NCBI RefSeq assembly: GCF_029892045.1
Contig: NZ_CP120369.1
Location: 558,001 to 622,000, forward strand
DNA length: 64,000 bases
Origin: Sinorhizobium numidicum
GTDB taxonomy: Bacteria; Pseudomonadota; Alphaproteobacteria; Rhizobiales; Rhizobiaceae
Direction of reading: 5' to 3'
A model generated the notes under the pieces. That model searched no databases. It saw only the letters and a list, made by a program, of their open reading frames with translations, and was not told where the DNA came from. The translations under genes and the position numbers were made by a program. Of the stretch, positions 1 through 64,000 are shown one piece after another (positions within the stretch are counted from its first letter, which is position 1; the number at the start of each line of letters is the position of its first letter).

Positions 1-333
1 GGGAGCCGCGCGGTAACGCAGGCCCGGCCGCTTTCGACGGCTTGCAAGAGCGACAAGCCGCTACTCGAAACGACAACCGTCCGAGACATGGACCGGGCAT
101 TCCCGAGAGCGATCGGATGAACCTTCTGCGCCGAAGTTGTGGAGAGGCTGCTATACAGTGCTCTTGCCGACAGGATGCCGTTCGTAAGAACGTCCTTTGA
201 GCATTGAATTGCCGCTGACCCGAACCGCCTTACGAATTTGTAAAAATTCGATCAGGTCTGGGACACAATATTGCGCGATTTATACACCGAAGAGAGTTTA
301 CCGGTGGCAGGATAACGGTGGAGTCGGACGGCA
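1..333. other. Left edge, upstream region of the two-component operon
   Basis: I see no convincing gene in this stretch. Short reading frames crossing it lack family features. The part next to position 334 should carry the promoter of the response-regulator operon, because it becomes AT-richer around 235-300, but I cannot name a clear -35/-10 pair. The left end may be the tail of an upstream gene cut by the window edge. Confidence 0.4.
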
Positions 334-1011
334 ATGCGCATTCTCGTCATCGAGGACGACCAAAAGACATCGGAATATATTCTAAGGGGCCTGTCCGAAG
401 CGGGTCATGTCTGCGATGTCATCGAGGACGGTCGTGACGCCCTCTTTCAGGCCAGCCGTGAGCCATACGACGTCATGATCGTCGATAGAATGCTGCCGGG
501 TCTGGACGGACTTTCCCTGGTCAAAGCGGTCCGCGCGGCGAAGGTGAAGACCCCGGTGTTGTTCCTGACAGCGGTCGGCGGGGTCGACGACCGGGTGGAA
601 GGACTTGAGGCGGGCGGAGATGATTACCTGACAAAGCCCTTCGCCTTTTCGGAGCTGCTCGCCCGTGTCAACGCGCTTTGCCGGCGCCCTCCGGTCCAGG
701 ATCAGAAAACGCTTCTTCGTTTTGCCGATCTGGAAATGGACATGGTCAAGCGACAGGTCAGCCGCCGGGGGCAGACGATCGATCTGCAGCCGCGGGAATT
801 CACGCTGCTCGAGGTGCTGATGCGGGCAGAAGGGAGGGTGCTGACGCGGACAATGCTTCTGGAACGGGTGTGGGATTTCCACTTCGACCCAAAGACCAGC
901 GTCGTCGAAACACATATCAGCCGTCTAAGAGCGAAGATCGACAAGCCGTTCGACGCTCCGCTGCTCCATACGGTGCGCAATATCGGATATCGCCTCGATG
1001 CGCGCCGCTAG
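334..1011 (+). CDS. OmpR/PhoB-family response regulator
   Basis: A 225-residue two-domain regulator. The receiver domain (about residues 1-115) has the acidic pair at the start (VIEDD), the phosphoacceptor Asp in IVDRMLPGLDG and the conserved Lys in LTKPF. The C-terminal winged helix (about 130-222) carries the OmpR-type LQPREFTLLEVL and VVETHISRLRAKI segments. Length is normal for the family. The stop overlaps the sensor kinase start by 14 bases, so the pair should be translationally coupled. The ligand is unknown. The third gene is a phosphatase-like exported protein, which suggests an envelope signal, but that is inference. Confidence 0.95.
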   Translation: MRILVIEDDQKTSEYILRGLSEAGHVCDVIEDGRDALFQASREPYDVMIVDRMLPGLDGLSLVKAVRAAKVKTPVLFLTAVGGVDDRVEGLEAGGDDYLTKPFAFSELLARVNALCRRPPVQDQKTLLRFADLEMDMVKRQVSRRGQTIDLQPREFTLLEVLMRAEGRVLTRTMLLERVWDFHFDPKTSVVETHISRLRAKIDKPFDAPLLHTVRNIGYRLDARR

Positions 1012-2365
1012 ACTGTTGCGGAGCACGCCCTTCCGTCTGGCGCTCACGTTCGGCTTCCTCTTCGTCCTGGCATTCCTCGTCACCGGCACCATCGTTTATG
1101 CAATGCTCAAGCGGGAATTGGCGGAGGCGCTCGACGCCTCCGTGCGCGAGACCTATTCGGTAGTAGCCTCCACCTACTCATCCGGCGATCTGGAGGATCT
1201 GTCAGCGGCGATCAATACCTATGCCAGGCTTAGTCGGTCTGACGATCAGGTGTATCTGTTGCTCGACGACAAGGGCGAGCGGCTGGCCGGCAATCTTGGA
1301 TCCGTGTCTGTTGACGATGGCCTGTCGAGCGTTAGCGCCTCGAATCTGGGACTAAAGGGCGACGAGCAGTTTCGAATAATGGCCGGCAACGTAGGCAGGT
1401 ATCGGCTCGTTTTCGGCCACAGTTTCGCGGAAACCGACGAAGTCGAGGAAACCGCACTAGCGAGCTTCGCTTGGGGCGCCGGCGTGATCGTCGCCCTCGC
1501 ATTCGGCGGCGGGGCCATCCTCGCCAACCGCGCCCAGCATCGGCTGCAGGGTATTGCGCGTGCAATGAGCGAGGTTTCGAACGGCAATCTTTCTCCGCGT
1601 ATTCCGCTGAGCGGGAACGGCGACGATATCGACGTCGTCTCGAAGCACATGAACGAGGCGCTCGATCGTCTGTCGGCGCTAGTCGAGGGCATGCGCCAGG
1701 TCAGCGCTGATATTGCCCATGATCTGAAGACGCCACTGAACCGCTTGCGCATGACGATCGAGCAGGCCATGCAGCAAAGCGAACGGGGCGAAGATGTGCA
1801 GGATCGTCTCGTCGAAGCGCGCGCGGAGAGCGACCGGATCAACGCTACATTCGAGGCCTTATTGCGCATATCGCAGATCGAGGCCGGCGCGCGAAAGACG
1901 CGATTCCGACCCGTCGACCTGATGGATGTCCTGCAGTCAGTTTCAGAGATCTATCGCAGCGTCGCCGAAGATAACGATCAGGAGTTGGAGTTCATATCCG
2001 AAGTGAAGCTTCCCTGTATGATCGTGGGTGACCGTGAGTTGCTCACTCAACTCTTCGTCAATCTCATCGAAAATGCGATCACCCACTGCCCCCCGAAAAC
2101 ACAGATCACGATGAAGCTCGCGGTGGATGGTCGAAGCTTCCGCGTCACCGTTGCGGATGACGGGCCGGGCATTCCGGCGGGGGAACGCGAGCTCGTGTTC
2201 CGGCGCCTTTATCGGCTCGACAAAAGCCGCACGACGCCCGGTAGTGGCCTTGGCCTTAGTCTCGTGAAGGCAATTGCCGATCTGCATGCCGCCAGCATAG
2301 TGCTCGACGACCGAAAGCCAGGCCTCGATGCAATCCTCCGTTTTCCTGCGCAACAACTGGGGTGA
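998..2365 (+). CDS. Membrane sensor histidine kinase (HAMP, HisKA, HATPase)
   Basis: A 455-residue kinase and cognate partner of the upstream regulator. Order of parts: N-terminal membrane segment (about 12-36), periplasmic sensor region (about 37-150), second membrane segment (about 153-178), HAMP linker, the H-box SADIAHDLKTPLNRL with the phosphorylatable His, and an ATP-binding domain with N box (FVNLIENAITH), G1 box (DDGPGIP) and G2 box (GSGLGLSLV). The start overlaps the previous gene. The short periplasmic domain gives no clue to the ligand. Confidence 0.95.
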   Translation: MRAARLLRSTPFRLALTFGFLFVLAFLVTGTIVYAMLKRELAEALDASVRETYSVVASTYSSGDLEDLSAAINTYARLSRSDDQVYLLLDDKGERLAGNLGSVSVDDGLSSVSASNLGLKGDEQFRIMAGNVGRYRLVFGHSFAETDEVEETALASFAWGAGVIVALAFGGGAILANRAQHRLQGIARAMSEVSNGNLSPRIPLSGNGDDIDVVSKHMNEALDRLSALVEGMRQVSADIAHDLKTPLNRLRMTIEQAMQQSERGEDVQDRLVEARAESDRINATFEALLRISQIEAGARKTRFRPVDLMDVLQSVSEIYRSVAEDNDQELEFISEVKLPCMIVGDRELLTQLFVNLIENAITHCPPKTQITMKLAVDGRSFRVTVADDGPGIPAGERELVFRRLYRLDKSRTTPGSGLGLSLVKAIADLHAASIVLDDRKPGLDAILRFPAQQLG

Positions 2366-2367
2366 AC

Positions 2368-2922
2368 ATGAAGAAATTTTCGAATTTGCTGGCAGGTGCC
2401 GCCGGCGCGGCTGCATTACTTTTAGGCGGTTACCTTGGCGTTCTGCAACTTACGGGCAATTTCCACGAGGTGCTGCCCAGCGAGCTTTACCGATCGGCGC
2501 AGCCGTCGGCGGCCGACATCGCGAGCTATGCACGGCAATACGCAATCAAGACGATTGTGAATCTGCGCGGCAAAAGCAAGGAAGGCTGGTATCGGCAGGA
2601 AGTCGACGCTGCCAATCGAGCCGGCATTGCTCATGTCGATTTCCGGCTGTCGGCCTCCAAGAAGGTTTCACCAGATGAGGTCCGGCAACTAGTTGCGTTG
2701 CTGCAGGATGCCCCAAAGCCGATTCTCATTCATTGCCAGGCGGGAGCCGATAGAACGGGACTGGTCTCGATGATCTATCTTCAGCAGATCGCGGGCGTTG
2801 ACGAAGAGACTGCGGAACGGCAATTATCTGTCCGCTACGGCCACATTGGCATTCCCTACATTTCCGCCGCCTTTGCCATGGATGAGAGCTGGGAGGATTT
2901 CGAAAGGATCATCTTTGGATAG
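2368..2922 (+). CDS. Exported tyrosine/dual-specificity phosphatase-like protein
   Basis: About 184 residues with an N-terminal hydrophobic helix (LLAGAAGAAALLLGGYLGVL), probably a membrane anchor or signal peptide, followed by a cysteine phosphatase domain. The signature HCQAGADRTG fits the CX5R P-loop of tyrosine and dual-specificity phosphatases, and the segment ELYRSAQPS is typical of the bacterial DSP subgroup. I prefer the ATG at 2368. An in-frame start at 2362 overlaps the kinase stop and would add only two residues. It is the third gene of the two-component operon. A periplasmic cysteine phosphatase could act on lipids or polyphosphates rather than protein. The substrate is unknown. 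Confidence 0.85.
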   Translation: MKKFSNLLAGAAGAAALLLGGYLGVLQLTGNFHEVLPSELYRSAQPSAADIASYARQYAIKTIVNLRGKSKEGWYRQEVDAANRAGIAHVDFRLSASKKVSPDEVRQLVALLQDAPKPILIHCQAGADRTGLVSMIYLQQIAGVDEETAERQLSVRYGHIGIPYISAAFAMDESWEDFERIIFG

Positions 2923-3421
2923 GTCTCCTTTATCGAGCCGCTCAACGCAGCGAGGCTCTCGTCTCGATAATCGACGACAGATTTGAAGGTGGCAATCCTA
3001 ATCGGCAGAAGCTGGCGGTATTGCCCGATCATCAATGCGCGTCAGTCCGTGTGATTTCGGACCCAGCAGATCGGCAGGCGAGCTCCCGCGCCGGCGCGAA
3101 TTGCGGTCGCGTCGCCACCTTGCGCGCCGAGGCTCCGCGCCAGGATGAGCGAATAGGACAGCATTCATCTCTGTCTCCGGCCTTCCTCCGGAACAGCTGC
3201 ACACCTACGTCGCACCGATCGGACTCAGTAAGGACGAATGACGGCATTCCACCGTCAGACTGCCCGCGAAGTGATCGGAGACGCAGTGCTCGGCGATCTT
3301 TTGGTCCTGTAGCCAAACCGCACCGGGATTCATCGTTCGGCAAAGCACGAACAAACCTTTGCCGAACATTTTGGGGCAGCTCCCATCAACACAATTCGCC
3401 GCGAGCAGAACCGAGTGTACG
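2923..3421. other. Non-coding stretch between convergent operons
   Basis: This lies between the ends of the two-component operon (plus strand) and the zinc operon (minus strand). Several short frames exist on both strands, but none has a good ribosome binding site or a recognisable family. The longest (3205-3450, minus) overlaps the end of the neighbouring gene and looks fortuitous. Both operons should terminate here, but I do not see a strong hairpin with a T-run. Confidence 0.4.
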
Positions 3422-3733
3422 CTAGGGTTCGATCGCTCCCGCAAGCTCATCTACGCCCGGCCCGCGGCTAAATGCACTCGCAATATCCTCGATGACGATG
3501 TCCTTCATTGGCTTGTGAATCGATGCTTGCATGGTTGGTCCAGGTCCCTGCATGACGAGAACGACAGTCTCTTTTGGGGGGCAGCCCGGTAGATGACAGG
3601 CAAGTTCGTTGACGGAGACGATGGTGTCGTCTTGCAGCATAAGCACCTCGCGCGTCCATTGTTTGATCGCACGCGCGCTGTTGATGACGCCAGCCGTGCC
3701 ACGCGCGAGAGGATTGACGAAGGTGCCGCTCAT
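3422..3733 (-). CDS. Small conserved protein coupled to the CobW-like GTPase
   Basis: A 103-residue cytoplasmic protein without signal or membrane segment. I do not recognise its function. It has a short cysteine-containing segment (CHLPGCPPKE) that could bind a metal, followed by a beta-rich stretch. Its ATG overlaps the stop of the CobW-like gene at 3730-3733 (ATGA), so it belongs to the zinc operon as the last gene. The coupling argues that it is real and acts with the GTPase. A role in receiving or handling zinc is inference only. Confidence 0.7.
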   Translation of the reverse strand: MSGTFVNPLARGTAGVINSARAIKQWTREVLMLQDDTIVSVNELACHLPGCPPKETVVLVMQGPGPTMQASIHKPMKDIVIEDIASAFSRGPGVDELAGAIEP

Positions 3734-4854
3734 GCGGACCTCCGCTGCTTCCTGGACGAGCGCGGCGCTAGCACGTCGAAGACGTCGCGGATCGGCTTGG
3801 CGGGCATGTCCTGGCCAATCAGGACGACGCGACTGCGGCGATCACCGTCTGGCCATCTGTCGAGGCGGTGGCACGGATAGAGCCGATGCCGCACGGCATG
3901 CGCCACCAGGGGCCGGTTCGGATCATCGGCAAGTGCGAAAATGCCCTTCAATCGGAGCAGGCCCGACTCAATATTGCTCGTTACGATGTGGAGAAAGGTC
4001 TCCACGGCTTGGGGTTCGAGCGGCACGTCATGTGTCAGGCTGAACGCTTCGATCTCGTCGCCGTGTCGATTCGGCTCATGGGAATGGTCGGAATGCTGAA
4101 CAAGCGTCTCCATCGCAAGCCATCCAGGCACATCCTCGGCTTTGCTGGATGTGGAATAGCCGCCTTCGCCGAACAGGGCTTCCAGATCAAGTCCCTTACG
4201 ACGGTCATGATAGCGAGCAGCCGGATTGAGCCCTGAGAGTTCTGCGGCCCAATCATGAGGCTCATCCGTAAGATCGGTTTTCGTGAGGACGATATGGTCG
4301 GCGAAAGCGAGCTGCTTCCAGCCTTCAAGGAAGCAGTCGAGCGTTGATCGGCCCGTCAGAACATCGAAAGCCGTGACGACGCCGGCAAGGAAGAAGTGCC
4401 GCGCCACCACGTGGTCCCGCAGTCCCATGGCAGGTGCGCCACCGGGAATGAGGCTGTTGATGATTGGAGCGGGATCGGCGAGTCCGGTGGTCTCGATAAT
4501 GACCCGCGAAACCGGAGGAATTTCGGCTCGCAGCCGCGTCTCGTGCAGCTCGTACAGGGAGACGCGGACGTCGCTCGTCGCCGTACAGCAGATGCAGCCG
4601 GTCGTGGTGCGGAAATAGGTTTCAGAACCGGTGCGGACTAGGTCGTGGTCGATCGCAACCGTCCCGAACTCATTGATGATGACGGCCGTGCCTACCATCC
4701 GGGGATCGGCAAGAACCGCGTTCAGCAACGTTGTCTTACCGGAGCCGAGGAAGCCCGTCAGCAATGTCACGGGCACCGGGTCGTAGATTGGCCTCATTTG
4801 ATCCTCCGGTTTCCCCCGCGCTGGCTTGTGCCGCTTGAACAGTCCGCCAATCAT
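3730..4854 (-). CDS. COG0523 (CobW-like) metallochaperone GTPase 1
   Basis: A 374-residue P-loop GTPase of the COG0523/G3E family. The Walker A is GFLGSGKTT. The family metal motif CxCC is present as GCICC, the base-recognition motif appears as TKTD, and His-containing stretches (HSDHSHEPNRH) occur before the C-terminal CobW_C domain. It carries an extra basic N-terminus of about 20 residues. The start has a GGAGGCG ribosome binding site. It follows aztC in the Azt zinc-uptake operon, separated by a perfect hairpin at 4894-4921. Family members deliver zinc to target enzymes under starvation, and the context supports zinc rather than cobalt. It is divergent from the other two copies here, so the three are probably not redundant. 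Confidence 0.88.
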   Translation of the reverse strand: MIGGLFKRHKPARGKPEDQMRPIYDPVPVTLLTGFLGSGKTTLLNAVLADPRMVGTAVIINEFGTVAIDHDLVRTGSETYFRTTTGCICCTATSDVRVSLYELHETRLRAEIPPVSRVIIETTGLADPAPIINSLIPGGAPAMGLRDHVVARHFFLAGVVTAFDVLTGRSTLDCFLEGWKQLAFADHIVLTKTDLTDEPHDWAAELSGLNPAARYHDRRKGLDLEALFGEGGYSTSSKAEDVPGWLAMETLVQHSDHSHEPNRHGDEIEAFSLTHDVPLEPQAVETFLHIVTSNIESGLLRLKGIFALADDPNRPLVAHAVRHRLYPCHRLDRWPDGDRRSRVVLIGQDMPAKPIRDVFDVLAPRSSRKQRRSA

Positions 4855-4893
4855 GTCGCGATCGCCTCCAATGGTTCACACGGGTGGTTTGCA

Positions 4894-4921
4894 GGCTTGC
4901 CCGGCCCATGCCGGGCAAGCC
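4894..4921 (-). promoter_or_regulatory. Perfect 12-bp hairpin between aztC and the CobW-like gene
   Basis: The arms GGCTTGCCCGGC and GCCGGGCAAGCC are exact inverted complements with a CCAT loop. No T-run follows on either side, so it is not a classic intrinsic terminator. Between an abundant binding protein gene and a GTPase gene, such hairpins often protect the upstream mRNA from 3' decay or attenuate read-through. That role is inferred. Confidence 0.7.
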
Positions 4922-4926
4922 GCTGG

Positions 4927-5898
4927 TCAGCTTCCGAGAATGGCAGCCTTGATGGTGTTCACGTTATAGCGGAACATGTCGATATAGGTGGCTGCCGGAC
5001 CGTCTTCGCCGGAGAGCGCATCGGAATAGAGCGTTCCGCCGACCTTCAGACCGGTTTCGCCGGCAATCTGCTCGATGAGGCGGGGATTGGTGATGCTCTC
5101 GACAAAGATCGCCGAGGCCTTCTCCTCCTTCACCTGATCGACGAGCCTGGCGACGTCGGCGGCGGATGCTTCCGCTTCCGTCGAGATGCTCTCAGGTGCG
5201 ATGAACTTCAGACCGTAGTCGTGCTCGAAATAGCCGAACGCATCATGCGAGGTGATGATGGTGCGCTTGTCCTGCGGAATGGCGTCGATTGCGGCCTTCA
5301 CCTCCGCCTCCAGTTCGCCGAGCTTGGCGAGATAGGCTTCCGAGTTGGCCGCGTATGTCGCGCAACCAGCCTTGTCGGCTTGGCAGAAGGCGTCGGCGAT
5401 GTTCTTCACGTAGATTTTGGCATTGTGGATGGACTGCCAAGCGTGCGGGTCGAACTCGCCATGGTGGTGATGCCCTTCATGGCCATGATCGTGCCCGTTC
5501 TCGGCCGTCGCATGCTCCTCGCTTTCGTGCTGAGCACCCTCTTCTTCCGCCGCTTTCAGCGGTTCGATGCCCTTGCTCACTTCGATCACGGGAGCCTTGG
5601 TACCGCTCGTCTCGATCAGGCGCGACATGAAGCCTTCGAACTGAAGACCGTTCGTCAGAACAACATCGGCTTGCTCCAGAGCAGCCGCATCGGCCGGGCG
5701 TGGCTCGTAGACGTGGGCATCGCCATCGACCGGCACCAGCGTCGCGATTTCAGCCCGATAGCCGCCCACGTTCTTGGCGAAATCGGCGATGATGGAGAAG
5801 CTCGCGACGACCTTTAGCTCGGCAGCAGACGCGCTGGCAGCGAGACCGCCAAGCGTAAGAAGGCTGGCATAGGTTGCGAGGCGTAATGTCCTGAACAT
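4927..5898 (-). CDS. aztC: Periplasmic zinc-binding protein of the Azt ABC importer
   Basis: A 323-residue cluster A-I (ZnuA/AztC type) solute-binding protein. The start is placed at 5898, where MFRTLRLATY opens a signal peptide ending near ASA-AE and AAGGAGAT precedes the ATG; the longer frame upstream lacks a signal. Metal ligands expected for the family are visible: His in DAHVYEPRP, His in EFDPHAW, His in TSHDAFGYF and Asp in YSDALSG. A His/Asp/Glu-rich flexible loop (about residues 105-140) precedes the second ligand and probably captures zinc. The neighbours aztA, aztB and aztD make AztC the likely name, although ZnuA is a close alternative. Confidence 0.92.
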   Translation of the reverse strand: MFRTLRLATYASLLTLGGLAASASAAELKVVASFSIIADFAKNVGGYRAEIATLVPVDGDAHVYEPRPADAAALEQADVVLTNGLQFEGFMSRLIETSGTKAPVIEVSKGIEPLKAAEEEGAQHESEEHATAENGHDHGHEGHHHHGEFDPHAWQSIHNAKIYVKNIADAFCQADKAGCATYAANSEAYLAKLGELEAEVKAAIDAIPQDKRTIITSHDAFGYFEHDYGLKFIAPESISTEAEASAADVARLVDQVKEEKASAIFVESITNPRLIEQIAGETGLKVGGTLYSDALSGEDGPAATYIDMFRYNVNTIKAAILGS

Positions 5899-5917
5899 GA
5901 AAATCTCCTTATGATGA

Positions 5918-6784
5918 TCAGGCGGTTTTATGGCGGCGCGACGAGAACGCGCTCGCAAGCACGCCTCTTCGGCCAAAAAGAGCGGACAGGATGTATGCGC
6001 CCCCGGCGACCATGATGATGGCCGGTCCGGACGGCATGGATGCGTGATAGGAAAGGATGAGGCCGCCGAGCGATGAAACCACGGCGATAGCGATGGCGAT
6101 CAGGCACAAGACGCGGACATCGTTTGACCAGAAGCGGGCTGCCACGGCCGGCAGCATCATCAGACCGACTGACAGCAGTGTGCCCAGCGCCTGAAATCCG
6201 CCGACGAGATTGAGCACGACCAACACCAGGAACAGGAGGTGGACGGGCCCGCCGATCCGGCTGACCGATCGCAAGAAAAGCGGATCGAGGCACTCGGCGA
6301 CGAGCCCGCGCCAGCAGGGGCCGAAGGCGAGGAAGGTCACGGCGGCAATACTTGCGATCAAGCCAATCGCCTCGTCGTTCAGGGCGAGTACGGAGCCGAA
6401 CAGCACATGCATCAGATCGACGCTCGACCCACGCCATGAAACCAGAAGGACACCCGCGGCCAGGGAGATCAGGTAGAAGGCCGCCATCGAGGCATCCTCC
6501 TTCTGGACCGTGAAGCGCGACACGAGCCCGGAGCCGAGCGCCACAACCAAGCCAACGACCAGACCACCTATCGTCATTGGCAGGATGTCGAGTCCGAAGA
6601 GGAGAAAGCCGAGTGCGGCCCCTGGCAGTATGGCATGCGACATTGCATCGCCGGTCAGGCTCATGCGTCGAAGCATCAGAAACACGCCCACGGGCGCGCA
6701 ACTGACCGATAGAACCACGGAACCAAGCAGCGCCCGCTGCATGAAGCCGTATTGCAGGAAGGGGCCGAGCAAATTGTCATACAT
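5918..6784 (-). CDS. aztB: Zinc ABC transporter permease
   Basis: A 288-residue ABC-3 family permease with about eight hydrophobic segments, for example FLMLRRMSLTGDAMSHAILPGAALG, which is the family's conserved coupling region. The start is taken at 6784 (MYDNLLGPFLQYGF). It overlaps the end of the ATPase gene by eight bases, which implies translational coupling. The larger frame upstream would only add residues antisense to a repeat. Nineteen bases separate it from aztC. It forms the membrane channel for zinc import with AztA and AztC. Confidence 0.92.
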   Translation of the reverse strand: MYDNLLGPFLQYGFMQRALLGSVVLSVSCAPVGVFLMLRRMSLTGDAMSHAILPGAALGFLLFGLDILPMTIGGLVVGLVVALGSGLVSRFTVQKEDASMAAFYLISLAAGVLLVSWRGSSVDLMHVLFGSVLALNDEAIGLIASIAAVTFLAFGPCWRGLVAECLDPLFLRSVSRIGGPVHLLFLVLVVLNLVGGFQALGTLLSVGLMMLPAVAARFWSNDVRVLCLIAIAIAVVSSLGGLILSYHASMPSGPAIIMVAGGAYILSALFGRRGVLASAFSSRRHKTA

Positions 6785-7592
6785 GGGCGGCAACCCTTTG
6801 CTTGGGGCCGCCGCCTTGCTTGGGACCACCGTCGTGCTCGTGAACGGGACTGGAACCCGGCCGCTCGTCCTCGCACCAACCGGCCCTGTCGTCCCACGCC
6901 TCCTGGAAATTCCGTGCGCGCGACAGGTTCTCCGGGGTCAGAACCTCCGATGTCGGTCCCCAGGCCACCAGCTTGCGAGCGATCAGCAGCGTGCGCGGAA
7001 AATGCGCGCGCACAAGCGCATGATCGTGCAGGACGCAAAGCACCGTCCGGCGCTGCGCGGCCCACTCCTGGATCAGACGAACGAGATCTTGGATCGTCCT
7101 CCCGTCGACTGCGTTGAAGGGCTCGTCCAGCAGGATCAGATCGGCATCCTGGAGCATCGTCCGCGCAAACAGGGCGCGCTGCATTTGCCCCCCGGACAGA
7201 CTGTCGAGAGGGCGCTTCTCAAAGCCTGTCAGTCCGACGGCATCAAGGCACGCGGCAAGTTTCGCCCTGTCCTTGCCGGTAATGCGGCCTAGCAATCCCC
7301 GGTCCTGCCAGAAGCCAAGCGATACCAGATCGATTACGCGCGCCGGAAAGCTGCGATCCAGTTCCGATTGCTGCGGCAGATAGGCCAGCCGCCGATAACC
7401 CGTGGAACAAGTGCCGCTGATCGGCTTCAGGATCCCTGCGATCCCCTTCATCAGCGTCGACTTGCCTGATCCATTGGCGCCGACGATCGCGGTCAGAACC
7501 CCGCGCTCGGCAGTGCCGCTCAGGTGGTGAACAGCAGCATGGCCCCTATAGCCGAGCGTCAGATTTTTGAATTCCAGGCAGATGTCGGTCAT
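6777..7592 (-). CDS. aztA: Zinc ABC transporter ATPase
   Basis: A 271-residue ABC ATPase. Walker A is GANGSGKS, the Q-loop is YLPQQSEL, the signature LSGGQMQRALFAR is canonical, Walker B is LILLDEPFNAVD and the H-loop is LHDHA. The start at 7592 has GAGGA upstream; the longer frame runs into the operator region. The C-terminal tail contains a His/Gly-rich extension with a repeated GGPKQ, absent from typical ZnuC. It is the first gene of the minus-strand operon aztABC-cobW-small gene, read from a divergent promoter with the candidate Zur boxes at 7625-7670. Confidence 0.92.
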   Translation of the reverse strand: MTDICLEFKNLTLGYRGHAAVHHLSGTAERGVLTAIVGANGSGKSTLMKGIAGILKPISGTCSTGYRRLAYLPQQSELDRSFPARVIDLVSLGFWQDRGLLGRITGKDRAKLAACLDAVGLTGFEKRPLDSLSGGQMQRALFARTMLQDADLILLDEPFNAVDGRTIQDLVRLIQEWAAQRRTVLCVLHDHALVRAHFPRTLLIARKLVAWGPTSEVLTPENLSRARNFQEAWDDRAGWCEDERPGSSPVHEHDGGPKQGGGPKQRVAAHV

Positions 7593-7624
7593 CGCGTCCT
7601 CAGGGATTGACAGCGACTGCATAT

Positions 7625-7670
7625 GTAATGTTATTACGTTCGTCAAATGAATTGTTACGTAATAACGTAC
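7625..7670. promoter_or_regulatory. Paired Zur-operator-like palindromes in the divergent promoter
   Basis: The segment 7625-7637 reads GTAATGTTATTAC, a perfect 5-3-5 palindrome. The segment 7654-7666 reads GTTACGTAATAAC. The decamer GTTATTACGT at 7630-7639 recurs in inverted orientation at 7657-7666. AT-rich GTTAT/ATAAC half-sites are characteristic of alphaproteobacterial Zur operators, and a zur gene lies in the rightward operon. The simplest reading is one operator for each divergent operon, repressed by zinc-loaded Zur. The assignment to Zur is inferred from context and consensus resemblance. Confidence 0.8.
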
Positions 7671-7743
7671 CGATGACTCGAACGTGACCCCGACGCCAAG
7701 CCCGCTCGGCGGTGTCAGAACCCGTTAATTGAGGAGATCAACC

Positions 7744-8733
7744 ATGCCGAAGCAGAGCGAGCCAACTCCAGTCACCGTGCTTACGGGCTATCTTGGCGCG
7801 GGCAAGACCACGCTTCTAAACCGGATCCTCACTGAACCGCGTGGCAAAAAGTTCGCGGTGATCGTCAACGAATTCGGCGAGGTGGGCATCGACAACGATC
7901 TGATCGTCGATGCGGACGAAGAAATCTTCGAAATGAACAACGGCTGCATTTGCTGCACGGTGCGCGGCGACCTTATCCGCATCATCGAAGCGCTGATGCG
8001 CCGCCGAGACCGGTTTGACGGCATACTCATTGAAACCACCGGCCTCGCGGACCCGGCGCCGGTAGCGCAGACCTTCTTCGTCGATGAAGACGTCCGGTCA
8101 AAGACACGCCTCGATTCGATCATCACCGTTGTCGATGCCAGGCATCTCCTCGACGAGATCGACCGGGCGCCTGAGGCGCAAGAACAACTGGCATTCGCCG
8201 ACACCATCATTCTCAACAAGATCGATCTCGTAACGGAGCAGGCGATAACCTCTGTCGAAGAGCGGATCCGGCGCCTCAATCCGACCGCCAGCATTCTGCG
8301 CTCGGAACGCTGCAATTTCGATATTGCCAGCCTGCTCGATCGCAAGGCCTTCGATCTCGATCGCATTCTCGAAGTGGAACCCGACTTCCTCGACGAGGAA
8401 CATGACCATGAGCACGACGACCATGTGACGAGTTTCTCGCTTGTCCAACGGGAGCCGATAGATCCGAACAAGTTCTTCAATTGGCTCCAGACCGTTACGC
8501 GAGCCTTCGGCATGGCCATGCTCCGGATGAAGGGAATCATCTCATTTGCCGGCGACGACGACAGGTACGTCGTCCAGGGCGTGCACATGCTGATGGAAGG
8601 CGATCATCAACGTCCCTGGAAGGCCGGTGAAGAGCGCGTGACGCGCCTCGTCTTCATCGGACGCAATCTTCCGAAGGACATCATCAGCGACGGCTTTTCC
8701 AAATGCCGCGCGACGCGAGAAGCCGCCGAGTAG
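7744..8733 (+). CDS. COG0523 (CobW-like) metallochaperone GTPase 2
   Basis: A 329-residue GTPase with Walker A GYLGAGKTT, the CxCC metal motif in NNGCICCTVRGD, NKID base-recognition motif and a CobW_C domain. A His/Asp/Glu cluster (EEHDHEHDDHV) separates the halves and probably holds zinc. The start at 7744 is preceded by GAGGAG; the in-frame TTG at 7729 lies at the ribosome binding site and is unlikely. It is the first gene of the plus-strand operon with aztD, zur and a third GTPase. Expected role: transfer of scarce zinc to client proteins when Zur is inactive. Confidence 0.9.
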   Translation: MPKQSEPTPVTVLTGYLGAGKTTLLNRILTEPRGKKFAVIVNEFGEVGIDNDLIVDADEEIFEMNNGCICCTVRGDLIRIIEALMRRRDRFDGILIETTGLADPAPVAQTFFVDEDVRSKTRLDSIITVVDARHLLDEIDRAPEAQEQLAFADTIILNKIDLVTEQAITSVEERIRRLNPTASILRSERCNFDIASLLDRKAFDLDRILEVEPDFLDEEHDHEHDDHVTSFSLVQREPIDPNKFFNWLQTVTRAFGMAMLRMKGIISFAGDDDRYVVQGVHMLMEGDHQRPWKAGEERVTRLVFIGRNLPKDIISDGFSKCRATREAAE

Positions 8734-8785
8734 CGGCGCGCAAGCCCGCCAATCAGAAATCGTTTCAAACCAAAGGAAGGAACCT

Positions 8786-10021
8786 ATGAGATTGTCTCTC
8801 ACCCAAAACCGCCTGCTGACGGCAATGGCGGCGACCCTCGTGTTTGCGGCCCAGGGCGCGCTCGCCGAAGACCACGAAACGCAAGCGGCTTGGCGGATCT
8901 TCGTCGCCGATCATACGCAGCCGGTCGTTCGGGCCATCGATTTTTCTGACGGCAAGGAACTTGGCCACTACGACTTGAAAGGTTATGCGGCGCTGACCGC
9001 AAGCGCCTCCGGACAGACGGTGTTTGCAACGCAATCGGATCATGACGTCGTGCACGTCATCAGGACCGGCATCACATTCTCCGATCACGGCGAACATCGT
9101 GACCTGGACGTCACGGACGTGGCTCTTCTTCCGGCAACCTTCGAGGGCAAGCGCCCTGTCCACGTCGTTCCGCACGGCGACCACGCGATCCTGTTTTACG
9201 ACCGTGATGGCAAAGCCGACATTATCGACGAAGCAGCCCTGCTCGAGGGCAAGGTCGAGGTCCGCACCATCGACGCAACCAAGCCGCATCATGGTGTTGC
9301 AGTGACCCTAGGACGCTACGTGCTGGTATCGATACCGAACACAGAGATCGAGACGAAGCCGGATGAACTGCCCCCGCGCGTCGGTCTGCGTGTGATCGAC
9401 GATCAGGGCGAGCAGGTTGGCGACATTGCCAAATGCACCGACCTTCATGGTGAGGCGACCTCGGCGCGCCTTGTTGCCTTTGGCTGCAAAGAAGGTGTCC
9501 TCGTTGCGCGCCCTGGCGGTATCGACGGGCCGAAACTGCAAATGCTGCCCTATCCCGCGGATTTCCCGAAGGCTTCTACGGGAACGCTGTTGGGCGGCAA
9601 GGCGATGCAGTTTTTCCTCGGCAACTACGGCGAGGACAAGGTCGTGCTCATCGACCCGGACAATGAGCAACCTTTTCGATTGATCGAGCTTCCTACCCGG
9701 CGGGTCGATTTCCTGCTCGATCCTGCGACGCCGCGCAATGCCTACATCCTGACGGAGGACGGCGATCTTCACGTGCTGGACGTGATCAAGGGCGAGATCG
9801 CCCGCAAGGGCAAGGTCACCGAGCCCTATAGCAAGGATGGCCATTGGCGCGACCCCCGTCCACGTCTGGCCGTAGCCGATCGTCAGATCGCAATCACCGA
9901 CCCGCGGCACTCGCTCGTCCGGGTTGTTGATGCCGAGACCCTGAAGGAGATCCGCACGATCGCAGTCGAAGGACAGCCGTTCTCGATCGTTGCTGTGGGT
10001 GGTTCCGGCGCATCGCACTGA
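8786..10021 (+). CDS. aztD: Periplasmic zinc metallochaperone AztD (beta-propeller)
   Basis: A 411-residue exported protein. The signal peptide is MRLSLTQNRLLTAMAATLVF followed by AAQGALA-ED. The mature part has repeated WD40/YVTN-like blades (for example VRAIDFSDGKELGHYDLKGY and LVRVVDAETLKEIRTI), and many His residues such as DHDVVHVI, HGEHRD and KPHHGVA. This matches AztD, known from Paracoccus to hand zinc to AztC in the periplasm. The neighbours aztABC and zur support the call strongly. The start is preceded by AAGGAAGG. It is expected to be co-transcribed with the upstream GTPase and released under zinc limitation. Confidence 0.9.
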   Translation: MRLSLTQNRLLTAMAATLVFAAQGALAEDHETQAAWRIFVADHTQPVVRAIDFSDGKELGHYDLKGYAALTASASGQTVFATQSDHDVVHVIRTGITFSDHGEHRDLDVTDVALLPATFEGKRPVHVVPHGDHAILFYDRDGKADIIDEAALLEGKVEVRTIDATKPHHGVAVTLGRYVLVSIPNTEIETKPDELPPRVGLRVIDDQGEQVGDIAKCTDLHGEATSARLVAFGCKEGVLVARPGGIDGPKLQMLPYPADFPKASTGTLLGGKAMQFFLGNYGEDKVVLIDPDNEQPFRLIELPTRRVDFLLDPATPRNAYILTEDGDLHVLDVIKGEIARKGKVTEPYSKDGHWRDPRPRLAVADRQIAITDPRHSLVRVVDAETLKEIRTIAVEGQPFSIVAVGGSGASH

Positions 10022-10033
10022 AGTGATGATGCC

Positions 10034-10066
10034 GTGGTCCGGAACTGGGCGGCAGTTCCGGACCAC
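10034..10066 (+). promoter_or_regulatory. Perfect 14-bp hairpin between aztD and zur
   Basis: The arms GTGGTCCGGAACTG and CAGTTCCGGACCAC are exact complements around a GGCGG loop. No T-run follows, so termination without Rho is doubtful. It sits between the chaperone gene and the repressor gene, where it could lower zur expression relative to aztD or protect aztD mRNA. The function is inferred. Confidence 0.7.
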
Positions 10067-10092
10067 TTGAACAACCTGTTCCGGAGAGAAAG

Positions 10093-10506
10093 ATGCCGCA
10101 GACCAGCCATGCTGACGCGCTGAAACTGACGAAGAACCAGAGCCTCGTGCTCTCGGTGCTGCAATCGTCCGCGCAACCGCTCAGCGCCTACAGTATCCTC
10201 GACCGTCTGCGCGGCCATGGCCTCAAGGCGCCGCTCCAGGTCTATCGAGCGCTCGACAAGCTCCTGGAAGCCGGCCGCGTCCACCGTCTGGAAAGCATGA
10301 ACGCCTTTGTCGTCTGCTGCCACTCCCGCCGCGGGCAAATCCATCCGCGCATTACGGCTTTCGAGATCTGCGAGGCCTGCGGCAAGGTCAACGAATTCCA
10401 CGATACGAGGATCGACGACGCATTGACCAGGCATGCGAGAAGCAGCGGCTTCAAGATCAGGACCACGACGATCGAAGTCCACGGCCTCTGCGCCGACTGC
10501 CATTAA
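10093..10506 (+). CDS. zur: Fur-family zinc uptake regulator Zur
   Basis: A 137-residue Fur-family repressor. The N-terminal winged helix contains LSAYSILDRLRGHGLKAPLQVYRALDKLLEAGRVHRL, as in Zur proteins. The C-terminal half has the structural zinc cysteines in CEACG and CADC, with His residues (CCHSRRGQIHPR, NEFHDTR) for the sensing site. It is encoded within the operon it is expected to repress, which gives feedback control. GGAGAGAAAG precedes the ATG. Other Fur paralogues (Fur, Irr, Mur) are less likely because of the all-zinc context. Confidence 0.92.
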   Translation: MPQTSHADALKLTKNQSLVLSVLQSSAQPLSAYSILDRLRGHGLKAPLQVYRALDKLLEAGRVHRLESMNAFVVCCHSRRGQIHPRITAFEICEACGKVNEFHDTRIDDALTRHARSSGFKIRTTTIEVHGLCADCH

Positions 10507-10570
10507 CCCGCAATAGCGATCAGCACACCCCGGATCGGCATTGCCGATCGCGATGAAGGATGTCCTAGTG

Positions 10571-11773
10571 ATGAAGAAAATTCCTGTCACTGTCTTGTCC
10601 GGCTTTCTCGGCGCCGGCAAGACAACGCTCCTCAACCATATCCTTGCCAATCGAGACGGCATGCGTGTTGCGCTTATCGTCAACGACATGAGTGAGGTCA
10701 ATATCGATGCCGCTCTTGTGCGCGACGGCGGCGCCAATCTCTCCCGCACGCAGGAGCAACTCGTCGAGATGACCAACGGCTGCATCTGTTGCACGTTGCG
10801 CGACGACCTGCTGAAGGAAGTCCGCGCGCTCGCCGAGCAGGGCCGGTTCGATTACCTGTTGATCGAGTCGACCGGCATTGCCGAACCGCTGCCTGTTGCC
10901 GCGACCTTCGACTTCCGCGACGAAGGCGGGCAAAGCCTGTCGGATGTGGCAAGGCTCGACACGATGGTGACGGTTGTCGACGCCGCAAACCTGCTGAAAG
11001 ACTACAGTTCCGCCGACTTCCTGTCCGATCGCGGCGACACGGCCGGCGACGGAGACAACCGCACCCTCGTCGATCTTCTGGTCGAGCAGATCGAGTTCGC
11101 CGACGTCGTGATCCTCAACAAGATCGGCACGGCCACGCCGGAAGAACGCGACGCGGCGCGCAAGATCATCGTTGGCCTTAATCCCGATGCCAAGCTCATC
11201 GAAGCCGACTTCGGCATGGTCGACCTGAAGGAGGTTTTGGGCACGGGTCGGTTCAACTTCGCCAAAGCCGAGACGCATCCGCTCTGGTTCAAGGAACTGC
11301 ACGGCTTTAAGGACCACATCCCTGAAACGGAAGAATACGGCATTCGCTCCTTCGTCTATCGGGCGAAGAAGCCGTTCGATCCCATGCGGTTCCAGGCCTT
11401 CATCGACAAGTCGTGGCCGGGTGTCGTGCGCGCCAAAGGGTTCTTTTGGCTGGCAACGCGGCCACACTACGTCGGTGAAATCAGCCAGGCGGGCGCGCTG
11501 GTGAGAACCGGTAAGATGGGGCTCTGGTGGTCGTCCGTGCCACGGGAGCAATGGCCGCAGGATCCCGGCTTCCTGAAAATGCTGAAGCCCTATCTCGATC
11601 CGGTCTGGGGCGACCGCCGGCAGGAGATCGTCTTCATCGGCGCCGATCCGATGGACGAGGGCAGGATCCGCGCGGAACTCGATGCATGTCTCATCGACAG
11701 TCCGGTCTTTGCGCCCGAGCTCTGGCGCAACCTTCCCGATCCGTTCGCGGTCTGGGATCGGCGGGCGGCGTAG
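10571..11773 (+). CDS. COG0523 (CobW-like) metallochaperone GTPase 3, ZigA-like
   Basis: A 400-residue COG0523 GTPase of the long subgroup. Walker A is GFLGAGKTT, the metal motif is [11 protein letters not shown], and the base-recognition motif is NKIG. The extended C-terminal domain has [11 protein letters not shown] and [13 protein letters not shown], characteristic of the ZigA/YeiR-like Zur-regulated branch. The start at 10571 ([14 protein letters not shown]) places the P-loop at the usual distance. It is the last gene of the Zur-controlled plus-strand operon. It differs in length and C-terminus from the two other GTPases here, suggesting separate clients. Confidence 0.9.
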
Positions 11774-11951
11774 CGAGGGCCTGAACTATTGCGGTGACGG
11801 GGCGTCCGCAGCGGTCGATGGATGCTTCACTGACTGATGCGGACGATTCTGAAGGCAACGCCGATCTGGCGGTGAGGCCGAACCAGAGCGCGCAACTTTG
11901 ACTGCCCGGAACTCCGAGTGGCGCCGACGCTCAAGCGGCGCATCAAATTTC

Positions 11952-11977
11952 TGAATCGATCAGCGATGATCGATTCA
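11952..11977. repeat. 26-bp perfect palindrome with a 4-base centre
   Basis: The arms TGAATCGATCA and TGATCGATTCA are exact complements separated by GCGA. It lies in the gap between the zinc operon and the WGR gene, about 50 bases before the latter. It could be an operator or a rho-dependent hairpin. There is no T-run. The arm/centre geometry (11-4-11) matches another palindrome at 48164-48189, though the sequences differ. Confidence 0.75.
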
Positions 11978-12023
11978 TAAATGTCGTTGGACGGCTAACC
12001 CTTGAGCGGCCAAGCTTGCAGCC

Positions 12024-12275
12024 ATGACGCAGCATTGGTTCCGCCTGTATGTTCAGCGAATCGACACGACCAGGAATATGGCGCGGTTTTATGCAATGTC
12101 GATCGAACCGGATCTGTTCGGCGGCTCTGCTCTGGTCCGCCGCTGGGGTCGTATCGGCACTCGCGGCCAAAAGCGTGTTGATCTGTTTAAGGACGAGCGT
12201 CAAGCGATCGGACACTTCCTTTTCTTGGCTCGCCAGAAGCGAGCCCGCGGTTACAGGCCACAATCGCGCTCTTGA
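12024..12275 (+). CDS. WGR-domain protein
   Basis: An 83-residue protein that is essentially one WGR domain: RNMARFYAMSIEPDLFGGSALVRRWGRIGTRGQ contains the defining WGR motif at residues 41-43. WGR domains bind nucleic acids in PARPs and in bacterial proteins, and stand-alone copies are common on rhizobial plasmids. The biochemical role is unknown. Length is normal for the stand-alone form. It is isolated from its neighbours and so is probably monocistronic. Confidence 0.85.
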   Translation: MTQHWFRLYVQRIDTTRNMARFYAMSIEPDLFGGSALVRRWGRIGTRGQKRVDLFKDERQAIGHFLFLARQKRARGYRPQSRS

Positions 12276-12565
12276 GTTGAAGTATCAATGCTTATCTCGC
12301 CGGTCTCCAGCAGAATGCGCTGCCATTGTCGTTTAGTATACCCGGTGTCGACGGACAATGAGAGGGATGCGAATAGGTAATCACGGCAGAAAGCTGGAGA
12401 GACTCTCGAAACCTAAAATGCGGTCAGAACATCAGAAGCGAAGAATAAATGGCTGCAAAAACTGTCGATAAACAGCGACCTTCTCTCAAACCGCCTTCCT
12501 TCCGACCCAAATATCGGCAAGCTATGTGGTCGATCCCAATTGGTGACAGACGACGGAGAAGATCA

Positions 12566-13039
12566 TTGACGGAATCGCGTTCGGAGATGAACGAGCGGAG
12601 ACTTGAGCTCACCAGCCGCATCGTGTCCGCCTATTTGAGCCGCAATGTCGTCCCTGCCGCCGAGCTCCCGCATCTTATCCAGCAAACCTACGGCTCGCTG
12701 GGCGGGACATCTCGACCAGTGAAAGCCGAGCCCACCGTAGAGGAGCAACGCCCCGCCGTCCCGGTCAAGAAATCCGTGGCAGAGGACTTCATCATCTGCC
12801 TGGAGGACGGTAAGAAATTCAAATCTCTGAAGCGACACCTGATGGCAAAGTACGGTCTCACGCCGGAGCAGTATCGCAAAAAATGGAAGCTTCCAGCCGA
12901 CTACCCGATGACGGCTCCGAACTATGCCCGACAGCGCTCGGAACTCGCACGCGCGACGGGGCTGGGAAAGAAACCGGTATCAGTGCCCGCTGCAGCCTCC
13001 ACTCCTTTTCGCAAGAAGATAGGCCTGACGTTCGACTGA
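12566..13039 (+). CDS. MucR/Ros-family transcriptional regulator with altered zinc site
   Basis: About 157 residues of the Ros/MucR family, which represses exopolysaccharide, motility and virulence genes through an AT-rich box. The family core FKSLKRHLMAKYGLTPEQYRKKWKLPADYPM is intact. I choose the TTG at 12566 because GGAGAAG precedes it and the N-terminus then has the family length; ATG alternatives are 12587 and 12449. The zinc finger is unusual: where Ros has Cys, Cys, His, His, this protein has Cys, Asp, His, Tyr. Zinc-free Ros homologues with such changes are known from Mesorhizobium, so it may still fold and bind DNA. Confidence 0.85.
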   Translation: MTESRSEMNERRLELTSRIVSAYLSRNVVPAAELPHLIQQTYGSLGGTSRPVKAEPTVEEQRPAVPVKKSVAEDFIICLEDGKKFKSLKRHLMAKYGLTPEQYRKKWKLPADYPMTAPNYARQRSELARATGLGKKPVSVPAAASTPFRKKIGLTFD

Positions 13040-13095
13040 TGCCGTGACGCGAGTTACCGATCGCAAACGAGCTCGTCGCCAAAGGGGGGAGACCG

Positions 13096-13281
13096 ATGAT
13101 CGACTGGCGCGACCTGACGGAAGAAGCTGCTATCGAAGCGGCGATGGACGAGCACGGCAAAGACGCTACGGCATCGGTCGCATACTGCGCTCTCGAGGCA
13201 TACGGTGGCAGGGAGAACCCGGAGTATCGCTTCTGGCTTTTCCTGAAACGCGTGAAGCGCGAGCACATCGGTTGGGCTTGA
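13096..13281 (+). CDS. Small rhizobial protein, family member A
   Basis: A 61-residue acidic protein with no recognised domain. GGGGGGAGACCG precedes the ATG. The segment ATASVAYCALEAYGGRENPEYRFWLFLKRV aligns with a second small gene at 13977, so this is a small paralogous family. Proteins of this kind recur on rhizobial plasmids without known function. Confidence 0.6.
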   Translation: MIDWRDLTEEAAIEAAMDEHGKDATASVAYCALEAYGGRENPEYRFWLFLKRVKREHIGWA

Positions 13282-13418
13282 GGCTAAAGTGCTCGCTTTG
13301 ATCGGGTTCGCGGCAAGGTTCGGCATGATTGCCGAACGCCGGCAACAGTAAGAAAATGTCACCGATCAACGAGCAGCCTGCGGCATATAGCCGATGAGCC
13401 TGACGACCGATTTCAGAG

Positions 13419-13544
13419 TTGATCAGGGCGGCAAAGGAGGCCGACCAACTGACGCATTACGAGGTAAGCCGGCTTTTTGATCGCTCGATTGACACCATCC
13501 CCGACATGCGTGAGCAGACTGTCATCGCAGACTCCCAAGATTGA
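13419..13544 (+). pseudogene. Fragment of a small rhizobial gene
   Basis: The frame encodes about 40 residues containing QLTHYEVSRLFDRSIDTI and then PDMREQTVIADSQD, which has the look of small conserved rhizobial proteins. It has no ATG in frame. An ATG at 13394 (MSLTTDF) would join it after a one-base change, so I read it as a frameshifted remnant. The function is unknown. Confidence 0.35.
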
Positions 13545-13555
13545 CGGAGGTTCTC

Positions 13556-13726
13556 ATGACCCATGCGGAAGGAGTGATTGAGCGCGCTCCCTCCATCGTG
13601 GCGGCTTTGCGCGCGAAAAGAGAGCGCGAGGCAGAGCGCCGCAAGGAGGTATTCGGGCGGATTGACATCCGCAAACCATTGACGATCCTCCATCGTGGCA
13701 TCCAACTGAGCCTGAAATTGCAATGA
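13556..13726 (+). CDS. Small protein of unknown function
   Basis: A 56-residue basic protein (MTHAEGVIERAPSIVAALRA...) with a strong GGAGG site before the ATG at 13556. Its stop overlaps the next ATG (ATGA at 13723-13726), so the two are co-translated. No domain is recognised. The charged helical middle (AKREREAERRKEV) is the only notable feature. Confidence 0.5.
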   Translation: MTHAEGVIERAPSIVAALRAKREREAERRKEVFGRIDIRKPLTILHRGIQLSLKLQ

Positions 13727-13962
13727 CCGCCCCAGAAAAACAGGTGCACCGCTCCGACCTCGAATGGGAGGTCGAGGCCGCCCTCGCCTGGCATGATGAA
13801 TATGCGCGCGCAACGATCGCCACACTGCTGCTTGACTGCAAATATCTGGGCGAGCAACTGGCGCTTCATTGCCGTTTTCCGATTCTGTGCAACGGTTGCA
13901 CAAACGATCGTTTGCGCAACGCTCAAATGAGCGTAGCATCCCCGGCGCCTGAGAAGCAGTGA
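13723..13962 (+). CDS. Small protein of unknown function, possibly altered C-terminus
   Basis: A 79-residue protein coupled by ATGA overlap to the preceding gene. The N-terminal half (HRSDLEWEVEAALAWHDEYARATIATLLLDCKYLGEQLAL) is helical and looks conserved. The cysteine-rich C-terminal part (CRFPILCNGCTNDR) does not resemble the N-terminal style and could follow a frameshift. The function is unknown. Confidence 0.5.
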   Translation: MTAPEKQVHRSDLEWEVEAALAWHDEYARATIATLLLDCKYLGEQLALHCRFPILCNGCTNDRLRNAQMSVASPAPEKQ

Positions 13963-13976
13963 TTAGGGAGATAACG

Positions 13977-14147
13977 ATGACGAAGGCGATCTTACCAGCC
14001 CTGTCGGACCCGGAGAGCACCGCGGACGCAGCGATCGAACTGTTCGGCGACGAGGCAGCGACGGCCGTGGCACATTGCGGTCTTGACGCCTGGACGGACG
14101 GGCGAGCAGACGATTTCGCATTCTGGTCGACATTTTCCGTCGTCTAA
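13977..14147 (+). pseudogene. Small rhizobial protein, family member B, probable frameshift at its end
   Basis: The reading frame from ATG 13977 gives about 56 residues; GGGAGATAACG precedes it. The part AATAVAHCGLDAWTDGRADDFAFWS parallels the gene at 13096. It then stops abruptly as TFSVV. Shifting frame by one base at about 14128 gives IFRRLTGVPSPGASH up to a stop near 14183, which better fits the family's basic end. I read this as a one-base frameshift. Confidence 0.5.
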
Positions 14148-14475
14148 CCGGGGTGCCGTCACCCGGCGCCAGCCACTGAGCCGACAGTCGCGGGGTTTTT
14201 AGCTGCCGCCTCAGACCAACCGCACCTAGACGAGGAAAGCAAGGTAGAGAACTCAAACGCAGATTATGCCGACTGCACGGATCTGCAGTGTTATCGGAGA
14301 TGGCATAACGACCTTGACTTGTTACGCTACATGCAACATATAAAGGGCATAGTTTTCGAGGTGGGAACGGCTTCCCCACGCGCCACCGAGTGTGGTTAGT
14401 AGTCGAAAGACCAAGAGATGCGGACTTTAGCACCCGCCGAAAACGAATTCAAAAGCCTCGCGAAAGCGGGGCTTT
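14148..14475 (+). other. Gene-free stretch holding a candidate sRNA and terminator
   Basis: There is no protein-coding signal here. The right half contains a sigma-70-like promoter at 14314-14342 and an intrinsic terminator at 14454-14477, described separately. The left half (14190-14310) shows nothing specific. Confidence 0.5.
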
Positions 14476-14477
14476 TT
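14349..14477 (+). ncRNA. Candidate small RNA of about 130 nt
   Basis: A promoter with TTGACT at 14314-14319, exactly 17 bases of spacer and CATATA at 14337-14342 faces right. No open reading frame of any quality follows before an intrinsic terminator at 14454-14477. The predicted transcript contains an internal hairpin GTGGG...CCCAC around 14362-14381. This arrangement is what a free-standing bacterial sRNA gene looks like. I cannot assign it to a known rhizobial sRNA family by eye. Confidence 0.55.
14454..14477. terminator. Bidirectional intrinsic terminator
   Basis: The stem AGCCTCGC / GCGGGGCT with a GAAA loop is followed by TTTTTATTT on the plus strand and by TTTTG on the minus strand. 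It therefore can end both the candidate sRNA (plus) and the gene at 14476-14871 (minus), whose stop codon overlaps it. Confidence 0.8.
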
Positions 14478-14871
14478 ATTTGGCTAGAATGACGAATTTC
14501 TTTCGAATCCTGCGCTCGAGCTTATCGCGATTAATTGGATAAGCGGACTTCACGATATACGTGCCGTCCAGGCGGGGTTCGAGGTGCACGGCCACGAGCA
14601 CAATGGTGTTCCCGTCCACGTGTTCGTAGATCAATTCAAAGCCGAGATTTTTGTGTTCTGGCCCTTGCCCGACGTGGGTAGGCGATCCTACGGCGAGCGA
14701 GAGGTACGGGCGGCACATCTCAAACTCATGCGCGTGGCGAGAGATTGCATGTCTTTGCGCAGCGATTGAGAAGATAACGTCTCCGTCACCGACGGCGATG
14801 CCGGCTCGCTTCAGTGCATCAATAGGCAGTTTGCCGAGAACCAGCGGTTTCAGCTTATCTCTTTTCGCCAT
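14476..14871 (-). CDS. Unknown small protein next to the ATPase/nuclease pair
   Basis: About 131 residues from the ATG at 14871 (MAKRDKLKPLVL). There is no signal or membrane segment. The middle has AAQRHAISRHAHEFEMCRPYLSLAVG and a beta-rich end with GTYIVKSAYPI and a very basic tail (RDKLERRIRKKF). The HxxxRH pattern with a late Y-x-V-x-S strand recalls RelE/barnase-like small nucleases of mobile elements, but this is only a resemblance. It has lower GC than its surroundings, like the two large genes to its right. Confidence 0.6.
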   Translation of the reverse strand: MAKRDKLKPLVLGKLPIDALKRAGIAVGDGDVIFSIAAQRHAISRHAHEFEMCRPYLSLAVGSPTHVGQGPEHKNLGFELIYEHVDGNTIVLVAVHLEPRLDGTYIVKSAYPINRDKLERRIRKKFVILAK

Positions 14872-15095
14872 TTCGGATTGCCCCAATATGCAGCTTTAAT
14901 AGCCGCAGAGAAGCTTAGCGGCAAGGGGTGGGCATGCCCGGCGCGCGCTCACTATCGGGCTTCCAGCGCACCGATTTTAATAGGGAATTTGCCCAGTTGC
15001 ATCGAGCTGAATAGATCGGAAGCTACCGGCGATTGTAAGAGTTTACAGCCCCGATCTTAGTTGCCTATTCTGCCCGAAATGTATTGGGGGGAGGC

Positions 15096-17201
15096 ATGGC
15101 AAACTACACGGTTTCTGTTCTCAACTGTAATAGCATTGACCGCGCTGATGTGGTCATTTCGGAGGGGGCGCTAAACATCAAATATGGACCAAATGGACTT
15201 GGGAAAAGCACTATCGCGAAAGCTATCGTCAGTCATATTCGTGCTGATGGCTCGCTCCGGGAGCTAATCCCCTTCAAGAACCGCGGCAAAGCCGATGCCC
15301 CTGCCCCGGAGGTTCGGGGCGTAGATCAACTCCAGAAAGTCGTCGTTTTTGACGATAATTATGTGCAGCAGTTCGTCTTCCAGAAAGACGAGGTTGTAAA
15401 AAACAGTTTCGAGATTTTCATCAGAACACCGGAATATCTGGCGGAGATGGCGGAGATCGATACGCTGCTCTCGGGTGTCCGGAAAGCGTTTTCCGACAAT
15501 GCTGAGATCGGGCAGGTCATCACCGACCTGAAAGAGCTACGGGAGGCATTCGGCAAATCCAAGACAGGCGCCATTCCCAAGACGAGTAAGATCCACAAGG
15601 CATTCGGATCGGGCAACAAACTGGAAAACGTTCCCGAGGCCCTGCAGCCCTTTTCAACGTTCATTAAGAGCGCGGAACCCGCCAAATGGATCGCGTGGCA
15701 GGTGAAAGGCAACGAATTCCTGCAGTTGGGAGACAACTGCCCCTACTGTTCAACGGCGCTCACTGGCACAGGACAGAAGGACACAGCCTTGGCTGTCGAA
15801 AAGGAATATGACGCTAACACGGCTGGGCACATCAACACCCTTCGGGGGATCATCGACAGGCTGGGGAAGTATTTCAGCGAGAAATGCCGGGAGAACCTGG
15901 AAAAGGTGACGAAGGCAAAGGTTGATCTGCAGGCTGAGGAGCAAAGCTTCCTGACAGGCCTCAAGGCGGACATTGACGCATTGATCAACAAGCTGGAGGG
16001 GTTGCGAACTATGTCCTTCTTCTCGCTACGCGATTTCGAAGAAGTAGGCGACCAGCTGACGCCGTTGAAGATCGACCTCATCTTGATTGACAAACTGGAC
16101 TCCGCGGAGACGCGCAAGACCGTCGACCCGATTAATCAGCAGCTCGATGACTTGATTGGAAAGGTTGGCAGCCTCAAAGGCAAAATCAAGCGGCACAAGG
16201 CGAAGATAAAAAAAACGATCGAGGAAAACCAGGCCAGCATCAACGGTTTCCTGAGGTCCGCAGGCTACAAGTACGCCGTGGAGATCGTGGCTGAACCGGA
16301 ATCCTACAAAATGAAGCTGGTCCACAGGGATCAGGTGGATCACATCGAGACGGCCTCACTTCATCTTAGCTACGGCGAGAAGAACGCGTTTGCGCTGGTG
16401 TTGTTTATGTATCAGGTTCTCAGTGAAAAACCGGACTTGGTCGTCTTGGATGACCCGATCTCATCCTTCGACAAGAACAAGAAATTTGCAATTCTCCATG
16501 AGCTATTCCGGGGCAAGGCCAGTCTGCGCGGCAGAACAACGCTCATGCTCACCCACGATATCGAGCCCGCGATAGACGTCATAAAAAGCAACAATGCCGT
16601 GTTCCAAGGCGCCGCACCATCCGCTTGCTTCTTATCTTCACGGGCTGGGGTAGTGACGGAGGTCCCAATCGAGCGGAACGACATCCAGACCTTCGCTAGA
16701 ATCTGCAAAGACAATATCGGGGCTCTTAGCGACACCATCATAAAGGCAATCTACCTGCGGCGACACTTCGAGCTGCAGGATGACGCCGGCCTAGAATACA
16801 ACCTGCTTGCTAGCCTGTTCAAGGGACGGGACACACCGACGATTAAGTCGGGTTCTTCCAGCCGGGAGATGACGGCCGCCGAAAAGACGCGGGCGGAGAC
16901 ATCAATCCCTGAAAACCATATCCCCGGCTTTGACTACGTTGCCCTTGTGGCACAGGTAAAGGACGTGGAGGGCATCAAGGCCAGATTTCATGCCACGAAC
17001 GTGGGTTATGAAAAGATCCAGTTATTCCGGATCATCAACGATGAGCACGACGATAGCGTCATCCGCAAGTTCATAAACGAGTCCTACCACATCGAGAATG
17101 AATACGTGATGCAGCTCAATCCGCATAGATTCGAGAGTGTTCCAGAGTACGTTATCGAGGAGTGTGCCGCGCTGCTCTCGCCTGCTCCCGCCGCCGTGTA
17201 A
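15096..17201 (+). CDS. SMC/RecF-like AAA ATPase with CxxC hook, RloC/AAA_13-like
   Basis: A 701-residue ABC-class ATPase. Walker A is YGPNGLGKST (about residue 35). A long coiled-coil region is interrupted by CPYCST (about residue 225), which looks like a zinc hook. The C-terminal half has the ABC signature-like LSYGEKNAFALVL and Walker B LVVLDDPISSFDKNK with a following LTHDIEP His switch. A helical C-terminus contains FINESYHIENEYVMQLNP. GGGGGGAGG precedes ATG 15096. The layout resembles AAA_13/RloC/PrrC-type defence ATPases. I do not see a certain anticodon-nuclease triad. It is probably in one unit with the next gene. Confidence 0.8.
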   Translation: MANYTVSVLNCNSIDRADVVISEGALNIKYGPNGLGKSTIAKAIVSHIRADGSLRELIPFKNRGKADAPAPEVRGVDQLQKVVVFDDNYVQQFVFQKDEVVKNSFEIFIRTPEYLAEMAEIDTLLSGVRKAFSDNAEIGQVITDLKELREAFGKSKTGAIPKTSKIHKAFGSGNKLENVPEALQPFSTFIKSAEPAKWIAWQVKGNEFLQLGDNCPYCSTALTGTGQKDTALAVEKEYDANTAGHINTLRGIIDRLGKYFSEKCRENLEKVTKAKVDLQAEEQSFLTGLKADIDALINKLEGLRTMSFFSLRDFEEVGDQLTPLKIDLILIDKLDSAETRKTVDPINQQLDDLIGKVGSLKGKIKRHKAKIKKTIEENQASINGFLRSAGYKYAVEIVAEPESYKMKLVHRDQVDHIETASLHLSYGEKNAFALVLFMYQVLSEKPDLVVLDDPISSFDKNKKFAILHELFRGKASLRGRTTLMLTHDIEPAIDVIKSNNAVFQGAAPSACFLSSRAGVVTEVPIERNDIQTFARICKDNIGALSDTIIKAIYLRRHFELQDDAGLEYNLLASLFKGRDTPTIKSGSSSREMTAAEKTRAETSIPENHIPGFDYVALVAQVKDVEGIKARFHATNVGYEKIQLFRIINDEHDDSVIRKFINESYHIENEYVMQLNPHRFESVPEYVIEECAALLSPAPAAV

Positions 17202-17256
17202 GCATTCATGCCGCAGAAGTCCTGATTTCTTATGACATTGGCAGCGGGAGACTAAC

Positions 17257-19485
17257 GTGGCCGAAACGTACGATTTTCACACGCTGTCGCATCTCGACTT
17301 CGAAGAACTCGTGCGAGATCTTCTGCAGGCGGAGTGGAAGGTGAGTCTCGAAAGCTTCGGGCCAGGGCGCGACCAGGGCATCGACATTCGCTACCTCGAC
17401 GGCCCGCAGAAGGTTATCATCCAAGCCAAGCATCTGCTGGGTAGCGGCTATCGCGGACTTCTCCGGGCTGTCTCCGCCGAGAAGGCAAAGGCAATCAAGC
17501 TTGCGCCTACACGTTATATTCTCGCTACATCGGTTTCTTTGACGCACTCACGCAAGGATGAAATTGTTGCGGCGATGGAAGGCATGCCGCTGGCTCCCAA
17601 CGATGTATTGGGCCAGGAAGACCTGAACAATTTGATCCGGCAGCACCCGCAGATCGAGCGGCAGCACTTTAAGCTATGGCTGAGCAGCACGACAGTGCTC
17701 GATCGAATCCTGCACAGCGGCGTCTATAACCGTACGGCCGCTGAGATGGACATTATTCGGGAGATGGTGCCGCGATTCGTCCAAAATCGCAGCGTGGTGG
17801 ATGCGGAGCGGAAGCTCGCAGAAACGGGCGCACTTATCATCGCGGGACCGCCCGGCGTCGGTAAGACGACGCTCGCCAGAATATTGGTATGGCTGCATGC
17901 CGAGCAGGAATGGAATATCTTCGTCGTGGACACGCTCGAGGAAGCGTTCAAAGTCGCCGAGGCAGGCGAAAAGCGGCTCATTTTCCTCGACGATTTTCTC
18001 GGACAGGTCCGTTTGTCAGCTGATCACGTCCGTGGCGTCGATGCACGCTTACCACCGCTGATCAGTCGCGTTGCGGCGCATGAAAACCTCCGCTTCATCC
18101 TGACAACTCGTGACTATATCCTGGCACAGGCGCGCGGCCTTTCTGCGCGTCTCGCGCCAGGACAGATCAACGCACGGGAGTATGTTCTGAACGTAGGACA
18201 CTATACGCGTGCTGTGAGGGCACGGATCCTCTACAATCATCTCTATTTTTCCGCGCTCACGGCCATGCAGCGTGACGACGTCCTCAAAGATGATTTCTTC
18301 CTCAAGATCATTGATCACAAAAACTTCAACCCGCGGATTATCCAAGAGGTCACAAAACAGGAATACTTAGCACTCACGGAACGCCCAATCCGTGAGACGA
18401 TCACGACGGTCCTCGCCAACCCAGAAATACTCTGGGAGTTCCCCTATCGTCAGCACATTAGCGCTGAAGGGCGCATGATGATGTTGGCGCTTTTTCTGAA
18501 TGCCAGATCAACCAAGCCCGAGGGATTGAAGGCAAGCTATGTTCGGGTCGCGCGAGCGTTGGGTGTCGAGCTGCGTCCTGCCGAAATCGAGCCAAGTTTC
18601 CGATCGACATTCCGGGCATTGGAGGGATCCGTACTCGCCCTTATGCACGGGCTGGTAATGTTCGCAAACCCGGCCCTTAGAGATTTCGTTCAATCAGTCG
18701 TGGTCTCGGACAAACTGGTGCCCTGCCTGCTCCCGGAGATGGAAACCCCCTCGGAACTTCGCGAGCTCTTCGAGGTATTCACAGCGCAGCAGCCCAGCCG
18801 TGCGGACAAGTACCAGCTTGCGGAAGTCTGGACTGCAGCCCTAGACCGAATGCAGATGGGCGGTTTTTCTGATCGGTACGATTATATCGAACTGGCGTCC
18901 GATCTGTGCGCCGAGCTCGAGTATGAACCGCTGCAGGAGCGCCTTGGGCAGGCTTTGGAAGATTTTGAAACCCTGGCAATGGACGGGGACGAAGTCACTA
19001 AAGCATGCTCATTGCTTGAAAAGAGCTTCACATGCACCCTGCCTTGGGAACTAGAGCATCGATTTCGTAGCGTTACCACCAGAGCAGCGGCGCAACTCCT
19101 CATCGATTATGCAGACGAATTGAGCTTCGAAGACGTTCAGAGCCTGGACGACACACTTCACTCATACGGCAACGATGAGAAGCTAGCAATGGCGGCGAGC
19201 CATGCGGCTATAGGAAGCCTCGCCCGAAATATAGACCATGAAATTCGTGATATTGAGACTGTCGAAGAGCTTGATGAATATGAGGAAACGCTCATTAACT
19301 TCATGCAGAAGCGTCGTTTCCCAACAACAAGCGTGGCCTTCGATATCCAATATCGGCGCGAGCGCCTGATGGAAGAAGGGCGTACGAGTAGAAGAGAATC
19401 ATACCGCGGCGTTACCCCTGACCCCGAGAGAGGCGCATCCGACGGTGACATCATATCCATATTCCGAGCACTAAGCAGGGATTGA
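17257..19485 (+). CDS. Mrr-like nuclease fused to a STAND-type NTPase
   Basis: A 742-residue protein starting with GTG after GGGAGA. Residues 1-130 form a Mrr/restriction-endonuclease-like domain: FEELVRDLLQAEWKV, then GRDQGIDIRYLDG with the catalytic Asp and VIIQAKH as the QxK half of the PD-(D/E)xK motif. An NTPase follows with Walker A AGPPGVGKTTLA (about residue 195) and Walker B RLIFLDDF, fitting novel STAND (nSTAND3-like) or AAA ATPases. The rest (about 350-742) is helical and could sense a target. Nuclease-STAND fusions act in anti-phage defence by degrading DNA once triggered. It lies 56 bases after the hook ATPase. Confidence 0.82.
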   Translation: MAETYDFHTLSHLDFEELVRDLLQAEWKVSLESFGPGRDQGIDIRYLDGPQKVIIQAKHLLGSGYRGLLRAVSAEKAKAIKLAPTRYILATSVSLTHSRKDEIVAAMEGMPLAPNDVLGQEDLNNLIRQHPQIERQHFKLWLSSTTVLDRILHSGVYNRTAAEMDIIREMVPRFVQNRSVVDAERKLAETGALIIAGPPGVGKTTLARILVWLHAEQEWNIFVVDTLEEAFKVAEAGEKRLIFLDDFLGQVRLSADHVRGVDARLPPLISRVAAHENLRFILTTRDYILAQARGLSARLAPGQINAREYVLNVGHYTRAVRARILYNHLYFSALTAMQRDDVLKDDFFLKIIDHKNFNPRIIQEVTKQEYLALTERPIRETITTVLANPEILWEFPYRQHISAEGRMMMLALFLNARSTKPEGLKASYVRVARALGVELRPAEIEPSFRSTFRALEGSVLALMHGLVMFANPALRDFVQSVVVSDKLVPCLLPEMETPSELRELFEVFTAQQPSRADKYQLAEVWTAALDRMQMGGFSDRYDYIELASDLCAELEYEPLQERLGQALEDFETLAMDGDEVTKACSLLEKSFTCTLPWELEHRFRSVTTRAAAQLLIDYADELSFEDVQSLDDTLHSYGNDEKLAMAASHAAIGSLARNIDHEIRDIETVEELDEYEETLINFMQKRRFPTTSVAFDIQYRRERLMEEGRTSRRESYRGVTPDPERGASDGDIISIFRALSRD

Positions 19486-20139
19486 CTGGTAAGGGGCAGA
19501 ACAAGCTGCCCTTCAGGTTTTCGATCTGGTTGCGCTGGCGCCGAGCTGCGCCTTTGCGCCGTCGAGCGCGATCCGAAAGCTGTCAGACTTCAGGCTGAAA
19601 AGAACCTGACCGGCCGATCTGTCTGTTGGGAATCGGGACCTACATTGCGTTTGGTCCTCCTCGCCGCTGAAGGATGTAGCCGCCCGCCACGCGAGGTTTG
19701 TCGCGTCCGAACAGCCTGGCCGTATCGCTTCGCAATTCGCCGGGCCTCATATCTTTCCTGTATCGCACTCACTCGATCCATATATTGGACGCTCATCGGG
19801 TGGGCGACTATTTTGAATGCACACGAGCCCAACGTCGCGGACTGGTCAGAGTCTTTGCCAAAGAAAAGGAGGCAGCCTCATGAGCCGAGAACTCTTCCGC
19901 ATCTCTCAAGCCAACCTGTTCCCCCACGTGAGCACGTGGCCACGGTTTGCGGCCGCCACGCAAGCACGCTGAACGCCTTCCTAGAGCGGTTTGGTAGCCG
20001 CGGCTGAGACAGCCCAATTTTCGAAGTGTGGGCCAGGTGACATCGGAAACTGGCCTGAGAGCCGGCCTTACAAGCCGCATACTGAGCCGAGGTGAGTCAT
20101 AGACTCTTTTCTTAAGTCATCCAAAGAAGTGAGACTTCC
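19486..20139. other. Intergenic stretch between the ATPase/nuclease pair and fumC
   Basis: No full gene is supported. A minus-strand frame (about 19590-19832) and a plus-strand frame (19645-20007) overlap each other and neither shows a known family. A very short plus-strand frame with a good ribosome binding site is listed separately. The fumC promoter should lie between 20010 and 20130, with no clear boxes. Confidence 0.4.
19880..19972 (+). CDS. Possible 30-residue leader or truncated gene
   Basis: A strong AAAAGGAGGCAGCC site is followed by ATG at 19880 and a 30-codon frame (MSRELFRISQANLFPHVSTW...) ending at 19972. The spacing is good and the first codons are typical, but there is no homology clue. 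It may be the start of a gene whose remainder was lost. Confidence 0.25.
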   Translation: MSRELFRISQANLFPHVSTWPRFAAATQAR

Positions 20140-21747
20140 ATGAACAGCATCAGCAACAAGCAGCACGTGGAAAACCTAACCGGCGGCGCAAGCTTTCGCA
20201 GCGAGGCCGACGGCCTGGGCTCGGTCAACGTTCCCGCCGACAAGCTCTGGGGCGCCCAGACTCAGCGTTCGCTCAAGCATTTCAGCATAGGCCACGACCT
20301 GATCCCGCGGGAAATGATCACGTCCTATTCGATCTTGAAGCTGGCCGCTGCCACCGCGAGCTACGAAGGCGGTCGCCTCGAGGTCCACGCCTATGAACTG
20401 ATCACGCGTGTTTGCGAGGAAATCCTGGAGGGAAAGCTCCATGATATGTTCCCGCTGCACGTCTGGATGACTGGCAGCGGCCCCCAGTTCAACATGAACG
20501 TCAACGAAGTCATCTCCAACCGCTGTTGCCAGCTTATGAACACCCCGCTCGGCAGCAAGACACCGGTCCATCCGAACGACCACGCCAACATGTCTCAATC
20601 ATCCAACGACAGCTTCCCGTCGGCGATGAACATTGCCGCCGCCGCGGGAGTCGCGATCCGTTTGCTCCCGGCCGTGACCGCGCTTCGGGACGCCATCGCT
20701 GGCAAGGCCGAAGAATGGGCCGACATCGTCAAGATCGGCCGGACTCACATGCAGGACGCGACACCGCTGACGCTCGGCCAGGAATGGTCGGGCTATGCAG
20801 GCATGCTGTCCGACGATCTCGAGCGGATCGAGAACGCCCTCAAGGGCGTCTATCGGCTGGCCCTCGGTGGCACCGCTGTCGGTACTGGAATCAATGCCGC
20901 CCCAGGATTTGCGGAAGCCGTTGTGGCCGAAATTGCCAGGCTCACCGATCTGCCTTTTGTCAGTGCGCCGAACAAGTTCACGGTCCAGGGCGCCCATGAC
21001 GCGCTGGTTCATCTCTCCGGCACACTGCGCACCCTTGCTGTCTCACTCTATAAGATCGGCAACGATATCCGGCTGTTGTCGTGCGGCCCGCGCGCCGGTT
21101 TTGCGGAACTGCTGATCCCGGAAAACGAGCCGGGCTCGTCGATCATGCCCGGAAAAGTCAATCCGACGCAGGTCGAGGCGCTGACGATGATCGCTGTGCA
21201 GGTCATGGCGAACGACGTCGGCTTCGGCTTCGGCGGAGCCGGCGGTTATCTTGAAATGAATGTCTATAAGCCTCTGATGATTGCCAACATCGCGCAGTCG
21301 ATCACCATTCTCGCAGACGGATGCACAAACTTCCGCGTCTTCCTGGTCGAGGGCACGCAACCCAACCGGAAGAAGATCGCGGAATATGTGGAGCGTTCGT
21401 TGATGCTGGTCACGGCGCTCACGCCGGTGATCGGCTATGATAAGGCTTCGAAAATCGCTCATCATGCTGCTGACCACGATCTGACACTGAAACAGCCCGC
21501 GCTTGAGCTCGGCTTCGTCGACGAGCAGACCTTCGATCACGTCGTCGATCCGGCCAAGATGGTGAAACCCTACGTCGCCTCCACCTGGCTGTGGGCGACC
21601 AGATCCCGCACTACCGTCCCAGGCTGGCGAGTTCCCCTGTCGCTTTGGTCGCGATCGGCGAACCCCCGCCGACGGACCTGCTCCCGCTGGTATGGCACCC
21701 TCGAACTGCCGCAGCCATCCACCACCAATCAGATTGAACATCAATAG
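20140..21747 (+). CDS. fumC: Fumarate hydratase class II with an abnormal C-terminal extension
   Basis: Catalyses fumarate + water to malate. The protein has the fumarase/aspartase superfamily hallmarks: [35 protein letters not shown] and the signature [13 protein letters not shown] with the catalytic Ser. Aspartase is the main alternative, since both share these signatures. The catalytic part ends normally near KPYVA (about residue 480). The frame then runs on for about 55 residues of low-complexity Arg/Ser/Trp sequence to 21747, giving 535 residues instead of about 470. The normal stop seems lost where foreign sequence joins. A good AAGTGAGAC site precedes the ATG. It sits directly before the malic enzyme gene, which consumes its product. 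Confidence 0.88.
21582..21737 (+). pseudogene. Possible LysR-family C-terminal fragment fused behind fumC
   Basis: In the frame one base off fumC, positions 21582-21737 read [18 protein letters not shown] and then [24 protein letters not shown] before a stop. The LVWHPRT ending resembles the last strand of LysR-type effector domains (usually followed by DPAHRWLR). If so, a deletion joined the end of fumC to the tail of a regulator gene. The evidence is a short resemblance only. Confidence 0.35.
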
Positions 21748-21760
21748 GAAGGAAAGCCAC

Positions 21761-23386
21761 ATGTCCACTCACATCCCGACCGGCCATGCGCTGTTGCGTG
21801 ACTCTCGGCTGAACAAGGGCACTGCATTCACCGTCTCCGAACGCCGCGAATTTGCCCTCGAGGGCCTGCTGCCACCGGTGCCGCTTTCTCTCGAGTTGCA
21901 GGTGGCGCGTCTAAACAACGAACTCGCTGAGCTCGACAGCGACCTGCAACGCTACCTGCTGCTGTCCGACCTGCAGGTGCGCAACCAAACGCTGTTCTAT
22001 GCCCTGCTGATGTCGGATCCGGCCCGCTTCATGCCGATCGTGTACACGCCGACGGTCGGCGAAGCCTGCCAGAAATTCGACCAGATCTACCGCAATCCGC
22101 ACGGCATGTACCTGCCAATTAGCGCACGCGGGCGGCTGCGCGAACTGCTTGCCAACTGGCCGCAAAAGGACGTGCGGTTCATCGTCGTCACCGACGGCGA
22201 GCGCATCCTTGGCTTGGGCGACCTCGGGCTTGGCGGCATGGGCATTCCGGTTGGCAAGCTTGCCCTCTACACCGCCTGCGCTGGCGTGCCGCCGCAGTAT
22301 TGCCTGCCGGTGACCCTCGACGTCGGGACCAACAATCACCAACTCCTCGAAGACCCGCTTTATCTCGGCCTGCGCCAGGAGCGCGTGCGCGGCGAGGCAT
22401 ACACGGCCTTCATCGATGAGTTCGTCGAGGCCGTTCAGGCGCTCTACCCGAAGTGCTGCATCCAGTGGGAAGACTTCGCGAACTTCAACGCCGTGCCGAT
22501 CCTCGCCAATCACCGCGACAAGATCTGCACCTTCAACGACGACATCCAGGGCACGGCGGCGGTTGCATTGGCCGGCATCTACGGCGCATTGCGCATCTCC
22601 GGGCAGCGGCTTGCCGACCAGCGTTTCCTGTTTCTCGGCGGCGGGTCGGCGGCGACCGGCATTGCCGGACTGATCAGCCGGGCGATGACGCTCGAGGGCA
22701 CGAGCATGGCCGAGGCCCGCGCCCGCACTGCGCTGTTCGACGTCAACGGTCTGCTGGTGGCTTCGCGCACCGATCTTCAGGAATTCCAGAAGCCCTTTGC
22801 CCTCAAGCGTGCGCAAATCACAAGCTTCGTGGAGGCGGTGAAGACGCTCCGGCCGACGGCGATCATCGGCGTCAGCACCATCCCGAAACTGTTCAATCAG
22901 CAGGTGATCGAAGCCATGGCGGAAATCAACGACCGGCCGATCATCTTCCCGTATTCCAACCCGACCTCGCGGTCCGAATGCACAGCCGAGGAGGCCTATC
23001 AATGGTCGCAGGGCCGGGCGATCTTCGCCAGTGGCAGCCCGTTTTCCCCGCTCGAGGTGAATGGCAAGACCTTCGTGCCGGGCCAGGGCAACAACGTCTA
23101 CATCTTCCCACCCATGGGCATGGCTGTGTTTGCGACCGAGGCCGAGCGGATAACCGACGACATGTTCATCGTCGCCGCCAAAGCCGTCGCCGAACAGGTG
23201 ACGGAGGAAAACCTTGCTACCGGCCTGATTTATCCGCCGCAGAGAAAGATCCTCGCCACCTCGCTCCATGTCGCGACCCGCATCGCGGAGTGCATCTTTG
23301 ATAAGAGCCTGGCGGGGGTCGAACGTCCCAAGGACATTGCGGCACTCATTCAGGCGCGCCTCTACACCCCCAGTTATTCGGTCTGA
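21761..23386 (+). CDS. maeA: NAD-dependent malic enzyme
   Basis: A 541-residue malic enzyme of the SfcA/MaeA type (oxaloacetate-decarboxylating, malate to pyruvate + CO2 + NADH). Visible features: IVYTPTVGEACQKF near the N-terminus, the metal/catalytic segment WEDFANFNAVPIL and FNDDIQGTAAVALAGIYGAL, and the nucleotide-binding GGGSAATGIAGLI. Length matches the large bacterial/eukaryotic-like form rather than the MaeB-PTA fusion typical of rhizobial chromosomes. AGGAAGGAAAG precedes ATG 21761. A decayed second copy lies at 27640-28062. Confidence 0.93.
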   Translation: MSTHIPTGHALLRDSRLNKGTAFTVSERREFALEGLLPPVPLSLELQVARLNNELAELDSDLQRYLLLSDLQVRNQTLFYALLMSDPARFMPIVYTPTVGEACQKFDQIYRNPHGMYLPISARGRLRELLANWPQKDVRFIVVTDGERILGLGDLGLGGMGIPVGKLALYTACAGVPPQYCLPVTLDVGTNNHQLLEDPLYLGLRQERVRGEAYTAFIDEFVEAVQALYPKCCIQWEDFANFNAVPILANHRDKICTFNDDIQGTAAVALAGIYGALRISGQRLADQRFLFLGGGSAATGIAGLISRAMTLEGTSMAEARARTALFDVNGLLVASRTDLQEFQKPFALKRAQITSFVEAVKTLRPTAIIGVSTIPKLFNQQVIEAMAEINDRPIIFPYSNPTSRSECTAEEAYQWSQGRAIFASGSPFSPLEVNGKTFVPGQGNNVYIFPPMGMAVFATEAERITDDMFIVAAKAVAEQVTEENLATGLIYPPQRKILATSLHVATRIAECIFDKSLAGVERPKDIAALIQARLYTPSYSV

Positions 23387-23534
23387 GGCGGGATTGTGAT
23401 GACCGTCGAGGTCATGGGACGCGGGCGGGCATCGGCTGTCGAGCCGACGCTTTGCCTGGTTGCGTCTGCAATTTAAATCCACGGGCGTGCGATCGTTGGC
23501 CGCCTCCGTCACAGCATTTGCGAAAAGGTGACCC

Positions 23535-24874
23535 ATGAACGCCATATTGGCAGATCCCACGAACAAACTTGCTGGCGCAGACGCGATTCAAACGGAGCAA
23601 ACGAGAGCGCAGAAGCGTATCGTGATTATTGGAGGTGGTTTCGCGGGGATCGCCGCGGCGCGCGCTTCAGAGCGCGCCGATGCCGAGGTCGTGCTGATCG
23701 ACCGGCGCAATCACCACATCTTTCAGCCGCTGCTCTATCAAGCGGCCACCGCGGTGCTTGCACCCTCGGAAATCGCCGCGCCGATCCGGCCGCTCGCCGT
23801 CAAGCAGAGAAATCTGACCGTGATGCTCGCGGAAGTGACCGGAGTTGACCTGAGTTCGCGAACGATCGATGCCAGCTGCCCTGGCCTCGGCGCTCGCAAG
23901 GTCCCGTTCGACCATCTAAGTGTCGCTACCGGGATGCCCCCGAGCTATTTCGGCCATGACGAGTTTGCTCGGTATGCGCCAGCTCTCAAGAGCCTGAATG
24001 ATGCAGAGGCGATCCGAACAAAAATCCTTAGCGCCTTTGAACTCGCCGAGACTACCGATGATGCAAGCGAGCGCGCACGCCAGATGACCTTCGTCTTGGT
24101 CGGCGCCGGTCCTGGAGTTGGCGGCATCGATGGCGCGCATGGCTGCCGTTACGCTGCGTAATAATTTCCGCCGTATTGATCCGGCGGACAGCACCATCAT
24201 TCTACTTGAAGGCGGCAACCGGGTGCTTCCGACCTTCGCCGAGACCTTGTCGAGGAAGACAACCGCACGGCTCGAAAAGCTCGGCGTCAAGGTTATGACG
24301 GGAGTCAAGGTCGAAAAGGTCGATGAGCAAGGATGAGCAAGGCGTGGTCGCCGGCGGCAAACGGATCCCGAGCGCGACCGTCCTATGGACCGCCGGGGTA
24401 GCTGCATCGCCGATCGTGAAAATGTTCGGCGCAGACACCGATCGAGCCGGTCGCGTCATCGTTGGTCCGTGTCTGGATGTCCCGGGTGTGCCGGATGTCT
24501 TCTTCGTGGGAGATACGGCATCCGTCGTGCAGAACGGACGGCCGGAGCCTGGCGTCGCCCAGGCAGCGATCCAGCAAGGACGTTACGTGGGGCGGTTGAT
24601 CTGCGCCCGGCTTGAAGGGCGAGAGCCGAAGCGTCCGTTCCGATATTCCAACAAGGGCAATATGGCCGTCGTGGGCAGGAATTTTGCGATCCTCGAGGCC
24701 GGTCCTTTTCGCATGAGTGGATTCCTGACGTGGCTGATATGGGCATTCATTCACGTGGCCTCGCTTCCCCAGCTGCAGAATCGACTGCGGGTCGAATTCC
24801 AATGGCTCTGGTCCTACTTCACCGGTCAACGCAGTTCGCGCCTGATTTCCGAGCCGCCGAGGACAGTGGACTAG
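23535..24874 (+). pseudogene. ndh: Type II NADH dehydrogenase, broken by two frameshifts
   Basis: The gene would encode an NDH-2 flavoprotein that passes NADH electrons to quinone without proton pumping. Frame 1 (from ATG 23535) has the FAD motif IVIIGGGFAGIAAAR and NHHIFQPLLYQAATAVL. Near 24116 the second dinucleotide motif is damaged (GAGPGVGG for the family GAGPTGVELA) and the frame shifts. Frame 2 covers about 24118-24336 (SMARMAAVTLR...). A perfect 10-bp tandem duplication at 24322-24341 shifts the frame again. Frame 3 runs to 24874 with DVFFVGDTA and the C-terminal membrane-binding part. No single product can be made. Confidence 0.88.
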
Positions 24875-25001
24875 CACTGCCTGCTGCTGCCTCTCGAGAC
24901 GAGGCTCGGCATTGCAACAGGTAACCACAACTCAACGTGGAGCCACGTTAGGCAGGCTGCATCTCATTCAACAGTCTCAGCCTTAATCATTGGAGCCAAC
25001 A

Positions 25002-26349
25002 ATGGAACTCTTGCTGCATTCCGTCCTGCGCCGGATCATCAGAATTGGCGAACTGCAGTAGAAGGCGGACCTACGGCAGCGCCGAGAGCATCGTGTTCAT
25101 TCATATCAAAACGCGTGCTGCCGAACGCTCCCTATTCCTGAATCCGGAGTTGGCCGTTGGTGAGACATTCATGAACGGCGAACTGGAAGTTACCCAAGGG
25201 TCTATTTACGAACTTCTGGAACTCTTGTTCAAAAACACGCGGGTTTCCGATCTCGGTGGTTGGCCGGGCGCACTGCGGAAACTGAATTTCGCCTTGAGAC
25301 GCGTCCATCAACTCAACACTTTGAGAAAGTCCCGCCAGAATGTGTCCCATCACTACAACCTGAATGGTGATCTGTATCGCCTGTTTCTCGACGAAGACAG
25401 CCAGTATTCGTGCGCCTATTTCGAACATCCGGCTGCCAGCCTGGAGGAAGCGCAGCTCGCCAAGAAGCGCCACATCGCCGCTAAGCTCCAGCTATCCCCC
25501 GACCATCGTGTGCTGGATATCGGCTCAGGATGGGGCGGCCTTGGTCTCTACATCAATTCAGTCATTGGCAGCGATGTGACCGGTGTCACGCTTTCCGAGG
25601 AGCAGCATGCCGTCTCGAATGCGCGGGCAGCCGAGACGAACAGCGCCGATAATGTAAAATTCTTGCTCAGGGACTACAGGGAAGTCGATGAAAGCTTTGA
25701 TCGCATCGTTTCCGTCGGCATGTTCGAGCATGTCGGCGTTGGTCATTTCGATGCGTTTTTTGCCAAGGCGCGGCGCCTGTTGAAGCCAGGTGGGTCTTTT
25801 GTCCTTCATTCGATCGGCCAGTTCGACGGTCCTTCGCATACCAATCCATGGATCCAGAAGTACATTTTCCCTGGCGGATACATTCCCTCGCTGTCGGAAG
25901 TCTTCCCTGCGCTTGAGCGCCAGGGATTTGTGGTGTGCGATGTGGAAATACTGCGCTTGCACTACGCAGAAACTTTGAAGGCTTGGCGACAGCGTTTCCT
26001 GCAGCGCCGTGAGGACGCGGTCAGAAATCTATGACGAGCGGTTCGCGCGCATGTGGGAGTTCTATCTCGCCGCTTCCGAAACGGCGTTTCGTATCAGGGC
26101 CTGATGGTCTTTCAGTTACAGCTTTCGCTGGACCAAACTGCCGTACCCCTCACACGCGATTATCTCGCGGAAGCGGAACAGGAGTTGAGACAGGCTGAGA
26201 CTGAAATCGGTCTTTTGAAAGATTCCCGCGTCCCTCTCCAGCCGCGGGAAAGCATCTCGCCTATTTCGCTTGTTCCCGGAGGTCATACCGAGAAATTGGG
26301 CAGTGCCAGCTCCTCGGTATTGTGTCCGGTCCCGCGGGGGCGACTGTGA
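25002..26349 (+). pseudogene. cfa: Cyclopropane-fatty-acyl-phospholipid synthase, multiply frameshifted
   Basis: The family methylates unsaturated membrane lipids using S-adenosylmethionine. The true start is probably ATG 25002 (MELLLHSVLRRIIRIGELQ), which hits a stop at 25060. The longest frame (about 25060-26034) carries the SAM site VLDIGSGWGGLGLY, VGMFEHVG, and GGYIPSLSEV. It stops early; the continuation YDERFARMWEFYLAASE and then YQGLMVFQLQLSL are in two other frames. At least three frame changes are needed, so the gene is dead or badly sequenced. It sits next to the broken ndh. Confidence 0.85.
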
Positions 26350-26467
26350 CTACGAAGGCGTCCTGCGGCCCGATGCCCCTCCCGGCGGACCGGCCTCGAC
26401 CGGCCACCGACACGGCTCGTGAGGGGCAATGCCCGCACTATCCCAGGATTACAAGGAATCTGCATTC

Positions 26468-27506
26468 ATGAGCGTTTCAGGCCTGCCGTTCGACGATTTC
26501 CGTGCGCTGCTGCGCGATCTGCCGGGGCCGGATGCCCGGGCGCTGGTGGCCGCACGCGAGCGTGACGCGCAGCTGACGAAGCCGCCGGGCGCGCTCGGGC
26601 GCATCGAGGAAATCGCCTTCTGGCTGGCCGCCTGGACGGGCAGGGTGCCCGCTGTCAATCGGCCGTTGGTCGCGATCTTCGCGGGCAATCACGGTGTGGC
26701 GAAACAGGGAGTTACGCCTTTTCCGCCAGCAGTCACCCAGCAGATGGTCGAGAACTTTGCCGCCGGCGGCGCGGCGATCAACCAGATCTGTGTCGCCTAC
26801 GATCTCGGCTTGAAGGTCTTCGACCTGGCGCTCGACTATCCGACGGGCGACATCACAGAAGAGGCCGCCCTTTCCGAGCGCGACTGCGCGGCGACCATGG
26901 CCTTCGGCATGGAGGCGATTGCCGGCGGTAGTACGGACCTGCTGTGCATCGGCGAGATGGGGATCGGCAACACGACGATCGCGGCGGCGATCAACTATGC
27001 GCTCTACGGCGGCTCGGCGCGCGACTGGGTGGGGCCGGGAACCGGTTCCGAGGGCGAGATGCTGGAACGCAAGGTGGCTGCGGTCGAGCGCGCCGTGGAG
27101 CTGCACCGCGATCATCTGGACAATCATGCGCCGTCTCGGCGGCCGCGAGATTGCCGCGATGGCGGGCGCCATCCTTGCCGCGCGCGTCGAGAAGATCCCG
27201 GTCTTGATCGGCTATGTGGCGACGGCCGCAGGCGCGATCCTGCAGGCGGCCAATCCTTCGGCGCTCGACCACTGCCTGATCGGCCATGTCTCCGGCGAGC
27301 CGGGGCATCTCAAGGCGATCGAGAAGCTTGGCAAGACGCCGCTTCTGGCGCTCGGCATGCGGCTTGGCGAAGGCACGGGTGCGGCACTTGCGGCCGGCAT
27401 CGTGAAGGCGGCTGCGGCCTGCCATTCCGGAATGGCGACGTTCTCGCAGGCGGCCGTCACCAACAAGACTGAGCGCTCTAGGAGATATTGGCGGCAGGTG
27501 ACATAG
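26468..27506 (+). pseudogene. cobT: Nicotinate-nucleotide-dimethylbenzimidazole phosphoribosyltransferase, frameshifted
   Basis: The enzyme activates the lower ligand base for cobalamin assembly. The first frame from ATG 26468 has TKPPGALGRIEEIAFWLA, the active-site IFAGNHGVAKQGVTPFPPAVT and GEMGIGNTTIAAAI. Near 27125 the frame shifts; the rest (RRLGGREIAAMAGAILAARV..., CHSGMATFSQA) continues one frame over to 27506. The segment PVLIGYVATAA lacks an Asp usual in the family. A functional copy presumably exists on the chromosome. It has no cob neighbours here, so it appears to be a transposed fragment. Confidence 0.85.
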
Positions 27507-27639
27507 CCTCTGGGCACTAAGCCACGGTAAGCCCCTATATCTCGAGACTTCTTGACGCGCTCGGGCTACCGCCGCCGGGTTCAGATCTCTTGACTGATCT
27601 CGCAGGCGATCATGAACCTCACGGATTCGGCGCGCTACC

Positions 27640-28062
27640 CTCTGCTGATCTGGGGAATGGCGGGCCGCCGCTTGCGAAGATCGCGGGGCAATCAGACCAT
27701 TTCCAAGGCTTCCTCCGCCGTGCGTTCCGACCGTGACGTTGGATCCGAGTACGGGAAGATGATCGGCCGTTCGTTAATCTCTGTCATTGCTTCACAGGCT
27801 GGTTGAACGATTTCGGGACCGTGCTGAAGCCGATGATCGGCCGTCTCGTTCCTGCACCTGCAGATCGGTTAGCAACAGGTGGCGCTGGAGGTCGCTGCCC
27901 ACTTCATCGAGTTCTTGATGCAGGCGAGCAAATTGCAGTTCAAGGGAGTGCGAGGCCGGCGGCAGCGGGCCTTCTCCGGCGCTCGGTACTGCTGAAGGCG
28001 GAGCCCCTGTTCACTCGCGGATTGCGCAGCAACTTGCCGTCGGTATCAGAAGGGGTGGGCAT
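27640..28062 (-). pseudogene. Remnant of a second malic enzyme gene with a large internal deletion
   Basis: Reading the minus strand from ATG 28062 gives MPTPSDTDGKLLRNPRVNRG, matching the start of the intact malic enzyme at 21761. It continues out of frame as LELQFARLHQELDEVGSDLQ and RHLLLTDLQVQ. It then jumps to PIIGFSTVPKSFNQPV, EINERPIIFPYSDPTSRSE and finally AIFASGG, which align with the C-terminal third of the intact protein. About 280 codons are missing between the two parts, and several frameshifts are present. It is clearly a ghost of a paralogue, not a shadow. Confidence 0.8.
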
Positions 28063-28097
28063 GCAATCTCCTTGGGTCAGTTGGGAGGGGAATTGGG

Positions 28098-29396
28098 TCA
28101 GGGGTGGGACGAGCCTCTCGCCAGTGACCGGAAGCGCGCGAACAGCATGCGCGGCAGGATTAGGCCGAAGGTCATTGCCAGAATGATCAGGAAGGCTGTG
28201 GCCCCGTTGGTGACGATCCCTATCAGCAGATCCACCGGCGCGTGCGGCCCGATCGAGACCAACTCGACGAGGGAACTTGCGGCGCTGAACAGGAAGAAGC
28301 CCGGCATCATCGAGACGACCGCTGAGAAGGCGAGCGCGGCAAAGGGCAGGTGCAGACGATCGGCGACGGGCGTGACGATGATGCCGACCAGTATGCAGGC
28401 GACGAGTGTTCCGCTCGCGACGTGCGCGCCCGCGAGGGAAATCAGCGCCCAGCGCGCCGCGTGCGCCAGCATGCCGACCGCAATCGGGAACGGCAGCAGG
28501 CGCCACGGCATTGACAAGAAGGTCCCGAAGCCAGCGACGGCCACGCCGGCGGCGATCACGTCGGCGGCGAGCGGTACGGCCACGGATGGCCCGGCAGCCG
28601 GAAGGGTTGCGTCGCAGGCTGCGAGCCCAGCCAGCAGGCCGGCGCTGATCATCAGGACGATCAGCGCCGCATAAGCGAGGCGTGCGATTCCAAGCGCGAT
28701 GCGAACGCGGGCGAGGTCGATCGCACCGTTGAGGATATGTGGGCCAGGCACCAGCACCATGCAGGGACAAAAGGCGACCAGCACCTGCGTCTCCGATAGC
28801 TGGAATTGCACAGCAGCAGCGCCTCCGACGCCGGCGATGACTGCCGCGCAAAACGGCTGGATAAGAGGGTTGTCACCGAGGCCAGCAAGCTCTCGACGGG
28901 CAAGCGCACCGATGCCAGCGCTCGCCGCGATCAGTAGCAAGCTCGCCGCGCTCAGCGCCCCGAAGATCACGCCAAGCGAAGCGGCGCCAACGGCCGCGAA
29001 CAGCGCGAAGCGCAACGTCGATGCGGGCGGTCGTCGTCCAGCCGCTTCGAGCGCGGAATGTGCAGCTTCGGCAGACAGCGTCCCGTCGCAGACCCCATCC
29101 ACGACCGTCATGACGGCCAGGACCTTGCCCATGTCGACGCCGAGCGGCATCGCCGCTACCATTTCGGAAAAGGGCGTGCCCTCGACCTGGAGCACGAGCT
29201 CACCCCAGTAGAGGTGCAGTGTCAGTGGCAGGCCGAGAGCGTGGCCAAGCCGCTCGACGGCGAGGACAACACGTTCGCTGGTCTGCCCGTTCTTGAAGAG
29301 AAGCTTGGCGGCCAACGCGACGGTGTCCAGCGCCGCGGCTCGCGTCAGGAGGGTGGGTTGTGATGCTGCTTCGACTATAGCGGTCATGACGATCAT
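28098..29396 (-). CDS. ThrE-family threonine/serine exporter-like membrane protein
   Basis: About 432 residues. The N-terminal soluble domain (about 1-130: AKLLFKNGQTSERVVLAVERLGHALGL, MGKVLAVMTVVDGV) and about ten membrane helices after it fit the single-chain ThrE/YjjP-YjjB family, which exports small amino acids or dicarboxylates such as succinate. The ATG at 29396 overlaps the stop of the upstream FUSC frame (ATGA), while 29387 is an alternative start with AAGGA before it. No frameshift is seen, in contrast to its neighbours. The substrate is unknown. Confidence 0.82.
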   Translation of the reverse strand: MIVMTAIVEAASQPTLLTRAAALDTVALAAKLLFKNGQTSERVVLAVERLGHALGLPLTLHLYWGELVLQVEGTPFSEMVAAMPLGVDMGKVLAVMTVVDGVCDGTLSAEAAHSALEAAGRRPPASTLRFALFAAVGAASLGVIFGALSAASLLLIAASAGIGALARRELAGLGDNPLIQPFCAAVIAGVGGAAAVQFQLSETQVLVAFCPCMVLVPGPHILNGAIDLARVRIALGIARLAYAALIVLMISAGLLAGLAACDATLPAAGPSVAVPLAADVIAAGVAVAGFGTFLSMPWRLLPFPIAVGMLAHAARWALISLAGAHVASGTLVACILVGIIVTPVADRLHLPFAALAFSAVVSMMPGFFLFSAASSLVELVSIGPHAPVDLLIGIVTNGATAFLIILAMTFGLILPRMLFARFRSLARGSSHP

Positions 29397-29850
29397 CCTT
29401 CGATCCGGCGCGTTCCAATGCGTCTCTTGGGCCAGCCATAGGCGCGGCGGGCTTCCTGATGGCCGGGCTCGTCGCCAACGACCGCATCGACAAGTGTTTC
29501 GGCCACCCAGTGGAATACCCAGCCCACGAGGGCGCCGAGTATGACCTCGCTGCCACGGTGCAGTGCGACGACGACGATCGGGACGGACGGCTGGACCGCA
29601 AGCAGGATAATCGGACAGGTCCATGGCGACCCGAAGTGCCGGGAAGTCACGCGCGAGCAGCGTGCCGAAGATGCGCCCCCCTGAGAGACGAATGCGTTTC
29701 GTGCAATCGCTCCTGGGAAACGATCATCGCCGACATTGCCGCCCGTACCGACTCGGTCAGCCCCAGAAACGACGCCAGTTCGTAAGCGGCTGTCGCGGCT
29801 GCGGAACAGCGGGCGATAAAAGCGAGCGCGCGTACGATTTTTTGTTCCAT
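29393..29850 (-). pseudogene. FUSC-family (aromatic acid exporter-like) membrane protein, frameshifted
   Basis: The frame from ATG 29850 (MEQKIVRALAFIARCSAAATAAYEL, AAMSAMIVSQERLHETHSSL) is lost in a run of G at about 29680. The next segment (GRIFGTLLARDFPALRVAM) is in a second frame. The end (TCPIILLAVQPSVPIVVVALHRGSEVILGALVGWVFHW) is in a third, stopping at 29393. Compared with FUSC proteins, a central stretch is also missing. It overlaps the ThrE-like gene, so both were probably one transcript. Confidence 0.7.
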
Positions 29851-29884
29851 GACGTCATGCCTTATCGTTCAGCTTCTGCTGCAT

Positions 29885-31621
29885 TCAGCGCCAAAGATTG
29901 GTGCGGGCGAGATCGATGACCTCGTCGGCGCGCCCATTCATGATCGCCTTCACCATGTAGAGCGAAAAGCCTTTGGCCATTTCCGTCGTGATGGAGGGCG
30001 GCATTGCGAGCTCTGTCCGGTTGACGACGGCGTCGATGAGAACGGGGCCGTCATGGGCGAAGGCGGCGGCAATGCCGTCGTTTACCTCGGCCGGATCCTC
30101 GAGCCGGATGCCGCGGATGCCGATTGCCTCGGCCATTGCCGCGAAATCCGGGTTCTTCAGTTCGGTGCCGAAATCGAGGAAGCCTGTGGACTTTTGCTCC
30201 AACTCGATGAAGCCGAGCGCACCGTTGTTGAAGACGACCACCTTCACCGGCAAGTCGAGCTGCTTGAGGCTAATAAGGTCGCCCATCAGCATGGTGAAAC
30301 CGCCATCGCCTGACAGCGAAACGATCTGCCGGCCGGGATGGCTCGCCTGGGCGCCGATTGCCTGCGCCATCGCGTTGGCCATCGAGCCATGCCAGAACGA
30401 TCCGAGCAGCCGCCGCCGGCCATTCATCGCCAGATAGCGCGCGCCCCATACCGTGGGCAGGCCGACATCGCAGGTGAAGACGGCGTCACTTGCCGCCTGG
30501 TCGCTGATCGCCTTGGTGATCTGCTGCGGGTGGATAAGGCCCCTGCCCGGCTTGCCCTCCGCCGCCAGGCGGTCAAGCTCTGCCCGTGCCTGCGCATAGT
30601 GTCGCTGAGCCTTTGCAAGACGGCCGCCGTCATCCTTCTCATCTAGCAGCGGGAGCAGTTCATTAAGCGTTGCGCCGACGTCGCCAACAACGGCCAGGTC
30701 CACGGCGCAGCGCCTCCCGATCTGTTCCCCCCGGATATCGATCTGCGCGATGCGTACGCCCGCATCCTTGGGATAGAACTGACGGTATGGAAAATCCGTG
30801 CCGAGCATCAGCAGGACGTCGCAATCCAGCATGGCGTAGTAGCCCGACGAAAAGCCGATCAGCCCGGTCATTCCGACGTCATAAGGGTTGTCCCACTCGA
30901 CGTGTTCCTTGCCGCGCATGCTGTGCACCATGGGGGCCTTGAGACGTTCGCCGAGCGCAATCAGCGGCTCGTGCGCCCCTTCGCAGCCGGAGCCGCACAG
31001 GATCGTCACCCGCTGGACGGAGTTCAGCAACGAGGCTAGGTCTTCGATCGTGCTGCGCGCAGGCGTGACGACCGGCGGAGGCGGCAGCAGCGCCGCCGGT
31101 TTCGGTTGGGGAGCCGGTTCCGCTGCCTGCAGGGCAACGTCGCCGGGGATCACCACGACCGACACCCCGCGCTTGGTCACCGCCTCGCGAATTGCTGTTT
31201 CGAGCGTGCGGGGCATCTGGCGCGGGCTGGAGACCAGTTCGCAATAGTGGCTGCATTCGCGGAAAAGGTTTTCCGGATGCGTCTCCTGGAAGTAACCCGA
31301 TCCAATTTCCGCGGAGGGAATATGTGCAGCGATCGCCAGCACCGGCACACGCGAACGATGGCAATCGAAAAGGCCATTGATGAGATGCAGGTTGCCGGGT
31401 CCGCAGCTTCCGGCGCAGACGGCGAGAGTGCCCGTGAGGTGAGCCTCGGCGCCCGCCGCGAAGGCGGCGACTTCTTCATGCCGGACGTGGATCCAATCGA
31501 TCTTGCCCTGCCGGCGGATGGCATCCGTCAAGCCGTTCAGGCTATCGCCGACGATTCCGTAAATCCGCTTCACGCCTGATGTCGCGAGGGTCTCGGCGAA
31601 TTGTTCTGCAACGGTCCGCAT
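29885..31621 (-). CDS. poxB: Pyruvate dehydrogenase (quinone) / pyruvate oxidase
   Basis: A 578-residue TPP-dependent enzyme that decarboxylates pyruvate to acetate and CO2 and passes electrons to ubiquinone. N-terminal PYR domain: [27 protein letters not shown] with the activating Glu, and [21 protein letters not shown]-terminal PP domain: [18 protein letters not shown] ... VVFNN, the GDG-NN TPP motif. The last 25 residues ([24 protein letters not shown]) match the lipid-activated membrane-binding tail of PoxB. AAAAGGAGC precedes ATG 31621. It is divergent from a LysR gene, its likely activator. Confidence 0.93.
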
Positions 31622-31747
31622 GATGTTTGCTCCTTTTCCGTGACGACGGGGTGGCCGTTCTTCCATGAGAGGAATCTAGACGTTGGATGATCGTTGGTCC
31701 AATATATGGGTTGGTCAACTTTGATACTTTTCCGGTATGAGGCGAAA

Positions 31748-32644
31748 ATGGATCTGAGGCACCTTCGCTATTTCGTCGCCGTCGCTGAGGAACGGCATTT
31801 CACCCGAGCGGCCGACCGGCTGGGCATCAAGCAGCCGCCGCTGAGCCTGCAAATCCGCCAGCTCGAGCGGGAGCTGGGGATCCCGCTCTTTCGCCGTCTG
31901 ACGCGCGGAGCGGAGCTCACGGAGGCCGGGGCGCTATTGCTCGATGAAGCGCGCGGCATCCTGGAACAAGTCGAACGGATGAAGGCGAACGTCCAAAGCC
32001 GGGCGCGCGGCGAAACGGGTCGCGTACGCGTCGGTTTTGCGGGCGCAACCTATTTCCAACCTCTCATTCCCGGTCTTATCCAAGCTTATCGGAAACTCTA
32101 TCCGGAGGTGCTGCTGACGCCGGCGCAGAGTAACACACCGAACCTCATCGAAGCATTGCGGAATGGCTCTCTTGACATCGCCTTCGTCCGGCCGCCCCTG
32201 AGCGATGGCGAAGGAATAACGCTGCTGCCGCTTATCGAAGAGCCGATGCGAATAGTGCTGCCCGCCGATCATCGCCAGGCTGGCAGTGGTGCCCAATCGC
32301 TCGTCACGCTCGCACAAGAGATATTCATCCTATTTCCCCGCACCATCGGCCCCGGTCTCTATGACAGCATTATCGCGAGTTGCCAGCGTGCCGGCTTTAG
32401 CCCGACGCTCGGACAGGAGGCGCCGCAGATCTCCTCTATCGTCCATCTCGTCGCGGCGGGCTTCGGCGTGTCGGTTGTGCCACAATCTCTTGAGCAGATT
32501 CGGGCCGACGGCATCGTCTACCTTCCCATCGAGGGCGAGGCGCCGCGGGCGCCGATCAGCCTTGCGATCCGGAAGGACAATCGCTCGGCAACAGCCCGAA
32601 ACTTCCTCATGCTGGCTCGGCAACAGGCCGGGGATGGAAGCTGA
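31748..32644 (+). CDS. LysR-family regulator divergent from poxB
   Basis: A 298-residue LysR regulator of the CatM/BenM-like subgroup. The start at 31748 gives MDLRHLRYFVAVAEERHFTRAADRLGIKQPPLSLQIRQLE, a complete helix-turn-helix; the upstream in-frame start lacks support. The effector domain follows (VRVGFAGATYFQPLIPGLIQAY, LDIAFVRPPL). The 126-base gap to poxB should carry its binding sites, with T-N11-A type motifs. Autoregulation and control of poxB are inferred from the divergent layout. Confidence 0.88.
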   Translation: MDLRHLRYFVAVAEERHFTRAADRLGIKQPPLSLQIRQLERELGIPLFRRLTRGAELTEAGALLLDEARGILEQVERMKANVQSRARGETGRVRVGFAGATYFQPLIPGLIQAYRKLYPEVLLTPAQSNTPNLIEALRNGSLDIAFVRPPLSDGEGITLLPLIEEPMRIVLPADHRQAGSGAQSLVTLAQEIFILFPRTIGPGLYDSIIASCQRAGFSPTLGQEAPQISSIVHLVAAGFGVSVVPQSLEQIRADGIVYLPIEGEAPRAPISLAIRKDNRSATARNFLMLARQQAGDGS

Positions 32645-32727
32645 TGTCTTGACCGTCGGCGCTGGAGCCGGTTCGGCTGTTAATCGGCGTCGAACTTTGG
32701 GTCAGACGTATTTTCGATGACGTTTGA

Positions 32728-33040
32728 TCACGACAGTCCGATAAGGCGGGCTTCGAGGAGATCAATTTTCGCCCGTCCGTACATTTGCCTTTTCACAAGC
32801 TTCAACTTGTTGATCTGACCCTCGACCTGGCCGCTTGACCATGACAATTCGATGGCGTTGCGAACGGCATCGATGTCTTTGACAACGCCGTTCCCGAATG
32901 AGGCGACCAAACTCGATCTGGCATCGCCGATCCACGGGGCCAACTGACACATTTCTCGTACGGGTCATCGTCTGGAACCGGTCGAGCAAAGCTCTCGCCT
33001 CGGACAATGCCGGAACGCTCCTCTCGATATTTGCAACAAT
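32728..33040 (-). pseudogene. ISL3-family transposase C-terminal remnant
   Basis: The ending WSSGQVEGQINKLKLVKRQMYGRAKIDLL is the conserved C-terminus of ISL3 transposases. The preceding part (EARALLDRFQTMTRTR) is in another frame, so there is at least one frameshift, and the N-terminal three quarters are absent. It is a dead fragment. Confidence 0.8.
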
Positions 33041-33163
33041 CACGGCGGATATCGTTGAAAAACTCGGAGTTTGAGCATCCGCGACGCTCGGCGCGAGGTT
33101 TTCAGGGTGGGTGGGAAGAAGGCTCTGCCCCGGATACGGCCGGAGGCTCCAAGCCGCAGGCCA

Positions 33164-33656
33164 TTAGGTAGCCATGGCGGCGGTTGGCAGGCGTGGAGAT
33201 CGCAGCTTTGCCAGCCTCCTGAGGTTTTGGGCTGTGGCGGCGAGCAGGAATTCGTCGCGTGCACCACATGGACCGCGCAGTCTCAACCTGGCCATCCGCA
33301 GGATGCGCTTGAGGTGAGCGAAGAGCATCTCGACCTTCTTGCGACAATGCCGTGAACGCTCTTAATCGGGCGTGCCGGCAATGGCTCTGGCGACGTCACG
33401 GGCATCCTCATTGAGATCACGAGGGACTTTGCGAGCAACTGCATTCGGGCAGCAGCGCTGTTTGAGGTCGCAACCGTCGCAGTCTTTCTTGCTGGCCCGA
33501 TAGAGCCGGGTGCCCGCACTGGTAATGCCGGATCGGGGTGTCGCGTAGGTGCGGCGGAACTGAACCAGCTCCTTGCCCGCCGGGCAGATGTAGCGATCTC
33601 CCTCGCCATCCCAATTGAAGTCGGCACGCGAGAACTTATCGGCATCAGCAAACAGG
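33164..33656 (-). pseudogene. IS1182-family transposase remnant with an internal stop
   Basis: The frame reads ALFADADKFSRADFNWDGEG, YICPAGKELVQFRRTY and the cysteine-rich CDGCDLKQRCCPNAV. At about 33362 an expected Tyr codon is TAA (GTPD-stop-ERSRHCRKK), then the same frame continues with VEMLFAHLKRILRMARLRLRG to a natural stop at 33164. The N-terminal half is missing. It abuts an IS110 fragment at 33656/33657. Confidence 0.82.
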
Positions 33657-33871
33657 GCGATAGTTACATTCGGCGCCTGCTTGTTATCGGCGCCACGGCG
33701 GTGATCCGTCGAGCACGGCAGGACAGTGCCAGCAAAAATTGGGCGGCCAAGCTGCTCACCCGCAAGCCGGCCCGGCTGGTCTCGGTGGCCCTGGCCAACA
33801 AGACAGCGCGTATTGCCTGGGCATTGCTGGCGCGCAACCACGCCTATACCGCTCACGTTGGTGCTGCATAA
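33657..33871 (+). pseudogene. IS110-family transposase C-terminal remnant
   Basis: A plus-strand frame of 71 residues ends at the TAA of 33871. It contains GDSYIRRLLVIGATAVIRRA, RQDSASKNWAAKLL and TARIAWALLARNHAY, which match the C-terminal end of a subgroup of IS110 transposases different from the intact copy at 49526. No start exists. The junction with the oppositely oriented IS1182 fragment lies at or next to 33656. Confidence 0.72.
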
Positions 33872-34217
33872 TCGAATCTTCCGTTTAGCAAACTCGAATA
33901 GGAACGCTGGACGGTAGGTAGCGAGGGGTGATGAGATGTGATGGCAAACCGGTCGAACCGGGGATTGGATACATCCGAGATTCTCAAGGCGCATCGAGCG
34001 CGCTAATTTGATTGGAACCCGATCCGCGGACTTCATCAGGGCCTGCGGCCATATGCGCCGCCTTGCGAAGGCCGGACACATGGCTTGCACCCGACCAGAG
34101 CGGCATCACAGATTTTCTCTCTTGCAACAAACGGCCGCTCCACACATGAGAATAGGCTTGGATTTTGGCACTTAATGTGAGAATCAGGCGGTCGAGATAA
34201 TCGACGGTGTTTCTGCG

Positions 34218-35849
34218 GTGACTGGCCCATTTCCTGACGAGGTCGACGAAGCGCTTTGGGATGAAGCGTGCCGGCGCGCAGAAGCGGTTCGGGAATTCCT
34301 GAAGCATCGGCCTGGCAAAATGACAACCGCAGATGTGACACTGCTTGCGACCGAGCTCGAAACCAGTCGGGCAACCGCGTACCGCCTTATCAAGCTGTTT
34401 CGGACCGGTGGGACGGTCATGTCGCTGGTGGACCGCAAGCGGGGACCAGAGGGCCACCGGGCGCTGGATGACAGGCGGGAAGAGATCATCCGCACGACGA
34501 TCAACAGGTACTACCTGACGCGAAACCGTCCGGCACTTTCGCAGTTGGTCCGGGATGTGCAAACGAACTGCATGTCGGTCGGCCTCAAACCGCCCCATCG
34601 CCGAACGATCAAAGCCCGTCTCGAAGACATCGACCTGCAGAAGCGCGCCAAGCGACGCGGCGAAACCGAGATCATGAAGCAGACCCAGGCCGTTCCTGCG
34701 CTCCCGATTCTTTTATCCGGCAGCAATGCTCGTCCAGTGGCGCGGCCGGAAAGGCTTATCTATCCGATCTTCTCGCGGCTGACCGAGGACTGCTTCTACC
34801 ATGCCTCGCTCACGGCAATGGCCGAGTTGGTCAAGCACGGCTGCACCACGGCGTTCGACCACCAGTACTGCTTCCCGCAGCACGCCGGCAAACGGCTGAT
34901 TGACCGGCAGTTCGAGGCCGCTGACCTTTTGGGCATGCGCTTCCATGCGGGGCGTGGCGGCAACACGCTGCCGAAATCCGAAGGCTCGACCATTCCGGAC
35001 GCCATGCTGGAAACGACGGACGAGTTCATCGCCGACTGCGCGCGCCTGATCGACACCTATCATGATGCCGACCCCTTCAGCATGCGGCAGGTCGTCGTCG
35101 CGCCGTGCCAACCGGTCAACTGCTACCGTGAGACTTTCGTCGAGTCGGCGGCGCTGGCGCGCGATCGCGGCGTGCAACTGCACACGCATGTGGGCGAAGG
35201 CGAGAGCCCGGTCGTCGAGGCCCGGCACGGCATGCGGACGGTGGATTACTGCGCGGAGCTCGGATTTGCCGGCCCCGATACCTTCTATGCCCATTGCTGG
35301 GAACTGACCCATGACGAACTGCGAACGATGGCCGCGAGTGGAACCGGTGTCGCTCACTGCCCCGAGCCAGTCTATCTGGTCGGCGCCGAGGTGACGGATA
35401 TTCCGGCCATGTCGGCCTTCGGTCTCCGGGTGGGTCTCGGCTGTGACGGAGCTGCCTCGAACGACAATTCAAACCTGATGCACTGCGTGCACTCCGCCTA
35501 CATGCTGCAGTGCCTGAAAGCGTCGACGCGCGCGCATCCCGTCCCGCCCCCGGTCGATTTCCTCGACTATGCCACGGCCGGTGGTGCCGCCCTCCTAGGC
35601 CGCCGCGACATCGGTCGGCTCGCCCGCGGCATGGCCGCCGACCTATTTGCAATCGACACACGGCGGATGGACTTCGTCGGCACACGGCATGATCCGCTGA
35701 GCCTGATTGCCAAAGTGGGCATCGGCATGCCGACCGACATGACCATGATCAACGGCCGCATTGTCTGGGCCAGGGGTGAATTCATCGGGCTCGACGAGGC
35801 GCGGCTGTTCGCGGAGGCCGAGGCCGCTCTCGCGACAGTGGAACTTTAA
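34218..35849 (+). pseudogene. In-frame fusion of a TniA/Mu-type transposase N-terminus to a truncated amidohydrolase
   Basis: One open frame of 543 residues joins two unrelated pieces. Residues 1 to about 165 are a TniA/Mu-like transposase N-terminus (DEALWDEACRRAEAV, a helix-turn-helix ETSRATAYRLIKLF, RYYLTRNRPALSQL). From about residue 178 (RLIYPIFSRLTEDCFYHASL) the sequence is a TrzN/AtzB/8-oxoguanine-deaminase-like amidohydrolase with HTHVGEGESP, YAHCW and GLGCDGAASND. The enzyme's first part, with the HxH metal ligands, is absent, so it should be inactive as a deaminase. The transposase lacks its DDE core. The open frame may be fortuitous or may make a chimeric protein. Confidence 0.8.
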
Positions 35850-36394
35850 TATACAAAACAGGGGAACTGAAAGGCGAGTTCTCGATCGCACGGCTTCATA
35901 ATCTCGGGTTGCAGCTCCTGACCTACGTCCGTCTGAACCGCGGTGCGATCGTAAACTATGGCAAGCGCTACCGAGCCGGCCTTGGAGGACTCTGGCGTCA
36001 GCCGGTGCCAAAGCTGGTCACAGCATTTTGTCCGAGTCCGATTGACGACAATCTGTGTTCAGATCCAGACATCCTAGGGGTTAGGATCAAGCCGGCCAGG
36101 GGGCGACTCCGCCGATTTGCGGTCGCTGCTCGCAACCCGTTTGGTGGCATGCAAATTGCATATTCATAGCCATGATACGTGTTCCGACGTGCCCCGTCGC
36201 GCGGTCTTTAGCCCAGGAGTTCACATGACATTCGCCCGAACGCAATACAGGCTGCGCATCCCGTGGGACGCCCCAGCTCCGTTGGATCTCGCTGCGATCG
36301 GCAGACAGGATCGCCATCCTGCAGACCGCCTGCAGCTTTCAGGTCAGCTAGGGCCGCCATAAGGGTTCTCGTAAAACAACATTCAGGAGAACTT
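35850..36394. other. Stretch without a supported gene
   Basis: Short frames on both strands overlap, and none has a ribosome binding site with a recognisable product. A plus-strand frame at 36225 (MTFARTQYRLRIPWDAPAP) is the least unlikely. The stretch follows the fusion gene and may hold remnants of the deleted insertion sequence. Confidence 0.4.
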
Positions 36395-36781
36395 ATGACT
36401 CGACCACATGAATATCGGCCGATTCGCCGGCTCTCCCAATGGCACATAACACCAGATCCTCTTCAAATCCGTGATGATCCAAAAGGAAAACGAAAAATGC
36501 CTACCTCAGAAAAAGACGCTGCGGGGCGCTCGAGGCTCCTGATAAAATTGCGGTCTCACTGGCCACCAACGATACTTGCCGCCACGGCGTTGGCCATTGT
36601 AATGACCGCTCCAGCTCCAGCCGTCGCCCAAGACGCTGATAAGGACGACTCCGACCAAAGCTTGGTTGAGCAAGGCTGGGGGAGTTGTATACGTACGTGG
36701 TTGTGCATTGGCGATCCAGAGGTCGAACGAAGACCTTTGCAGCGCGACAACCAAGATGAGACGAAGCGTCAATCAAGATGA
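36395..36781 (+). CDS. Small protein with one membrane or signal segment
   Basis: A 128-residue protein from ATG 36395, which has the strong site CAGGAGAAC. A basic N-terminus of about 60 residues precedes a hydrophobic segment (TILAATALAIVMTAPAPAVA) followed by AQDADKDDSD, as in a signal peptide with an Ala-x-Ala cleavage site. An ATG at 36497 would give a conventional secreted protein with a 35-residue signal. The mature part is acidic with two cysteines (SCIRTWLCIGDPE). I do not recognise the family. Confidence 0.5.
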   Translation: MTRPHEYRPIRRLSQWHITPDPLQIRDDPKGKRKMPTSEKDAAGRSRLLIKLRSHWPPTILAATALAIVMTAPAPAVAQDADKDDSDQSLVEQGWGSCIRTWLCIGDPEVERRPLQRDNQDETKRQSR

Positions 36782-36786
36782 GACTC

Positions 36787-36944
36787 GGCAGCAGCGGTGG
36801 AACGCAGAGAGGGCGTAGCCCGAACGGAGTTCTACCGCTGCTGCCGCGCCGATTCATCTGGTGATTGCGGTTCGACCGGTACGTTGGGTTCTTCGAAGAA
36901 CGGGGAACCACCTTGTGCCAGGTCGTCACATAACCGATCACCAG

Positions 36945-36948
<4 letters not shown>
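36787..36948. repeat. Two consecutive inverted repeats before the IS21 genes
   Basis: The first repeat has 17-bp arms at 36787-36803 and 36829-36845 (16 of 17 complementary, core GGCAGCAGCGGT / ACCGCTGCTGCC). The second has perfect 12-bp arms TCATCTGGTGAT at 36854-36865 and ATCACCAGATGA at 36937-36948. They lie between the small secreted protein and istA. Either may be the left end of the IS21 element or a terminator of the upstream gene. Confidence 0.6.
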
Positions 36949-38416
<1,468 letters not shown>

Positions 38417-38420
<4 letters not shown>

Positions 38421-38740
38421 GAAACGCCCCTGCCATCGACGCCGCCGCGCTCAGCACGCTGCTCAATGAGGTCCACCTGCCGGCCATCAAGGTCCTTTGG
38501 CCGGACTTCGCCGAGCGGGCCGACAAGGAAGGGTGGCCAGCGGCCCGGTTCCTGTCGGTGATCGCCGAGCACGAACTGGCCGAACGCGATCGCCGCCGCA
38601 TCGAACGCCATCTCGCCGAGGCGCGATTGCCACCGGGAAAGACGCTCGACAGCTTTGACTTCGACGCCGTGCCGATGGTCTCCAAGGCACAGGTCATGGC
38701 GATCGCCGCCGGCGATAGCTGGCTCGCCAATCCCGCGTAG
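38417..38740 (+). pseudogene. istB: IstB helper ATPase of IS21, truncated
   Basis: The ATG overlaps the istA stop (ATGA), as in intact IS21 elements. The 107 residues (LNEVHLPAIKVLWPDFAERADKEGW, VMAIAAGDSWLANPA) correspond to the N-terminal part of IstB. The frame ends just before the expected Walker A motif, and the ATPase core is absent downstream. The right end of the IS is therefore deleted. Confidence 0.82.
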
Positions 38741-38941
38741 TCGCCCAGTCGAAGTTCGGAATTGGCCACTTTGCTGGAGTGCTGCGAGAAGTCCGACGTG
38801 CAGCCGCTCTGCGCTCAATGGTGAAGGCCGCTTAGATCTTTTAGACGGGCCAACACGACGGCCTCGAGAAAGGTCCGGACACTGGAAAATCGGCGCTTCC
38901 TTGCGGTTCGGCCGTCATCACATCAAATTCAGGAGAGCATC

Positions 38942-39382
38942 ATGAGTGATTCCGGTGTCGCCGTCTTCGACAAGACGCTCCAGACCACGCATATCTGGCT
39001 CGATGAAATCATGGAACACCAGGGGCCGGATCGTCAGCGCGCATGGCATATCCTGAGCGCTGTTCTTCACACCCTGCGCGATCGCTTGTCCGCCGACCTA
39101 TCGGCTCATCTTTCCGCGCAACTGCCGCTGCTCGTGCGGGGGACCTATTACGATCAATACGAGCCCTCCAAACAGCCGGTACAGTCGCGGACCCTGGACG
39201 AGTTCCTTGGCCGGGTGAAAGAGGAACTCGCGTTCAGCCGGCCGGTCGATGCCAAGGAGGCGGTGCAAACGGTATTTCACGTGCTGTCGCACCACCTTGA
39301 TCCCGGCGAAGTCCGCAAGATCCGTGAAAGTCTGCCCCAGGATGTACGGGCACTTTGGCCAGACCCGACCCAGCGTCAATAG
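38942..39382 (+). CDS. DUF2267 protein
   Basis: A 146-residue protein that fits DUF2267: it begins with FDKTLQTTHIWLDEIMEHQG and contains ILSAVLHTLRDRLSADLSAHLSAQLPLLVRGTYYDQYEPS, followed by FLGRVKEELAF and AVQTVFHVLSHHLDPGEVRKIRESLPQDVRALW. These are the two repeats of the family. Caution: the biochemical function is unknown. CAGGAGAGC precedes the ATG. It stands alone, between IS remnants and small plasmid genes. Confidence 0.88.
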   Translation: MSDSGVAVFDKTLQTTHIWLDEIMEHQGPDRQRAWHILSAVLHTLRDRLSADLSAHLSAQLPLLVRGTYYDQYEPSKQPVQSRTLDEFLGRVKEELAFSRPVDAKEAVQTVFHVLSHHLDPGEVRKIRESLPQDVRALWPDPTQRQ

Positions 39383-39524
39383 ACGGCCAAAGGGTGGGTT
39401 AGGTCATCCATCTGCCATGCGTCGAGAAAGTTGCTGGGGGTATGTACACCTCGTCGGAGAAATACCATGTCATCGTTCGAAAATCCTGGCTGACCAGGAA
39501 ACCACCGATAAGCTCGGCGCCGCC

Positions 39525-39803
39525 ATGATCCTATTGGCCCGTAACGAAGGCGGTGGCGGCCCCCGCAAAGGTATTATTCTCACGCACGAGCTCGTCGAGG
39601 ATGCATTCGGTGGCGACCGCGACAGAGCAGCTCGAGTTATCAGGTCCGGCGTCATCGATCATGAGGCTCTGCGCAGGATCGACAGTCCGGACAGGCTGAC
39701 TTATCAGACGCTCGATGCAGCGACCGCTGTCGTCTGCTGGCACTTGGCGACCTTCAGCCGCGATGATCTGGGGCTCTTCGAAGGACCGGTGCGTTCCAGA
39801 TGA
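39525..39803 (+). CDS. Possible small protein of unknown function
   Basis: A 92-residue frame from ATG 39525 (MILLARNEGGGGPRKGIILT...) with third-position GC bias and an Asp/Arg-rich middle (DRDRAARVIRSGVIDHEAL). The in-frame part reaches upstream into ADQETTDKLGA without a start. The opposite strand also has frames here. I have no family for it. Confidence 0.3.
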   Translation: MILLARNEGGGGPRKGIILTHELVEDAFGGDRDRAARVIRSGVIDHEALRRIDSPDRLTYQTLDAATAVVCWHLATFSRDDLGLFEGPVRSR

Positions 39804-39924
39804 GACTGCCAGGGATCACAGAGCCAGCTCCCGTCATGCGTGGATGCTCGGAAAAGTGGTCGATGCCGCTTTCGACTGTCACCGTGGTGCCCGGTACCGC
39901 CTGCCAGAAAGTCCCTGATCGGAC

Positions 39925-40386
39925 TCAAGCGGCATGGGATCTAGAGGATCCAACAATCAGCAGCGCATTCAATAGCATGGCGAACAGACTGGGGCGGGGT
40001 TCTAGTATCTCGCGGACACATCGGGCAGCCGCCTCGGCCCGCACCGTCCCACCGGAATGGCAGCTGCAAACAAGCTGGTGCAACTCCCAATCGGTCAATT
40101 CGAAGAAACGCTTCGCCTCGCCATAGGTATCATCCTGAAGGCCCTCCGCACGAAGCAGCGGATCCTCAAATGCGACCGTGATCGGCGAACCTGCGCTTCT
40201 CATCGCGTCACGCGCCCATGCCGGCTGATACTCGGTTTCCCAAAGTGTGCTGAGACGCTGATCAGGTGCTTTCTCCAAAAGCTCTGCCCAGTGCGCAAGG
40301 CGTTCACCTCGCGTCATCGCCCGGCCCTGCATGTCTGCGTGGACGTCGGCAACTGTTTGCAATCGTTCGCGTGGTTCGTGTTTCAT
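39925..40386 (-). CDS. Hypothetical protein
   Basis: A 153-residue protein with an internal ATG (MTRGERLAHWAELLEKAP) that could be the true start near 40314. It has a central acidic helix-rich part (EAKRFFELTDWELHQLVCSCHSGGTV) and no signal. Similar proteins are carried by rhizobial plasmids, as far as I can judge, but the function is unknown. It is flanked by genes on both strands with no operon. Confidence 0.6.
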   Translation of the reverse strand: MKHEPRERLQTVADVHADMQGRAMTRGERLAHWAELLEKAPDQRLSTLWETEYQPAWARDAMRSAGSPITVAFEDPLLRAEGLQDDTYGEAKRFFELTDWELHQLVCSCHSGGTVRAEAAARCVREILEPRPSLFAMLLNALLIVGSSRSHAA

Positions 40387-40676
40387 CGTTGCCTCTCATA
40401 TTAGAGTATTCTTTGAGAGGTATGGCGCTTAGAGATATCGACAAGAGGGTTGGGAGAAGCTTCAACAGCCTGCGCGGAGAACGCGGACCGACGCTCGACG
40501 ATCTTCGTGGCGATCCCACCGAAGGTCCGGAATTGCCGGGATTGGTGATACCCTTGCGAGCCCGCTCGCGAGCGTCCTCTTCACGGCCCGCGGTTATTAG
40601 AAGCACCAAGCCGGCGGATTGGACATCCCAGTCCGAGATCGCAGTCGGTGGTTTTTCTGTCAGAACTCAGTGGCAG

Positions 40677-40997
40677 TCAGGTGTCCCTGATCTGGTCGAC
40701 AGCGGTCGCCAGCAGTTCGTCCATGACGACGCGAATCTGTTGATCGGACTGGGCGACGCCAGCCGCGTCGAAATCTGCGCGCACCTTGCGGAGCACATCG
40801 TTGTCCCCTGCTTCTTCGAAGTCCGCGCTGACCACCTCCTTCGCATAGGCGTCGGCGTCCCCGCCGGTTTTACCGAGCTTTTCAGCGGCCCACAGGCCAA
40901 GCAGCTTGTTGCGCCGCGCCATCGCCTTGAACTTCAACTCCTCGTCCATCGCGAACTTCTTTTCGAAGCCTTCCTGACGGTCCCTTGTGCTGCTCAT
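40677..40997 (-). CDS. ATPase inhibitor zeta subunit homologue (DUF1476)
   Basis: A 106-residue protein from ATG 40997 (MSSTRDRQEGFEKKFAMDEEL). It matches the DUF1476 family end to end: KFKAMARRNKLLGLWAAEKLG, YAKEVVSADFEEAGD, QIRVVMDELLATAVDQI. In Paracoccus this family is the zeta subunit that blocks reverse rotation of the F1Fo ATP synthase through its N-terminal inhibitory helix. That helix (RDRQEGFEKKFAMDEEL) is intact here. The gene is normally chromosomal, so this is an accessory plasmid copy. The 13 extra upstream residues of the longer frame are not needed. Confidence 0.88.
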   Translation of the reverse strand: MSSTRDRQEGFEKKFAMDEELKFKAMARRNKLLGLWAAEKLGKTGGDADAYAKEVVSADFEEAGDNDVLRKVRADFDAAGVAQSDQQIRVVMDELLATAVDQIRDT

Positions 40998-41282
40998 CGC
41001 TTGGCCTTCGTTCAGGTTGAGAGTTTCGACCTTCATCCGACATCCAGAAGATGACCGGCTAGCCGAGAGTGGCGCGAATGGAGGTCGTTGGCAAGATCAG
41101 GACATTCACGCAGATGATCGGCGAGGATTACAGACTCAAACTGGAACGGTGCGGTTCTTGTTCTGACCCCGGAAAGGTGGGTGATGGCGGGCAATCCGGA
41201 TCTTCCGACCGACCGTCGGGAACGCCCACTTCGGGTCGGAATCGACCCGGGTATCAAGCGTCAGGTTTTCACCACTAGAAAC

Positions 41283-41978
41283 TCATTCACCCTCCAACGC
41301 TTGGCTCTCAGGCTCAGCGGTCGCGTCCTGCTCAAGCGCCTGCCGGCTGAGCAGCCCCGCGTCCTCCAACCGCTCGAGATCGGGTAGGTCGCGCAGCGTC
41401 TCGAGGCCGAACACCGACAAAAAATGCTTGGTCGTCACATACGTGTAGGGCGCGCCAGGTGTGGGGCTACGTGGTCCGGAGCCGAGGAACCCGGCGTCGC
41501 GAAGCGACCCTATCGTGTCGCGGCTTACTTCCTTACCGAAGATTTTCGACAACTCCCCGCGCGTGACCGGCTGCAGATAGGCGACTGCCATCAGCACGGC
41601 CGCTTCGTGTTCGGAGAGGCTTGCCGCCCCAGAGCGGGTCGGGGCGGCGGAAGCTCGGATTACCGGTCCATATGCCGCGCGGGTGCGATGCTGCCAGCCG
41701 CCGGCAACCGCGACGATGTCATAGGGTCGTGTGCGCAGTTCCTCCCGCAAGTCGTCGATCACGAGATCGATGCTGCAGGCCCGGCCGACCACACGTACCA
41801 AGGCCTCGCGGGTGACCGGTTCGGCCGAGGCGAAGATCACGGCCTCGACGCGCAGCATCCATTCGCGCCAGCGAAGCTCCGGCGGCAGGTCCTCCAGCTC
41901 GCGATCGAACAGGACCTCTCCCACTGACTTCGTCTTGCTACGCGATGACTTTGCTGCAGTCGCTCCGGTCATCGTCAC
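41283..41978 (-). CDS. scpB: ScpB-like condensin accessory protein
   Basis: About 231 residues with tandem winged helices as in ScpB. Recognisable parts: [90 protein letters not shown] and [23 protein letters not shown]. ScpB binds SMC with ScpA to compact and segregate DNA. No scpA or smc gene is nearby. Its ATG overlaps the stop of the DUF1403 gene (ATGA at 41975-41978), so they act together. This plasmid version is diverged, with a longer N-terminus. Confidence 0.85.
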
Positions 41979-42928
41979 AACCCGTATATCCGGAACGATG
42001 GCCGGCCGGACAGTTCACACACGGCGCCAGCCCCCTCCAGCCGCTCAAACAGACGCGTGCTCGCCCAGCGCGAGAGGTTGGAGCCGGGCGCGGAGACTGG
42101 CACGGCATCCTCGTCGAGCAACTTGCGGACGACGTTCTCGGCACCCTTGGTGCGGACCTTCGGCGCGACGACAAGAAGCTTTTCCGCGCGCCGGGCAATC
42201 TCGCCGGCCGACCGCAGCGCAGCACCAGTGCCTTCGACCAGAGCCAGACAGACAGTGCGCGGGAAAGCGACCTCGCCGGGATGGACACGTCCCCGGGCCC
42301 CGATCGTTCGGAAGGCCGGCCCGTAGCGTTCTCCCATCAGCAGCGGTACGGGAGCCGGCCATTTCAGCATGGAGGCGACCAGGGCATCGGCGAGTGCCCA
42401 GGCGAGCGGCTCGGCATCCGGACGGGCGGCGTGGATGGCGCTCACCAGGTCCGCCGCGGCAAAGGGCGCGGCGCGACCGGACTGCCGGGCATTGTCGGCA
42501 TGATCGACGGCCGCCGCCAGCCGGTCATCCCAGGACAGACCGAGCAGATCAGCCAATTCGGCGACGCCCTTCGAAGAAATGCCGGGTTTTCGGCCGCTCA
42601 GCCTTCTGTAGGCCAAAAACACCCTTCCGGCCGGGCCAGGATCGTCGCCCGCAGCGGTCAGCAGCACGGCATCGCGCAAAGCCGGTTCGTGCTCGTTTCG
42701 GCCCATCAGGCGAACAGCGGCCGCGGCGCATTTCAGCGCCTGACGGGATCGCCAGCAGCCGGCCCAGTGCGGTTCTGTCCGAACGAGATCATCGAGGGAT
42801 TTCAAGGCGATGCCGGCGGCAAAGGCGGCGTCCGCTTCCGTGAGATCGCGGCCGCGCGGCATTGCCCAGCCCGGCAGCTGAGCGGGCCGCACGGTCGACG
42901 ATATCGGGGGGAGCGCGAGCGAATCCAT
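41975..42928 (-). CDS. DUF1403 protein coupled to ScpB
   Basis: A 317-residue Ala-rich helical protein of DUF1403 ([76 protein letters not shown]). The family is found almost only on rhizobial and related plasmids beside scpB, and its role is unknown. Because it is coupled to ScpB, it may take ScpA's place as kleisin-like partner or link condensin to the plasmid, which is inference. A 10-bp inverted repeat at 42950-42986 lies in its promoter. Confidence 0.82.
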
Positions 42929-42949
42929 GTCAACAAGCTTACCGGAGTC

Positions 42950-42986
42950 GTGCGGTTTGTGCCATCAATTTCGACGCAAACCGCAC
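42950..42986. promoter_or_regulatory. Perfect 10-bp inverted repeat upstream of the DUF1403-scpB operon
   Basis: GTGCGGTTTG at 42950-42959 and CAAACCGCAC at 42977-42986 are exact complements with 17 bases between. It lies 22 bases upstream of the DUF1403 start. An operator for a dimeric regulator, or a recombination/partition site, would look like this. Confidence 0.65.
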
Positions 42987-43163
42987 ATCCCGTCGTCAAA
43001 CACTTATGTCCGATAATCTTGCGTTATCGGGCGTTTTCTTTCTTCTATAGAAGGATCCACCGAATCAAGCCGAAATCAGCCTCGATCGGTGGAAATTTGC
43101 GCTTTCACTGGTTGGGAAGCAGGTGTATATAGCTAGCCAGTCTAGCGAGTTTGGAGCAAAACA

Positions 43164-43418
43164 ATGGAATGGCAGCTGCAGGACGCCAAGAACCACTTCT
43201 CGAAAGTGGTGCAGAAGGCGCGACACGAGGGGCCGCAGATCGTCACGCTGCGTGGCGAGCGCACGGCCGTAGTGCTGTCCGCCCACGACTATGACGCTCT
43301 GCGCGCCGGCCGACCGACGCTGGTCGACGATCTGCTCGGCGGTCCCCCTTGGGACGATGAGCTCGCCGATGCGGTCGAGGCGCGCGCCAAGACGCCAAGC
43401 CGCGACGTGGCCTTCTAA
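43164..43418 (+). CDS. Phd/YefM-type antitoxin
   Basis: An 84-residue antitoxin. The N-terminal DNA-binding part WQLQDAKNHFSKVVQKARHEGPQIVTLRGERTAVVLS is a clear Phd/YefM fold. The C-terminal tail (DDELADAVEARAKTPSRDVAF) should neutralise the toxin. Its stop overlaps the toxin start (TAATG, 43416-43420). The Phd-dimer probably represses the operon; AT-rich sequence at 43120-43145 (GTATATAGCTAGCC) is a possible operator. Confidence 0.92.
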   Translation: MEWQLQDAKNHFSKVVQKARHEGPQIVTLRGERTAVVLSAHDYDALRAGRPTLVDDLLGGPPWDDELADAVEARAKTPSRDVAF

Positions 43419-43825
43419 TGTATCTGGTTGACACCAACATCGTCTCGGAGGCGCGACGCGGCGCGCCGCAGGCGGTTGCCTGGCTGCGCTCGGTCGACCC
43501 GCTCAGCATCCATCTGAGCGCGCTGACCCTCGGCGAAATCATGCGCGGCATTGCGCTGAAACAGAAGTCGGATCCGAAGGCCGCCGCTCACCTCGCCGAA
43601 TGGCTGCGCAAGCTGCGCCACGACCACGGCGACCGTATCCTGCCGGTGACCGACCAGATCGCCGTCGAATGGGGCCGCATCGCCGCGATCCGACCGCGTG
43701 GCGATATTGACGGGCTCCTCGCCGCGACTGCGGTCGTCCACGACCTGATCCTCGTCACGCGCAACGTCAAGGATTTTGAAGACACGGACGCTTCCGTGAT
43801 CAATCCGTGGGAGACACCGGCGTGA
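43418..43825 (+). CDS. vapC: VapC-type PIN-domain toxin
   Basis: A 135-residue PIN ribonuclease. Catalytic acids are visible: Asp in YLVDTNIVSE, Glu in TLGEIMRGI, and Asp in RGDIDGLLAATA, with TRNVKDFED at the end. VapC toxins cleave tRNA or rRNA and slow growth when the antitoxin is lost. The start overlaps the antitoxin stop. The stop overlaps a GTG start of the recombinase gene (GTGA), giving a three-gene coupled unit. Confidence 0.92.
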   Translation: MYLVDTNIVSEARRGAPQAVAWLRSVDPLSIHLSALTLGEIMRGIALKQKSDPKAAAHLAEWLRKLRHDHGDRILPVTDQIAVEWGRIAAIRPRGDIDGLLAATAVVHDLILVTRNVKDFEDTDASVINPWETPA

Positions 43826-44937
43826 GCGGCTCAGCGACGAGCTCGGAACCGCAAAAAGTCGATCTCTCCCAGCCGGGTGGTGTAACGGTCGACACGAACC
43901 CTGGTGGCACCGCACTCCCCTCCCCTGTTCCGGAAGCGAACGCCGCCCTGCCGGCGCACCTCGAGCGCCTCGCCGATCGGGCCCGCGGTTACGTCGAGGC
44001 CGCCAGCTCCGCCAACACCCGCAGGGCCTACGCCTCCGACTGGAAGCATTTTACCGCCTGGTGCCGCCGGCAGAACCTTACTCCCCTCCCCCCGGATCCC
44101 CAGGTCGTCGGCCTCTATATAACCGCCTGCGCGTCAGGCGCCGCAACGGCCGACCGCAAGCCCAACTCGGTCACGACAATCGAACGCCGACTCTCTTCGC
44201 TGTCCTGGAACTACGCGCAGCGCGGCACGCCGCTGGACCGCAAAGATCGGCACGTCGCCACAGTGCTCGCCGGCATCCGCAACACCCACGCCGCCCCTCC
44301 CCGACAGAAGGAAGCCGTGTTTCCGGAAGACTTGATCGCCATGATCGAGACTCTCGATCGCGGCACATTGAGGGGTCTGCGCGACCGCGCGATGCTGCTC
44401 GTCGGCTTTGCGGGCGGCCTGCGCCGCTCTGAGATCGTCGGACTTGACCTCGGCCGCGATCAGACGGAAGACGGCCGGGGCTGGATCGAGATCCTCGACA
44501 AGGGCCTGCTCGTCACCCTGCGCGGCAAGACCGGCTGGCGCGAGGTCGAGATCGGCCGCGGCTCCGCGGACACTACCTGTCCGGTCGTCGCCGTCGAGAC
44601 CTGGATCAAGTTCGCCCGGATCGCCAAAGGTCCACTCTTCCGCAGGGTCCGGGGCCAGGGCAAGGACGTCGGGCCCGACCGATTGAATGACCGGGAGGTG
44701 GCACGTCTCGTCAAAAAGGCGGCACTTGCCGCCGGTGTTCGCGGAGACCTTAGCGAGGATGATCGGGCCGAGAAATTCTCCGGCCATTCGCTGCGTGCCG
44801 GCCTCGCCTCCTCGGCCGAAGTCGACGAGCGTTACGTCCAGAAGCAGCTCGGCCACGCCAGCGCGGAAATGACGCGCAAATATCAGCGGCGGCGCGACCG
44901 CTTCCGCGTCAACCTCACCAAAGCGTCCGGACTTTGA
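43822..44937 (+). CDS. Tyrosine recombinase/integrase
   Basis: A 371-residue integrase. The N-terminal SAM-like core-binding domain (ANTRRAYASDWKHFTAWCRRQ) is followed by a catalytic domain with Arg in GGLRRSEIVGLDL, the HxxR motif in GHSLRAGLASSA, LGHAS and the nucleophile Tyr in KYQRRRDRF. I prefer the GTG at 43822, which overlaps the vapC stop; a GTG at 43807 is possible. Similar recombinases on rhizobial plasmids resolve multimers or move cassettes. Two decayed relatives lie at 45321 and 48330. Confidence 0.9.
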   Translation: MSGSATSSEPQKVDLSQPGGVTVDTNPGGTALPSPVPEANAALPAHLERLADRARGYVEAASSANTRRAYASDWKHFTAWCRRQNLTPLPPDPQVVGLYITACASGAATADRKPNSVTTIERRLSSLSWNYAQRGTPLDRKDRHVATVLAGIRNTHAAPPRQKEAVFPEDLIAMIETLDRGTLRGLRDRAMLLVGFAGGLRRSEIVGLDLGRDQTEDGRGWIEILDKGLLVTLRGKTGWREVEIGRGSADTTCPVVAVETWIKFARIAKGPLFRRVRGQGKDVGPDRLNDREVARLVKKAALAAGVRGDLSEDDRAEKFSGHSLRAGLASSAEVDERYVQKQLGHASAEMTRKYQRRRDRFRVNLTKASGL

Positions 44938-45063
44938 AAAAAGTCCCCCCTCCCCGCGCGACTGGAAGCCATAAAAGGACACAGCGGTGGTTCTCCGGCA
45001 GACAACGTTAAGCTACAACACATCGCATGAAATTTTCGCGCAGAATTGCGCAGGGGAGCGATC

Positions 45064-45315
45064 ATGACCAATCGCGAATTGGAGCACATAATCACCAAGG
45101 CGCGCGATGCCAAAAACGGGGGCTTTGGGGTCCTGTCAACGGGCGAGAAATTGGCCGCCGCCCTGGTCCTCAATCGACCCGACTGGCTTGCCGATATGAA
45201 CTACACATTGGCTGAGGCCATCGAGCGCGTCGGCCCGGAGTGGCTGACCATGATACCCGAAGCGGCGCGGGTGCTGGAATACGAAAGCGAGCAGGCAGCC
45301 AACGGCAGCATTTGA
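45064..45315 (+). CDS. Small protein of unknown function between recombinase copies
   Basis: An 83-residue protein with CAGGGGAGCG before ATG 45064. It reads MTNRELEHIITKARDAKNGG and LSTGEKLAAALVLNRPDWLADMNYTLAEAIERVGPEWL, a compact helical protein. I recognise no domain. It sits exactly between the intact recombinase and its decayed copy, so it may be cargo or part of the duplicated unit. Confidence 0.6.
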   Translation: MTNRELEHIITKARDAKNGGFGVLSTGEKLAAALVLNRPDWLADMNYTLAEAIERVGPEWLTMIPEAARVLEYESEQAANGSI

Positions 45316-45320
45316 GCGTT

Positions 45321-45538
45321 TTTCGTGCGGCCGCGCCGGAGCGAAAGCTAATTCTACCAGAAGACTTGGTCGCCATGCTGGAGGCGCTGCACTGTGGCAG
45401 CTTACTTGCGACGTTGTTGTTGATCGGTTGGTGCGGCGGCCGTCGGCCCAAGACCGACTGGCATGAGGTCGAAATCGGGGGCGGCTCTTCCGGCGCGACC
45501 GCGTCCGCGTGAGCCTCACCAAAACATTGGGGTGGTGA
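45321..45538 (+). pseudogene. Decayed paralogue of the tyrosine recombinase
   Basis: Three short blocks align with the intact integrase. APERKLILPEDLVAMLEALH with LLIGWCGGRRP matches its PEDLIAMIETL and LLVGFAGGLRR. DWHEVEIGGGSS matches GWREVEIGRGSA. RRDRVRVSLTKTLGW followed by TGA at 45538 matches the C-terminal RRDRFRVNLTKASGL. The blocks are joined by deletions and a frameshift. Confidence 0.78.
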
Positions 45539-45915
45539 GTACCCTTCCCCGTTCGTGAAGCCGTTAGGTCAAAATTCCGCATCGAATTTTCAGCTTAGCG
45601 CTTCAATTGAAATCGGTAACTAAAAGCCACACCCGAGCGGCCGACCGCGGAGCTGGCCCCCGGCTATTTGTCCATCTCAGCCCGCCTAAAACCCAAGGGC
45701 CGCATTGGGTCCCTGTCATAACAGCCGTTTTATCGGGTTTCGGCCACAGAAGACCGCTGGCGGGGTTTCCCGACCTTCAACGGCCCGACGCCCATTGCGG
45801 ACCAGATTTTGCGCTGTACGGCCTTCCATTCTGTTCATAAAACACGCTTGCAAAGGAACGTTTTCTGACGCATTTCCTATCTGTACAAAACACGTTGGAC
45901 GGCCAATAAAATCCG
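45539..45915. other. AT-richer gap before the serine recombinase
   Basis: No gene is seen. The last 80 bases contain two loosely symmetrical GTTTT-containing segments (around 45838-45900), a plausible place for a resolvase res site and promoter, but without clear subsites. Confidence 0.35.
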
Positions 45916-46833
45916 ATGGCGAAAGCTGCGACCCTCAGTCCCCCTCCCCTGCCGCAAAGGCTGATCGGATATGCCCGCGTTTCGACGGACGATCAGCTCA
46001 ACGACGCCCAGGTCGACGAGTTGCGCGCGGCCGGCTGCCATCGCATCCATCAGGAACACGGATCCGGCGCATCCCGCGCAAGGCCGGTTCTAATAAAGCT
46101 GCTGAAGGATCTCACCGCCGGTGACGTCCTTGTTGTCGTCCGCCTCGACCGCCTCGCCCGCTCCGTCAGCCACCTGCTTGACGTCATCGAGAATTTGGAG
46201 AAGCGCGGCGTGCATTTTCGCTCTCTGCGCGATCCGATCGATACCTCCACGCCGCAGGGAATGTTTTCGTTGCAGGTGCTCGGCGCCGTTGCCCAGCTTG
46301 AGCGCGCGCTGATCGCGGAGCGCACGAAGGCCGGCATGAAAGCCGCCAAGGCCCGCGGCCGGCTCGCCGGCAATCCCGGGCTTCGGGAACGCCGACCAGA
46401 GGCGGTCCGTGCGATCTCTGTAGCACGCGAGCGGGGCTACCTGGATGAGCTGATTTCGTCGGCGCAGACATGGCTGCCTACCGTACGTCGGCTCCGACCA
46501 CAGCACAGTTGGGACAATGTTGTGCGGATCCTCAATCGGAGGGGCCTCGATTGGACGGTCGAACGCTTGCGCCGGGCGGTGCATCGATTGGTGCGCGAAA
46601 AGCTCGCGGAATCAGCACTGCTTGCCCGATCGCCGCGCCGGCCGCCTGAGGATCACCTGATGCGGCTGGTTGCGGGGATCGCCATTGCCGATCCCGATTT
46701 GTCGCTCCGCGACATTGCCGCCCAATTGGACCAGATGCATGAGCGCCCGCCACGAGGTGGGCGCAAATGGCAACCTTCATCGGTCAGGTCACTGCTGGAC
46801 GGGGCCCGCCGCCTCGGGCTGGTTCGCTCCTGA
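45916..46833 (+). CDS. Serine recombinase (resolvase/invertase family)
   Basis: A 305-residue protein. The N-terminal catalytic domain has the nucleophile Ser in IGYARVSTDDQ, and the family Arg residues in VVRLDRLARSVSHLL. Also present are GMFSLQVLGAVAQLERALIAERTKAGMKAAKARGR (the long E helix). The C-terminal 120 residues are longer than the usual helix-turn-helix of Tn3 resolvases and contain two possible helix-turn-helix units. It may resolve plasmid dimers or invert a segment. No cognate site was identified. Confidence 0.9.
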   Translation: MAKAATLSPPPLPQRLIGYARVSTDDQLNDAQVDELRAAGCHRIHQEHGSGASRARPVLIKLLKDLTAGDVLVVVRLDRLARSVSHLLDVIENLEKRGVHFRSLRDPIDTSTPQGMFSLQVLGAVAQLERALIAERTKAGMKAAKARGRLAGNPGLRERRPEAVRAISVARERGYLDELISSAQTWLPTVRRLRPQHSWDNVVRILNRRGLDWTVERLRRAVHRLVREKLAESALLARSPRRPPEDHLMRLVAGIAIADPDLSLRDIAAQLDQMHERPPRGGRKWQPSSVRSLLDGARRLGLVRS

Positions 46834-46834
46834 G

Positions 46835-47137
46835 AGCCTGGTTCATAAGGCGACCGAGCTTGCAAAGGCGCGCTTTCCGCAGAGCGCCGCAAAGGGTTCG
46901 CTCTGGTGGCTGAACTCGTCGTCGCAGGGCGTGGGCTACGTGCCAGAGTCGCTCTCGAAGCCGACGCGCGACACGGGGATGCTCTCGCTGCCTGCCTTCC
47001 CCGAGGCACGGGTGATCGCCCCCACGTTCACCGGCGCGGTTACGCCGCCCGCGCAGGCCGACCTCGATGCGTTCGTCCTGAACGTGGTCGCTTGGGCGAG
47101 GAACTCGTTCGAGGATCATGCTCACCGCGCCACCTAA
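46835..47137 (+). pseudogene. Unrecognised C-terminal gene fragment
   Basis: This frame continues out of frame past the serine recombinase stop and encodes about 100 residues (KATELAKARFPQSAAKGSLW, LSLPAFPEARVIAPTFTGAVTPPAQADLDAFVL). It has coding-like third-base GC but no start of its own. It looks like the tail of a gene whose front was replaced by the recombinase. I cannot name the family. Confidence 0.35.
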
Positions 47138-47154
47138 TCTGTCCCACGTACAGA

Positions 47155-48069
47155 TCAGTCTGCCCGACCCGCTGCCCGTTCGAGTATCGCTAGCCGCTGG
47201 CGGCAAATGCTTTCGACAAGGCGAAGCAGGACGTTGGCGCGCTCCATCAGCCAGCACAGCGCCTCCTCCGAGATCTCAAAATGGTGGGAATAGCGAGCCT
47301 TTACATAGGCCTCATTGAGAACTTTGAACCAGACGGTGTGGAGGTGCTGTTCGCGCGGCCAAGCCTCCACGAGCCGCCGGTCTCGGTCTTCGGCCAGACC
47401 GCGCAGGAACGTCAGGTTATGCGAGGGAGGGCTGTGGTTCGTCAGGGTCAGTAGCAGAGCGGGATAAGCTGCCTCAACGGCTTGGTGGAGCAGGAACGCC
47501 GCGTGAATATCCCAGTTGCGGGAGATTGCCACACGGCTAAGCTCAAGGAACCGTTGGGCGCTGCTGTGTTGCCTGTCGAAATGCTCCCTTGCCATCTTGA
47601 GAGCATCGCCCGGACCAAGCGCCTTCGGTTCCGCGAGCGGCCGCTCGTCGAGTTCGTATAGCACAATCCCCTCGCGCAGGATATCGACGAAGAAAAACCG
47701 TCCCTCCGCGAGGTAGTTGTTGACCTCTCTCGCACCGTGCACGATCAGCCCGACCAGCGGCGATATGGCCTTGTCCCACTTCAACCGGTCGCTGGCCCTG
47801 TCCCAGTATTGCGGCTCGGCGAGCTTGCGGTTGCTGACGAGGACGAGAATATCGAAGTCCGAGGTATAGCCCTTCATCGTGTGCGGATCGTCGACGAAGG
47901 TGTCGCGGGCATAGGAGCCGAACAGAATGATCTTCAGGATCCGCCCGCGCTTCTTGAAAGCAGTGGAGCTGCCCTCGAGCGCATCGGAAAACTCCTCGTG
48001 AATGATCTCGACGACGCGGGCGAGCTCCCGCTGCTTGTCTTCCGGCAAATGCTCGAGGGTGGATTTCAT
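47155..48069 (-). CDS. Nucleotidyltransferase (MNT) fused to a HEPN-like domain
   Basis: A 304-residue protein. The N-terminal half has a pol-beta-type nucleotidyltransferase site: IILFGSYARDTF and, after an unusually long insert, SDFDILVLV with the two Asp ligands. The C-terminal half (about 170-300) is helical with RNWDIHAAFLLHQAVEAAYPALLL and NHSPPSHNLTFLRGL, as in HEPN domains. Separate MNT and HEPN proteins form toxin-antitoxin pairs in which MNT AMPylates the HEPN RNase; fused forms also exist. A canonical RX4-6H RNase motif is not evident. A 26-bp palindrome lies about 95 bases upstream. Confidence 0.82.
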   Translation of the reverse strand: MKSTLEHLPEDKQRELARVVEIIHEEFSDALEGSSTAFKKRGRILKIILFGSYARDTFVDDPHTMKGYTSDFDILVLVSNRKLAEPQYWDRASDRLKWDKAISPLVGLIVHGAREVNNYLAEGRFFFVDILREGIVLYELDERPLAEPKALGPGDALKMAREHFDRQHSSAQRFLELSRVAISRNWDIHAAFLLHQAVEAAYPALLLTLTNHSPPSHNLTFLRGLAEDRDRRLVEAWPREQHLHTVWFKVLNEAYVKARYSHHFEISEEALCWLMERANVLLRLVESICRQRLAILERAAGRAD

Positions 48070-48163
48070 GGGGAGTGCTCATGCCAGTGAATCGTCGAAA
48101 TTCCGGAGGCGGTAAACTGCCGTCTCGGCCTGCCGACCCAACATGTCCTGTTCGCCCGTTGTG

Positions 48164-48189
48164 CGCGACTAATAGAATTATTAGTCGCG
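48164..48189. repeat. 26-bp perfect palindrome upstream of the MNT-HEPN-like gene
   Basis: CGCGACTAATA and TATTAGTCGCG are exact 11-bp complements with GAAT in the centre. It lies in the intergenic gap between the nucleotidyltransferase gene and the decayed recombinase. It could be an autoregulatory operator, a recombination core or a hairpin. Confidence 0.8.
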
Positions 48190-48329
48190 GGCGACGGCGA
48201 TGGCATTGCTGGGGGGCGAGAATCCTACGCTCTCATGATCGTCATGGGCGCGGGAACGCGCGGGAAGCCGTCACCGGGTGTGCCCGGGGGTAGGATGGCT
48301 CAGGGCACGCCCTTTTGAGGCGGTCGTCA

Positions 48330-48920
48330 TGAATATTCGTCTTCTCGTGCCTGCGCCTGCCGCCTCGAGGGCCCGGCGCGCCGAAGAGCTTGATGCACGC
48401 TACGCCATCCTGCCGTTCGACGAGCGCGACCAGCTCGCCGCGCTGCTGACCGACGACGTCGCAACGGCTCAAACACCTCGCCGGCGAAGGCATGGGCGAG
48501 AATACACTGCGGGCGCTCGCCTCCGACCTCGGCTATCTCGAGGCCTGGCGTCGGCTCGCGACCGGCTCCCCCTCCCCTGGCCGGCGCCGGAAGCACTGAA
48601 ATTCTTTGCCTACCACCTCTGGGATCCGGGCAAGCGCGCCGACGATCCGGCGCCCATGGCATTCCGGCGGCCGTCGAGGCCGGATTGCGTGCCGAGCGCC
48701 TGCTCAAGGCTACGGGACCGCACGCCCCGGCACGGTGCAACGACGGCTAACGAGCCGGTTGATACTCACCCGTTGGCGTGGCCTGACGGATGATTTCGGC
48801 GCGCCGTCGCTCAAATCCGCCCTACACATGCGCGCCAGCACCCGGACGCGACAACGCAAGAGCAAGAGGGCCGTCACCCCGGACGTGCTGACGACGCTGC
48901 CTCATGCCTGCGACATGGAC
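48330..48920 (+). pseudogene. Decayed tyrosine recombinase of a second type, multiply frameshifted
   Basis: From ATG 48330: MNIRLLVPAPAASRARRAEELDARYAILPFDERDQLAALL. After a frameshift near 48465 it reads LKHLAGEGMGENTLRALASDLGYLEAWRR. Another frame gives LPWPAPEALKFFAYHLWDPGKRADDPA, and a further one AAVEAGLRAERLLKATGPHAPGTVQRRLTS and RQRKSKRAVTPDVL. The pattern is that of plasmid tyrosine recombinases up to the start of the catalytic domain (PHACDMD at about 48920), where homology ends. The catalytic half is missing. Confidence 0.7.
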
Positions 48921-49453
48921 GACGCTGTGATCGGCGCCGCAGGAAATGCGCTGGGTCAAGCGATCACTAATGCTCTATTGGAAGTGTTCGACGGTCATTC
49001 TGGCAGAATGACGAAACGCGTCCTCCTGGTTCGGCTCGGAGGTCACCCACGTCGCAAGCCCTGAATCGCGATCGTCTGCCTGGCTGCAAAGTGCATTACC
49101 AACAACTTTACGCCTCGCGTCCGACAAACAGGCGATCCCTCCTCGAGACCGAAAACCTTCCTTCAACCGCAAACGGAAATAACTTAGGACTAACGCTTTG
49201 ATTCACTTGTAAAAATGTCCGTTTTTGTCAGCTGACAACTTTTGCAGTCTGTTTTGAGGACGCAATACGTCGCCCCCATTCTTCGCAAACGGCCAAAAAA
49301 GCAAGATCTGGTGTAGCATTCGGCTTTTCACAGCATGGTCCTGGCACCTCAGACTCGCGAAAGGATCATCGCTGCGCATCAATGATCAAGCCACTTCATG
49401 CAGAACATGGGGTAATCGCGGCGCGACCGCCCCAAGCAGATGCTACCGGGGGT
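48921..49453. other. Gene-free stretch before the IS110 element, with a parS-like site
   Basis: After the recombinase ghost a plus-strand frame runs to 49063 without recognisable content. The rest is AT-rich and non-coding. It includes a parS-like palindrome at 49224-49239, described separately. Confidence 0.4.
49224..49239. promoter_or_regulatory. parS-like centromere site 1
   Basis: TTTGTCAGCTGACAAC matches the rhizobial repABC parS pattern GTTNNCNGCNGNNAAC at all defined positions but the first. A near copy occurs at 51162. In related plasmids RepB binds such sites to partition the plasmid. That it works as parS is inferred. Confidence 0.55.
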
Positions 49454-50568
49454 GGTTGCTCCCGATAAGATGGTGAAACGGGCTCACGATGGGAAACCGG
49501 GCCCAACATCAGATGGAGAGCAACCATGGACCAGTATATTGGGCTTGATGTTTCATTGAAAGACACAGCAATCTCGGTTCGGGAGGACGGCAAGCGGATC
49601 TGGCGGGGAAAGTGCCCTTCGGACCCAACGCTTCTGGCCGAGCTTATCCGCAAGCACGCGCCGCACGCCAGGCGCGTCGTCTTCGAAACGGGGCCGCTGT
49701 CGACGTGGTTCTATCATGCCCTGACGGCCGAAGGGGCTCCGGCGATCTGCATTGAAGCGCGGCACGCGCAAAAGGTATTGAACGAGACACTCAACAAGAC
49801 CGATGCCAATGATGCCGATGGTCTGGCGCAGCTCGCAGAAGCCGGCTTCTACAAAGCGGTTCGGGTCAAGTCGTTTGACGCTATGCTGACCCGCGCGTTG
49901 GTGGCGGCCCGCAATCAGCTCCTGAATCTCTCAACCCAACTCGGCAATCAGATCCGCGGTGTCATGAAGACCTTCGGCCTTATCGTACCCAAAGGCACAG
50001 GTCGGGTTTTTGATACCCATGTTCGAGAGCTCCTGGAGAGGCAAACTTCTCTGGCGCAGATCATTTTGCCCTTGCTTGATGCGTGGCACAATATTCGCAA
50101 GCGTGCGGCCATTCTTGACCGTCAGCTCATTGCAGCGGCGCGGCAGAGCCCGGCTACGAAGTTGTTGATGACAGTTCCAGGTATCGGCGCCATTACGGCG
50201 GTCTCTTACATCGCCGCCATCGAGGATCCGGAAAACTTCCGAACTTCGCGCTCGGTTGGCGCCTGGCTCGGGCTGACCACCCGCCGCTATCAGTCGGGCG
50301 AAGTCGATTATGACGGCCATATCTCACGCAGAGGCGACAACCGGCTGCGCGGGCTGCTTTACGAAGCGGCGACAGCGCTGCTGACGAGAACCAGTGCCAG
50401 AACTGAGAGCAGTCTCAAGAATTGGGGACTTAAGCTGCGCGAGCGGCTTGGCTTTAAGCGGGCGGCTGTGGCCGTCGCCCGCAAACTCGCGGTTATCATG
50501 CATACCATGCTCAAGACGGGAGAAACCTTCAATCCTTCAGCCGGCACCAACGCATTAATGAAGGTCTG
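49454..50568 (+). mobile_element. IS110-family insertion sequence with structured leader
   Basis: The element includes the complete transposase gene. Its leader begins with GGTTGCTC (49454-49461), which is the exact complement of GAGCAACC (49518-49525) directly before the ATG, so the transcript start can fold over the ribosome binding site. IS110 elements usually carry a non-coding end that encodes a bridge/seek RNA. The leader is a candidate, but the exact IS ends could not be set. Confidence 0.7.
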
Positions 50569-50569
50569 A
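49526..50569 (+). CDS. IS110-family transposase (intact)
   Basis: A 347-residue DEDD recombinase. The RuvC-like acids appear as YIGLDVSLKDTAI, VVFETGPLS and NKTDANDADGLAQL. The C-terminal Transposase_20 domain with MTVPGIGAITAVSYIAAIEDPENFRTSRSVGAWLGL contains the conserved Ser nucleophile region. Length and both domains are complete, so it may be active. It is inserted between the recombinase ghosts and the repABC operon's downstream region. Confidence 0.95.
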   Translation: MDQYIGLDVSLKDTAISVREDGKRIWRGKCPSDPTLLAELIRKHAPHARRVVFETGPLSTWFYHALTAEGAPAICIEARHAQKVLNETLNKTDANDADGLAQLAEAGFYKAVRVKSFDAMLTRALVAARNQLLNLSTQLGNQIRGVMKTFGLIVPKGTGRVFDTHVRELLERQTSLAQIILPLLDAWHNIRKRAAILDRQLIAAARQSPATKLLMTVPGIGAITAVSYIAAIEDPENFRTSRSVGAWLGLTTRRYQSGEVDYDGHISRRGDNRLRGLLYEAATALLTRTSARTESSLKNWGLKLRERLGFKRAAVAVARKLAVIMHTMLKTGETFNPSAGTNALMKV

Positions 50570-51234
50570 CAGCCGATTACTCTCCGCGCATCACCTTTCT
50601 GGCGCGACAAGGCGTCCCTGTCGTGGACGTAGGTCTGGCCATTCCGTGAAGTTGGCGGCAGCTCCCAGAGACTGCGCGCAGAACATAGGAAGACCTTGCC
50701 TGCGAAGACCATCATGCGGCGGGCTTGTACCGACCGCGAAGACAACCCTGTTCCCGACATACGATTGCTCTCACGTCAAAATGGAGCGCTGGGCGACGAC
50801 TAAGAACATGAATGCGCCATATGACGTTGCCGAATCCGTGCCGCGCTGGCATTCGGAGCTCATCGCGCATACTCAAACGCGATTGACTCGTGAGCCGCGA
50901 TCAGACAACCATCTCTGGTCCGGTGCTCGAATGTCGCCGCCAACCTCTCGAGCACATGCTGAGGGAGCTGCGAACTGGTTCGGGCTTGTCCCTGCCTTTG
51001 GTGTCCTCCATGTCACCGACGAACGTTCCTGCATGCATTGTGAAGTCCCTATTCGTACCGACTTGCATCACCTGAGTTGCTCCCCTGCCGAGACCACCGC
51101 AAGCGACAGCGTCAGACATAAGTTCCCCTAGTCGGTTGATTCAACGTACCGATCTGTCGATTTTGTCAGCCGACAACAAGCTGTCGCCCAAGAACTGAAG
51201 GCATCGATTCCCGTCGATCAAACTAGGTTCTTGA
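50570..51234. other. Non-coding region between IS110 and repC
   Basis: No gene is supported; frames on both strands overlap and look fortuitous. The left part presumably contains the IS110 right end. The right part is the region downstream of repC and holds a parS-like site at 51162-51177. Confidence 0.45.
51162..51177. promoter_or_regulatory. parS-like centromere site 2
   Basis: TTTGTCAGCCGACAAC differs from the repABC parS pattern only at its first base and from the site at 49224 at one base. It lies 58 bases downstream of the repC stop, a usual place for parS in this plasmid family. Confidence 0.6.
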
Positions 51235-52449
51235 TCAGGAGGCCAATCGATCACGTCCGCCGCGCGCCCTGAGTAGTGCCATCAACACCCGCCCCAGCGA
51301 AAACTCGCCGCGCTTTGCCCGAGATGTCAGATCCCGCAGATATCCGCCGGCCGAGTTGATGTGCCCTGCTCGCTCCAGAATGCAGGCCATGATGGCGGAT
51401 GCATTTTGGGGCCCCATGACCTCGCAGGCATCCTGGTAGGCCGACGGACTGACGCGGAGCGTTGAGCGGACGACCACCGCGGCCTGCATCAGGTCGCGCC
51501 AGTTCGCCACAGCGCCTCCGGGGCCATAATCTGAAATGGTTGGGCAAGCCTGCAACACCATCCCTAACGGAAACGCCTTCATCGGCTCGCGCTGCGGCTC
51601 GATGGCTTGGCTCGGCTTCTCCCCCTGCTCTTGTCGAGAGCGAGGTTCAAGTTCTTTAATGGATTCTGGAGTTGAATTCTGTTTGTGCCGCTCAGTTTGA
51701 TCAGGATTGGCGCTCAAATTTTCGATTTTTACCCTAATTTCCAGAAGGTTGGAGATTTCCTCGCGCAACATCTCCATCTCTTCAAGGATAGGGGCAACAG
51801 TCGCGGCGGTTGCCACTCGAGGAATGGTCACCACCAGGCTGCGGTAGTGCTGGTGTATCGCGTCCCAATCGCCGTCCACTTCCTCCCCGAGGGCGACTTC
51901 AATCAGCTTGCCGATATCGCGCCGGCAGATCGTCAGGCGCTCTCGAAGTCTACGCAACTGCAGTCGCTCCATCTCGACATTGGCAGCTATTTGCTCGATC
52001 TCGCGTGCGCGTGACAGCAACGGAGCTAACGAAAAGCCATAGGCCTCATCGATCGCGCCGTCGCCGTCCTTGCGGGCGTAGCGCTTGCCATTTGGGCTAT
52101 CGCGGCGTGCCAGAAGGCCAGCGTCGACGAGCGCTGCGATGTGGCGCCGCAACGTCGCTTCGGCCATGCCATGCGCGCGCAGCGACAACTGCATGTTAGA
52201 GGGAAACACGATGAGCCCGTTTTCCTCGGACAAAGTCGTCTCGGGATAAAAGCTCAAAAGTGCGCTCATAACCGAGAGCGCTCGCTCGCTGATGCCGAGT
52301 TTCGGCTTAGCTGCGCAGAGCGCTCGAAACAGCTTCCACTTGTCGGCCGATGTCTCAGGTTCGATTTCGCGTGACATGTATTGGCTTGCCAACATGCCAA
52401 GCGTCATCGATCGCCGCCCGAAGGGCGTCGTCACACTTCCATCTTGCAT
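51235..52449 (-). CDS. repC: Plasmid replication initiator RepC
   Basis: A 404-residue RepC, the initiator of repABC plasmids, which acts in cis at an origin lying within its own coding sequence (established for the family). The N-terminal winged-helix DNA-binding part includes LFRALCAAKPKLGISERALSVMSALLSFYPETTL and AEATLRRHIAALVDAGLLARRDSPNGKRYAR. The C-terminal part has NWRDLMQAAVVVRSTLRVSPSAYQDACEVMGPQNA and AGGYLRDLTSRAKRGEFSLG. It is the last gene of repABC. Expression is limited by the antisense RNA in the repB-repC gap. Confidence 0.96.
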   Translation of the reverse strand: MQDGSVTTPFGRRSMTLGMLASQYMSREIEPETSADKWKLFRALCAAKPKLGISERALSVMSALLSFYPETTLSEENGLIVFPSNMQLSLRAHGMAEATLRRHIAALVDAGLLARRDSPNGKRYARKDGDGAIDEAYGFSLAPLLSRAREIEQIAANVEMERLQLRRLRERLTICRRDIGKLIEVALGEEVDGDWDAIHQHYRSLVVTIPRVATAATVAPILEEMEMLREEISNLLEIRVKIENLSANPDQTERHKQNSTPESIKELEPRSRQEQGEKPSQAIEPQREPMKAFPLGMVLQACPTISDYGPGGAVANWRDLMQAAVVVRSTLRVSPSAYQDACEVMGPQNASAIMACILERAGHINSAGGYLRDLTSRAKRGEFSLGRVLMALLRARGGRDRLAS

Positions 52450-52544
52450 CTTCTTTCACCTATCTTCAGGCAAAAGACGTCCGCTCACCCGTTCCGGTGC
52501 CAAAGACTCTTGACTGCGATTCGTGGAAATGCGATTCTCAGGCT

Positions 52545-52598
52545 GCTAAACGATGAGAGAGGCTTCCACGATGGTTACCGTCTGGGGGCCTTTTTCTT
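52545..52598 (+). ncRNA. Antisense (counter-transcribed) RNA controlling repC
   Basis: On the strand opposite repABC, TTGACT at 52510-52515, a 17-base spacer and GATTCT at 52533-52538 form a good promoter. The short transcript ends in the stem AGGCTTCC / GGGGGCCT (52560-52567 and 52584-52591) followed by TTTTTCTTTT. Position (repB-repC gap), size (about 55 nt) and structure match the incompatibility RNA known in repABC plasmids, which causes early termination of the repC message. Confidence 0.85.
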
Positions 52599-52606
52599 TT
52601 GCGTGC

Positions 52607-53587
52607 TCAGTCTTCCTTCCGATTACCCTGCGCCAGGAACTCGGCATAGAGCCGGTCCAGGTTGTCTGCGAGATACCGCCCAAAGGGGCCGGCATTCCTT
52701 GATTTCATAGACAAGGCAAAAGCCTTGCCGGAGTTCGAATACTTAGCGGAGACGGTCTTGTCCGTCGGTTGCCAGTTCTCCATGATCTTGGGGGCTGCCT
52801 TTCGGACAGGCTTCGCCGCGCTGTTCAGACCAGAAAACAGGGCATTGAAGCGTTCGTCGGTGCTCAGTTCGTCGAAGGAGGGATCGGAGACGATCGCCTT
52901 CACCTTCTCTTCGTTGGCAGTTTTGCCCACAAGCAATGACAGCTCGACCCAGCGTTCTCGGCCGACTGTCGGGCAGGGCCCGATCCTTGCGACTGTCTCT
53001 TCAGGAATACGATCTGTTACGGCGATCATTTTCGAGATGGCGGCCGCATTGGCAGCAAGCGCCAATCCTATGATTGTCCGGTCATAGCCAAGCTTCTCGA
53101 GGTGCGAGGCGAAGTTCGCGCGTTCGATGAAGGAGAGGTTGGCGCGCGCCGAGTTTTCTTGTCCCTGGGCGATAACGTGCGTACGGTCATCTATCGCCTT
53201 TACGACCGCCTTGACCTTGCGGCCGAGCTCACGGGCAACGCGCGCGCGGCGATGTCCAAAGACGATCTGGTAACGGCCGGCTGCCGACGGGTGAGGGCGC
53301 ACAAGGATAGGCGTATCCTGCCCGCGCTCGGCGATCGCCTGCTTCAATTCCTCGAACTGCTCGGGATTATCGTCCATGCGATCAGAGACGAACGAACTAT
53401 CGAGTGTCTCAGGTTCGAGCTCGACGACCGTTTCTCCTTCGAGAAATTTATCGGCCTGGCGCGACAACTCGTCGAGCGAGCGCACCATGCTCTTCGAGGC
53501 GCCGCGCATCGGATAGGTGGTCGCAACGTCTGCGTGCGGCATTTCCGCTGCGTCTACCAGTCCCGCCAGTAGGTTCTTTCTCGCCAT
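52607..53587 (-). CDS. repB: Plasmid partitioning protein RepB
   Basis: A 326-residue ParB-family centromere-binding protein. The ParB/Srx-type NTPase domain has QAIAERGQDTPILVRPHPSAAGRYQIVFGHRRARVARELG, with the GHRR box. The helix-turn-helix region follows (LEKLGYDRTIIGLALAANAAAISKMIAVTDRIPEE). The N-terminal segment would contact RepA. It lies 56 bases after repA, and repC follows after the antisense RNA region. Confidence 0.96.
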   Translation of the reverse strand: MARKNLLAGLVDAAEMPHADVATTYPMRGASKSMVRSLDELSRQADKFLEGETVVELEPETLDSSFVSDRMDDNPEQFEELKQAIAERGQDTPILVRPHPSAAGRYQIVFGHRRARVARELGRKVKAVVKAIDDRTHVIAQGQENSARANLSFIERANFASHLEKLGYDRTIIGLALAANAAAISKMIAVTDRIPEETVARIGPCPTVGRERWVELSLLVGKTANEEKVKAIVSDPSFDELSTDERFNALFSGLNSAAKPVRKAAPKIMENWQPTDKTVSAKYSNSGKAFALSMKSRNAGPFGRYLADNLDRLYAEFLAQGNRKED

Positions 53588-53639
53588 CTGCCTGCTCCGT
53601 TTGCCTACGATCTACCGGACCGTCCCGGGGAAGTTTACG

Positions 53640-53655
53640 CTTCTCAACTGACAAC
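53640..53655. promoter_or_regulatory. Weak parS-like site at the repA end
   Basis: CTTCTCAACTGACAAC matches the parS pattern except at the first base and one centre base. It overlaps the repA stop codon. It is weaker than the two downstream sites and may not be used. Confidence 0.3.
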
Positions 53656-54867
53656 CTTCCTGCCCCAGGAGGCATGGACGAGTTCGGCGATCTCGGCGTT
53701 GACCGCGTTCAAGGAGTCCATCGCGCGCTCATAGGTGGACCGCGTCATCTGGCTCTTGTCGACTTCGTAAAGTGTCTGCTTGGTGATGCCGGCGTCTGAA
53801 ACCGCTGTCGATTTCAGCATCTGGTTCTTCAGCACGAACTGGTGGAACAAGGTCTGCATGAAGCCCACCATCTGCGCCTGCGGCCCGTCCGTTGGCTCGT
53901 ACCGGGTGATCAGATAGCGATACCATTCGAGATTGACCGCAGCACCCGCGTCCCGGATAGGCTTCAGGATCCCGCCCAGCATCAAAAGGAACTGGCCCAT
54001 CGACATGACGTCGAGCATCTGCGGATGGATCGTGATTAGGACGCTCGTCGCCGCAGTCAGCGCCGTGATCGTGAGATAGCCGAGCTGGGGAGGGCAGTCG
54101 ATGACGACAATGTCGTAGCGGTTGTCGACTTCCGTCAGCGCGCGCGAAATCCGCGTAAAGAAGGTCTTGCCATCATTCGAGCTCTTGTTCGACATCGCAA
54201 GCGGCGTGTCGTACTCGTACTCCTGAAGTTCGAGGTTCGCAGGCACAATATCGAGGCCCGGGAAGTTGGTAGGCTGGATGATCTCGCTGATCGATCGGCG
54301 TTGATCGTCATATCGGAGCGCCTCATAGAGCGAGGGCGACATGTCGAGCTCGGGCTGAAAACCGTGAAGTGACGAAAGTGATGCCTGCGGGTCGAGATCC
54401 ACCGCCAAGACACGGTGCCCGGTCAATGCCATGTACTGCGCGAGATGGGCGGCCGTCGTCGTCTTGCCCGAACCGCCCTTGAAATTGACAACGGCAATGA
54501 CCTGGAGCTTTTCGCCCGCCCGACGGTGCGGCACGTAGTTCCTGGCTTCCGATCGTCCATGCTGATCGAGATACTTACGTAGTTCCGCCATCTGTTCGGC
54601 ACTATAAGAACGGCGACCCGACGACGATGTCTGGGGGAGGGGGCCCTTTCCCTCAAGATGGAGTTTCTTCAGCGTGCTTTGCGAGACGCCCAGGAACTGC
54701 GCCACTTCCGAAAGCGAGAACTGGCGAAGCAGTTTCTTAGCATTCGGCGGGAACTGCTGCATGCTCAAGAGATGCAGCTTCTTAGAAATCAGATCGCCCT
54801 GTTCGAGGATGAGCTCCTCGAAATGCATCGGCTGTGCGGGAGCGATGGATGGCGAATTAGCGTTCAT
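53644..54867 (-). CDS. repA: Plasmid partitioning ATPase RepA
   Basis: A 407-residue ParA-family ATPase with the N-terminal DNA-binding extension typical of repABC plasmids (LRQFSLSEVAQFLGVSQSTLKKLHLEGKG helix-turn-helix). The deviant Walker A is NFKGGSGKTTTAAHLAQY, with VLAVDLDPQASLS and YDIVVIDCPPQLG following. RepA moves plasmids with RepB at parS and represses its own operon. A palindrome at 54911-54928 just upstream could be the operator. Confidence 0.96.
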   Translation of the reverse strand: MNANSPSIAPAQPMHFEELILEQGDLISKKLHLLSMQQFPPNAKKLLRQFSLSEVAQFLGVSQSTLKKLHLEGKGPLPQTSSSGRRSYSAEQMAELRKYLDQHGRSEARNYVPHRRAGEKLQVIAVVNFKGGSGKTTTAAHLAQYMALTGHRVLAVDLDPQASLSSLHGFQPELDMSPSLYEALRYDDQRRSISEIIQPTNFPGLDIVPANLELQEYEYDTPLAMSNKSSNDGKTFFTRISRALTEVDNRYDIVVIDCPPQLGYLTITALTAATSVLITIHPQMLDVMSMGQFLLMLGGILKPIRDAGAAVNLEWYRYLITRYEPTDGPQAQMVGFMQTLFHQFVLKNQMLKSTAVSDAGITKQTLYEVDKSQMTRSTYERAMDSLNAVNAEIAELVHASWGRKVVS

Positions 54868-54910
54868 TGCAAGGGAACTCTCGAATAACGGTTTTTCGGT
54901 CCGAGAACCG

Positions 54911-54928
54911 ACATAATCGTTATTATGT
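54911..54928. promoter_or_regulatory. Palindrome upstream of repA
   Basis: ACATAAT / ATTATGT around CGTT form a perfect 7-bp inverted repeat 44 bases upstream of the repA start. RepA of this family represses its own promoter with RepB, so an operator is expected here. A further GC-rich inverted repeat (CCCGAGC...GCTCGGG, 54984-55004) lies behind it. Confidence 0.55.
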
Positions 54929-55351
54929 GCGATTCTAGCCGGCTGACAAGGAATATAGAGTTAACAAAGGGTTAATACCCCGTCCCGAGCAGGCCCCGCT
55001 CGGGGGCAATACACACGTGTTTCTCCTTTATTCCTATGCACTTAGAAGGCCGCTTGCGCTGCGCTAAGCGCCAGCGAGTTTTCCAGGGGAGAACCACGGC
55101 CGTTTCCCTGACCACGAAACGCCACTTCGAAATAGCGGTCATATTACTCCCAGCGACTCACCCGACTCAGCCTTTGTGGATCCATTCCCAACTGGTCTCC
55201 TGTGAATCCTGCAATTGGGAGGGCCACGCCACGTCTTTCACCCAAACTAACGCCCGAATCACCGCCTGCACAACCCTGTTGAATTCTACAACTGCCCAGC
55301 GATTCGGATCCGTGCTCATCTCCGCGACGATGTTCAACGACGGAGAAATTC
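54929..55351. other. Divergent promoter region between repA and traI
   Basis: No gene is supported. The region should carry the leftward repABC promoters and the rightward traI-trb promoter. I looked for an 18-bp tra box of the ATGTGCAGATCTGCACAT type and found none that is convincing. ATGTGCGATTCTAG at about 54925 is only a half-match. Confidence 0.45.
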
Positions 55352-55975
55352 ATGCAGGTTCTCGCGATCTCAAAGCCCCGGAATACCGTGGAAGCTCGGC
55401 TTCTCCACAGCCATCATCAGCTGCGCGCCCGCGTCTTTTCCGATCGGTTGGGTTGGGAAGTCAATGTTGCAGGAGGCTGTGAGTCGGATGCTTTCGACGA
55501 CATCCAACCGACTTACATTTTAGCCGTCGCCAAGATGGGCCGATTGGCTGGATGTGCCCGCCTTCTTCCTGCACTGGGCCCAACGATGGTGGCGAGCGTT
55601 TTCCCCTCGCTCCTTTCTGCCGGGCAGTTCAGCGCTCATTCATCCATGGTCGAGAGCTCGCGCTTTTGCGTGGATACCTCCCTTTCCGAGGGCAGGGGGG
55701 ACGGTTCCATTCACGAGGCAACTCTGACCATGTTCGCGGGCATCATCGAATGGTGCATGTCGAAGTGCTTAACCGAAATCGTGACGGTCACTGACCTCCG
55801 CTTCGAGCGGATCCTCGCGCGTGTCGGCTGGCCGCTTCAGCGGCTGGCCGAACCCAAGAAGATCGGCGTGACTGTGGCCGTGGCGGGGATCCTGTCCGCC
55901 GACGCCGGCACTTTCCAGAAGCTTCGCCCTTCCACCTACCGCTCTGATTTCAGCCCTGTCAGCAAGGCAGCATAA
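55352..55975 (+). CDS. traI: Acyl-homoserine-lactone synthase TraI
   Basis: A 207-residue LuxI-family synthase that makes an N-acyl-homoserine lactone from SAM and acyl-ACP. Conserved positions are visible: RARVFSDRLGWEV (Arg, Phe, Trp), SDAFDDIQPTYIL, GRLAGCARLLP, MVESSRFCVD (Glu, Arg) and the V/T acyl pocket near TVTDLRFERILARVGW. It precedes trbB by ten bases, the usual order in Ti and rhizobial plasmids, where quorum sensing through TraR induces transfer. No traR or traM is in this window. GGAGAAA precedes the ATG. Confidence 0.94.
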   Translation: MQVLAISKPRNTVEARLLHSHHQLRARVFSDRLGWEVNVAGGCESDAFDDIQPTYILAVAKMGRLAGCARLLPALGPTMVASVFPSLLSAGQFSAHSSMVESSRFCVDTSLSEGRGDGSIHEATLTMFAGIIEWCMSKCLTEIVTVTDLRFERILARVGWPLQRLAEPKKIGVTVAVAGILSADAGTFQKLRPSTYRSDFSPVSKAA

Positions 55976-55985
55976 GGAGAAATCC

Positions 55986-56963
55986 GTGAACCAGCTTCGC
56001 TCTCACCCTCGTCTTGTGCGCAAACTTCAGGAGGCGCTCGGCGACCAGCTCTGTGTTGCCCTAGACGACGCGACCGTGGTCGAGATCATGCTCAATCCAG
56101 ACGGAAGGTTATTCATCGAGCGTCTCGGGCACGGGGTAGCCCCGGCGGGCGAGATGTCGTCGGCCGCGGCCGAAATGGTGATCGGTACCGTTGCGCATGC
56201 GCTTCAGTCGGAGGTCGACACGGAACAGCCGATCATCTCCGGAGAGCTGCCGATCGGTGGCCACCGCTTTGAAGGTCTTTTGCCGCCAGTGGTCGCCAAA
56301 CCTGCTTTCACCATTCGCCGTCGTGCGTCGCGTCTTATCCCGCTCGATGAGTATGTGCGTTCCGGCGTGATGACGGAGTACCAGGCGTCGACGATACGCA
56401 GCGCGATCTCCTCCAGGCTCAACATCATCATTTCCGGGGGAACGGGTTCCGGCAAAACGACGCTCGCGAATGCTGTGATCGACGAGATCGTGAAAAGCGC
56501 TCCAGAAGACCGGCTCGTCATTCTGGAAGACACCGCCGAAATCCAGTGCGCGGCCGAAAATGCCGTACTTCTTCATACCAGCGATACGGTCGATATGGCC
56601 CGGCTCCTCAAGAGCACAATGCGCCTGCGCCCAGATCGGATCGTCGTGGGCGAGGTCCGCGACGGGGCTGCGCTGACACTGCTCAAAGCGTGGAACACCG
56701 GCCATCCGGGTGGCGTCGCTACTATCCACTCGAACACCGCCATGTCGGCATTCCGCCGCCTTGAGCAACTTACCGCCGAGGCCAGCCATCAGCCCATGCA
56801 CGAGGTGATCGGCGAAGCGGTCGATCTCGTCATCTCGATTGAACGGACGCCGCGCGGACGGCGCGTCCGCGACATCATCCAGGTCGAGCGGTACGTCAAC
56901 GGCCGATACGAAGTCGAATCCGAGCAGCTCACCGAAGAACAGGAGACGCGCCATGTCGCGTAA
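55986..56963 (+). CDS. trbB: Conjugal transfer ATPase TrbB
   Basis: A 325-residue VirB11-type secretion ATPase. Walker A is [17 protein letters not shown], the Asp box [12 protein letters not shown], and the His box [34 protein letters not shown] are all present. It powers pilus assembly of the mating-pair formation complex. The start uses GTG at 55986; AAGGAGAAATCC precedes it. The stop overlaps the trbC start. Confidence 0.95.
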
Positions 56964-57336
56964 GAATGCAGTTGTCGCCATTGCGCTGCTTGCAGCTCCC
57001 CTGGTTTTTGCCTCTGTCGTGCCGGCTGTCGCCAGCTCCGGCGGCGGCCTTCCATGGGAAGGACCGCTGCAGCAGATTCAGGAGTCGATCACCGGTCCGG
57101 TCGCTGGCGCAATCGCGCTGGCCGCGGTGGCTATCGCCGGCGGCATGCTGATCTTCGGGGGTGAGCTCAACGATTTCGCGCGCCGGCTCATGTATATCGT
57201 CCTCGTCACCGGCATCCTGCTTGGCGCCACCAACATCGTCGGCCTGTTCGGCGCGACGGGCGCCTCGATCGGCCTCCCGGACGAGCAGATCGCATCGAAT
57301 GGGCAAAGTGCAAAAGGGGACCGGGCCTATGGCTGA
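56953..57336 (+). CDS. trbC: Conjugal pilin TrbC
   Basis: A 127-residue VirB2/TrbC-type pilin precursor. A signal peptide ([25 protein letters not shown]) is followed by two membrane segments ([23 protein letters not shown] and [21 protein letters not shown]). It overlaps trbB by 11 bases and trbD by 8, consistent with coupled translation. Confidence 0.93.
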
Positions 57337-57628
57337 GTCGTTGCCCGCCCTGCAGCGCAACCGCATCCATCGTGCTCTTTCGCGTCCGAACCTCCTGATG
57401 GGCGCGGACCGGGAATTGGTGTTGCTGACGGGTCTCGCCGCCGTAATCCTGATTTTCGTGGTGCTGACGATCTACTCGGCGCTGTTCGGGATCGCCGTTT
57501 GGATCGTTATCGTTGGGCTGCTGCGGATGATGGCGAAGTCGGATCCGCTGATGCGGCAAGTCTATGTGCGCCACATCTCGTACAAGCCTTACTACAAAGC
57601 GACCACGTCACCGTGGCGCCGGTATTAA
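57329..57628 (+). CDS. trbD: Conjugal transfer protein TrbD
   Basis: A 99-residue VirB3-like inner-membrane protein with [28 protein letters not shown] and a pair of close membrane helices ([31 protein letters not shown]). It is usually needed with TrbE for pilus formation. The start overlaps trbC. Ten bases separate it from trbE. Confidence 0.93.
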
Positions 57629-57638
57629 GGGGGCTGGC

Positions 57639-60095
57639 ATGGTCGCTCTCAAACGCTTCCGGGCCCCTGGCCCATCCTTTGCGGACCTCGTCCCCTATGC
57701 CGGCCTCGTCGACAACGGCGTGCTTCTGTTGAAGGATGGAAGCCTAATGGCCGGCTGGTATTTTGCCGGGCCGGATTCCGAAAGCGCCACAGACCTCGAG
57801 CGCAACGAACTGTCACGCCAGATCAACGCGATCCTGTCGCGGCTCGGAAGCGGTTGGATGATCCAGGTCGAAGCCGTTCGTATTCCGACGTTCGACTACG
57901 CTTCAGAAGACCGCTGCCATTTCTCGGATGCTGTCACCCACGCGATCGACGCGGAGCGCCGGGCACATTTCGCGCGCGAGCGGGGGCACTTCGAGAGCAA
58001 GCATGCGGTGATCCTGACTTATCGGCCGGTTGAATCCAAAAAGACGGCTCTCAGCAAATACATCTATTCCGATGAGGAAAGCCGTAAGAAGACCTATGCC
58101 GACACGGTGCTCTTCATCTTCAAGAACGCCATCCGCGAGATCGAGCAATATCTGGCGAATACCCTTTCGATCCGGCGGATGGAGACGCGCGAGGTCGCCG
58201 AGAGGGGAGGGGAGCGGGTTGCTCGCTACGACGAGCTCCTCCAGTTCGTTCGCTTCTGCATTACCGGTGAAAACCACCCGATCCGACTTCCTGACGCTCC
58301 CATGTATCTCGACTGGATCGCGACCGCTGAACTCGAGCATGGCCTGACGCCAAAGGTCGAGAACCAATTTCTCGGCGTTGTGGCGATCGATGGGCTGCCG
58401 GCAGAGAGCTGGCCCGGGATCCTCAACAGCCTTGACCTGATGCCGCTCACCTATCGCTGGTCGTCGCGCTTTATCTTCCTTGACGCGGAAGAGGCTCGCC
58501 AAAAGCTGGAGCGGACCCGCAAGAAGTGGCAGCAGAAGGTCCGGCCGTTCTTCGACCAGCTATTTCAGACGCAAAGCCGGTCGGTCGATCAGGACGCGAT
58601 GACGATGGTGGCCGAGACCGAGGATGCGATCGCGCAAGCATCGTCACAGCTTGTCGCCTACGGCTATTACACGCCCGTGATCATTCTCTTCGACAGTGAT
58701 CGGGAAGCATTGCAGGAAAAGGCCGAGGCGATCCGCCGGCTGATCCAGGCTGAGGGATTTGGGGGGAGGATCGAGACGCTCAACGCAACCGACGCCTATC
58801 TCGGCAGCTTGCCGGGCAACTGGTACTCCAATATCCGCGAACCGCTGATCAACACCAGCAACCTCGCGGACCTGGTGCCGCTTAATTCGGTCTGGTCAGG
58901 AAACCCGAGCGCTCCTTGCCCTTTCTATCCTCCTAATTCCCCACCGCTGATGCAGGTCGCGAGCGGGTCGACGCCGTTCCGGCTGAATTTGCACGTCGAC
59001 GACGTCGGCCACACGATGATCTTCGGGCCAACCGGCTCAGGCAAATCGACACTTCTCGCACTGATCGCGGCACAGTTCCGACGCTATAACCAAGCCCAGA
59101 TCTTCGCCTTCGACAAGGGAAGCTCGCTCTTGCCGCTGACGCTGGCCGCCGGCGGTGATCATTACGAGATCGGCGGAGATGCGCACGACGCGGGACCTCC
59201 ACTCGCGTTCTGCCCACTCTCCGATCTCGGGAGTGACTCCGATCGAGCCTGGGCGACAGAATGGATAGAGATGCTGATCGCGCTGCAGGGCATCACCATC
59301 ACGCCCGATCATCGCAACGCCATTTCCCGTCAGGTCACCCTCATGGCCAGCGCGCCCGGACGATCGCTTTCGGATTTCGTGAGCGGCGTTCAGATGCGCG
59401 AGATCAAGGACGCTCTGCATCACTATACCGTCGACGGGCCGATGGGTCAGCTTCTCGACGCGGAAGACGATGGGTTGGCGCTCGGCGCCTTCCAGACCTT
59501 CGAGATCGAGCAACTGATGAACATGGGCGAGCGCAATCTCGTGCCCGTGCTTACCTATCTTTTCCGACGGATCGAGAAACGCCTCGACGGCTCGCCGAGC
59601 CTGATCGTGCTGGACGAGGCCTGGTTGATGCTCGGCCATCCGGTGTTCAGAAGCAAGATCCGCGAGTGGCTGAAGGTGCTCCGCAAGGCGAACTGCGCGG
59701 TCGTGCTGGCCACTCAGTCGATCTCGGACGCCGAGCGCTCGGGGATCATCGACGTGCTGAAGGAATCCTGCCCGACCAAGATCTGCCTACCGAACAGCGC
59801 CGCACGCGAACCGGGGACGCGCGAGTTCTACGAAAGGATTGGTTTCAACGAACGGCAGATCGAAATCGTTTCAAATGCGATTCCCAAGCGCGAATACTAC
59901 GTCGTCACACCTGAAGGCCGGCGGCTCTTCGATATGGCGCTTGGTCCCGTGGCGCTCAGCTTCGTCGGCGCATCCGGCAAGGAAGATTTGAAGCGCATCC
60001 GCACACTTCAGTCCGAACACGGCCGCGATTGGCCGGTCCACTGGCTTCAGATGAGAGGAGTTCACGATGCCGCATCGCTGCTCGAAGTCGCATAA
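57639..60095 (+). CDS. trbE: Conjugal transfer ATPase TrbE
   Basis: An 818-residue VirB4-family ATPase, the largest motor of the mating channel. Walker A is FGPTGSGKSTLLALIAAQF (about residue 455), Walker B is SLIVLDEAWLMLG, and the arginine/Gln motifs ATQSISDAERSG follow. The N-terminal TrbE-type domain (LVPYAGLVDNGVLLLKDGSLMAGWYF) is complete. Start at ATG 57639. The end overlaps trbJ. Confidence 0.95.
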   Translation: MVALKRFRAPGPSFADLVPYAGLVDNGVLLLKDGSLMAGWYFAGPDSESATDLERNELSRQINAILSRLGSGWMIQVEAVRIPTFDYASEDRCHFSDAVTHAIDAERRAHFARERGHFESKHAVILTYRPVESKKTALSKYIYSDEESRKKTYADTVLFIFKNAIREIEQYLANTLSIRRMETREVAERGGERVARYDELLQFVRFCITGENHPIRLPDAPMYLDWIATAELEHGLTPKVENQFLGVVAIDGLPAESWPGILNSLDLMPLTYRWSSRFIFLDAEEARQKLERTRKKWQQKVRPFFDQLFQTQSRSVDQDAMTMVAETEDAIAQASSQLVAYGYYTPVIILFDSDREALQEKAEAIRRLIQAEGFGGRIETLNATDAYLGSLPGNWYSNIREPLINTSNLADLVPLNSVWSGNPSAPCPFYPPNSPPLMQVASGSTPFRLNLHVDDVGHTMIFGPTGSGKSTLLALIAAQFRRYNQAQIFAFDKGSSLLPLTLAAGGDHYEIGGDAHDAGPPLAFCPLSDLGSDSDRAWATEWIEMLIALQGITITPDHRNAISRQVTLMASAPGRSLSDFVSGVQMREIKDALHHYTVDGPMGQLLDAEDDGLALGAFQTFEIEQLMNMGERNLVPVLTYLFRRIEKRLDGSPSLIVLDEAWLMLGHPVFRSKIREWLKVLRKANCAVVLATQSISDAERSGIIDVLKESCPTKICLPNSAAREPGTREFYERIGFNERQIEIVSNAIPKREYYVVTPEGRRLFDMALGPVALSFVGASGKEDLKRIRTLQSEHGRDWPVHWLQMRGVHDAASLLEVA

Positions 60096-60870
60096 ATTGC
60101 TCGCTGGTGTTGCGGCTGTCGCCGTGGCGGTCATCAGCACCGCGCCCGCCGTTGCCGGCACCGCCACAGGTGCGGCCACCGAGTGGACGCAGGTGCTCAA
60201 CAATGGAGAGCTCGTCGCCCTGGTCTGGAAATCCGGCGAGCAGATCCAGAACCAGCTCACCCAGATCAGCCAGCTCGCGCAGCAGATCGAGACGCAGCTG
60301 AATATCTATCAAAACCTGCTCCAGAACACGGCCACGCTCCCGTCGCACATGTGGGGACAGGTGGAGAGCGATCTCAATCAGCTCCGCGGCATTGTCGATC
60401 AGGGCCAGAGCATCGCGTTTTCGATGGGCAACGCGGACGACGTGCTGCAGCAGCGGTTCCAGAGCTATGCCACCCTCAAGACCAACCTGCCAAGCAACGA
60501 AACATTCTCCTCGACCTATCAAACCTGGTCGGACACCAACCGAGACACGATTGCCAGCACGCTGAAGGCGGCAAGCCTCACGGCCGATCAGTTCGACAGC
60601 GAGGAAACCACAATGTCCTCGCTGCGGTCGATGTCCGAGACGGCCGACGGGCAGATGAAGGCCCTGCAGGTCGGCCATCAGATCGCCGCGCAGCAGGTCG
60701 CGCAAATGCAGAAGCTCCGCGGCCTCGTCTCACAGCAGATGACGATGATCGGAACCTGGCTTCAGACCGAGCAGACCGACCAGGACCTCGCTCAGGCACG
60801 GCGGGAGAAGTTCTTCAACGCCGAGGTCAAGACCATTCCGGAAGGTCAGAAAATGGAGCCCCGCTGGTGA
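60067..60870 (+). CDS. trbJ: Conjugal transfer protein TrbJ
   Basis: A 267-residue exported VirB5-like protein. Signal peptide LLAGVAAVAVAVISTAPAVA, then a coiled-coil-rich periplasmic body (NQLTQISQLAQQIETQLNIYQNLLQN). It probably forms the pilus tip. It overlaps trbE by 29 bases and trbK by four (GTGA). Confidence 0.93.
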   Translation: MPHRCSKSHKLLAGVAAVAVAVISTAPAVAGTATGAATEWTQVLNNGELVALVWKSGEQIQNQLTQISQLAQQIETQLNIYQNLLQNTATLPSHMWGQVESDLNQLRGIVDQGQSIAFSMGNADDVLQQRFQSYATLKTNLPSNETFSSTYQTWSDTNRDTIASTLKAASLTADQFDSEETTMSSLRSMSETADGQMKALQVGHQIAAQQVAQMQKLRGLVSQQMTMIGTWLQTEQTDQDLAQARREKFFNAEVKTIPEGQKMEPRW

Positions 60871-61061
60871 GCCGTGCCGTCGTCATTGCCCTGCTCGTAC
60901 TCGTTGCTGCTGTTTCGTCTGCAGCGACAGTGCTGATCGTCAACTCCAGAGACACCAATCAACCTGCACTCACCGAGGGTGCCACCAGAGAGAAACTCTT
61001 TGGCTCCGGCAAAGAACTTCCGCCGATCAAGGACGGTCAGGAGATGAGGCCAAGATGGTGA
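60867..61061 (+). CDS. trbK: Entry-exclusion-type protein TrbK
   Basis: A 64-residue protein with GTG start, one N-terminal membrane segment (VVIALLVLVAAVSSAATVLIV) and a short periplasmic tail ending DGQEMRPRW. Order and size fit TrbK, which blocks uptake of related plasmids in the IncP and Ti systems. No lipobox Cys is visible, unlike IncP TrbK. The overlap with trbJ and trbL supports it as real. Confidence 0.85.
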   Translation: MSRAVVIALLVLVAAVSSAATVLIVNSRDTNQPALTEGATREKLFGSGKELPPIKDGQEMRPRW

Positions 61062-61190
61062 GAAACAGTCTTGTAAGTTCCGTCCTGATCGCAGGACTCG
61101 TTTGCGTCGCCTGTGCCGCACCCGCTATCGCGCAGGAGGGACAGGTCCTTACGGAGCTGGAGAACCAAGTCTCGACGGCCGCGAAAGGAA
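61055..61190 (+). pseudogene. trbL: TrbL, truncated after about 45 codons
   Basis: The frame begins MVRNSLVSSVLIAGLVCVAC with a signal-like segment and EGQVLTELENQVSTAAKG, which fits the start of TrbL. TrbL should continue with several membrane helices, but after about 61190 the frame is foreign (it reads antisense to the NDP-kinase-like gene) and ends at 61345. The rest of trbL and trbF, trbG, trbH and trbI are absent, so the transfer system is incomplete here. Confidence 0.88.
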
Positions 61191-61642
61191 TTGAGCGCCT
61201 TCCAACTAGCCTCACCCGTCCCGGTGGAGTGAGCGCGAAGAATTCTGAGTTCCTCGCGCATCATGCTCTCGCTGTCGCTCACGTGGACAAGGTTCGTGAC
61301 TGGATTATCGCAGTAAAAGCGACTGCGAATGGTTCCTTTGGCTGATTGGGCAGGCTGGGCCTTGCCCTTCAGATTTTGAAGGTATGATAAAGCTTCGTCC
61401 CCGATCCACAGTGTTGCACACACCGGGCGCATGTCGAAAAGGTCCAGCACGAGCGGCCAGTGTTTCGCGTGGGTTGATCCCGTAAGGGAGTAGAATGCTT
61501 CAATGGAACTGCGACTGTGGACGGCAAAGAATCGTTTACCAGGCTCCAGCCTTCCTTCACGGGTGATAAATTGATCAAGTTTGCTCGTCAGGCCGGATCT
61601 TGCGACCTCGGGTCCATACACGGTTAAGCCCACCGACGCCAT
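61190..61642 (-). pseudogene. NDP-kinase-like protein, 3' end cut at the trbL junction
   Basis: The first 150 residues after ATG 61642 look like nucleoside-diphosphate kinase: FFAVHSRSSIEAFYSLTG, PVCATLWIGDEALSYLQ, SAKGTIRSRF and NLVHVSDSESMMREEL with the phosphohistidine His120. From about 61190 the frame reads antisense to trbL and runs to a stop at 61037. The core kinase fold is therefore nearly complete, but the natural C-terminus is lost. Its ATG directly follows the stop of the kinase gene (61643), so it is the third gene of a small operon. It is diverged from housekeeping Ndk, so the substrate may differ. Confidence 0.72.
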
Positions 61643-62395
61643 TTACGCTGCTCCCCTCCCAGTCTGCACTGGCTGTTCCCGCTGTGAGGGGTTCCTAATA
61701 AGGGTGCCAGTTACTTTGCGTCCTTCAAGCCAATCACCCAATCGCTGCGGAAATGCACCATTCAGCACGGCACCCGAGAGACCTCGTTGTGCCATAAAGT
61801 GAGCCGCACATGCGTCGACCGACGTGTGACCGAGGCGCGCCAACTCATCAGAAGCAACTTCGGACATCAGCGCTGCAGGTTGATCTGTTCTGCCGTTCCG
61901 GTAGACGCCATCAACGTCTGTCAGAATCGCGAGTTTCTCGGTATTTGTCAGCCATGCAACCCAGGCGGCGATCGAATCGGAAGTGATATCCCAGCTCCAC
62001 TCAACCGGGTCGAGTGCAAAAAGGATCCGAGAAGGCAGCAACACGGGAATCTTACCTTCCTTGATAAGCAACCGGCACTCGCCTAGGGTCGAGCACGCAG
62101 CTAGGTTCGATGAGAATGCTGGATCGGTAATCATGTATCCCGTCTGGTCCTGTGCGAGCGCACATGCATGATGTGCGGTAAACGCCGCGAGAGGATGTGC
62201 TGCGTCTACCGCCTCTATGACCTTGTCCGGAAGACCGCCTCCGGGGACAACCAAGATTCGGTGACCGGAACTACGGACGTGCTCAAGTCCAGCGAGAACC
62301 GTTCTGCAGGTCTCCAGATTGCGCATGAGACTTCCGCCGAACTTCACCACTGCGGAAATGCCATAAGGAGGAAACCCATTCGAAGCTGGTTCCAT
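61643..62395 (-). CDS. Amino-acid-kinase-family kinase
   Basis: A 250-residue kinase of the amino acid kinase (aspartate/glutamate/uridylate kinase) superfamily. AVVKFGGSLMRN is the N-terminal phosphate loop, ILVVPGGGLPDKV the second glycine motif, and LAILTDVDGVYRNG the nucleotide-binding segment. The start is at 62395, after GGCGAGGGAAAG. It resembles the small MfnE/fosfomycin-kinase-like branch more than UMP kinase or aspartokinase. It lies between a DegT aminotransferase and an NDP-kinase-like gene, suggesting phosphorylation of a small amino-containing metabolite. The substrate is unknown. Confidence 0.8.
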   Translation of the reverse strand: MEPASNGFPPYGISAVVKFGGSLMRNLETCRTVLAGLEHVRSSGHRILVVPGGGLPDKVIEAVDAAHPLAAFTAHHACALAQDQTGYMITDPAFSSNLAACSTLGECRLLIKEGKIPVLLPSRILFALDPVEWSWDITSDSIAAWVAWLTNTEKLAILTDVDGVYRNGRTDQPAALMSEVASDELARLGHTSVDACAAHFMAQRGLSGAVLNGAFPQRLGDWLEGRKVTGTLIRNPSQREQPVQTGRGAA

Positions 62396-62436
62396 CTTTC
62401 CCTCGCCCTTGAATCTCCTATGCGGCTGTCGCAACC

Positions 62437-63705
62437 TCACGCACCCCTTCCGAGGATTTTAGGAAGGGCACTCCAGATCTTGTGAAAGGCGTCAGCGTAG
62501 AGTTTCATAATTTCGGCGTCGTTCGGCGGAGCGATCTCCGAAACGCAGAACATTGTGTCCAAAAGCCTCATGGTGTTCGGAAAATCGGCTGCATTCCATC
62601 TTCCGCACACTGCGGGTAAGTATTCGAATACAGGTCGCGTGAGCCAAACCAAAACCGGTACGCCCTCTGCCCGAAGCAGCTCAACTATAAAATCTCTACC
62701 AGCAGAGCCCTGGAAAAAGCCCAACATTTCTGGTTCGAGCCGCAGAGGAAAGTTAAGCATTGATTGGTTATGGTCCGTAGGATCGAATAGAGGCGACAGC
62801 CCGGGAAGATCCCTGATCATCTGCCATAGAGTCGTCGCATTACTTCTCCGCTTCTGGAGTTGCTGGTCTAAGCTCTTGATGCGCGATCCTGCTATCGCCG
62901 CAGAGAAAACGTTTGGCCGATAGTTGTAGCCCTGGGAGTAAGCTGAAAATAGTCGCGCTCCACTCCGAGATGAACTTGTCAATGAAACATGGTCGACATG
63001 CTCGATGAGGCTAAGGTCGTTCGTGAGAACGAAACCTAGTTCTCCCGCTCCAAGATGTTTGGCGCCATTTCCCGACAACGCGAGGGCGTCGCTCTCAAGG
63101 TACACACCATCCACGATATCCTTCACGGCACCGATTGACTGGCACACGTCATCGATGATTGCTATCCCTCGGCTCCGGGCTGCAGCCCGCGTTCTCGGGG
63201 CGCGAATATTGTTGCCAAATAGGTGTGTAACAAGGACCGCCGCCACATCCGATCCCATAGTGTCGGCTGCTGCTTCGTCGTCAATACCGGCAAGCGTTAG
63301 ATCAACATCGACGAATCTCGGCTCTAGGCCGCTGATCGAGATCGGGCCAACCGCCCCTGGCCAGTTGAGCGCTGCAGTAACGACGTGGTGTCCTCGATCT
63401 TTGTAGTAATCGATTTCAACGTGTATTGCCGCAGTGCCGCTGCCGACCGCCCGTGTTGTCCAATTTCCTGCCCAGTTCGTGAAGCGCCGCTCAAGGTCAG
63501 TAACAACCGAATGATTGACCCGATGATACCTGCCGCTATCCACAACTGCCCCAAGGGCCTTCAAATGCTTCCTTTTTGCGGCCGGCCACGGCGTAATCCG
63601 TCCCGGAGCGACGACAGGGTTTCCGCCGAAAAGTGCGACAGATGCTCCAAGTCGATCCTTAGCCCTTGAGGAAGCATTCAAGTCCAAACTGACATACTTG
63701 TTCAT
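62437..63705 (-). CDS. DegT/DnrJ/EryC1/StrS-family PLP aminotransferase
   Basis: A 422-residue PLP enzyme. Visible: PWPAAKRKHLKALGAVVDSGRYHRVNHSVVTDLERRF (substrate entry), AVGSGTAAIHVEI, IAIIDDVCQSIGAV (PLP-binding Asp and Gln) and the internal aldimine Lys in LSGNGAKHLGAGELGFVLT. Members transaminate keto-sugars or other small carbonyls in antibiotic, surface-sugar and related pathways. TAATGGAGGGCCTGA precedes the ATG. It starts a minus-strand operon with two kinases; no sugar nucleotidyltransferase or dehydratase is visible, so a non-sugar substrate is possible. Confidence 0.88.
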   Translation of the reverse strand: MNKYVSLDLNASSRAKDRLGASVALFGGNPVVAPGRITPWPAAKRKHLKALGAVVDSGRYHRVNHSVVTDLERRFTNWAGNWTTRAVGSGTAAIHVEIDYYKDRGHHVVTAALNWPGAVGPISISGLEPRFVDVDLTLAGIDDEAAADTMGSDVAAVLVTHLFGNNIRAPRTRAAARSRGIAIIDDVCQSIGAVKDIVDGVYLESDALALSGNGAKHLGAGELGFVLTNDLSLIEHVDHVSLTSSSRSGARLFSAYSQGYNYRPNVFSAAIAGSRIKSLDQQLQKRRSNATTLWQMIRDLPGLSPLFDPTDHNQSMLNFPLRLEPEMLGFFQGSAGRDFIVELLRAEGVPVLVWLTRPVFEYLPAVCGRWNAADFPNTMRLLDTMFCVSEIAPPNDAEIMKLYADAFHKIWSALPKILGRGA

Positions 63706-64000
63706 TCAGGCCCTCCATTAGATCACACACCGCTGCCGACATTGCCCTCAGGGCAAGTTGGCCAACTGGTTGCCGTCGGGACAGGAACATAGGTCCAGCC
63801 ACGGATTGAGATCACTGGCAGTCCTCCAGGCCCATATTTCGTCTCATCCCCCGCCGGCCCGTTCTCGTTTTCCCCCAGTCCCCTCTCAGCTGCTCAGGCT
63901 TCAGGGAGGGGCAGCGTCGTTTGCCGGAGGGCCGGGTTCTTCGCATCGCCGTCAGGCTCCGCGGAGGCCCGCGCTTCCGTCAATGCTGCGAATCACGCCA
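63706..64000. other. Right edge, upstream of the DegT operon
   Basis: No gene is visible. The segment should hold the leftward promoter of the aminotransferase operon. GCCCTCAGGGC at 63744-63754 is a short palindrome. Anything further upstream lies outside the window. Confidence 0.4.

What the first reader, a model, noticed from the sequence alone, without database searches (positions are those of the whole stretch)
15096..19485. Two-gene candidate anti-phage system: hook ATPase plus Mrr-STAND nuclease
A RecF/SMC-like ATPase with a CPYC hook and long coiled coil is followed, 56 bases later, by a protein that joins a Mrr-type PD-(D/E)xK nuclease to a STAND-like NTPase and a helical sensor region. 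Each half resembles known defence parts (RloC/AAA_13; nuclease-STAND), but I do not know this pairing as a described system. The block has lower GC than its flanks and sits in an accessory region.
Basis: partly seen in the sequence, partly recalled or inferred. Interest (0 to 1): 0.72.

Follow-up and report, generated by a model that had tools for sequence, protein, structure and literature searches.

The report
Two neighbouring candidate phage-defence genes
Two genes side by side on a soil-bacterium plasmid look like anti-phage weapons, one a DNA-repair-like ATPase with a possible toxin end and one a DNA-cutting alarm protein; relatives of each mostly live without the other, though the two kinds end up as neighbours more often than a comparison gene family did.

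Summary
On a Sinorhizobium numidicum plasmid, an AAA_13 ATPase with a Rad50/SMC-like head and a conserved CPYC hook (15096-17201) is followed after 55 bases by a Mrr-type nuclease + nSTAND3 NTPase + helical region, 'NST' (17257-19485). Each matches a single-gene PADLOC phage-defence candidate: PDC-S06 (981 bits) and PDC-S73 (458 bits). 'Two-gene system' is only partly supported. None of 26 loci (about 20 distinct) carrying relatives of this ATPase, one 87% identical, holds an NST match. From the other side, 5 of 36 NST loci have a PDC-S06/RloC-type gene near NST (4 intact and 4-573 bases away, this window included; 1 broken), against 0 of 40 OLD-family control loci (Fisher p 0.02; 0.04 without this window; post hoc). 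LmuB-type genes adjoin NST twice. Best reading: a mini defence island of two separately mobile genes with an optional, exchangeable partnership. The ATPase is RloC-like in layout but fails RloC's triad spacing; NST is laid out like a compact Avs4. A DNA-cutter feeding a break-triggered RNase is the bold reading, not excluded. Contexts of NST's closest relatives (43-73% identical) could not be read.

The parts
15096..17201 (+). AAA_13 / PDC-S06 ATPase, 701 aa
   Evidence: AAA_13 66 bits; PDLC04889 981 bits; annotated AAA family ATPase WP_280736502.1
15186..15212 (+). Walker A GPNGLGKST of the ATPase
15738..15749 (+). CPYC hook; both cysteines invariant
   Evidence: 27 of 27 and 15 of 15 aligned sequences
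16365..16457 (+). ABC signature LSYGE to Walker B VVLDDP
16758..16772 (+). R555-x3-E559 in the C-terminal domain (candidate nuclease residues)
   Evidence: invariant in 27 of 27 and 15 of 15; function inferred
17076..17102 (+). NESYHIENE with invariant H665 (candidate catalytic His)
   Evidence: N661, E662, H665 invariant in 27 of 27 and 15 of 15; function inferred
17202..17256 (+). 55-base gap; purine-rich stretch before the GTG of the second gene; no + strand terminator-like site listed here
17257..19485 (+). NST: Mrr-type nuclease + nSTAND3 + helical region, PDC-S73, 742 aa
   Evidence: PDLC05079 458 bits; annotated ATP-binding protein WP_280736501.1
17365..17433 (+). PD-(D/E)xK active-site region: GRDQGID (37-43) and QAKH (56-59)
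   Evidence: D39, D43, Q56, K58 invariant in 35 of 35; Mrr_cat
17776..18249 (+). nSTAND3 NTPase (residues 174-331; Walker A 197, Walker B LDDFLG 244)
   Evidence: 134.8 bits
18718..19374 (+). all-helical C-terminal region (residues 488-706), putative sensor
   Evidence: model md4c4299a0e71, pLDDT mostly above 85 there; sensing is inferred
19504..19504 (.). edge of DNA shared (99.6%) with a S. garamanticum plasmid whose stretch lacks both genes

Best explanation
A two-gene mini defence island on a conjugative plasmid, made of two separately mobile anti-phage genes whose partnership is optional and exchangeable. Gene 1: a Rad50-head ATPase with a CxxC hook holds a C-terminal effector domain in check; DNA damage or DNA ends made by a phage probably relieve it, and the effector, probably an RNase of the RloC/PrrC kind acting through R555, E559 and H665, stops growth (all inferred). 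Gene 2: a compact Avs4-like receptor; the helical C-terminus senses a phage component, nSTAND3 binds ATP and oligomerises, and the Mrr-type PD-(D/E)xK domain cuts DNA (inferred from architecture). Shown: the domains, conserved active-site residues, family matches, separate occurrence in the loci read, and recurrent neighbourhood with the same broad ATPase family. Not shown: defence, sensing, cleavage, or any contact between the two.
Against: Same strand, a 55-base gap and no + strand terminator-like site between them fit one operon. In Limnohabitans (L021) an RloC gene ends 4 bases before an NST gene starts. PDC-S06-type neighbours are enriched over the OLD control. Contexts of the closest NST relatives (43-73% identity) were not readable, so the pairing may be conserved in that subgroup; several ATPase loci are cut close to the gene.
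Confidence: 0.65

Rival explanations
1. A true two-component system: NST senses the phage and cuts DNA; the resulting ends switch on the Rad50-headed ATPase, whose C-terminal RNase then stops translation, as PrrC is tied to a restriction enzyme.
For: Tight same-strand layout here and in L021 (4 bases); PDC-S06-type genes near NST also in L095 (573 bases upstream) and L117 (109 bases downstream); enrichment over control, p 0.02, 0.04 without the window. RloC is switched on by double-strand-break inducers and by linear, not circular, DNA (PMC3874168, passages); PrrC is silenced by a linked R-M enzyme (PMC2610378, passages).
Against: Not co-conserved in what was read: 0 of 26 ATPase loci hold an NST match; 31 of 36 NST loci lack a PDC-S06-type gene; order, gap and ATPase subfamily vary. 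[quoted passage not shown] The three top-120 protein lists share no contig length, a weak test without a working positive control.
Confidence: 0.22
2. Chance adjacency in a plasmid region that gathers accessory genes; the enrichment reflects general defence-island clustering.
For: Other neighbours of NST are also defence-gene types (LmuB, Ppl, GajA); the control differs in taxa and replicons; p values are post hoc, and 0.097 if only the three intact outside cases count.
Against: 0 of 40 loci of the OLD-TOPRIM family, which includes defence genes such as GajA (L116), have such a neighbour, also with models that left out the window and L021.
Confidence: 0.1
3. A Lamassu variant: the ATPase is LmuB and NST is the LmuA effector.
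For: The ATPase hits LmuB weakly (45 bits); LmuB-type genes lie directly upstream of NST in L118 and L026.
Against: The ATPase scores 981 bits to PDC-S06 against 45 to LmuB; NST hits no LmuA model up to E 1. No neighbour is annotated as LmuC; the small hypothetical neighbours were not profile-searched.
Confidence: 0.03

Closest known systems
RloC (wobble-nucleotide-excising anticodon nuclease; PDC-S06-type in PADLOC)
   Same: Rad50-like ABC head, CxxC hook, C-terminal domain with R-x3-E and an invariant His; the window ATPase and the RloC of L021 both match PDC-S06 models
   Different: the His is 105 residues after E559, not 36-52 (PMC2610378, passages); C-terminal profiles do not align with RloC
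Avs4 / AVAST (nuclease-STAND-sensor; Avs5 for the nSTAND3 domain)
   Same: N-terminal nuclease, STAND NTPase, helical C-terminus; Avs4 aligns over residues 2-703; Avs5 also has nSTAND3 (PMC12931631, passages)
   Different: half the length of the Avs4 chain (742 against 1534 residues); no Avs model among the PADLOC hits
PrrC-EcoprrI
   Same: an ABC-ATPase RNase encoded with a DNA nuclease
   Different: the nuclease here is not a type I R-M enzyme, and the linkage is optional; RNase activity here is inferred
Lamassu (LmuB)
   Same: SMC-like hook ATPase next to a nuclease gene
   Different: LmuB only 45 bits; no LmuA model hit, no annotated LmuC
REase-TIR proteins that PADLOC lists as Aga models (Argonaute-associated, a meaning I recall)
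   Same: share the N-terminal nuclease stretch, residues 4-180
   Different: TIR in place of nSTAND3

Membership tests
PDC-S06 (PADLOC single-gene candidate) | full-length match to a family model | tested here: met
   PDLC04889, 981 bits, residues 9-699
PDC-S73 (PADLOC single-gene candidate) | match to the family model | tested here: met
   PDLC05079, 458 bits, residues 4-678
RloC | ABC/Rad50-like ATPase head | tested here: met
RloC | CxxC zinc-hook motif | tested here: met
   CPYC, cysteines 27 of 27 and 15 of 15
RloC | antiparallel coiled coil carrying the hook | tested here: inconclusive
   helices on both sides, but pLDDT under 50 near the hook
RloC | catalytic triad R-x3-E-x36-52-H | tested here: not met
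   R555-x3-E559 invariant, but the only window His in range (608) is kept in 14 of 27 and 4 of 15; invariant H665 is at x105
RloC | C-terminal domain homologous to RloC's | tested here: inconclusive
   hhalign matches only the ATPase head; C-terminal pieces give E 0.13, probability 0.4%; no Pfam hit
RloC | anticodon nuclease activity | not testable with these tools
   needs a tRNA cleavage assay
Avs / AVAST | nuclease - STAND - C-terminal sensor layout | tested here: met
Avs / AVAST | match to an Avs family model | tested here: inconclusive
   none among the 8 PADLOC hits up to E 1; whether this copy holds Avs4 models was not checked
Avs / AVAST | activation by a phage protein | not testable with these tools
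   needs infection or pull-down experiments
Lamassu | LmuB as best family | tested here: not met
   45 bits against 981 for PDC-S06
A two-gene system of this pair | the two genes are conserved together | tested here: not met
   0 of 26 ATPase loci; 5 of 36 NST loci; close NST relatives (43-73%) not tested

The most novel reading that the evidence does not exclude
Mrr-nSTAND3 receptors are a recurrently acquired trigger for Rad50-headed tRNases: the receptor senses a phage protein and cuts DNA, and the ends switch on the neighbouring RloC-type RNase, so one operon couples DNA restriction to translation shut-off. This would be a PrrC-EcoprrI-like logic built from unrelated parts, assembled several times with different RloC-type ATPases, much as nuclease-protease pairs were added to unrelated systems (PMC12799240, passages).
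Probability: 0.2. Interest if true: 0.68.

Novelty: new member of a known kind. Interest (0 to 1): 0.42.

Why it matters
If the genes act alone, this adds a well-anchored example of two poorly known PADLOC candidates; relatives of the ATPase are common on enterobacterial plasmids (tblastn matches in 905 plasmid records, 566 of them Escherichia). If they act together, it would explain what tells an RloC-like RNase to fire, and give a second, independent case of DNA restriction coupled to translation arrest.

Tried and rejected
RloC membership of the window ATPase: rejected on triad spacing, while 'RloC-like in layout' stays. Lamassu: rejected.

Contig-length matching of the best-120 protein lists (lists compared: 120, 119 and 120 lengths out of 2273, 3186 and 1152 proteins found) showed no shared contig. 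The window pair itself is not visible in those lists, so the test has no positive control and I give it little weight.

Wider surveys were thin, the window's own genome counted each time: ATPase profile 2 of 297 family genomes and 1 of 385 class genomes; NST 8 of 60 relatives with the single protein, and with the profile 11 of 297, 9 of 397 and 2 of 385, several of these only the N-terminal nuclease stretch. AAA_13 over its cut-off in 4 of 22 genomes with a full or N-terminal NST match: the window, G981 (near NST), and partial matches elsewhere in G328 and G019.

A repeat search over 14000-20200 gave only short, imperfect pairs and no clear flanking repeat. No HEPN structure appears among the listed structural matches of the ATPase; its C-terminal domain was barely tested.

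Rows dropped before counts: of the first 21 plasmid records of the NST search I read the context of 14; of the 7 left out, 2 have the same score as a record that I read. Of 49 OLD-family places, 40 were fetched as controls. NST loci left out of the 36: N-terminal-only matches (REase-TIR types), weak P-loop matches and repeats of the same place. Seven of the 36 fall into three related groups at over 75% identity (L024/L080/L089, L090/L096, L087/L113); none of these is among the five positives. Among the 26 ATPase loci six pairs are over 90% identical for 1.5 kb or more, so about 20 are distinct; L062 ends right after the ATPase gene, and L047 and L071 hold incomplete copies. The positives were partly known before the profile test; one search repeats it with models lacking the window and L021, finds the same five, a further weak SMC-like match in L084 (opposite strand, E 1.5e-4), and still none in the controls.
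Full report
Where it is. The window lies on the 629-kb conjugative plasmid NZ_CP120372.1 of Sinorhizobium numidicum LMG 27395. The pair sits between small hypothetical genes behind a MucR regulator gene and fumarase/malic enzyme genes. A S. garamanticum plasmid is 99.6% identical over window 19504-23400 (the end of that query), starting 19 bases after the second gene stops; tblastn of both proteins finds nothing in the 22 kb around that place. The site is strain-variable.

Is it RloC? Davidov and Kaufmann describe RloC by an ABC head, a CxxC hook in a coiled coil and a triad R-x3-E-x36-52-H (PMC2610378, passages). Head and hook are met. R555-x3-E559 is met, but the only window His in the allowed range, 608, is kept in 14 of 27 and 4 of 15 sequences, and the invariant His, 665, lies 105 residues on. 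Profile comparison with the RloC of L021 and its relatives (A3, 20 sequences; R664-x3-E668-x40-H709 invariant; JGI names some relatives wobble nucleotide-excising tRNase) aligns the ATPase head only; the C-terminal pieces do not align. So I do not file it as RloC. It is RloC-like in layout, and an RNase end using R555, E559 and H665 is an inference. PrrC and RloC RNase domains are classed as HEPN domains (PMC3710099, passages); HEPN was not shown here.

Are they a pair, seen from the ATPase? Plasmid relatives at 87% (Pseudomonas pXWY), 71% (Bradyrhizobium, Variovorax; one further Bradyrhizobium copy is incomplete), 57% (Komagataeibacter) and 41-44% (Klebsiella, E. coli, Aliarcobacter, Methylotuvimicrobium) sit alone or beside restriction-modification, repair-type and unrelated genes. 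Some viral-contig relatives lie beside frames that I recognise, from memory, as phage tail genes. Of 26 loci with ATPase relatives (L041-L050, L061-L076; about 20 distinct), none holds an NST match at E <= 1e-5; the same holds for 3 loci of relatives of the L021 RloC (L109-L111). Some loci are cut close to the gene. At megablast sensitivity, DNA shared with pXWY is the ATPase gene alone (window 15087-17193, 83.5%).

Seen from NST. I collected 36 NST loci (identity to the window's NST 30-42%, the window apart). A PDC-S06/RloC-type gene lies near NST in five: the window (upstream, 55 bases, PDLC04889); Limnohabitans L021 (RloC, upstream, 4 bases, best model PDLC04887); L095 (RloC-type with R-x3-E and ESH by eye, 573 bases upstream, PDLC04894); Phaeobacter L117 (PDLC04891, 553 bits, 109 bases downstream); and L085, where a broken RloC-like gene starts about 800 bases downstream of a shortened NST, with a small hypothetical gene between. 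The four intact ones have different best models, though L021 and L095 are related. The first count for L095 gave a gap of 3 because an open frame ran upstream of the likely start; correct it. In 40 control loci around OLD-TOPRIM genes from Rhizobiaceae-family genomes the count is 0 (mean locus length 11.9 kb against 14.3 kb). Models built without the window and L021, at a looser limit, find the same five, one further weak SMC-like match (L084) and no control. Fisher one-sided p is 0.020, 0.043 without the window, and 0.097 if only the three intact outside cases of 35 count. The controls come from other genomes and the test is post hoc.

NST has other defence-type neighbours: LmuB-type ATPases directly upstream in R. 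ruizarguesonis L118 (18 bases by annotation) and Mesorhizobium L026 (111-117 bases); Ppl 32 bases downstream in A. fabrum L115; GajA divergent in L116; an AriA/OLD-like ATPase about 520 bases upstream in L022; a Fic gene 3 bases upstream in L083. The rest of the 36 show no such neighbour that I classified. So NST is a gene that repeatedly lands beside SMC/ABC-type defence ATPases.

Mechanism. RloC is activated by double-strand-break inducers and by linear, not circular, DNA (PMC3874168, passages), and PrrC is silenced by a linked restriction enzyme (PMC2610378, passages). A sensor-nuclease that makes DNA ends next to a Rad50-headed RNase would make sense as a cascade. Against it, RloC in A. 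baylyi needs no R-M protein for silencing or activation (same passages of PMC3874168). The data allow the cascade but do not need it; two independent defences sharing a site explain the solo copies, the differing partners and the discordant relatedness (nearest relatives 92% against 73%).

Verdict. Observation confirmed; interpretation partly supported. Both families are known as candidates; the pairing was not seen in the listings of the paper searches. The main gap is that contexts of the close NST relatives (43-73%) could not be read.

Noticed in passing
L118:1943-6277 and L026:5820-10337: LmuB-type (Lamassu SMC) genes lie directly upstream of Mrr-nSTAND3 genes in R. ruizarguesonis and Mesorhizobium, so the receptor may also serve as a Lamassu add-on.
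   Followed up: partly
L083:4480-8268: A Fic-family gene ends 3 bases before an Mrr-nSTAND3 gene on a Sphingorhabdus plasmid; the HEPN survey (PMC3710099, passages) notes Fic/Doc-like genes near RloC-like genes.
   Followed up: no
window 17266-17796 (NST residues 4-180): The nuclease stretch recurs N-terminally in TIR proteins that PADLOC lists as Aga models; of 11 genomes in 297 that hit the NST profile, 4 hit only in this stretch.
   Followed up: partly
window 20140-21747: The fumarase frame (535 aa) is longer than the 482-aa S. garamanticum counterpart and overlaps the malic enzyme frame; its tail looks out of frame.
   Followed up: no
window 23535-24874: A FAD-dependent oxidoreductase appears split into two frames; in S. 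garamanticum it is also annotated as two overlapping pieces.
   Followed up: no
L085:6028-10837: A shortened Mrr-nSTAND3 gene and a broken RloC-like gene lie close together on a Neorhizobium plasmid.
   Followed up: no
plasmids collection: The ATPase matches 905 plasmid records by tblastn, 566 of them from Escherichia; in the PADLOC library the window's protein is named only as candidate PDC-S06.
   Followed up: partly
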